NCBI GenBank assembly: GCA_008933995.1 | Contig: WARS01000013.1 | Location: 8,252,089 to 8,316,088, forward strand | Length of the DNA stretch: 64,000 nucleotides | Reading direction: 5' to 3' | DNA from: Datnioides undecimradiatus | Lineage: Eukaryota; Chordata; Actinopteri; Lobotiformes; Datnioididae | In this document: positions 1 to 64,000 of the stretch, one piece after another | Numbering within the stretch: position 1 is the first letter of the stretch | How the letters are laid out: the number at the start of each line of letters is the position of its first letter | Translations under genes and position numbers: made by a program | Notes under the pieces: generated by a model | The model's database searches: none | What the model saw: the letters and a program-made list of their open reading frames with translations, nothing else | What the model was told of the DNA's origin: nothing

Positions 1-653
1 TTTCACCTGCCATTCTGTCAAGCCCAGAGCACTGAAAGACATTATTAATGGTGGATGTTTTGCACGATGGTGTGAAAAGTGGCTACAAGCCAATGCTGTC
101 AGTTGTCAGTGGCTCAGTGGATGAGCAGGAACGGCGTGAGGTCTGTGATCATGAGAAAGTGAAGCGGAATTGCTGACTGGCAAACTCTTCTGTAAGAGAG
201 AGATTTGCAACAGATCCTGGGTGTCTGTGCCACATGGTTACCCAACGTGATTCCTGTATTTTTCCACTAATATGTGTAGTAACAGTTCATTGGCACCTTC
301 TCTACCTTCACGTCTAAAGGTATTTCAATTTGTCACCGTGCAAAAAAGCTTTCCTGTGACAGCCGTTCTCTCGTTCCCTGAGTATCTGCAGTCCCTTGGT
401 AGGGTTCAGTCTGCCATATTAGGAGCAAGCAGAGACTCAGGTAGATATTTACCAGGATAGGTCTTCAGTTGCGCGAGAAGCGATGTACAAGGTGTTGCAA
501 AACAGTCTTGGGGTTGCATCTTGGTGTATTACAAAACTACCAGACAATGACCAGCTTACATCACACCATCACTCCTCCCTCATGCCAAGAATCATAGTTT
601 ATGGATCGCTGCGCTTTAATTTCTTAACAAAATTATTTTCTGCTTCAACGTAG
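1..653. other. Intronic sequence upstream of first visible slc6a exon
   Basis: No coding exon could be supported here. The preceding exon of the SLC6 gene should encode the end of TM4 with a Trp-Glu-Leu type motif, and nothing like it is visible in any frame. The stretch ends in a pyrimidine-rich tract and a TAG acceptor at 651-653, so it is most simply the intron before the first visible exon. The 62-codon open frame at 272-460 has no family resemblance. Confidence 0.5.
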
Positions 654-3600
654 GCTGCCTACTTCACAGCCACATTCCCCCTCGTCATGTTGGTGGTGCT
701 ATTTGTCAGAGGAATGACTCTTCCTGGAGCCTTCCATGGTATCAAGTACTACCTGTACCCAAATCCTGCAAGGCTCGCTGACCCACAGGTTTTATTTAGT
801 TCTAATTCAAATATACACTGAGTTTAGTGGGAGTGTTTTCCACACTTTACATAATTTGTTATATGTTTGCAGGTTTGGATGGATGCTGGAACCCAAATAT
901 TTTATTCCTATGCCATATGTTTAGGGTGCTTGACTACACTTGGGAGCTATAATAAGTATAATAACAACTGCTACAGGTGGGTAATTCATGATATAACTGA
1001 GGATTAAGTTTCTATTTCAGTGGCTGCAGTTAATAGTATATACAAATATTTCATCTTATCTATTAGCCATCTATTTGTATTCTATTTTAATTTTGTAATG
1101 TATTTTTTTTGGGCTAGCTCTATTTGACTACAAGTTATTTTAATGTAGTTCAAATTTGAAGATGTCTGCTGCCATGTTCTGTGTTTAATTTTACTATAGT
1201 AAAGTAACTTTAACAATCCAGTGTTACCAAGAGGGAAATAATGAAGCAGCTGATTGTTTCTGATTGGCAGAGACTCCTTCTATCTTTGCTTGTTGAACAG
1301 CGGGACCAGCTTTATATCTGGCTTTGCCATTTTTTCAGTCCTGGGCTACATGTCACATAAACAGGGTGTGGACATCCCCTCAGTCGCTGAGTCAGGTACA
1401 AATGTGGTACTATTCAGTGCCAATTTAAAAAAAAAACCAAAAAACAAAACTTTAAAATGTCAGACTATGTGAAGTTGTTTTATTCATTTTTCTTAGTTTG
1501 CCCTTATTAATAAGATATATAATAAGTATATAATAAGTATAAGCATTTCAAATAGATGCTCGTTTTCATTGTGGCAGTTGGCAGTTATGTCTTTCTCACT
1601 GGTGTTTCACTGTGCAGGCCCTGGCCTTGTGTTCATCGTCTACCCACAAGCTGTGACCCTTCTGCCCTGGCCTCAGGTCTGGTCCGTGTGCTTCTTCTCC
1701 ATGATCATCTTGTTAGGAATAGATGGTCAGGTCAGCTGCAGCCTTCCTTATGTTTTGTAATAGGTTCCTGCAATATATCCATGTTTATGTCCCTAAACCA
1801 TCTTCTCTTTTTGTCATTCTCCAGTTTGCTGGGCTTGAAAGCATCATAACCTCTTTGACAGATATCTACCCCTCCCAGATCCGGAAAGGATATCGCAGAG
1901 AGCTTATTTTGCTACTAATCTGTACTCTTTGCTATGTAATTGGCCTGTTGTTGGTGTCAGAGGTAAGCTGGAAAGAGTACATTCACTGGTGGTCACAATT
2001 CATCATGCTAAAGATATTTGCAGTCTGATCACTCAGCACCTTTTAACACTTTTTCTTTCTTATTGAAGAGTAAGAAAAGAAAAAGTTGTTTATTCAGGAC
2101 ATATTAAAACTTAAATGATATCCAGTCAAATTTATTTCCTGCTCGCACTTTAGGCTGGAGCGTACATTCTGCAAATCTTTGATCACTATGTATGCAGCGG
2201 GCCCACTCTTCTCCTGATGGCAATCTTCCAGTCTGTAATTATTGGGTGGATTTATGGTAAGATACAGCTGTCAGTGGTAAAACTGTCTTTGGTTATATTG
2301 ACATCAAACTAGTTGTACAACATATTAACAAAGCAATATCTCTCTTCCATTCTATGTATTGATGCAAACAGCTTTTCTCTCATCCTGTAAAAGTGGTTAT
2401 ATGAAGTGTATTAAATGTGTCATCATGCTTGTTAGGGTGGACTTTAGAGTTTACTATTGATGCTGGCACAGTGTTTGAGACAGCTTTGAAAACAACAGTA
2501 CTATCTCCTACGAGAAGGGCAATATATTGTCTTTGTTAAATTGAATCAGCAAAGGTTTTTCGTGGAACTAGTTGTAAGAAATACACATTTTTAGTTTTGG
2601 TGATTTTATGAAATTCAAAGCTTAATTTAAAGATATTCTTGTTTTGGGTCACTGTTTTGACATGATTTTGGTGCTAAAAGAAGAACAACTTGGGGAGACA
2701 CAAAGAGACCAGACCAGATACAAGAATCTTTTTTTTATTTAACACTGTCTAATAATTCACATTCTTGTCTCCTTGTAAAATGAAATACAAAAATGTCCCT
2801 GTTACAACACATTGGCCTTAGACAACTATAATGGCTAACTGTATACAAATGGTTATTATACAAATGTGGCACATTTCATACACAGAAGCAATCAAAGGTG
2901 CCTTACATATAAACAATCAAGAAGACATCTAGATAAAAGGACAAAGGTACCTTTTTTAGCATTACAGTGAAAATCTACCAGAGTGTATAATCAAAGGCAG
3001 TAACAAACAAAAAAGTCCTCAAACTGCTTTTAAAAGTAGTTAGTAGTTTTTAAAATATATCTGAGACATATATTTGCCCTAAACCAAGTGATTCCTAAAC
3101 AACCAGCAGTAACCTGAATTCAGTGCTATGACTGATTGGTAGACCTGAGACCTGAGAGTTGGCATGGAGAGTTAAGCTCTTGAACTCTGAAGTGCAGTCG
3201 ATAAAGGTCCCTGTTCGGTCTCTGTTTGATTGAGACGAAACAGGGATGGTTGTAACAATGTCAATTAAACAATAACTGCTGTTTCATGTATTAACGCCAA
3301 AAACTATGACATTTAGTTTACATCAAATAATATCTAGTATGTATAATGTTATGCTGGGACAGAGCTTGCCATGTGTTTGTCTCTCCAAGGTGCTGAACGC
3401 TTCAGTGACAACATTGAGGACATGATAGGGTACAAACCTTTATCACTGGTCAAGTACTGCTGGATGTATGGCACCCCTCTTATCTGCAGTGTAAGTGTTT
3501 GTTATATGTTAGAATTGACTGTCTGAATACAGAAATGTTCATTCATTTGTGATTTGTTTCACTTTAAAGGGAACACTTGTATTTTTGATCCTGAGATACA

Positions 3601-3982
3601 CGTCCCTGAGGTTCAACAACTCCTACGTGTATCCCTGGTGGGCATACTGGATCGGCTGGTTTCTGGCCATATCATCTCTTGCACTGATTCCACTTACCAT
3701 GGTTTGCAAACTGGCCAAAGGAAAAGGGACTCTCTGGCAGGTCAGTGGTGGTTGTTAGTGGGTAAATTTGTAGTTTTAAGCTTTGAATTTTATAAAAATA
3801 CATATTGCCTGTGCATGCTGTTCTGCTGCAAGTGAAACGTTTCTTTAAAAAAATGCTACTTCCCCTAGCGTCTCAAGTCAAACTCCCAACCTGTGGCTGA
3901 CCTCCCAGGGATGGCAAAGGAAATGGCAAGCATTAATGCTGCACTGCATGTCGCTGACGATGGGACAAATGGTAACCTGTAA
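654..3982 (+). CDS. SLC6 family Na+/Cl- dependent GABA/taurine/betaine-type transporter (3' part)
   Basis: Sodium- and chloride-coupled neurotransmitter transporter of the plasma membrane; only the last nine exons lie in the window (654-788, 873-976, 1271-1395, 1618-1730, 1825-1962, 2154-2256, 3390-3490, 3570-3740, 3869-3982), giving 367 residues of a usual ~600. They cover TM5 to TM12 and the C-tail. TM5 opens with [17 protein letters not shown]6 has [12 protein letters not shown] and [14 protein letters not shown]7 has LNSGTSF. The TM6 Gln and Ser and the TM7 Asn and Ser used for chloride and Na1 binding in GAT1 are kept. Resemblance is closest to the GAT2/GAT3/BGT1/TauT branch (slc6a13-like); the exact paralogue cannot be fixed from this fragment. 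Odd: the TM8 motif reads LGIDGQF where relatives have DSQ, replacing the Na2-site serine. All phases join without a break. Confidence 0.9.
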
Positions 3983-5648
3983 AGAGATGCCAATCTTTTT
4001 CAAATATTTTTATATATCTATGTAGACCAGGTTGTTTACAATACATTTGGTGGTAGTTTTTATTTGTGTCCTATCTGAGTCTATTACGTCTAATATAGGG
4101 TTTTTCATCATTAGTTTATAGTTGTAATTGTTACAGATACAGTATATACAATCCATATCTCAAATACCTCAAAACATAAATGAGAGCAATGGTGTTTCTA
4201 CATGTTTTAGCCCGTTCAATACAAACACACAAACTTTATGTTACTGATGTTTCTGAGCAGGGAATTGGTCAGTAAGCCATTGCCCTTGGGTGAAATGATA
4301 AGCCTGGTGCGGTGAGGATTATCCCACCAGCTAACTGTCAACATTTTAGACGTGTCTTTCTTTTACGATACCTGCTCCCAGTTTTTACCTGATGACTCGG
4401 TGTGCAGTTATTTGAATTCTTCTGAATGTACTGTAAAGTTATCTAAAGACATCATACTTACACTGCTGTTAAGGCATTTGGTGGTGTGATGTTTAAGTAC
4501 TTTTTTACTTAGTTATTACTTGTTAAAAGTTCAACATTGGGCAGAAATAGAAAACAGTTTTACAGTTGCATTGTCTCTCCCCATCTGCGCTGTAGCACAC
4601 CTGTGAACACCTGAATTGTTGGTTTTTTTATTATTTTATGTCCTATGAAAATTTTGATTTTGCTGTTTTTTATGAATTCATTTGTATTGTTTATGATGCA
4701 TACTATTTAGCCATTTTTTTAAAAATAGATTTTGGGGCAGCCTTTGTGCAACTATTAGACTGAAAAAACATCAAACCAATCTGACAACACTGAACAAAAA
4801 TACAGAAAAACGCCAGACCCATCACGTATGTCTTGAGACATAAGCTTTTGTCTGATAAATAAAAAAGAGAAATAACAGACAAACAACAGAGTTATCTTTC
4901 GAAGTGCTGGTTGAAATGAAAACATTTACTTTTAGAGAAAGATTATCAAGGAGCCACGTATGCTGCCTTTGACCTCAGTGACCTCGTACAGCTTTCATGT
5001 TTGACTCATAACTGTGCCGTTCATCCTCTGTGACCTCTGGAGCTGTTCACCCGTTCCTCCCTTTTGTTCCCCTCAGCCTCTGTTTTTCCTAACTGAACAG
5101 GCCTGAGCAGTAGTCATTTTGTTATTACAACAGACCAAGTCATTCATGTGATTCCATTATTGAAACTAACTGAAAATAATGACACTATAGCACCAACATT
5201 ATCAACAACATTTTCAGTGGTTTTAACAATTACAGTAGATTTTTTTTTTTTTTTTTACTGTTCAGTGACCTCAAAGTAAAAACAACTAAGACAAACAAAT
5301 ACACAGGTATGGGGTTTTTTTTCTGGGTACTGGCACTGGCACTGACTTATTATGAGAAATTATGGACTGATAATGTTTTTACTTGACTCTTTTTTTATAT
5401 ATTCAAAGTATAGTCCATCTATTTTACATTCTATGTACAAAGGCACGTATTAAGCCACATTCATATACCTCCACAAAATACGCGTTGAACTACTTGCTAC
5501 TTGAATTTATCATGCAAATTCTTTAATGCCTTAAAAAATCTTTTACTTTTTGGTACATTGTATTTCCTTGGGTCACTATAATGATAAGTTTATATATTAT
5601 ATATCTTTTGTCTTTATTCATAACCTATTACTTTGTATTAGTTTGTAT

Positions 5649-5654
5649 AATAAA
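5649..5654 (+). terminator. Candidate poly(A) signal of slc6a gene
   Basis: AATAAA hexamer about 1.67 kb after the stop codon, followed within 40 bases by a T/GT-rich stretch. A second AATAAA near 4857 could be used for a shorter 3' UTR. Assignment is by position only. Confidence 0.4.
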
Positions 5655-6159
5655 ATACTTTCTGCAACAATTTGGCATGTTCATTCTCTTTACATATGCA
5701 TGAGTTAGGTGATTAATGGGTGTCCTGCATTTTTATTTGCTAAGTTTTGTTGATCATCTCAAACTGAACACAAAGCACCTTTGAAAAGTACTAAAACTGT
5801 ACATTTACTCAAGTACTGTGATGAATTACAGTACTTTTACTGAAGTGAAACTTTGAATGGGAGCATTTTTGTAATGTTTTATTGCTTCAGTTATTTAAGT
5901 AAAGAACCTGTGCATTTCCTCTGCCCCTGCAGAGTACTCGCAATATAATTTGAAGCTGTTTGTCAATGCAACTTCATTTTTGGACTATATGCATAAAGGG
6001 ACTTCAGTGTCTTTCACTCGTTGCACCAATTTTAGTTTTATAACTGTGGAAAATTCAACTAATTAGATGGACGGCACAATTCACAGCTCTTTTTGAACCA
6101 AAAACCAACCCCTGAAGTCCAAGGAACTCTGAGTGGAGCAATGCTGTTGTGTCTTGCTT

Positions 6160-6290
6160 TAAATCTGGGGAAAAGTGTTAAACTATTTCTAAACCTTGTT
6201 ATCTGTTCCCAGGAGCACAACAGGTTCCATCTTTGTGAAATGGAAAAAGCTGAAAACTACCAAGACTAATGCAGTAAGAGAAGAAAATGG
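6160..6290 (+). mobile_element. Decayed Tc1/mariner-like transposase fragment (helix-turn-helix region)
   Basis: From 6196 one frame reads VPRSTTGSIFVKWKKLKTT, which resembles the DNA-binding domain of fish Tc1-like transposases (typically VPRSTV-SII-KWKK-GTT). Just upstream another frame gives KTISK, the residues expected before this motif, so at least one frameshift separates them. The catalytic DDE region and terminal inverted repeats were not found. It is a fossil with no coding capacity. Confidence 0.65.
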
Positions 6291-7121
6291 CAGAGAAGCC
6301 AATGGCCGTTATAACAACTTTGGGGAAAAAATGGAAAATGTATATTCACTAGTTATTATGGTTTTGGATTTTAAAACTTCTTTACGTCCAAGATATGGTT
6401 AATATGGTTAGAAAAATTATCTAGAAAAGCAAATTCCCAGATATAAAAACCCAAAACTAATAGCATATTTGCTTTAACAACAAATATCAGATCAGTTTAT
6501 GATTTACTTTCTGTCAATCATCTAATCAGTTAATGGACAAATTGTTGCAGCTCTTCTTAACAGTGATATCTCGCTGGATTTGAAATTGTGTCTAACCTCT
6601 CAGGTGTTACTCATGGACTGATGATTACCATATGCTAGCCATGTAATACTGTTGGAAAATTTATATTCCTTCCTTTGATTTAAGAAATTTATGTACTCTC
6701 GGTTGGTCTAAGAAATTCCTAGTGTTTAAGTTAATCCCTAAAAATATGAGTTTCCGTGAGTATTCACAGTTAATCCTTTTTACATTCTCATGATAAGTTC
6801 TATAAGTGTGTTTGTTAAATCAAGGACCAATAGTACAGAGATGCAGAAACCTTATGGTTAGACTAAGCAGGCATAGACACAAAATTATAACAATAAAGAT
6901 AGGATGACATCTGATACCTGATCCATGTGTATCTGACATGTGATGCTTGTGCAGCGTTAGTGTATAAAGGCTGTGTGAGCAGAAGTACAGCGCAGAGAAC
7001 AACTCTGTACTCTGGCTCTCTTAACCTTATTGCACTTGTCTCACTGATGTTTGTTATTCAAAATTTTTCTAACAACTACAATGAACAGAATAGAGTCCTA
7101 GACACTGAAACATTTAAGACA

Positions 7122-7127
7122 TTTATT
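7122..7127 (-). terminator. ppil1: Candidate poly(A) signal of ppil1
   Basis: TTTATT on the plus strand reads AATAAA on the minus strand, about 50 bases after the ppil1 stop codon, implying a very short 3' UTR. Confidence 0.5.
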
Positions 7128-7174
7128 TTTTATAAAAATTGGTGTTAAAAAAAAAAAAAAATATCACTATTTGT

Positions 7175-8912
7175 TTAATTGGGCACGTTAGCTCTGATGA
7201 TTTTAATATCATCGACTGGCCGATCCTGACCACTTGTCTCCACCATCCCAATCCGGTTCAGCACTCCCATCCCCTGATATACTCTTCCAAAAATACTGTG
7301 TTTTCCATCTAACCACTGAGTGGGTCCAAGAGTGAGGAAGAACTGGCTTCCATTGGTGTCCGGTCCTGCATTGGCCATTGCAAGAATACCAGCACCTAAC
7401 AGACACACGAATGAAAGAGAAAATTACCATTTTTAAACCTTTTTGTTGTTTCAAGTTCTTCAGATATCACATAAATATTAAATGTTAGAAATCTGTAACA
7501 CTAAATTGATGTTAACACATAAATCCGATAAGGAATTACTGGGACAAAATCACTACATATTCTACATATTCACTTTTTCATAACATTTAGAACATAATGT
7601 TTAATAAATGTATTTGAATACCCGCTCAGTTGATAATTAACACCAAGCTAAATCTAAAGTAATTTAATGAAACAGCCATGAAATAACTCTTTTCATTTTT
7701 GAAAAGATAGTGCTGACACACATCTTAACAGGCTCAATTTAAAGTGTGTGGCATTTTGTCTACATCTGCCATCTGTTCAGCTGTGTGTTTTTTACTCTGA
7801 TTACCTGTGAATTTCAGTTCTGGGTTCAGCTCATCTTCAAACTGTTTACCAAATATGGATGCACCACCACGACCTGTTAGGAAAACAAAAAATAAGAAAC
7901 TACATTTACTAGATTTGCTACAAATCACAAATGGAGAAGAAGGAGACAGAGTTCTGGGACAATTTTTGAGTAAAGTATTTGTGTTAAGTTCATCAGCAGT
8001 TGTTGATTTCTAGAGAAACTTCATTAAAATAATGGCTCCATTTCAAATAAAGGAAATATTCGTCTCACATTTTTTTTCCCCAAAACAAATGTTATCAATT
8101 TGTAAGCTTACATGTTCAGCTAATTCTAGTTATCCAAGTTATCTGAGCATCTGATTAAAATTAAGTGTTACTTGTTATACGCTATTTTACCTGTAATCAG
8201 AGTGGAATTAGATGGTTCTTTCTAGGAAATTTTACCTGTCTCGAAGCATAACAACATTAAAAGAACACAAACGTGTGTGTACATGTTATTGTTTAGAAAA
8301 ATATTGTGTATGTGTTAAACCCACCTGTTCCTGTGGGGTCTCCTCCTTGCACCATGAAATCTTTGATTATTCTGTGAAACTTGGTGTTGTTGTAGTAGCC
8401 TCTTCTGGCCAGCTCTGCAAAGTTCTTGCAGGTCTTTGGTGCATGTCTCCAGTACAGCTCCACAACAACCGTCCCCATCCTGCAGCACATGGTCACTGTT
8501 AGTATGTAGCGTATTTAAGCAGCACAGTACGATTTAAGTTAAAATATTCAATGTGAAGTAGCTTGTGTATTCATGCGGTTGAATAGATAGATCCTAACAA
8601 GAACGGCGTGCTGGAGTACTACTATCGTATCAGAGAGTGCAGATTTCAGTATATCAATACACAGCAGCACCGTAAAGCGGTGGTAAATGCATTATCCAAA
8701 GCCGTAGAAGACATTTCAAAAATAAATAATAGCTTCTAACAAACACAAGACTTAGCCAACATCACCAAACACTAACACTAGCTTGAGTTAGCTAACTGAC
8801 TTCACCTTACTACGAGCTAGCTGAGTTAGCATTCAGTGGCTTTAATTAAAACTTACGTCGTGTCCAGAGCCACCGTTGGCGGCTGCCATGTGTCTGGGGG
8901 TATCCCTGACAT
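7175..8912 (-). CDS. ppil1: Peptidyl-prolyl cis-trans isomerase-like 1 (spliceosomal cyclophilin)
   Basis: Cyclophilin-type prolyl isomerase of the activated spliceosome, where the family binds SKIP/SNW1. Four exons read on the minus strand: 8912-8857, 8479-8325, 7873-7805, 7395-7175. They join in frame to 166 residues, the usual length of vertebrate PPIL1. The protein starts [14 protein letters not shown] and runs as a single cyclophilin domain. The catalytic Arg lies in [14 protein letters not shown], the active-site Phe in GSQFFLTL, and the ligand-site Trp and His in [15 protein letters not shown]. The Met was chosen because it aligns with the family N-terminus and sits next to a CpG-containing promoter. 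It is divergent from eno1, with about 2.8 kb between the two start codons. No damage seen. Confidence 0.97.
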
Positions 8913-9084
8913 TATCGCTTCAAACAGTGCCCTTCAGTAGTCCTTGAACAGATCAATTTGGGTAAGAAAGTAAGTGATACGTGAGGTTTGCGCGTTCATT
9001 CAATTCATTACAGAGGAGGAGTTTCTTCTTCTGTGGTTGCCGCTCGTTTCATGGGCGTGTGGGAAGGAAGTCAGCATCAGTCCA

Positions 9085-9098
9085 CTGCCCCCTGCTGG
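9085..9098 (-). promoter_or_regulatory. CTCF-binding-type consensus
   Basis: The minus strand reads CCAGCAGGGGGCAG, matching every position of the vertebrate CTCF core (CCASYAGRKGGCRS). It lies about 170 bases upstream of the ppil1 start codon, between the divergent genes ppil1 and eno1, a usual place for an insulator or promoter-anchored loop. Binding itself is inferred. Confidence 0.6.
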
Positions 9099-10140
9099 TC
9101 AACATGTTATATTTAGCATTGTTGGGACAGAGGAACGGTTTCCCTCTTGAAATACCACTGGTTGGATATTGTATTTTATTATTTACACTGCAGCTTCACA
9201 TTATTTAAAAAAAAACTCCCAAACAACTATGTATGAGGCTAATGTCCCAGTCTTGCAGCAAATTAGAAGAAGATCAAACAGCAGTCAGCAATGAAAGTCC
9301 AGGACCTTTGACTGCAAAGCCACTTGTTACTGTCGACTTGGGACTTAATGGATGAGACTTGGATTTTGCAAAATAATGACTGTCCTCCTCTGCTCTGAGC
9401 TCTGCTCTGAGTTGTTCTTTAGCCAGACTATTAATCTTGACTTAATGTGTAACTCTTGAGAGGCCTATTATACTGAAGGGCTGAATAGTAGTAGCTAAAA
9501 GTAATAGTGTTTACTTATACAACACTTTTTAAAATCCAAGTGACAAAGTACGTCACAAAGATAGTCAGTTAAAAGAGACACGTCATAAAACAGCAAAGTC
9601 TCCCGTGGCCAAGCTGACATATTCAAATATGCTATTTTGTCTGATCCACAATCTGAAACAAAAGATGTTTTATATAATACCCCAGAGGAAAAGCCTAAAA
9701 TCATCACACAGGGGAAGCTGTTGCCACTGATTTTAAATAAAATTAAATAAATGTAAGGATTTTCTAGAGTCAGAAATAGTTATTTGGTTATTTCTGTTCT
9801 CATGGCAATGAGATAGTAGCCTCAAGGTTTTGTCACCTTGTGTTAGAAGAAGTGGATGTGAAAAGAGGTCCTCTCTGTTGTGTAAAAAGGGGTGGTTTGT
9901 CCTAAAGAGAGTACGGTGTCCTTCTCCAATAATCCACATATTAAGTCTGTCCATCTGGTGTAGTTTACTTTACAAACTATGGGGGCAGCATCGTGCACAC
10001 AAGTGCACATGCCGAAAAAAAGAAAAGAAGAAGAAGAAGCTCTTCCTCTCTGACTCTGTACTTGTGCTTGCCCAAGGTAACGCAAGGTTGACTTGAACTT
10101 CTGCTGATTTGTCTCAATTTGCTAACGGTTGGCAGCAAGG

Positions 10141-10148
10141 TATATATA
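10141..10148 (+). promoter_or_regulatory. eno1: TATA box, likely eno1 core promoter
   Basis: TATATATA followed about 20-30 bases later by a pyrimidine-rich initiator-like stretch (TTTCTCCCGCC). Enolase genes of vertebrates have a non-coding first exon, which would begin near 10170. The distance to the coding exon is 1.6 kb. Confidence 0.4.
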
Positions 10149-10600
10149 CCTATTTCTCCCGCCTGGACCATTATTATCGGGTTTATGGTAGAGGTTTGCT
10201 TCTCAGTAGGCGCAGTCTGTCAACAGGCTCTTGTTCTCCATTTCCGTGTGACGCTGAAGTCTGTTCCTCTCAGTTAGCGCTAATGTTGTCCCTAGACAGC
10301 TAACGATGTGTTAATTCGTATAAAGTAATTCATTGTAGCCTAATCCTGAATTAACAAGCCTTTGCCAGAATGTAGATTTGTCCGGTTCTTAGAGATGCAG
10401 TGGCAACAAACAGGAAGTCTTAACTCGATGTCCGCTGCCCAGCATCAGCGCTTTAATAACTTAAGTGTTTTCTTTGAGTCACTATTTTGCTGGATCAAGA
10501 GTCATACAAGTAAAAAAAAAAAAAAAGACATATTTGTATACATTTATATACATTTTGTATACATTTGTGCAAAGGCAGTGAACTTAGGCGCTGTGTAAAG

Positions 10601-10621
10601 CACGTGAATAAAATGCACGTG
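10601..10621 (+). promoter_or_regulatory. eno1: Tandem CACGTG boxes (HRE / Myc-type)
   Basis: Two CACGTG palindromes at 10601-10606 and 10616-10621, one and a half helical turns apart. ENO1 in mammals is a HIF-1 and Myc target through such sites. Here they fall in the likely first intron of eno1; function is inferred. Confidence 0.45.
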
Positions 10622-11739
10622 TTCCAGCTATTATCGGATATTACTCCACTTCTAAGGGATATTTTCAGTTTTAATTAGTTTTTTTTAAGTTAATGAGTTT
10701 AGCAAAATCTATCATTGTCATACACTGACAGTGAATAATACATTTTCTATTTTATATATTGTGCAGTTGTTAAACGAGTTGTTTCTGCTTCTTTATGGGC
10801 TTTTTAGGAGATCAGTGTCACAAAGATGCCTCCCAGATCCAAATGCGTGTTTTTTTTCATGGTTATTTGTTGTTTCAGCATATTTTTTAAGCATCCAATT
10901 CCGACTACACTCCAGGTCAGTCAAGCTCAATCTCAGCTTGTCCAAAGGCTGTAGTTGAACTTGACAGTTGGCAATGACTGCAGCAGAAATACTAAGTTGG
11001 TGTAAATTTGATGTAAATCCAGCTTCTTTTGAAGCCAGAAGAAGTGAGAATTCAGCAGGGAGTGATGTGGGAAAATCGCAATGTAATTGAATCATGATGC
11101 CTTTTTTATCTCATGAGTTTTTAAGATTATCCTTATTTTTTAATCATTAACTGACGATAAAGCTCAACAATGTAATTCTTTAAGTATGAACATTTATTTT
11201 GGTGGTTGGAATAGAAATTGCAGTGTCCTTAATGATGATGTCTCAGACGTGCAACCCACTCTGCAGGAAGAGTCATTGTGTTGGTTACTCAGCCTGCGTG
11301 TTTAACTTGAAAGGAAAGAGGAGGGATTATTGGACATGTCACGTCATGTGGTGACTTGCAGTGGGACCTGACTATAGCACAGATCCTGCTGTAATCAAGG
11401 TAGCATCATGAACATACTAAAACTTACTTATTGACTTGACTGCAGGAAAACAAGCTAGTTGTGGCTTTAAGATTAACCTCACTTTGACAGATGCAGCACT
11501 TTCTGCATCCCTATTGCCATGTGATTAATCAGTTGAGAAGGTCTAATCCAATTAGGATGGTAGCATGCCTGTTAGCATGCCTAAGCTTGCAGCTAGGTCA
11601 GGGTATTTTTGTGAGCAAGTCCCAAGCAGGAAGGCTAGTAAGAGGTGCAGCAGTAGTTAAAGAAAAATAGACTTAGTTTCATTTGCATTATTCTTTAGTT
11701 CAACTTCTCAACTTCTATCTCATTTCAAGGTCCTACACC

Positions 11740-16878
<5,139 letters not shown>

Positions 16879-17317
16879 ATGAATGGAGCATTTACTTTAC
16901 AAACAAATGGATTTATGTGTATAAATCATTTGCAACACATTGGTTAATAACAGAAAACAAAACAAATCAATAATGGTTAATGTAGAACTACTAATGGTTG
17001 TAATGCATTTCTAGAGAACACAATATAGCTACTGTAATTGTCGCACTTGACTATCAGGTCTTCTACTGTATTCTGTGCTGTTTATTAATGTGGGATTAAA
17101 ACATGATAGACTCAATTATAACTTGACTAATATTTATTTCCAGCACTGAAAAATTTTGATTACAAAAGCTGCACTTTGAGACACAGTTAATAAAAAAAAT
17201 TATTAGTGACTGAGTGCATTGTAATTATTTTTCCCATGTTTTATTTTACTTTGATGTGGTCTTTGTACATTTTTTTGTTGACAGATTATCTTTCAACATT
17301 GATTATTTGAGTGGTTT

Positions 17318-17323
17318 AATAAA
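17318..17323 (+). terminator. eno1: Poly(A) signal of eno1
   Basis: AATAAA about 440 bases after the stop codon. Earlier AT-rich hexamers exist, but this one is the best-formed AATAAA with downstream GT/T-rich sequence. Confidence 0.5.
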
Positions 17324-18435
17324 GTCAAACAAAAGGGAAATTCAGGGTCGGTATCAAGACAGAGGTGAATCTGCTGTGCACTAAATCCATCTGAATTTGA
17401 AAAAGGATGCATATAATTGTGATCTGTTTCTCTATTTCTAAACAGGCATTAATATTCTTAATAATAAATTAAGGAAATATCAATAATATAATATAAAAGC
17501 CTGGTTTTATCTGGGGTTGATACAACTTGGTGCTTTGAGAGTTGATGGAAAACATCCCAGCAAATCATGTTTCCACCAAATGGTTTAATTTTCAGGGTCA
17601 CTTTAAAATAACAGATGATATTGTGTAAATTTTCAGTTTTTTCAGTAGGAAAGGCTCATTGTTCATTGCATGTCTCTCAAAAGTCAGAATCAACTAGTTT
17701 GAATTCTTTCATGGTATGATGACTTAACGCAGACCTGAGGTAATAATTGTAATAACTATATTGAATTTCACTTTTTGATGTAATAGAGCAGTGAAATATT
17801 GGATTTCAAAATAACATCTGTTTTGTTTTAATTCATTGCACATTTAATAATCAGTTGTGGAGATGGTACTCACATCCCTAAGTAAAAGTATGGCTTCCAT
17901 ACTGTAAAAATACTCCATTACAAATAAAAGTCTTTTCAGGAAAATGCACCTACAATTAAAATTAATCCGTGCAGGGGAATGTACCCCGTGAGTGTAATCA
18001 TATATTATATCATTAGATCATTATTACTGATGAATTCATGTAAAAGCAGGATAAAATATTTGTGTTACTATTATTATTTGCCTTTTTTGTTACTACTATA
18101 TTCTCTCAATTAATCTGCTGATTGGGTGGTCTGTAAATGTTAATATGATAAAACCAGTCAATTACTGAATATAAAATTACAAAGCGTGTCCCAAATAAGT
18201 TAAAATTCTTAATAGTATTATGAGTATTAAATGAAAACCTCAACCAGTCTGTAGTTTGACAATATATCATTACTCAGTGGTTTCCTCCACCACCGTCCTT
18301 CATCAAGTGTCGACCACAGGACTGTTCCTGTCGGTGGTGGGTTAATGTTTGGGCTTACATAATAATGTTTAATAAGCACAGCAGCTCACACAGTGTGATA
18401 TGTTGTTTGATTCATGGACGCCTGTGCAGCAGCTG

Positions 18436-18480
18436 ATGAGCGGCCCCAGTGGCTCCTGCAGCTGCTGCTGCTGCTGCTGA
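18436..18480 (+). promoter_or_regulatory. rere: Upstream ORF with poly-cysteine end over a (CTG)6 repeat
   Basis: ATG at 18436 opens a 14-residue frame, MSGPSGSCSCCCCCC, ending TGA at 18478-18480. It lies 211 bases before the rere start codon and would be in the 5' UTR if transcription begins upstream of 18430, which the sequence alone does not show. The (CTG)6 tract runs 18462-18479. Confidence 0.4.
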
Positions 18481-18691
18481 TCCGCGGCACATGCTCAGTT
18501 ATGTACACCCAGACAACTTTGAAGGCTTAGCTGTGGCTGCTGAGGTCATTGCACTGGAAAAAAATACACCGACTCCCTCCACTACACCGCCTCCATTTTG
18601 AATAGCCATGTAATAGGGGATTCGCATAGTTTGTGTGTATCGCCCACTGCGCTGCGTAGTGTCAACAAGCCACATCCAAACATCCTTCGAC

Positions 18692-27688
<8,997 letters not shown>

Positions 27689-28670
27689 GTCCCAGGTGGT
27701 GCATGAAACCCTGAACGTATACCCAATAGGAATACTGTGTACTTTTGAGACCGTAAGAGAATATTTGTGTGTCCATTTCTTTGTTTTAATATATTTTAGA
27801 AAAAAATCTTTGTGGATCTTTATGTGCATTCCTTGTTCAGCACTTAATGGGACTTTCAAAGTCTGTCTGAGATTTTCATATCACTTAAGACTTTATACTA
27901 GTTTTATTATCAAAATAATGAACAATCTCACCCATTCTTGTGAGATTTAAAGTGACAGCTTTTCTCTAACAAACTCTATAACGGTTTCATATGCAGTGAC
28001 ATTAATTTACTAAAATACAGCTCTTACAACGATATGAAAACAGACTGACTTAAGCGTTAAGTTTAAATATCCCTACGCTTTCTAAATGATTTCCTTGTAC
28101 AGAATGACATTTAAATCAGTGTTTGAATGATTGTAACGACCTAGCATGTCTTCATTTTTCACCATTCTAGAGTAGCAAGTTGCATTGTGGTGTTTAGACT
28201 TCGAAAGCATCGTAGAGGTTGGTTTTACTCCTAAATCTGCTAAATATTTGTCTAAATCCTAAAGTTTTATATATCAAGATATCTTTTCACAGTATAACCG
28301 AAGCTTTTATTCGCTCATTTTTGAGATTGTAAATATTACATGTTCACAATATTCTATATGAATGAGTACTATTGATATAGCAGTAGATGTGAACACTTGA
28401 CCTTTGATTCAGCACGATAGCAAATAAGTAAGTCATAAGCTAAAACAGTATGGTATTATAAGGTGAGATAATTACTAATTGGACCATGATCTGTCGCTAC
28501 AGACAGAAAGTTTGATTAGAATAATGTAATTTCACTGTTTGGATGAGATTGACTGAATTGGAGAGATGCTAAATCTGGAACATTTTAACTTTGACTTTTT
28601 CAAAGAACTGCCTCTAAATTCAATATTTATGTGACATAATATGAAAGTGTATCCATTGCATATTTATTTC

Positions 28671-28676
28671 AATAAA
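28671..28676 (+). terminator. rere: Poly(A) signal of rere
   Basis: AATAAA 983 bases after the stop codon, followed by a T/GT-rich stretch within 50 bases. Confidence 0.55.
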
Positions 28677-28754
28677 TATTTCTGCAATGACACCTCACTC
28701 TCTTTGCACTTGGACTTCCTTTGTTTTGGAAGTGTTACATGTACTCAGTTGCCA

Positions 28755-29023
28755 TTAGGTACATCCAGATAAAACGAATGCTGTCCAATAAATGTAAAAG
28801 CTATTGAAATAAATGGGGCGGACAAATTAACAGAAACATCTCCCTGTACAATTCAGTTCTTCAGCACTACAAACGGCAACCTAAAAGATGATCACTCAAC
28901 CTCCGAAACAGTTTTAGCTTTAATTAAGCTTTAATTAAAAACAAAAACTTAAATTAAGAAACTTGAGTAAATTTTTTTGCAGGACTGTTGTATCAGACTA
29001 CATTGGTTTTAACTTGCACCTAA
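28755..29023. mobile_element. MITE-like element with degenerate terminal inverted repeats
   Basis: The left end reads TTAGGTACATCC then AGATAAAACGAATG; the right end, reverse-complemented, reads TTAGGTGCAAG then TTAAAACCAATG. These form an imperfect inverted repeat of about 30 bases around a non-coding 210-base core. The ends resemble a terminal sequence I recall from abundant fish non-autonomous DNA elements (GGACTGTTGTAT near one end). No transposase. A target-site duplication could not be defined. Confidence 0.55.
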
Positions 29024-30398
29024 AAGCTGCAGCTGCATGTATGTACTGCTGGTGTTCTTCCTGACGATGATATCAGCAGTCTGCTGTAGCAAATTTTAAA
29101 TCTTTAAGATGAGATTTTAGTGTTTTTATTCTAACTGATAGGATCTCTCTGTAATGTGTATTATGTTCTTGTTTTACCCACTAATCAATCAACATGAGAG
29201 ACAGAGGGGAGCGCGGGGCATTCCTTTTATTATTCCTTTTATTCATTCATCAAATCACTTATTGCCCAAAATCTGTCATGTGTAAAATCATATGTACCCA
29301 GTCTTGTTTGACAAGAGATATGAAGTGTTCTGACAATTTTTTGTTTGTAGATCTTTACACAGAATAGATTTAAACAGTGGCAACAACAGATATGCATACG
29401 TATATAGGCAAAGATTTTAATTGCCTATTCATAAAGCTTACATGCAGGCAGTATTTGCATCACAGCAGATGTACTGGCCTTTTCACTATCCATATTTAAG
29501 GCCAGTGCTCCCTAGTTTTGTTAGAATTTATACTCTTTTATGCTTATCTCAGATCTTTCGCTTTTTCCTCACTCTGCAACACCTCCTCAGTCCTGTAGAA
29601 ACTATTCAAATGAAATGGTCTAAAAATGGAATATAACTCTGAACTGCTCAGTAGCTAATGCTGCCTGTGTGGCACAAAGCCAAACAGTTTGGGAACCACT
29701 GTTGCAGACGATGCTTTCCCATCATACACAGCTCACGCAGTCACCTCCTGAATCTTTTCTTACAACATAAACATAAATCTCACCAGTATCTACAATTCAA
29801 GGTTTTCATCCCCTGTTTTATCCTCTTCAAAGACACTGTACTTTGCATCTGTTTAAAAACTACCATGCTGCCTTTACGACTCGATTGTAGCTGTGCAACA
29901 TCCAAAGCCACGTTTTAGACACTACAGGACATGAACAAACAGCAGGTGTTACAAAGTATGAGCTCTACTTACAAAATGGTCCATGTAACATCCTTTTATC
30001 CAGAAATTGTTGTTTGTGTTTGAAATGCACCTGAAATGTTTTCATGTGTAAAGGATAAAGCTGGCAGTATGCCATGTTTTTCTTATTGTCAACATATTTT
30101 ATAAAAAGACCAAAATCAACATGTTAGTCTCTCAGTACTTCCCAGCTTTCCTACCCTGGCTGTGACTCACAGCTTTGAGCCATTTTGTTCCTATTAAACA
30201 CACACGTATTTACATAACAGGTCTCAAATATATACTGTGATTGAACTGCAGTTTATTGTAGTGACTTTGTGACATTCATGGAATAAGAAACATATGGAAG
30301 AATATTATGTGTGCGTGTGTGTATTACGTATAGTTGATATGTTTTCATGAATGGACCCAAAGTGAAAATGTTTGGAAATGACATCTCCTGTGTACATA

Positions 30399-33300
30399 TC
30401 AGAGATCGTCTTTACAGGGATTCCTCTTCTTCATGTAGTGCCGCAGGTACTGGATTGCAGATAGGGCGCTCACGTTTGCTAGCAGAGCTGAACAGGATTT
30501 TAATAAAGGTTACTTTGTAGAATTGGATGCCAGTTAAACAAGTTATACACCACATGAATATGTAAATTAACAAACTACTATAACTTTGGCAAAATAACTA
30601 GTTCCTGCTCAACATGAAGTTAATGGAAAAAAAAGAGATTTTCAGGGTCTTTAATGTTTTATTTTAAACACCAAGTATGAGTGAATTTAGTAACTTAATA
30701 ACTGTCACTGCAAAATATAAATTCAGAGAGTTTTTTTTTTACCTGCTTTCCAAGCATCAGCAGCCTCTGGATCAGAGGATTTTAATACCCAAGAGGCAAA
30801 AGCAATGCAGACCAGACACATATCCGACTGCTGCAGTGTGGAGAAGAGGCCTTCTTGTCCTGTAAGAATCACAGAGAATCACAGAAAAGCAGATTTTGTT
30901 AAATTGTAGATTTGCTTGGCAAGTGTTCTTGTAAATATCCAGTCCTGCATAAGAAAGCTAAGACTCACTTGTTGCCTGTATAGTTTCCAAAATCCTCTGC
31001 TGCACTGCCAATTCTCTAAATAGCTGAGAAGGAGTTGAACATCGTCTCCCCTCAGTTACCACAGTTAGTGGTGGATCTGCTGTCTTGCTGGTATTCTTCC
31101 TAGCTTCAACTGGAAACACCCAGGCACCAGATCGTCTGCACCAGATGCTGCCTTTGTCGTGAAATCGAATCCTCCATGACAGCAAACTTTTCCAGCTTTG
31201 AAATCTGTTTTTTTCAGACCTCCCACGATCACTGCCCTGGATGAAAGACCGAGACACAATTCTGATTGGAGAAATGTCGTACTCGTCCTCACAGTCTGCA
31301 CTCAGGAAAACGAAGTCCGGGTTCGGGATCGTGAGTTCTCTGACGGTTGGATGAGAACAAGAGAAAATGGGGATGGGCTTCTCCTCACCGCACCGGGATT
31401 TAGGCAGGGAAGGGAATGATGTTTCATCCCTTAACGTACAAAGAGTGTAGTCAAACACAGGAGCCACTGAGATATCCTCTGGGTCATAGACAGTGACACA
31501 CCAGGAGTCTCTCTCTGCTTCATCCTCTGTGAAAAAGTCGGATAATTCAGGGAAGGAAACTGGAGTGTGTTCATGCAGTACATCTGTGTTGAATAGAAAA
31601 TGTGCAGGTAATAGTGTTCCCGGGCTGTCACTTGCTTTTAAAACCATGTGTTCCTCCAGAGATGGACAGCTGCTGAGAAACAGACTGCTCTTGTCATTAC
31701 CAAGCAACAACTGCAAAGATACATCCTCTGTGTTTAGAGCTTGTACGTTGCATACACTTTTGCTTTTCATTAACTGTCTCGGCCAGGCTAGTTCACTTGG
31801 AATGAAAGCACTGGAGTCCTGATCCTCAAAACATTCCCCCTCCAAATCCTCTGAAGGCACAGGTGTATCCTTACCCTCAGAGCTTGTGGACTCTTCTTCC
31901 TCACGAGCAAATAGAGGAGAGTCACCTGTCCTTTGTTGGTTCTTGTTTTGAGAGTCAGGACTAGCATTCCTACTGGCGCCAAGAAACTGCCAGTATTCTT
32001 CCTCGAAATCAGAGGTGGAAAACTCGCAGCTTGAGCGATCTGGTTTGGATTCATCAGGCTGTGTGAAATAGTCTGAGTCCGCAGTGTCAGATGTATCCAA
32101 TAGGCCACCATCAGACAAATTAGACTCCACAGTATCAACCAAAGAGCTGTGGTTTGTTGAGAAGTCGTCTACATTTGGTGTCACCGTTCCTTTTGTGTCC
32201 ATGGGAGGAGTACCTCTACCCATCCTGAGCTGCAAAATGTCATTTATGGTCAGTTTTTCCATTTCGTCCCAGAAAGCAGAAATGGCGAACACAGGTCGAG
32301 TGTGGCCCGCAGCTTCAGCATATGTTTCAGGGCTGTCAGCCACTGAGCAAGGTGTTGGGGTTACATCAGGAACGGCAGGGAGACTAAGCTGTTCTCCTGA
32401 AGAGCAACCAGATGCTGTAAGATTAATTTCATGTTTCTGGAGTCCAGGTGTAGCTGAGGACATGCGGAGCAGCATGCTGTGTGAGTCGTCATTGCATGTG
32501 GAGTTGTCATCTGGCATTTTGTTTGCACTTTGGGCAACAGATGGAAATGTCAGGGAAGGATCAACATCAACGCTTTCATAACCTTCACAGTCGGTAGCTG
32601 CTACATTGCAAGAGAGAGTGCTATGACAAGAGTCCATTTCTCTGTGATGTGTGCTGTCAACATTTGCATTTTCAGTCAGGTTGAACACAAATGATGAGCT
32701 CTGCAGTTGCTGGTTCTCCATTTGAAGATGTTGAGGGTCCTCCACTGATTCAGCTGCGGACAGATAGTTTTCAGAGTCATAACTGTGAGTGGAGAAGAAC
32801 TCCACACTGTCTCCCAGCTCGTCAGACTCCACGCTGTCCAACCGTGATGGGTCTGTGGGTGTAAACCTGAATGATGTGCTGCTTGGGTTATGTTTGTTTC
32901 TGTCTACTGTTGGCTGGATGTTATGAGATGTTATGAGTTTTTCTGACAAAGTGTCTTCTTCACCAAACGTTAGAGACACCTGAAATAAATCTGGATTGAC
33001 TTCCCTCTGAGTGCTCTCAGGATTTTCTTTATTACTTTGATTCCCGCCTATATTTTGGGTGACTATCTCTGTGTCCCTCCATCCCTCAGATTCATTATAA
33101 TGTTCATTAATATCTTTGGGTTTCTCTTCCTTCAAGCCAGTTTCAAGTGATTTCTCCTGCCCGGCTGTTTGGCACATGTTATTGTTCTTGCAAGTTTTTT
33201 TTTGTCTTCGTTTTTTTTTCACAGGCACATTTTCACGCACCCGCTGTCGTGCCAGATTGTCGTTCACTGTCACAAACCAGCGTTCTTTTTCTGCTCTCGA

Positions 33301-33936
33301 AGCGACACTGCTCACTTCCTCTCTCATGGCTCTGTCTGTCATGTGTGGCTCATTCACATTTAGTTCTGTTAGCCTGTGAGAAAGTAGGTCAGCTTCATGT
33401 ATGGATGAAGACTCACTCCCCATTTGCATGTCCCCATCTTCTTTTTTCAGCTCTGCTGATTCTCCATCTGAACAGGGGCGGATTAGTTGCTCAGTTTGGA
33501 GTGTGGTCGAGGTGTTGTCTTTTTTCTCCTCTGTAATGAGCTCGGCAGTCTTGGTGTGCACCCCCTCTGTGTTGATGGTATTTCCCTGTGGATAATTGAG
33601 GCACATGTGAGAATTCACTCCTGTTTTAATGTCTTTTTCAGCTTTTGGTGTGAGATTATCTTGTCCTTCTCTTCCTCCTAGACTGATCTGCTCTTCTTCC
33701 ATGCAGCATCCTGCAGCGTTGCTTTCAACTTCATCGCTGTTAGCAGCAGGCCTCTGTGGCTCCCCTGGGCCTCTGATGAAGACCGAACTTGAGTTTCCTG
33801 ATTCCTCTGAATCACTGAGGCTCAAGTTATCAGGGCAGGCGAGTGAAGGCTGCAGTAGACCACACTCCTCACTCTCCTCATAGAAACTCACCCAGTCATG
33901 TTCTGCAATGTGCATGCTGTGATCTAGATCATCCAT
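30399..33936 (-). CDS. perm1: PGC-1 and ERR-induced regulator in muscle 1
   Basis: Muscle and heart regulator that tunes oxidative-metabolism genes downstream of PGC-1 and estrogen-related receptors. Three coding exons on the minus strand: one large exon 33936-30969, then 30859-30743 and 30487-30399, joining to 1057 residues. The start MDDLDHSMHIAEHDWVSFYE followed by SEECGLLQPSL matches the family N-terminus. A middle block contains FWDEMEKLTINDILQLRMG. The small last exons encode DMCLVCIAFASWVLKSSDP and ALLANVSALSAIQYLRHYMK, the conserved C-terminus. The rest is acidic, Ser/Thr-rich and probably disordered. A 5' UTR acceptor (CTATTTCAG) lies next to 33961 and a likely non-coding exon 1 ends at 34741. 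No breaks seen. The whole large exon has antisense open frames that are shadows. Confidence 0.92.
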
Positions 33937-34855
33937 TTTGTTACCTCACATGCTCTTCAGTCTGAAATAGAGAAGAGAAAACATAAAGGAACCAAGTGTT
34001 TGAAGGCTGTAGATTTGGGCATTTTGCACTAAAAATAATGAAAGTGGCCTCATGCAGTGTGTAGCTGTATAGCTTTGCTTTCCCTGCGGGGTTATAGTTA
34101 AAGTTATGTCAACACATTTGAGTTAAATATAGAACATGCATTTGCCTGAGGCTTAATATTGCTTGAAATCAGCTGTCATTAGGAAACGGTTGTGCGGAAA
34201 CAAGCTCCTGCATTAGTTCAAAGCTTGAGAGGTGAGGACGTCAAGAGAGCAGCAAAGCAACACCAGAACACCGTGGTCACAAGCTCCATAACAAACCCCA
34301 AAATACTCCATGGCCCTGCTCTTAGTCATATGACTTGATATGAAAAATTCAGCTGCCCAATGTCAGGGTACAACATACTTTATCAGCTAAATAAACAAAC
34401 TCAGTGGAGCGGGGTTAAGTTACAAACAAAAAACATTGATGCAGTGTGACAAAAACATAAACATATCATCCCATTTAAAGTTGTCCCAACTTAAATAATT
34501 AATTTAGGTGTGTCTTATAATTCATATTTGATCAACACATTTTTATAATGTTATAGTTTCAATGCAAAAGATGTATTTACATATTCTTTTCACCACAATG
34601 GGTTGTTATTAAACTCCAACTATTCTACGTCAAAGTCATCAAAGGTCTTGTGCATTAACATTGCTCACACAACCAACATGGTTGGTGCGTAGATAAAACA
34701 GATTGTTTTTCATGTGTTTGTGTGGTTGATTGAAACCTACCTGTGGCAGAAGGATGGATTGTCCAGTTTGAAGGTGTCATTACTTTCTCCCTGCAGGAAC
34801 ATTTCAGCTCTGATGTCCGTCTGTCCTTGCATATGTCAGACTGGTGCCTGGCACT

Positions 34856-34871
34856 CAGCTGTTATAAATAG
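34856..34871 (-). promoter_or_regulatory. perm1: E-box plus MEF2/TATA-type site upstream of perm1 exon 1
   Basis: On the minus strand CTATTTATAA, an exact MEF2 consensus that can also act as a TATA element, directly abuts CAGCTG, a myogenic E-box. About 30 bases downstream on the minus strand would start the inferred non-coding exon 1 ending at 34741. This fits a muscle-specific gene. Confidence 0.5.
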
Positions 34872-36786
34872 AGTAGTATGTCCAGTCACATGTAGCTGCT
34901 ACTGCAAACGTCTGTCCCTCCATTACCAGAGGTGTGACATTTCAGTCCGCTAAAATACAAGGTCTCTCACATTCAGTACAGGTGAGATCAATAATCAGTT
35001 CCATGAATGACAAGTTAGAAATGTAAGGGCAAGGGCACATTTGAATATGAACAACTATCAAATCTTTTCTATGAAGTTATGTATTGAATCAAGTTTAATT
35101 ACATTTTTCCCCCCAAATATTTGATTTTATCACAGAGCATTTCATATCTACCCAAATGTAGCATTCCAAAACACACCAGTCTCACTTGAAATACTGGAAA
35201 GTAGACAACTGTTAAACAAAAATTATATTAAACGAAAAAACAAGTGTTTTCGTTTAATTTTAAACGAATAGAAAAAAAATGTAACCCAAACGTGACATTT
35301 ATAAACATTTTGGCCTCCAAAGCATTAAGACTTACATTGGTATATTTAGAAAAAAAACCCATGCTGGCTTATCTTTACATTTTGAATAGATAACCACAAG
35401 TAAATGAATAAATTCCTTACTTTTGTTTTTGATTATTAATATTAAGTAAATAAATTCCTGGAGCCAACCAATCAGTTTAATACCGACAACTGTAAAGTAA
35501 TCATCAGAATAGTCTGTCATATACAAAGAAATTCTTGTCTGGCACACAGTGAGGCATTGTTTATTAGTATTAGCAGCAGGAATGACAAAAGGAAACATAC
35601 AGTATCAAAATTTGTCTTTTAAGCTAAATAGTGGCTTTGTAACTGCACAGAGCAAAACAGTGCTTATGGAAAGGTGCTTTATTTCTCCAAAGATCTTCTA
35701 CAATATTCATGGCATTGAAACTAGAGTATGTACATCAATACAAAAACAATACATCATTTGTATAAAACAATATATACATGTAATCAGCTTATGGTTGTTC
35801 AACAGCAAACATATGAAGCAAAAAGGGGAATATTTGTGGAATGATCGCTGCCTTTATCTGTTTCACTTCATATGGCTTCACATATACTGAAGACAGAAAT
35901 GACAGTTTACGGCCATAATGTTGTCAAGATATAAAAACTATAAGAAATAAAATACCATGTAGCAAATAAAACTTGGATAACTAGACTTGTTTTAGGATCG
36001 TGTACAGTAAAGGCCACTGGATATAATTCAAATACCCAATTATTCATCACGCCTCGACTAAACGTTTCCTGGCTCCATTTAAAGCTCATAATGGCACAAC
36101 AATCACAGTAATGGCACACAAGCCATTTTCTTCAGACAACATTTGGCAAAAGTTAACAGCAGTCAAGTAATGTTCCCAATGCAACAATAATATTGCCATC
36201 AATACAACAAAACATCTCAATCACACTTGAGGGCAACAAGTATATATTGAGCGCTGGTTTTAAAAATTAGCTGATGACCTCAGACAAATTAAGTGCAAAA
36301 GGATTCAGCAATTTAAGGTTTTTGACAGGAAAGTACATTAGAATTTAGATTTTTCTCTATGGAACAAAGTTGGTATTTTAACAAGGTTGTGTAGGATCAC
36401 CATTATAAACTGCTTTTGTGGTTGAAAATGACGTTGAATCTTACATGACTGAGTGGGTCTGTTGTGGAACGCAATTCATGATGTATGCAGCTGCAATGTA
36501 CGATTTGTTGCACACATGTAATACATTCACCTCGGTTAAGTTTACAATAACAATAAATACAAATGCAGTACTAAAGATAAACACAAAACACAATCAACTA
36601 ATCACCCATAAGGGCCCTCAATAACTCCCCCCAAAATGTCCCTGTTCACCAGAAGAACTCTTTCATCTCTTGTCTGAATGCAATCAGTAACACTCAGTGC
36701 ACAGTTACAAAATAAAAATAAATATCACATGTTAAAAAACAAACAAACCAAAAAACACCTTGGCTCGATTCATCTTTGCTTTAAAG

Positions 36787-37005
36787 AATAGTTTGACTTT
36801 TTGGAAATTTGCTTTCTTACACAGGGCTACAGCCAGCAGCAAATTAGCTTAGCTTAGCGTAATGACTGGAAATGGGGGAAACAGCTGCCTAACTTGGTTC
36901 AAAGAACAAAATCCACCTAACAGCACCTCTAAAGCTCACTAATTAGCACATCATGTCTCCTTTAATAAATCTGTGCAAAAACAAAGGTAGAAAAACAATT
37001 AATTT
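36787..37005 (+). repeat. Percomorph-type interspersed repeat
   Basis: Contains successive blocks GCTACAGCCAGCAGC, TTAGCTTAGCTTAGCGTAA, GGGGGAAACAGCTG, AAAATCCACCTAACAGCACC and TCTAAAGCTCACTAATTA. This order matches a repeat I recognise as very frequent in percomorph fish genomes. No coding capacity. Exact borders and class are uncertain. Confidence 0.75.
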
Positions 37006-37585
37006 GTCAAAATTGTCTGGCCGCTTTGACAGGGGCATTGTGTTTCTTCACATTGTTTTTTTTTTTACACAGGTATACAGATATAACATGTCCATGAGCA
37101 AAAGTTTAGCTCCCTAAAAACCTCAAACAGTTCCTTTAACTAACAGGTCACATTAAACACATTAAAAACCCATCTCATATGTTTTGCAAGTCATCCGAAC
37201 ACACGCAGTGTCAATTAGCAGATAAAAACTGTAATTACAGTGTTTGGACTTAAAAATAAAACACAAAGTGATCCCAAAGTACTGTGTGAGTTTGAGGGAC
37301 ATACAAACTGACTGGTGAAGTTTCACATTTACAGAAAAAGTCAGAAACTGTGTCAAGAGGACTGATTAGGAGGTTAGCTACTAGACACTGATTTGTTTCA
37401 ATATTATACTCTTGTTAAATACAGAGAAAGTAAAGTGACAAGAATGCAGCAAAAGCAGCTACGGTTAAATTTGGCCACTTAAGTTTGAGTCAACTGGTCT
37501 TTCTTCACACTGCTGAACTGTCATATAATAAATAAAATCTAATTTCGTTCCTGAGCTTTCTCTTCTACCTGCACCATCCCACCTC

Positions 37586-40126
<2,541 letters not shown>

Positions 40127-42860
40127 ATTCGAACCCTTAAAGATTAAACAGACTTGAATTAGATGCACACCAATTATTATGACAAGGCCCATTGAAGGAC
40201 ACATGCCTTTATCCATCTAGTCAGAATTATCAAACAAAATACTATTATGACTGGTTGGATATTTATCTAATACATATCTCTTGTATATTTTATCATTAGA
40301 TTAACCACAATAATTTGAATAATTTTAGGTAATTTCCTGTCTTGAGTAATCTGCTGTTGCTAAATGAACAAAATATAATAAAGCTGATTATCAAGCCTTC
40401 CATAATGTGGTGATGGGCCAAATATGTAGCTTAGTTATTCTTTAATCAACACACTTAGTGATTTAAATCTCGGTCTCGATGATTTAATATAAAGTTAATC
40501 TACAGGTTTCCCCTCCATATGTCAATAGTGTACATGATTATTTTTATATATCTATTTGTGTCTCTTATCAACATCATGGTTATTATAACGTCTTTAACTT
40601 AGCTGATATAACAACACATTTGACAAGTTACAATCACCTGTTGGCCGAGGTTAAGACAAACACAACCACACAGCGATTTAATACACGTTTGATATGGATC
40701 AGTGTTGCATCCCAACAAATGAGTCACCCAAAACCACAAGACATTACATATTCATGAGGAGGCAGTCTTCAACAAATGTCACAGTCCACTCTTCTTCTCG
40801 GCTTTACTTTAAAACTTTAACTTTTATACTTGCATTTTCAACTGCAAAACATTTATTGGGCGGCTTAGACAACTTAAGTAGTGCCTCAGAAGATGACATG
40901 AGACGTGCTAATGTCAGCTGAGTTGTGGAGGATGCAGCCGAGGTGTTTAGCTAGCTAGCACCTGTCACTGAGATGAACTTATGTCGTGATTGAGCTAGCA
41001 GCCGGAGCTAAAATGACGATGTCAGCGACAGACAGGCCGATTCGGTCATCTGTTTAAATCTGGTTTACATTATCAAGTTTGTTCACAGTCACAGATTCGG
41101 CAGATACACAGTGCTGAATTTGGAAACACAAAAAGTTCACTCACCAGTCAAACACCAGGCTTTGGCCTGACCAAACTCCTAGGTGTGGTTCAACCAGCGT
41201 CAGGTCCCGTCTGCCGCCGAGGTGTTGCCTGACAGTCACTTATATTCGTGACAGCTTTGTCATCAACACACCCCTGCAGATCAACCACAGATAATCTCAC
41301 AGTGCGTAGCTCATAGCTACCTGCTTCAGTTTAGCACAGACACTTCCGGGTGTGATTTTCAAAGTAAAACCCTGAAATTAACATAATCCGTCTGCGTAAA
41401 ACATACAGCACCACTACCACTCACTAATAATTGTGGTCATTAGAAGTTGAAAAGTGAGATTACAAATTAAAGGATGATTGACCTTAGATTTACATTAAAG
41501 ATTACAGTCAGGCCCCAATCATTTAAGGTAAATTTGTGAGACAACAATTTAAGGGTGAATTAATGCCTAATGCCTTTAGACTAGGCATTAGCTAAGAAGC
41601 AGCACTGTATTAAATACACTTTCAACATTGAATTTGTCAGAGCAAGCACGTGTGTTTGATTGATATTTGACAATATATAATAATGATGTCTCCATTGCAT
41701 TTGTCAGTAGGATAGCCTGCATTTTAATGATAGGAGTTACGCCTGTTTTTTAAAAATCATATTATCTGAACCTATAAACAGCATGGTGGGATTAAGATTT
41801 TCTGTTGGGTCCCTACAGACATCACACCGCTGCTCTCTGTACAACGTGCATGCACCCTGTTGTATCCAAGGTCCAATTGAACACAGTTGCAAGCACTGCG
41901 CCTATGCAAGGATATCAAATTTGTGTTTAATTTGCGGAAATTTGATTGAACATAACTATATTATATATCTTAAAACCAAAATTTGACATAGGTAACTCCA
42001 ACATATGTGGCCTGCCTTGTTAATATTTTGGAAATGAAAATTCCCTAGCATCGAATTACCAAATACAACCAATATGCACACATATTATGGACATATATGG
42101 GCTTTATGGGCAGAGTTAGCCTACAATGATTGAAATAGCAATATAATTTTACCACTTTCCCTGTATTGTAAACTGTTCTGTATTCTTTCACGCCTCGTGA
42201 TAAAAACACATTCCCCAATATGTACAATTAAATATGTAAGAAAGTAAACAAAAAATGATAAATAGATACTGTCCCACCAAAATGCCCAGTGAACATTGAT
42301 AAACGGATTTATTATTCAAATAAATTTTAAACGTACTCACAAGTCACAACTCTATATACTAAAGTATCAATATGGATAGAGCCAATCAACAAATCAGTGT
42401 TTATTCGACTTTTATTTAAAGGTCATTAAACTACACATTTTGACTGCTGCTTTCCGACGGCAACTGAATGCAGCGTGGCCTCGCTCCGGAAAGTGTGGCG
42501 GAAGATTTAAACACTCGCGCGAGCTCACTGTCTGCTCCCGACTCAACGTCACCGCGTTCTCAAACTGTGAGTTAATTTAAGGATAATGATATACATCACA
42601 TGGAACTAAGCAGAAAAATGACTGGCTCGTGTAAAGGATTAAATGAAACTTTCTTGCACTTAATAGTTGATTGTTTTTTAACGTTAAGTTGAATCCCTGT
42701 CAATCAAAGTTAGCTAGCCCAGAAGTTAGCTTTCTGGGCTAGCGTTAACTAGCTAAAACTGGCTTGCTGACTTTAACACATCTGTTAGCAGTTAAACTGA
42801 TGCTTAAAATGCTTAACTTGCTACTAACTTATTATCTTTATAGACAGGCGCCTAAACACA
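40127..42860. other. Divergent C1orf159/iho1 intergenic region
   Basis: Likely includes the C1orf159 5' UTR exon and promoter around 41.1-41.3 kb and the iho1 promoter and 5' UTR around 42.48-42.86 kb, where CpG density rises (CACTCGCGCGAGC). The middle is AT-rich without supported exons. Confidence 0.5.
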
Positions 42861-45458
42861 ATGAATCATCTAAGGATAAAAGAAATGCTGAGCATCCCGA
42901 CAGGAAACAGGTGGTGAAGTTGGTCTCTGTTGCCAATGATTAGATCCCATTTGATTTCGCTTCTCTTCAATTGGGAACAATCTTAATGATAAATGAGGCT
43001 CCTGTCAGTATTTTTTCTATGAAAAACACATCATCCAACACTTTCATATGTGGAGCCCTGTTTTATTTGTGTTTTTGTTTACATGCTTTCTAAAAACTGT
43101 TTGGTGCTGGAACAAATTATGTGTCTGTTTTGTCTTGACTCATCAAACCTTGTGGGGACAAATGTGGGACAAAACAATCAACAGAAGTGCGTCTACCAGC
43201 GGTTTCTCCAGTTTTACGGACTCTCAGCAGTTCTTTGGATCTCAGTTTTGGCAAGAAAATTCTCAAAGCATGTCTCAAGACATGAGTTTGTCATCGAGGA
43301 CCTCCCAACAAAGTTCACAAGAGGTGAGATTTATTAGAGTCATCTTATAGGTTGCTACTGATGAGGCAATAACGTCTTCAGATATCCAGAGACATGTACC
43401 AGTCCCACTGGTTTACTGGCTTTATTGCATGCAAGTTAGACTCAGCATAGTATTTTATAAATGAGCAGAGCTTATGGGACAGCTCACATGGACATTTGTA
43501 GCAGTCCAAAAGACCAAGTGATGTTTTTTATTCGGGGGGGTACCACATTTGTGCTTTTGTCCCATCAATAACTTCATATACATAAATGTATTTACAAATT
43601 ACATGTTCAAAAAAAAGTCACCTTCTACTCATACACTATATATTTGTACAAATAGATTGTAAGTCTTTCATCTATTTAAATGGGCTATGATGACCAAAAT
43701 AATTTAAGGCCGACTGTTTATTTGCATGAAGTCCTGTCCTTTATGTTTTACTAATCATCAGTGAATTATGTGAAAAATAGCTATATCTTGTGGCTACATC
43801 AATTAAGTATTTTCTTATTATTTAGGGAAGTGACCCAAAGCTCTCAAACAGTTACCACACTAAACCGCTCCTATTTGGTGACTTAAAGGACAAAAGCAAG
43901 CCCTTGGGAATACTCGATAAATTTGAGGAGGACAAGAAAAGAGCAAAAGAAAAAGCTGACAGGTACTTCTCTATATCATTTGAAACTGGATTATAACAAA
44001 TAGCCTTATCACTTCTGAAATTTTAAGTCTGGCCTGTTTTCTTTCACAGTGGTATTTTAGCCAGAGAATGTCATCATTTACGCGAAACTCTCAACAGCGT
44101 AAGTGATAAAGGGATCTTATATGCTGCTTTTTTGATTATGCAGCTTCTCTTTTAAAATGCTGCATTGTTTTTTAGATCCAACAACTTGTTGCTGGCACAG
44201 AAAGAAATGCTGCTGTGTGCAAAACTGCCTTTGAAAATTTTGAGATTTTTGCATCAACATGTAAGTTTCCTTACTGTTTGATTTGACTTTTTTGTTGAAT
44301 TGATTCAAGTTAGAGTTGGTCCTTGCATACTGTAGGGCGGGTTGATTTTGGAAAAAAGGCAGTGAGCAAGCATCACGTTTTGCCAGTAGATGGTGCTCTT
44401 TGCCCAGTGATCAAACATTGGTCACTCATAACCGCTTTTTGTTCCATTCAGTTTATACTGTATTGACTTCAGTGCAATAAGATCAAGTAAATGTTTGTTT
44501 TTATTCACCCATCCCAGTCCAAAAAAGTCTTAACAGTCTTCAGAGTGACGTTTCCCAGCAGTTTGAGACTTTGCTGAATAAAGTGCACTCCCAGAGAGAG
44601 ATAGTGAATGAACTGGAGGAGAAGGTGCAAAAGGTGAATTGTATTGCATGTAGCTTGTGGTCGAGATTACAGCAGATTTGAGTTTTTGTGGTTAATACCA
44701 AATCTGATTTCTGATAAATGATGAGTATAATTTTCATCATTTAGAGTGGAGATGCCACAGCAGGACTTGGTTCAAATCTGCAAAGCTTGAAGAATAGTCT
44801 GGAGTGCCTGAGAGAGGAGCATGAGAGAGAACGAAAAATGTTTGAAGAGGCTGTGAAGCTGCTCAGCATCTTAGTCTCAGAGCACTCAGCCAAACCCAGA
44901 CCGGTTAGAGTGATGGACAGTGCCATCCAGACGTCACCAGGGCTGGAAAAGCCATTTTCAAACATCCTGCCGGAGAACAAGCTTGAAGGCAAACAGTTGA
45001 TGTGTATCTCTCACAATCTTGAGCACAATCAGGTTGAGCCTCCCCCTCAGGATCCCAGCTGCATCATAGGAAAAAGGAAATCTACACTCAGAGGCCATAG
45101 GAGGTGCAAGAAGAGGGCGCTGGTGCTCTCACAGGGGAGTAAGCATGTTGTCACAGATGAAAACCGTCACCCTCTCATCAGCTGTAGCAAAGAGCAAAAT
45201 GTGTCGATGCCTTTCTGTGAGCAACGTGATCCGAATGCAGCCATCAACCCAGACTGTCAAATACTGCCCAACAGGGAGATGAGATCCATGGCTACGGGAT
45301 GTTTCATCACCCCTCACAGCTGCTGGTCTCAGGACAGCAACAGCTCTGCGTGCCTTGCAGGAGTTGAACCCATCTTGGAGAAGCTCTCAGCTGCACACAA
45401 CTCAGGAACTACAGCGAAAACCGAAGGCCTCTGGCAGTTGTTTGACATCGATTGTTAA
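42861..45458 (+). CDS. iho1: Interactor of HORMAD1 (CCDC36), meiotic double-strand-break factor
   Basis: IHO1 binds HORMAD1 on unsynapsed chromosome axes and, with MEI4 and REC114, promotes SPO11 double-strand breaks. Seven coding exons: 42861-42910, 43185-43323, 43826-43962, 44050-44098, 44176-44260, 44518-44633, 44745-45458; 429 residues, shorter than mammalian IHO1 (~590). The N-terminus has IKEMLSIPTGN, as in the family. SQQFFGSQFWQENSQSMSQ and KPLLFGDLK match further conserved motifs, followed by KFEEDKKRAKEKAD, a coiled-coil segment (~110-260) and DSAIQTSP. The C-terminal part is low in similarity; it ends LWQLFDIDC, recalling the acidic-aromatic end of the family. The gene is divergent from C1orf159 and convergent with kbtbd12. 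IHO1 is on human 3p21.31 near P4HTM and SLC26A6, as here. Confidence 0.85.
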
Positions 45459-47116
45459 TCTGATTTAGGTTTTTAGATTGCTAAATGTTTCAGAGGAGTA
45501 AAGCATTTATTTTTTGGCATGGAGGAAAAAGAGGCCAAATTATTTATTATTGTATTTATTATTGTGGCTGATGTTCTATCAGTTCTTGAGTTGTTCAGTT
45601 TATTGAAGAATGAACACAGTGATGAATGTTTTTGTTTTATACTTACAGTGGAAGAGTGTGGAGAGGAAGTAATGGCCAGTAGGTTCAGGATGGAGTGATG
45701 CACAAAGCCTTACATATGAAAAAAGTTTTCATCTTGTTAATTGTTTCTGCTGTCACTGTAACACTTACGTGTTTCTATTGCCTCTGCAGACTTAAAATAA
45801 TTCAGAATTATTTTCTGGCATGGCACTTAAAATAAACTGAAAGGCTTTGCAAACAAATCACAAAGATACAGGCAATGGAGTATTAGTATGTGTAATACTT
45901 TCCAGGCAGCATTTGCTGTTTTCTCTTCATGTCACCTCTGATACATGTCAGCAATGGAGTTTTCCTTACACTGCCATACAGTTGGGTATTTTTTTTAAAG
46001 TATTTTGTCCACCCCATTTATATCAAGGGAGGTAGACTAAATATAAAAACACTTCTCAGTATGATGCCATACATTTTAAAAACATTACACACTAAAGCCT
46101 CTAAAATAACCATAATCATGATACATGATACAGTTTCAACAAAAACTAATTATTATAACTTTCAGGGAGGTAGCAGATTTGCTGCAGGGTTGTTGAATTA
46201 GACAGTCTTAGTCTTAAACAACTTATAAATAATAAACCATCAACTGAGTTCTAATAAAACAAAACTTTTGTTGTATTAACTGTACATTAAAAATAAACAG
46301 CCAGGCCCCATTTGATTGGTAAGGTGCACAGTAATTCACAAATCATTTTTATTCAGCTGTAGCAAGCATAACATTAAAAAAACAAATTAACACAATACAA
46401 AATATTCACTTTTTATACTTTAAGTTCTCCAATGTCCAGTTACTGTAATTACTGTAAATCTTTAGTGTAATAACAGATTTGATACTTTGCCAGTGTTAAG
46501 GTCATTTATTGGTTTATTTTTTAAAGCTTGAAGTCCATAGTTTTAACAAGCTGCACAGATTTAAAATTGATGTTTTCACAGTTCTGATTTTTTTTTTTAT
46601 GCTTTTTGAACTAAAATACCAAACATCTCCTGATTTACACTTGTAAATGTTCTGTGAGTTTAACAGAACAGAGCAAAGACATCAGTGTCGCCTTGAACAA
46701 ATGTGAATTCAGTTTTTCTCTTTTGATCATTTCCTTGAAAAAATAATTAATTGAGAAAATAATTAACAGGTTAAATAAAATGAAAACAATCATAAGCTTC
46801 TGCTCTAATTATAACCACAATTCTCGTCCTGGTATGTATGTACCACACAGCTGCAGGTTTCAGGTGATCAGTCTCCGCAGATGTTAATCCATTTAAAATA
46901 ACAAATACCATATTTACAATTTATCTCTCTATTCTCACTGTCTCTCTAAGAATGTGCAAAAAATTAACTGCAGATCCTCCATGCTGCAGGTCACTAAGAC
47001 CTTTTCTGCTTGAAAAAAATGAATGCCTTTGGCCCAGCAATAGGTGCATTAATACTTAATAATTGATTTCCTTTACTAATTCTCCTCTACAGACTTTGAT
47101 CTGATCAGTCTGGAGT
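45459..47116. other. Spacer between convergent iho1 and kbtbd12 (3' UTRs)
   Basis: The iho1 3' UTR likely ends at AATAAA 45831-45836. The rest of the interval is AT-rich and probably holds the kbtbd12 3' UTR; several TTTATT hexamers (minus-strand AATAAA), e.g. near 46349 and 46505, are candidate signals. No exon seen. Confidence 0.5.
45831..45836 (+). terminator. iho1: Candidate poly(A) signal of iho1
   Basis: AATAAA 373 bases after the stop codon. Confidence 0.45.
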
Positions 47117-49436
47117 TCAGAGTTTAACTAAGTCTGCAGGTGGGGACATGAGCCCCCGTGGGTTGAGATTTGCCACTAAGCAGACATCATAGTTGTCATG
47201 CATCAGAGCGTGTCGAGCAACAACTGTCCACCGGTTCTCCCAAGGGTCCAGCTCCAAAATGTCCTTTGTTATGTCATCATGGCGGCCTAAGGATAGAGAA
47301 GAAATAGAGAAGATGATACAGTCACTGGGAAACATCTTTAAAACACTTTTCATTCATTGGATATGGATATTTCTTTTATCTTTTATTACCTGCTCCTTTG
47401 TAGTATCCACACACATAAATCTTGCCTCCCACCACTCCTGCATTACAGGCAGTGGTGTGCAGTGAGAGTTGAGCGCATGGTAGACGAGGTCCATCCCTCC
47501 AGTAATCTCCATCTGGGTTGTAGATCTCAACCACATCAAGGCAGTGGCGTGATTGCCCACGATCAACTCCCTCACATCCAATACCTCCTGCAAAGTAGTG
47601 TCATTTAGTGTGTTACAGAAATCATTGCAATTCAGTTCATGTAGCAGGGTCATATGTATATATATTATTAAGAAGTTAACTGAGAAATTATTCTTACCCA
47701 TCACGAAAATTTCATTATTGAGTACTACAGCACTGCAGCGGTATTTTGAGAACCTCATGGGACCTAACTCTGTCCACTTATTTGTGTTTGGATCATACTC
47801 AAGGAGGCGATTACTAAGGCGGTCAGGCTCATCATCTGTTCGGTATGACTGGTAGGTTGAAGGGGAGGGAGGAAATGACAAAGCAGAGCAGGTGCAGTCA
47901 GAGAGGAGTCACAAACAGTGAGAGCTTAAATTAAATGTGTCTGATTGTCACAAGAAAGTATAAGATTGTGTAAAACTGAGAAGCCAATGCACTGGTTAAG
48001 ATCACCTGTGGTGTTCGACCACCCAACACATAAAGATGATCTTTCATTCTGACAACGCTGTGATAGGCCAAAGGCAGAGGCAGGGGTGCTGCACTGCGCC
48101 AAGGTCCACCTTGCAACGACCATCGGTCCACACAATTAGTGATGAGAAACTGGTTTTTCAGCTTCATCTGTCCACCCAGCAGGTACAAAGTGTCACCCAG
48201 TGTTCCCAGGGCATATGAATCACGGTACTCTGCTGATGTCAGGTGCTCCCAGCTTCCCTGTGCCTCAACTTTGTACCTGGCAACCCAAGATAAGAATCAG
48301 TACCATCTGTGTGGGGTAAACAAATACTGAGTTATCAAATATCTTACCTAGTGTCTCTCTTACCTGCAAATCTCTACATTAATATCCTTTTGTCGGGCCA
48401 TTCTGCGTGCACTTGCTTCTCCTGCCACTATAATGTCATTTCTTTCAGTTACAACCCCAGCACACACATAGCCCAGAGCTTCTCCATAGCAAGGTGAAGT
48501 GATGTAGTAGGTCCGGCCTGTGGATGGAGCATAGCAAAAGCTGCGCTCAGCGTAGCTGCCATATCTTGACCTAATTCCACCTCTGTCATTGCCGACACAA
48601 AGCAGCAGGTCTGTGGTTTCCATGCCATACCGCAACTTCAGTTTGCGTGGTGCAGCTGAGGGATGCATAGCAGTGGCCTCTAAAGCTTCATTGACCATCT
48701 CCAAACATTGAGCATCAGCGAGCACTGCTGTATTCCTCTTCAGTGCTTCTCTTAGATAGTCAGGGCTTATCAGTGGCAGGCGGACCTTCCTCAGGAGCTC
48801 TGGTAGATGCAAGACACGGACCTCTCCATCTATCAGGGCGCTGTGCTTGACCCAACGAAGGACCAGATCTAGGATGGTCTCCTCTCGAGAAACATTGAGG
48901 TCATCAGACGTCAGGAGCTTTCCCAGCTGATGAGCCTCCAGCTCCAAGATCTCCTCGTTTTGGCAGACTTGGACAAAGTGCTGTCTCAGGAAGTGTTGTG
49001 CGTGGTCAGCCAGGTCCTCTACACCGAGGTCACGGGCAAAGTAATACACACCAAGACAGTTGGAAGCATCCATGTTCTCAGTCATGTGCTGCTGACAACG
49101 ATTGAAGACATCATCCATCTGCAGGAGAAAAGCTGCAATAGAAATGCCTTGTACATTGGCGTTGGTGAGAGGAAGTTCTGAGCAGTACATGTAGTTCAGG
49201 AGGAGAGCCAGGCTCTCTGCTGGAGTGTCACGCAGGAATATTTCTCTGTTGTTGCACTCACGCAGACCACATGTGAACATAACACGGAAGTATGGACTAA
49301 AAGCAGCAAGAACAACTCGGTGACAGGGAAAGCTGATGCCCTCAGCAACCAGCACCACATCTGTCAGATGCTCCGTGTCCCTCATCTTCCTCAGCTGGTC
49401 AAGCAGTGCAAGCCCATGTTTGGCTGTGAGATCCAT
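47117..49436 (-). CDS. kbtbd12: Kelch repeat and BTB domain-containing 12
   Basis: BTB-BACK-Kelch protein of the kind that serves as substrate adaptor for CUL3 ubiquitin ligase; KBTBD12 itself is muscle-expressed with little known function. Five coding exons on the minus strand: 49436-48364, 48276-48006, 47848-47698, 47587-47390, 47286-47117; 620 residues (human 623). BTB (~8-125) has FPCHRVVLAAFSPYF and MFTCGLRECN; BACK (~130-240) has MDASNCLGVYYFARDLG and SREETILDLVLRWVKH. LKLRYGMETTDLLLCVGN starts the beta-propeller with Kelch motifs LYLLGGQMKLKN, LYVLGGRTPQ and IYVCGYYKG. It ends DNYDVCLVANLNPRGL and PPADLVKL. An acceptor (TTCAAAAG) next to the ATG and a donor-like site near 49750 suggest a non-coding first exon. 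Convergent with iho1, divergent from slc26a6. Confidence 0.95.
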
Positions 49437-50808
49437 TTTGCCTCAACTTTTGAATAACAATATTTACAAAGTTACACAGGAAGCTTTATGTACTCAACTA
49501 GTCAAAAGATTTTCTGTAAAAAAAAGAAAACAAATATTGAGCAGTCATCAATACGACGAAAACCTAAACGAAACCTAAATTTCCTTACACTTCACATTTA
49601 AGCAGACACTTTTATGATTAACAAAATTTCCAAAGTAGCATCAGACATAAACACTAGCAAGTTGCTACAATTGTCTACAGAACATATGAAGTCTTATAAA
49701 AGTTGGCTGGCCACATCATACAGCACTAATTTCTCTTGTTAAGGCCTTACCAAAGTCATGAGCTCCTCTTGTCTTCTGTTTGCTTGGGTCTAAACAGTCC
49801 AGTAAATGTCCATGTTTTTCAGCAAGCTACATGTGTTGTTGATGTAGGCGAACATGCGAGTCGGGGGGGTGCAAGAGGGTCTGCGCAATTGCAAGAGACA
49901 AAGATATGTGCCCCCTCCACTGCTGCAGCCCTCTGAGCAACTGACCCAAAAATAGACAGTGTTGTGGCACACAGCAAGTGGGTCAGAAGGGTTTCAGTGT
50001 TCTAGAGGGACTTGTTTTTAGACTGTTACAGTAACAAATGACTTCAACAATCCTAATGTGACAACTGGCATTATGTTGTTATTTGTTTGGGGTAATTCTT
50101 TGTTCCAGTTTGTTTGCCTTGATCACGTGCACATAGCTCTGGAATGACTGAAAGGAAACATTGCTCCCAGCTTCAGATTTCATGACAGCACTCTCTTAAA
50201 GGCCCAGGATACTTTATGCCCACATGTGTCAAAGATCAGACCTCACCTATTAGCTTTAATTCTTAAAATCAGAATTCTTGAGACTGTTTTTCTAACTATA
50301 ATTTTGGTAAACTAAATTTAACACAACTTAACACAAGTAGATTTTCAAGAGAAAGTAGTATTTTGCTTACAAGTGCATCTAATAAAGACTCACTTAATGT
50401 GGGCTTACGATGACACTTCATGGTTCATTACCTTTACTTTAGCTGGTAAATGGAAAAAAGTGGAAGGACGGAAACACACTTGTCAAACATCCATTGAAAT
50501 TCACCAGTCTTTAAGTTAATCTTTTTCCTGTTTAAGATCAGTATTACATCCTTCTTCTTCCAGTCTGCTGTAGCTGTCATAAAGAGGCTGTGCCAACAAC
50601 ATCCTGACTGAAGTTAACCATTAGGTGACAGGATGTAGATATGCAGATACAGTTGTTTTTCTGACAGTAGTGTAGTTTTGGTGAACAGCGTGTAGTAAAG
50701 GCAGCAGCCTTTAAAAGAACTCTGCTTTACTGTATATTACCTTTAATTTCCTTGCCTGTATATTGAAAGATTAAAATTAAGTGCACAGATTTTGACACAT
50801 TCAGCCGA
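49437..50808. other. Divergent kbtbd12/slc26a6 intergenic region
   Basis: Probably holds the kbtbd12 5' UTR exon (a minus-strand donor reading CTTTG/GTAAGG lies at about 49750) and its promoter, then the slc26a6 promoter. No coding exon is supported. Confidence 0.45.
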
Positions 50809-53800
50809 ATGGACTCTACACGTAGATTTGGGAAATACAGAGTGGAGCGGGAAGTGCTGGATGAGGAGAGATTGGAGGAGTTAACGCAGAGAAAAACGTT
50901 CTCTGATACTCACCCTTCTTTAACTGACCGGCTTAAACAAGCTCTAAAGTAAGGGAAATTTAACTTTGAAGCCTATTGTTGTGTAGATGTAAATATCTGA
51001 GCTGATTTTTTTTTATCAAAGAGCCATTTTCAATAAATGTATGCTTTAAAATAACTTTTTCCATATATCCTTTAAATCCCTTCCAGATGTTCAGTACCCA
51101 AACTGAAAAAAAGTGTGATGAGCAGCTTGCCTGTGTTTTACTGGCTGCCCAAGTACTCAGTTTGGGACTATGGCATGCCAGACCTCATCTCTGGCATCAG
51201 TGTGGGCATAATGCACCTGCCACAAGGTATGACATTAGTCACATTTAGACAATATTTTGTAAATTACGGTAATACTTCTTAAAATGATTTGTTTATAAAC
51301 TGAGACAGGTGTAACAACACTTGACTTTTACAGGTATGGCGTATGCTTTGTTGGCCTCCTTACCTCCTGTATATGGGCTCTACACATCCCTTTATCCAGC
51401 ATTGATCTATATCTTGTTTGGAACTTCACGTCATATCTCCATCGGTAGGTCGCGAGAGAGACATACATATAATACTATGTCATTATAATATCGCTAATAA
51501 CCTGCTATCTTTTGTCATGTTCAGGTACGTTTACTGTGCTCAGCATCATGGTTGGTAGTGTCACAGAGAAACTTGCTCCAGATGTGGATTTCCTCAAAAC
51601 AAATGGGACCAACATCACAGCAGAGGTGGATATTACTGCCCGGGACTCATACAGGGTGCAGGTGGCGGCTGCTACCACTGTCCTCTGTGGACTCATTCAG
51701 GTCTGGACACAACTTCTCACAGGAAAAAATTAATGTCTTATTTTATTGTTACAGCTGTCAGAACACATATATACATAAATTATTGTTTTTATAGGTGGTA
51801 CTGGGTCTGGTTAAGTTTGGATTTGTGGGAACTTACTTGTCTGAACCTCTGGTGCGGGCTTACACAACAGCTGCTGCAGCTCATGCTGTGGTGGCACAAC
51901 TGAAGTACATCTTTGGAGTTTCGTCAACACGGTTTAGCGGTCCCTTCTCACTGGTGTATGTGAGTACTGTCAAGTATGTGGATGTAATTGCTGTTGTTAT
52001 AGTTGCAGCTCTTTAAATACAAAAAGTTTCATTTTTATTTGATATTTCTAACTTTAATTTAAACAAGTCTCTTGACACAACAAATGTTTCTAAGCAGGCA
52101 GTAAAAGAGCTCTCACATAGTTGCATATGAACACGCATCATTAAGTTAACAATCACAGACTGTATGGCTCAGCCCAACAGCGTTCAAGTCATATGAGAGA
52201 TAAAATTAGACTATTTAAAACAATTAGAAATCTGATGATACATATTTTTGATGTTGCTGCTTGAATACTTATTAAAGGCAAAATTTCCAGATTCATCTCC
52301 AAGCCCTGTGGGCAAACTGCAGTGCAAAAAGGCATTTTTACCTCAGATGAGGATCTGGTCTGATAACTGTCAGGAAGAGGAAAAAAATGCTTTGCTAAAG
52401 TAAGCAGGGAGTTTACTAAGAATGGCTTTGTAGATAAAAAGGTATGTATGAACCTTGTTTTCACAGTTTAGTACATCTGGTTAACATGTACTAATTCTGT
52501 AATATACACACACTCTGTCCCAAGTTCTGATGACTTTGTTTGAGCAGTAACCCACAAAATATGTGGGACTATTTTCATCTGACACCAATGTCACTATGTT
52601 GCTTCACTTCTCTGGTCACAGAAAATGCAGAGCACCGTAAAAAGACAATCCAATTTTTTTTATTTTAGTATTTACTTTAATAAAGCTGTATAATTAACCT
52701 CAGAGAATAAGCTAACAAAGTAAAGTTGCCATTTTGTAAATAAGTATGACTTAGAATAACAATAACAATTGGTGTGTGCAGCCAAGCATTTATACTTTTA
52801 GGTAACATCTTTCTGCTCTATCTTTCTTTTTCAGGCTCTGAAGGATGTTTGCTCTTTGCTGCCCAACACTCATCTTCCCACCCTGGTGGTCAGTGCTGTG
52901 TCCATCGTGTTTTTAATTGCAGCCAAAGAGCTCAACTCTTTTCTCAGCCCAAAGCTGCCAGTGCCCATCCCAGTGGAGCTCATCACAGTTAGTTGACACG
53001 AGGACACGCTCTCTTGCCTTTCTTCATGTTATCACCTCTGTGCTTGGTGCTGCTGCTGATGTTGCAGCACTAAAAAAAATACAGACACAGTGGAACCAAG
53101 CAGCTGAGTCAGCAGTAGCACCAGGGCCTCTGCTTGTGTGCAGTTCACAGCAAAAATGATTTACTAGATTTTTAATGAGTGACGGTTCCAAATGTGTTGT
53201 GATATGTGGCTTCCTTACATGTGTTTGTTTTTCCAATCTCTATGTTTTCTGTGATTGCTTTAGATTGTGGCAGGGACACTGATATCGACTTATTCCCACT
53301 TGAACACCAACTACACAGTTTCAGTTGTTGGAGAAATTCCTAGCGGGTGAGCATTTGGATTTGACTGATTTGATTTCTGTAATTATCTGTTGAAGTCAAC
53401 TTGGGGAGTACAAACTCTTCTTTGTTGTCATTTACTGGTGCACCAGTCTTAGTTCTCCCCGGTTACCAGATGTGAGTCTTTTTGGAGAGGTTATTGGTGA
53501 TGCTTTTGCACTGGCCATCGTTGGATATGCCATATGCATTTCACTTGGAAAAACATTTGCACTGAAACATGGATACAAGGTGGACAGTAACCAGGTAAAC
53601 CACAGCTCCCATCAAATACTAGTTTAATTCTATTAACACCATTGTCATACAATCATTTTCAGATTCTCTGTTCTTTCTGTCTGTCTTCATCCATTTGCAG
53701 GAGCTGGTAGCTCTGGGTGTCAGTAATACAGTAGGAGGCTTCTTCCAGTGCTACTCTGTCTGTCCCTCTATGTCTAGAAGTCTTATCCAAGACACCACTG

Positions 53801-56800
53801 GAGGAAAAACACAAGTGAGTGAGCAACAAATGTGACAACAGTACAAAAATTACAAAACAGCATTAAGAACAAGCTGCAGATTCTAATGTCATACCTTAGA
53901 CATGCAACATGCAATAGTTACTGTAATACTGTAAATATATAATGAATGTGACCTACTTAAGGATGGTTGAGGTGGGTAAGAAGGACATTATGTTGAATTA
54001 TACATGAAATGACATACCAAATTATGTAGCTAAGCGCCATGTGGAAATCTTTATTAGACTATAAAATGTTTTATAGTTTTTTGTCTAGGCATTTTATTTA
54101 AAAGATTAGCTGTTAAAATTGAATAAACATGAATTCTCACCTAAATCAAATATCATCCAGGGTGTAACAGTAAACCTGCCTGTTTCTGTTGTTAATAATA
54201 CCTGAATGTAATCGAGCACACAGGCATATATTTATTAATTATGTCAACAATATACTATGTCCATGAATTTGAACAGTGAACCACTGCTGGAGATATTATT
54301 AAACTATTCATTTATGTCTGCTAAACAAATCAATAATTCAACAAAAGCAGGAATGAACGTGGAACTATTCTTGCAGATGGCAGGAGTGGCCTCAGCTCTT
54401 GTTGTGTTGGTGACCATACTGAAACTCGGACCACTGTTCCAGGAGCTGCCAAAGGTGCCACTTGTCTTTACTGTAAAGTGATTTGCAGTAACCATGTGAT
54501 GTGCATGACATACTGTATGCAATATAATTTGATAATATTTCTCATTCAGATTTCTGGGTTTGTATCTATGTAGTCATGACAACATTTGTGTGTGTGTCTG
54601 CTTGTTTTAGGCTGTCCTTTCATCGATTGTTTTAGTAAACCTGAAGGGCATGTTCAAGCAGTACTCCGACATTGTTACACTGTGGAAAAGCAACAAGACT
54701 GATCTGGTGAGAGGCTAAATTAGTGCAGTGGTGCTGAGTCTGGAAGAGTGTCATTGGTCTTGTTTACTTTTCATTGTTGCACTAATGAACAAGTAATGCC
54801 ATGCTGTTCCCCTCCCCCCAGATGGTCTGGTTGGTCACTTGGGTGTCAACACTGCTGTTCAACCTGGATCTGGGTCTTGCTGCATCAGTCACCTTTGCTC
54901 TGCTTACTGTTATCTTTAGAACTCAGCTGTAAGACTCCTCTTCACCCCATCATAGTAGATTTCACACTTCTGTATCTGAGCCATACGGTGTATGAGTGAG
55001 AGTGGCAATACAAGAAACTCATGTAATATGTACTAAGTTAGACAAAATACTCAAACATATTGCACGCATATTAATTGTGGGTTGTTTTTTTTATTTCCAC
55101 TCAGGCCAACATACTCTGTTCTGGGCAATGTTCCAGGTACAGAACTGTACGTGGATATAGAGACCCACAGAGAGGTAAAACAGAAAGATGGAAAGCCATT
55201 AATAAAAGCTTTTTTGGGCCCACTGCAGAGAAAAAATATTTTTTTGCTGTTTGGCAGGCAAGAGAGATTCCAGGTGTTACTATATTTCGATCCTCTGCCA
55301 CAGTGTATTTTGCCAATGCTGATCTCTTCCTTGAAGCTCTGAAAGAAAAGGTTGGTTCTATTATATGGCTTCAAAAAATGCTAAATTTCATTAATGAGTT
55401 GTCTCATTATTATTTTCTCTGTTGAATATGATTTTTCTAACAATGCTAGAATGACATAAAGTTTATATACAATGGGCAAATTGGTGCCTTGTAATTACTT
55501 CTTTCATCAGTATGTCAATTGATAATCCAAATATATTAGCTTATTTTAATATGCGACAAATAAAAGCAACAACAGTTGAAACACTAAAGCCAGTGAAATG
55601 TTTGGCACAGTTGCATTAAAAAATGTCTGAAACATTTGATTACACTGGGGAGCACAATTTTTGTTGAGTTAGGTCTCACAGCTGTTTTTAACTAATTTTT
55701 GGGTGCAGAATCCAAAACTGATCTCAGTTTTTCTCTATCACGTCAAGTTTTTGAACTATAGGATCCCCGTTTTCTTAAAACATATGAAAAATACTGTACT
55801 TAACAGATATGTGCTTATTTTATAAAAATTTTCAAATATTGACATATAATGAAATATGAAAGAAACAGGCATGACTGCAATGTTTAACAGTATTTTTACA
55901 AAGGATATGGCTACTGTAATTATAATTGTGTGCAAGTAGTTAAGGTAAAAATTTACGTTTATAGCTCTTTCTGGAGTGTTCAACTTGAGGACTATTGCGT
56001 TTGATGCTCCAACAATAGTCAGCCATCATATGTACACTACTACTACTACTACTACTACAGCTAATCAGTGGAATTTTGCTTATCTGGAGGGTGAGCTGTG
56101 GAGAAAAAACTTGACGTGCTAGAAAAAAACTGACTGCAATTTTGGAATCAGCATGCCAATTTTAGTTTTAATCAGCATAAAAATCTAACTCAACAGAATT
56201 TTTTTTTCAAATTGTTCCCCAGTGTTATCAGAATAATTACTGATTGATTTTCTGTCACACATTTTTCAGTTAACTGCATCATCAACCAGTTATTTGATTC
56301 ATTTGTTTACCAAAGTAATCCTTCCTTGTTTTTCTCTTTTGTTTTTATTTTATGAGATGATGTTTAATTTTTCATCTTTATCTGTTGTCAGAGTGGGCTT
56401 GACATCAGTAAAATGATTATCTATAAGAGGAGGCAGGAGGCCAAACAGAAACGTAGAGAAAGGAGGGCTGAGAGACGAGCAAAAAGGCAAGCCAAGCGAG
56501 AGGTAATGTGCTGGAAAGGTGTCATTTAATTGCAGAAACAAGAATTTTTAGAAAATGTTTCAATGATTACAGTGACATAGATATAGACATATGACCTTTT
56601 GGTCACCTTGTTCTCCACATGGTAAGAAAATCAGTGCCAAACTCCGGTGAGTTATAGTCAATGGCATGAAGTCACATGGGACAAAACATATGAGTCAGCA
56701 TACTTATTTTTATATTAAACAGAAGTCTTAATCATTTCTTTACATTATCACTTGACAGAGACAAGCACAAAAGGCAGCAAAACAGCTGTCAGCACCAGTG

Positions 56801-57861
56801 TTTTCTGTGGAAGAAGAGGCCGGCTGCTGGAGGGACACGGGCATGGACGGGGATGTTAGAGACAAAGAGGAGCAGGGCTGGAATGAGAGGGAGAATGGGA
56901 CTGTGTTTGTCATTCCTACTACTCCTCGAACCCCAGACAGCCACAGTAGATGGGAATACCTCAAAGGAGGTGATCCTGACTGCACCAGCATAGGTTGGAT
57001 TTCAGAGCTGCAAGACGGGGACACCACCACTCTGGGCTCCAGCAGTGAGGACACACTGAGTCACGACCTGGAGCGAGTCTCTCTCGGGTCACTAGGCAAG
57101 TGGACCTGGGACATCCACTCCATCATTATTGACCTCTCCACAGCTAACTTTATTGACACAGTGGCTATCAAGACAATGAAAAATGTAAGTACAAAAGGGA
57201 CAAATATCCTGTAACTGTAGGTCAGAAGCTTATTTCCATTGCTTTAGAAAGGGAAGGGGACATATTTGACAGGCAAAAAAACAAAACAAAGCAAAACAAA
57301 ACAAAATACAGCCAACCCCAAAACAGCCCAAACAGACTTAACTTAATTTAGTCTTGATAATTGTTGATGTCACTATTGGGCTGATGCAGTTGTAACTTTT
57401 GATGAAATTCAGTTTTTTATGATTTTGACAGATTTTCCAGGACTTCAGTGAGATTGATGTCGATATCTACATGGCTGGTTGTCAAGGTGAGTGAATACCT
57501 CTCACCTTCTCTAGACTGTACTACATGAACAGGCTTTATCATGGTTCCTGTTTCATCTTCAGCCTCCGTGGTGGAGCAGTTAGAGCTGGGCAACTTCTTC
57601 TCTGAGTCGATAACAAAACGATGTCTTTTTGCCTCGGTTCACGATGCTGTGCTCTACTGTCTGAACCATAGAGGAGCCACATCGTTCCCCAGATACGAAC
57701 CCTCAGTTGTGAGTACATGCACTTCAGGTGACATCTTAATCTGATGCCAAATCTCAAGTGATGCTGTCTAAAGTCTGACTGATGTGCATAAAATGTACAC
57801 ACTAAAACACTTAACTAAGTGACTTTGATTTCAGGATGCATACGGCAGCACAAAACTTTAA
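50809..57861 (+). CDS. slc26a6: SLC26A6-like anion exchanger (SulP-STAS)
   Basis: Plasma-membrane exchanger of chloride, bicarbonate, oxalate and sulfate. Nineteen coding exons: 50809-50948, 51087-51226, 51334-51444, 51525-51700, 51795-51959, 52835-52987, 53264-53346, 53447-53594, 53701-53814, 54377-54454, 54611-54706, 54822-54928, 55105-55174, 55258-55350, 56392-56502, 56759-57184, 57432-57486, 57563-57708, 57835-57861; 812 residues. The SulP domain (~70-505) has [20 protein letters not shown] and [12 protein letters not shown]; Asn-linked glycosylation is likely at NGTNITAE in the second loop. The STAS domain (~530-790) begins [15 protein letters not shown] and resumes at [20 protein letters not shown], with a ~150-residue insertion between, first strongly basic then acidic. 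The C-end STKL is a class I PDZ ligand. SLC26A6 fits the family sequence and linkage with p4htm and iho1; slc26a3-like cannot be excluded entirely. Confidence 0.92.
56037..56058 (+). repeat. (ACT)n microsatellite in slc26a6 intron
   Basis: About seven ACT units in the intron before the basic STAS-insert exon. Confidence 0.85.
57275..57307 (+). repeat. AAAAC-type short tandem repeat
   Basis: Imperfect tandem units of AAAAC with one G substitution, in an slc26a6 intron. Confidence 0.75.
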
Positions 57862-57950
57862 GGACCTCGGAAGATGAGTATGGAAAAAAACTGTCTTCTT
57901 GGAGGAATATCAGAGACTGAGGGCTGAACGTAAAACAAATAATACATACG

Positions 57951-57956
57951 ATTAAA
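57951..57956 (+). terminator. slc26a6: Candidate poly(A) signal (ATTAAA) of slc26a6
   Basis: ATTAAA variant 90 bases after the stop codon, followed by T-rich sequence. It lies about 120 bases from the opposing p4htm signal at 58078-58083. Confidence 0.45.
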
Positions 57957-58077
57957 TATTTTAATGTGTCTCTTTCATTTTATTTTTAAGTTGTGTATAT
58001 ATATATATATACACATACACACACACACCTTGTCTTTGTAGTAAATAGACGCTGAGAACACATGAACTTAATTTAAC

Positions 58078-58083
58078 TTTATT
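58078..58083 (-). terminator. p4htm: Poly(A) signal of left-arm p4htm
   Basis: TTTATT on plus, AATAAA on minus, about 660 bases after the stop codon. Its mirror copy is at 63928-63933. Confidence 0.5.
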
Positions 58084-58738
58084 TAGGGTGGGAGGGTGAT
58101 ACAACACATTTTTTAAATAAAATACAAACAAATAAATAAATCAAATCTACAAACAGTTCCTTTCAATAAGAGACAGAGTCCATTGTCCCCTGGTGTTTTG
58201 CTGCGTGTCAACCAGCAGCTGTTCAACAAGGTTATGCAAGGCCAATGCCAGGAAAAAAAAAATAAAATTGGCAGAAAATAATGATTAATTCAAGGAATAA
58301 AGACAAGGCAACATGCATCACACTGACAGTGTGTGAGCCTTTTTGGTCATGGCAGCAATAACAAGGTAGGACACTGAAATGTGTACAGTAGCCATTTCAA
58401 TTTTCAAGTGCAATTTTTTTGCTAACAGCAAGAGCAAAATCTGTGAAGCTAATTCATGCAAAGGGATTTTTTTCTGTCTCAACTCCTTTAATGAGTTTCT
58501 AGTGCAACATTCCTAAAATGGGAAATTATAGCAGATTAAAAAATAACAGGATAACAATATCCAAGCAATATTTAACAAAAGCATCTCTTTACAATTGCAT
58601 AAACCCACTGTGACCTCATTCCCTGAATAATTCTTGTCTCTACATTTACATACTGGCCACAGAGGGTGTTGCCAAAGACATTGTGCACAGGACTGAGGAA
58701 GGCTAGGTAGACTTTTTTTTAGGAATTTGGTTTATGAG

Positions 58739-60709
58739 CTACAAGTCCTGATGGATATCAGAACTCTGTATGTCCGGGTTCAGAGTGAGACCTTCATCCT
58801 CCTCCTCCTCTGGCTGCTGTGAAACCAGATGTTGGTAACGAGCCTGCCGTTGGTAATCCGGATCAATGTTGATCCATTTATTTGCGACCCACTTAGTGCC
58901 ATGAGTGACCACACAACCCCCATGCAAAGCATATTCATCCTGCTCTCCCACCCAACCTATTGAGAAAAAAAGACTCAATTAATGGTGGTGTCCTTCATGT
59001 GGTTTCTGTTTTTAAAAGTGCTCACAGTGATGATCTGGCTATTGAACAAACTGCTTCAACTGGTCAGTGAAATCCTGACATTCATCATCCTCATTGGATG
59101 TATTTTAATCACAATGGTGATTATATAATTTCTAATTTATTGTGAGAATTAGGTCAAAGTTTTCACTTATCCAGCACAACAGCTACTAGATTGACTGGTA
59201 CATGGCCTTATGCAGACATTCATGGCTCCTGAACAATATGTCCTCACAGCTCTTTGGCAATCCTCTGACTTTTAATTTTGCGCTACCATGAGGTTAATTC
59301 ATCCAACATTTTATTTTATGACCAATGAGCTGCAAAACTATTGATGTTTCAATCAGCCCCAATTATACTTTTTGTTTAGTGCTGAGTAGAAAATGATAGC
59401 ATGCTAACTTGCTAAAATAATTAATAAACAGCTGTATATTAACATTGTCTTTGAATAGAAATTTCATGTAAAATGGAACCACTGGCATTTTAGTATTGGC
59501 AAACAATGTGGCACACTGGGTGCAAAACATTACTTTTACAATAAAATCAAAATATCTGTTTACGTTAAATGAATTTAAATAAATTTGGATAGGAATCATA
59601 CCTCTTCCATCAGAAAGGTAATTATACCAGAAAACAGCTGTCCCCTTGGTTGGCTTCACCCTCAGGTTACTCTTGTTACAATTCCTTCTGGTGTCCAAAA
59701 GGTCGACATCATTCTGTATGAGAGACTGAGACACATAATCAAACTCAGTGAGGCAGTTTGCTTAACGTTTGGCCCATGCACTAACTGACAAACAAGTGAG
59801 TTAACACAGATGTGAAAGACATGCACAGTATGTACACAATACTTTTGCAGGGCTCTCCATACACATTTCCAGACCCACACACAATTACGCACCACTTCAT
59901 CATAGGTCCTGTTGTCTGCCACAGGGAATGCGGTCTCCCCACCCCCCTCAACAGAGTTCAGGTAGAAGAGAACTGTGATGTACCTAGGTGTGCAACACAG
60001 ATTTAAATTGACACACACATGTATGGTGCAAACAAACACAGACACACATCCACAAACACTTTTCAAACATGTAACAAGCACACAATTTTTCCCTGAGTTG
60101 ACAATGTAGACTCACACAAACTAACATGCCAGCTGCCACAATGGAGTGTCATAGCACAGCTCACTAATCACACCGGATGGATGAATTCAGATCTCAACAT
60201 CCACAGATTTTTTTTGTTGAGGAAACATCACTTCAGTCGTTGCCTCAGTGATCTCACCTGCAGGACGTCTCGAAAGGAGCGGAGGTGTTGGCTGCAAGGC
60301 GTGTGTGTGTGCAGGCTGTTTCAGGATACACAGGGCCACTGTCATGGTGGGCGTGGTAGTGTCCTCCCTCTTCATAGCGTACCACCTGGAGCGGCTCACT
60401 GAGGTCCACTAATGTAGGTGGGAGCCGAGTGAGGCGGGTCACCCTTTGTTAAAGAAACGTAAAGAAAATAATGATAAAAAAATTGTCCTTTAGCTGTACA
60501 ACAGTTATTATGTCACCACAGCAATAGTTTGACTTGCTCACTATACCTTTTCTTGATGTCTTGGAGGACCTGGTGTGCTCCTTTGCCCTGGTACAGCCAT
60601 GTGTGCCTGCTGTTCCTCACCAGCTGACTCCTCTTTACCCCTCGCTGCATCAGGAAACGCTGGAAGGCATCATTGCTCAGGAGCCTGAACTCCTCCAGAC
60701 TCAGCAAAC
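58739..60709 (-). CDS. p4htm: Transmembrane prolyl 4-hydroxylase, 5'-truncated copy A
   Basis: P4HTM is an endoplasmic-reticulum membrane 2-oxoglutarate and Fe(II) dioxygenase related to HIF prolyl hydroxylases. Five exons are present on the minus strand: 60709-60547, 60443-60258, 59983-59893, 59725-59602, 58956-58739, about 260 residues. They cover the end of the EF-hand region ([19 protein letters not shown]) and the whole catalytic domain: HxD iron ligands in [38 protein letters not shown], and the distal His and 2-oxoglutarate Lys in [14 protein letters not shown]. The expected N-terminal exons with the TM segment and EF-hands should lie to the right but are replaced by the palindrome centre. 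The gene is tail-to-tail with slc26a6. The reading frame is intact where present. Confidence 0.9.
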
Positions 60710-60985
60710 CTGTCCAAAATATGAATATGTACATGTTATTCTGATGCTGTGACTCATTTCTTGATTTTCTGACACAGTTTACTGTCTTTCTCTCATAGTA
60801 ACGATATACAGTATACTGAAGATTACCATGGTACAGACTTAATGTGTAAATTTTAACTTGAGGCTGATAAGAGTTTAAGCTGATTATGATTATAATGTGA
60901 ATATCGTTTCACATTCATATAAATAAAATTAGTCCCTGAACTGTATATCACATGTGCTCTATATCCAAGATTATACATGGTACAG

Positions 60986-61025
<40 letters not shown>

Positions 61026-61301
61026 CTGTACCATGTATAATCTTGGATATAGAGCACATGTGATATACAGTTCAGGGACTAATTTTATTTATATGAATGT
61101 GAAACGATATTCACATTATAATCATAATCAGCTTAAACTCTTATCAGCCTCAAGTTAAAATTTACACATTAAGTCTGTACCATGGTAATCTTCAGTATAC
61201 TGTATATCGTTACTATGAGAGAAAGACAGTAAACTGTGTCAGAAAATCAAGAAATGAGTCACAGCATCAGAATAACATGTACATATTCATATTTTGGACA
61301 G
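60710..61301. other. Palindrome centre between the two p4htm copies
   Basis: About 590 bases that should be a p4htm intron. The sequence is self-complementary around 61005/61006, inside an (AT)n tract at about 60988-61023 flanked by GTACAGAAAA and TTTTCTGTAC. Because (AT)n is itself self-complementary, the exact junction may be anywhere in the tract. The two identical 68-codon open frames here (60853-61059 minus, 60952-61158 plus) are products of the symmetry. Confidence 0.85.
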
Positions 61302-63272
61302 GTTTGCTGAGTCTGGAGGAGTTCAGGCTCCTGAGCAATGATGCCTTCCAGCGTTTCCTGATGCAGCGAGGGGTAAAGAGGAGTCAGCTGGTGAGGAACA
61401 GCAGGCACACATGGCTGTACCAGGGCAAAGGAGCACACCAGGTCCTCCAAGACATCAAGAAAAGGTATAGTGAGCAAGTCAAACTATTGCTGTGGTGACA
61501 TAATAACTGTTGTACAGCTAAAGGACAATTTTTTTATCATTATTTTCTTTACGTTTCTTTAACAAAGGGTGACCCGCCTCACTCGGCTCCCACCTACATT
61601 AGTGGACCTCAGTGAGCCGCTCCAGGTGGTACGCTATGAAGAGGGAGGACACTACCACGCCCACCATGACAGTGGCCCTGTGTATCCTGAAACAGCCTGC
61701 ACACACACACGCCTTGCAGCCAACACCTCCGCTCCTTTCGAGACGTCCTGCAGGTGAGATCACTGAGGCAACGACTGAAGTGATGTTTCCTCAACAAAAA
61801 AAATCTGTGGATGTTGAGATCTGAATTCATCCATCCGGTGTGATTAGTGAGCTGTGCTATGACACTCCATTGTGGCAGCTGGCATGTTAGTTTGTGTGAG
61901 TCTACATTGTCAACTCAGGGAAAAATTGTGTGCTTGTTACATGTTTGAAAAGTGTTTGTGGATGTGTGTCTGTGTTTGTTTGCACCATACATGTGTGTGT
62001 CAATTTAAATCTGTGTTGCACACCTAGGTACATCACAGTTCTCTTCTACCTGAACTCTGTTGAGGGGGGTGGGGAGACCGCATTCCCTGTGGCAGACAAC
62101 AGGACCTATGATGAAGTGGTGCGTAATTGTGTGTGGGTCTGGAAATGTGTATGGAGAGCCCTGCAAAAGTATTGTGTACATACTGTGCATGTCTTTCACA
62201 TCTGTGTTAACTCACTTGTTTGTCAGTTAGTGCATGGGCCAAACGTTAAGCAAACTGCCTCACTGAGTTTGATTATGTGTCTCAGTCTCTCATACAGAAT
62301 GATGTCGACCTTTTGGACACCAGAAGGAATTGTAACAAGAGTAACCTGAGGGTGAAGCCAACCAAGGGGACAGCTGTTTTCTGGTATAATTACCTTTCTG
62401 ATGGAAGAGGTATGATTCCTATCCAAATTTATTTAAATTCATTTAACGTAAACAGATATTTTGATTTTATTGTAAAAGTAATGTTTTGCACCCAGTGTGC
62501 CACATTGTTTGCCAATACTAAAATGCCAGTGGTTCCATTTTACATGAAATTTCTATTCAAAGACAATGTTAATATACAGCTGTTTATTAATTATTTTAGC
62601 AAGTTAGCATGCTATCATTTTCTACTCAGCACTAAACAAAAAGTATAATTGGGGCTGATTGAAACATCAATAGTTTTGCAGCTCATTGGTCATAAAATAA
62701 AATGTTGGATGAATTAACCTCATGGTAGCGCAAAATTAAAAGTCAGAGGATTGCCAAAGAGCTGTGAGGACATATTGTTCAGGAGCCATGAATGTCTGCA
62801 TAAGGCCATGTACCAGTCAATCTAGTAGCTGTTGTGCTGGATAAGTGAAAACTTTGACCTAATTCTCACAATAAATTAGAAATTATATAATCACCATTGT
62901 GATTAAAATACATCCAATGAGGATGATGAATGTCAGGATTTCACTGACCAGTTGAAGCAGTTTGTTCAATAGCCAGATCATCACTGTGAGCACTTTTAAA
63001 AACAGAAACCACATGAAGGACACCACCATTAATTGAGTCTTTTTTTCTCAATAGGTTGGGTGGGAGAGCAGGATGAATATGCTTTGCATGGGGGTTGTGT
63101 GGTCACTCATGGCACTAAGTGGGTCGCAAATAAATGGATCAACATTGATCCGGATTACCAACGGCAAGCTCGTTACCAACATCTGGTTTCACAGCAGCCA
63201 GAGGAGGAGGAGGATGAAGGTCTCACTCTGAACCCGGACATACAGAGTTCTGATATCCATCAGGACTTGTAG
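61302..63272 (+). CDS. p4htm: Transmembrane prolyl 4-hydroxylase, 5'-truncated copy B (mirror of copy A)
   Basis: Exact mirror of the left copy: exons 61302-61464, 61568-61753, 62028-62118, 62286-62409, 63055-63272. The coding sequence starts in codon phase after an acceptor (TTTGGACAG) with no upstream exon in the 300 bases to the palindrome centre, so it cannot yield a full protein by itself. It encodes the same catalytic domain and ends [11 protein letters not shown]. Being identical down to introns and homopolymer lengths, it is either an assembly duplicate of one locus or an extremely recent copy. Confidence 0.85.
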
Positions 63273-64000
63273 CTCATAAACCAAATTCCTAAAAAAAAGT
63301 CTACCTAGCCTTCCTCAGTCCTGTGCACAATGTCTTTGGCAACACCCTCTGTGGCCAGTATGTAAATGTAGAGACAAGAATTATTCAGGGAATGAGGTCA
63401 CAGTGGGTTTATGCAATTGTAAAGAGATGCTTTTGTTAAATATTGCTTGGATATTGTTATCCTGTTATTTTTTAAACTGCTATAATTTCCCATTTTAGGA
63501 ATGTTGCACTAGAAACTCATTAAAGGAGTTGAGACAGAAAAAAATCCCTTTGCATGAATTAGCTTCACAGATTTTGCTCTTGCTGTTAGCAAAAAAATTG
63601 CACTTGAAAATTGAAATGGCTACTGTACACATTTCAGTGTCCTACCTTGTTATTGCTGCCATGACCAAAAAGGCTCACACACTGTCAGTGTGATGCATGT
63701 TGCCTTGTCTTTATTCCTTGAATTAATCATTATTTTCTGCCAATTTTATTTTTTTTTTCCTGGCATTGGCCTTGCATAACCTTGTTGAACAGCTGCTGGT
63801 TGACACGCAGCAAAACACCAGGGGACAATGGACTCTGTCTCTTATTGAAAGGAACTGTTTGTAGATTTGATTTATTTATTTGTTTGTATTTTATTTAAAA
63901 AATGTGTTGTATCACCCTCCCACCCTAAATAAAGTTAAATTAAGTTCATGTGTTCTCAGCGTCTATTTACTACAAAGACAAGGTGTGTGTGTGTATGTGT
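63273..64000. other. 3' UTR of p4htm copy B, palindrome arm
   Basis: Mirror of 58011-58738. It contains the p4htm 3' UTR and its AATAAA at 63928-63933, then the beginning of the mirrored gap before slc26a6. The window ends in a (GT)n tract. Confidence 0.7.
63928..63933 (+). terminator. p4htm: Poly(A) signal of right-arm p4htm
   Basis: AATAAA about 656 bases after the stop codon; mirror of the signal at 58078-58083. Confidence 0.5.

Follow-up and report, generated by a model that had tools for sequence, protein, structure and literature searches.

False duplications in vertebrate assemblies are mostly separated by a gap according to the available portion of one study, which assigns some cases to a 'false chimeric PacBio palindromic sequence' with the length of a raw read, 7-17 kb (PMC9516828). 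Homotype duplications, as treated in the accessible text of a second study, often lie at contig boundaries and have a size of about one read length (PMC8081667). Errors of this kind are described for reads as well. Missed adapters and polymerase strand jumps are described, in the excerpted account, as read artefacts that are caught and corrected by a patch phase before assembly (PMC6304105), and inverted chimeric (palindromic) reads are reported in another partially available source to result from whole-genome amplification, when displaced strands anneal back during synthesis (PMC13265396).

We analysed a stretch of 64,000 bases, referred to here as the window (C315:8252089-8316088, on a contig of 23,285,271 bases in an assembly of 581,297,614 bases and 497 contigs), together with the 249,000 bases that follow it on C315. 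The known bases among these 313,000 number 301,066. The window ends in a palindrome of 5,990 bases, each arm of which carries the 3' half of a p4htm gene. We consider this palindrome to be an assembly artefact at a contig end rather than real DNA, with a probability of roughly 0.93, and hence to be ordinary.

Mirrored arms and the AT runs at their ends

The two arms (Table 1) are reverse complements in strict register, each 2,995 bases long, with paired positions that add up to 122011 and with neither spacer nor indel. The first-pass annotation, made from the same letters, had described a perfect palindrome without a spacer; the register and the missing spacer stand, but two of the 2,995 pairs are mismatched. 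One of these pairs (58844/63167, C against T in the left-arm reading) falls within the final p4htm coding exon and is silent as read from the translations, the change from CAG to CAA retaining Gln. The other (58535/63476) is A against T. The arms had also been given a length of 'at least' 2,995 bases, as though they ran on past the window, and this part fails because the contig continues with N directly after the right arm. A ten-base homopolymer that had been called the same in both arms is indeed mirrored, as A10 at 58253-58262 and T10 at 63749-63758. With 2,993 of the 2,995 pairs matching, the arms exhibit the near-identity that serves as a criterion of false duplication (as in PMC9516828).

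Table 1. Coordinates (window numbering) of the palindrome, its AT runs, its mismatches and its p4htm exons
Feature	Position	Strand	Description
Left arm	58011..61005	+	Continuous with the left flank; bears the p4htm 3' half on the - strand
Right arm	61006..64000	-	Inverted copy with 2 mismatches and no indel; terminates at the N run
(AT)17, self-complementary	60989..61022	.	Contains the fold point 61005/61006
(TA)8	57996..58011	.	Outer boundary of the duplicated unit; the right arm ends after one base of the run's mirror image
Mismatch with 63167	58844	.	Synonymous Gln codon, CAG left / CAA right, p4htm strand
Mismatch with 63476	58535	.	A/T difference, 3' of the p4htm stop codon
p4htm exon	60546..60710	-	Human P4HTM 242-296; most 5' exon found at the locus
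p4htm exon	60257..60448	-	Human P4HTM 295-358
p4htm exon	59893..59985	-	Human P4HTM 358-388
p4htm exon	59594..59737	-	Human P4HTM 385-432
Last p4htm coding exon	58739..58957	-	Human P4HTM 430-480, then open to the stop codon
Mirror copies of the five p4htm exons	61301..63272	+	61301-61465, 61563-61754, 62026-62118, 62274-62417, 63054-63272

In a search with a 20-base seed, the palindrome at 58011-64000 was the sole inverted repeat of at least 60 bases in the window. Only six other perfect palindromes of at least 28 bases were found in the 313,000 bases scanned, all of them 28-32 bases long and inside the central AT run, and a chance origin of the 5,990-base structure is therefore out of the question. 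Pure alternating AT runs of at least 16 bases occur three times in the 301,066 known bases, and two of the three border the duplicated unit, one at either end. The left half of the central run measures 17 bases by itself, its full 34 bases being a product of the mirroring. An (AT)n run is its own reverse complement, so that a contig ending in such a run could be continued by the reverse complement of its own sequence.

The p4htm exons and the N run

An open reading frame (ORF) around 60546-60710 matches human transmembrane prolyl 4-hydroxylase in its solved structure (6tp5, E 5.1e-11), and five exons per arm match human P4HTM residues 242-480. The residue ranges were obtained with a query that we take to be the human P4HTM protein. 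None of the four p4htm ORFs had a Pfam family at E 0.01, and the identification as p4htm consequently rests on structure 6tp5 and the human protein query. Of eight ORFs submitted to Pfam, seven lacked any family at E 0.001, and Rfam at gathering thresholds returned nothing in the window. To the left of p4htm, the ORF at 51473-51733 has a weak match to the sulfate permease family PF00916 (E 0.00067, below the family cut-off).

No exons for the part of p4htm before about human residue 242 were found at the locus in the 113,000 bases searched, 11,934 of which are N. A search of the full assembly matched the upstream portion of the human query on C469 alone, at positions 31-99 of 350 (E 9.6e-11) and 5-34 (E 0.785), and a query built from two upstream exons of this C469 paralogue gave two matches, both on C469. 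The interval C469:7291872-7295561 holds a second p4htm-like gene, with the upstream exons that are missing from the copy in the window. Among the five exons listed on both contigs, identity to the human query favours C315 over C469 in four (76 vs 51%, 69 vs 50%, 79 vs 61% and 43 vs 34%), and the order is reversed in the last exon (52 vs 66%, over unlike ranges). Because the C315 copy is thus nearer to the human query in four of five exons, upstream exons of the C315 type should have come up in these searches had the assembly contained them. The lack of 5' exons pointed out in the first-pass annotation is accordingly borne out at the locus and elsewhere, the C469 paralogue excepted, but it does not separate an artefact from a real duplication, since the exons could sit in the N run in either case. 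A 306-base piece of the arm adjoining the AT run was found twice in the assembly, once per arm, so that no other contig shows the sequence past the AT run.

The N run spans 11,934 bases (64001-75934; C315:8316089-8328022), begins at the base directly after the right arm and is the sole N run in the 313,000 bases examined. No N lies between the two copies, and the outer flank of the right arm consists of N only. The arm thus terminates where homotype duplications are placed, at a contig boundary (PMC8081667), provided that the N run is read as a gap. A withheld stretch would read N as well. We take the run to be a scaffold gap on two grounds, the arm coming to its end at the edge of a microsatellite and the sequence beyond beginning in a near-identical myosin repeat; a natural contig end is probably the better reading of where the arm stops. 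Immediately beyond the N run begins a stretch of 469 bases that recurs at 97.9% identity some 17.7 kb away, at 93658-94126, within a myosin heavy chain region. Such a near-identical repeat is an ordinary place for a contig to break, which counts in favour of an artefact.

Four ORFs to the right of the N run were compared with Pfam; two match Myosin_head and one Myosin_tail_1, and the ORF nearest the N run matches DUF5094 alone, below the cut-off. Judging from the translations, the first myosin gene may also be cut by the N run, with its tail part missing. From C315:8328023 onward (75935-118447 in window numbering), the myosin heavy chain region contains similar pieces in both orientations, for example 89245-89478 and 118214-118447 (98.7%) or 93274-93779 and 113522-114034 (95.4%). 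This region looks like a gene cluster and not a perfect palindrome.

Origin of the right arm

The right arm probably has no counterpart in the genome. If the palindrome is an artefact, the true sequence would enter p4htm from the left flank, cross the 3' half of the gene and reach an (AT)n run in an intron, where the assembly graph, a gap-filling step or a hairpin-forming library molecule might turn round. The same 3 kb, from the same or the other allele, would then be copied backwards as far as the next AT run, where the scaffold gap would begin. Candidate routes to such a copy include a fold in the graph or during gap filling, a missed adapter, and a self-primed hairpin, in which the end of a library molecule would fold and prime on itself. 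Since AT runs flank the duplicated unit on either side, the likeliest artefact route seems to be a step that halts or reverses on meeting AT repeats. The p4htm 5' exons would belong in or around the 11,934-N stretch, and the two differences between the arms might be errors or might stem from assembly or polishing with reads from both alleles. The first-pass annotation had leaned towards a fold-back artefact, and this is supported by the present findings: the last base of the right arm abuts the sole N run of the 313,000 bases, and the fold and the outer edge both fall at self-complementary AT runs, which are two of the three long ones in the known sequence. Three inverted pairs passed the filter in the 313,000 bases, and the window palindrome was the sole one with adjoining arms, which also speaks for an artefact.

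Some observations weigh on the other side. No other fold-backs were seen in the rest of the 313,000 bases under the same filter, which counts against an artefact. A control with protein kinases, in which 120 of 1,723 candidates were scored, likewise gave no pairs on the same contig and opposite strands with equal scores, as judged by eye among the listed rows of the 155 matches. The two mismatches, one of them silent, argue against the fold-back of one molecule unless alleles were mixed, polishing intervened or errors arose. A real long palindrome could also break a contig by itself, and a real duplication would also be compatible with the missing 5' exons; both points must be listed against an artefact.

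AT repeats, like palindromes, are prone to breaks and inverted duplication. As a rival reading, fold-back at an (AT)n hairpin in the p4htm intron, after a break or the stalling of a fork there, could have copied 3 kb and produced a real and very young spacerless palindrome of about 6 kb. Its arms would be near-identical through youth or gene conversion, and p4htm would be split, with its 5' exons beyond the right arm, where the N run could hold them. Fold-back priming at breaks is one proposed route to inverted duplications, and DNA palindromes are described as hotspots of breaks and inverted duplication, in the available portions of two reports (PMC10622511, PMC4245961); two substitutions with no indels also fit two separately inherited copies. 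We nevertheless regard such a duplication as very improbable, since only N lies beyond the right arm, AT runs bound the duplicated unit on both sides, p4htm would be left broken, and a spacerless palindrome of 6 kb is expected to be unstable. That a real spacerless palindrome of this size, possibly polymorphic in the species, itself caused the contig break is likewise highly doubtful.

Within the artefact reading, the right arm might represent the other allele, inverted and joined through the AT run, and would then be a heterotype and not a homotype duplication. Two substitutions and no indels over 2,995 bases look allelic, and the assembly seems to keep haplotype-like duplicates elsewhere, such as the equal-scoring kinase matches at nearly equal positions on C473 and C474. 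However, this origin requires both passage through a 34-base simple repeat and inverted placement, and a fold-back polished with reads of both alleles would give the same differences; we therefore consider it rather unlikely. Among the kinase matches listed, equal or near-equal scores were observed for the contig pairs C473/C474, C215/C218, C205/C207 and C15/C230, at nearly equal positions in three of these four pairs, which suggests that haplotype duplicates have been kept in the assembly.

As an artefact, the palindrome matters for annotation alone. Gene counts should exclude the inverted p4htm 3' half at 61006-64000, and p4htm on C315 is best labelled as interrupted by a gap, not as truncated or duplicated. 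Were the palindrome real, it would be a fresh case of a germ-line inverted duplication in an animal with an AT microsatellite as its seed.

Relation to described duplication artefacts

The palindromic reads obtained after whole-genome amplification share the mirror geometry of the present locus; in the portion of that report at hand they are amplified tardigrade mitochondrial reads, whereas the structure described here lies in a contig of a vertebrate assembly (PMC13265396). A homotype duplication resembles it in being an extra near-identical copy at an apparent contig end beside a gap. In the accessible text, however, those copies are in tandem with a gap between them, and here the second copy is inverted and joined without a gap (PMC8081667).

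Comparison with the palindromic false duplications of PMC9516828, as far as the available part of that study describes them, reveals differences. The fold at this locus is in an AT microsatellite. The palindrome is 5,990 bases long, below the 7-17 kb given there, and the N run follows the second copy, whereas the gap of those cases lies between the copies. The smaller size and the gapless junction both count against an artefact. Shared with these cases are the palindromic form, the kilobase size and the setting in a vertebrate assembly, as a probable false duplication.
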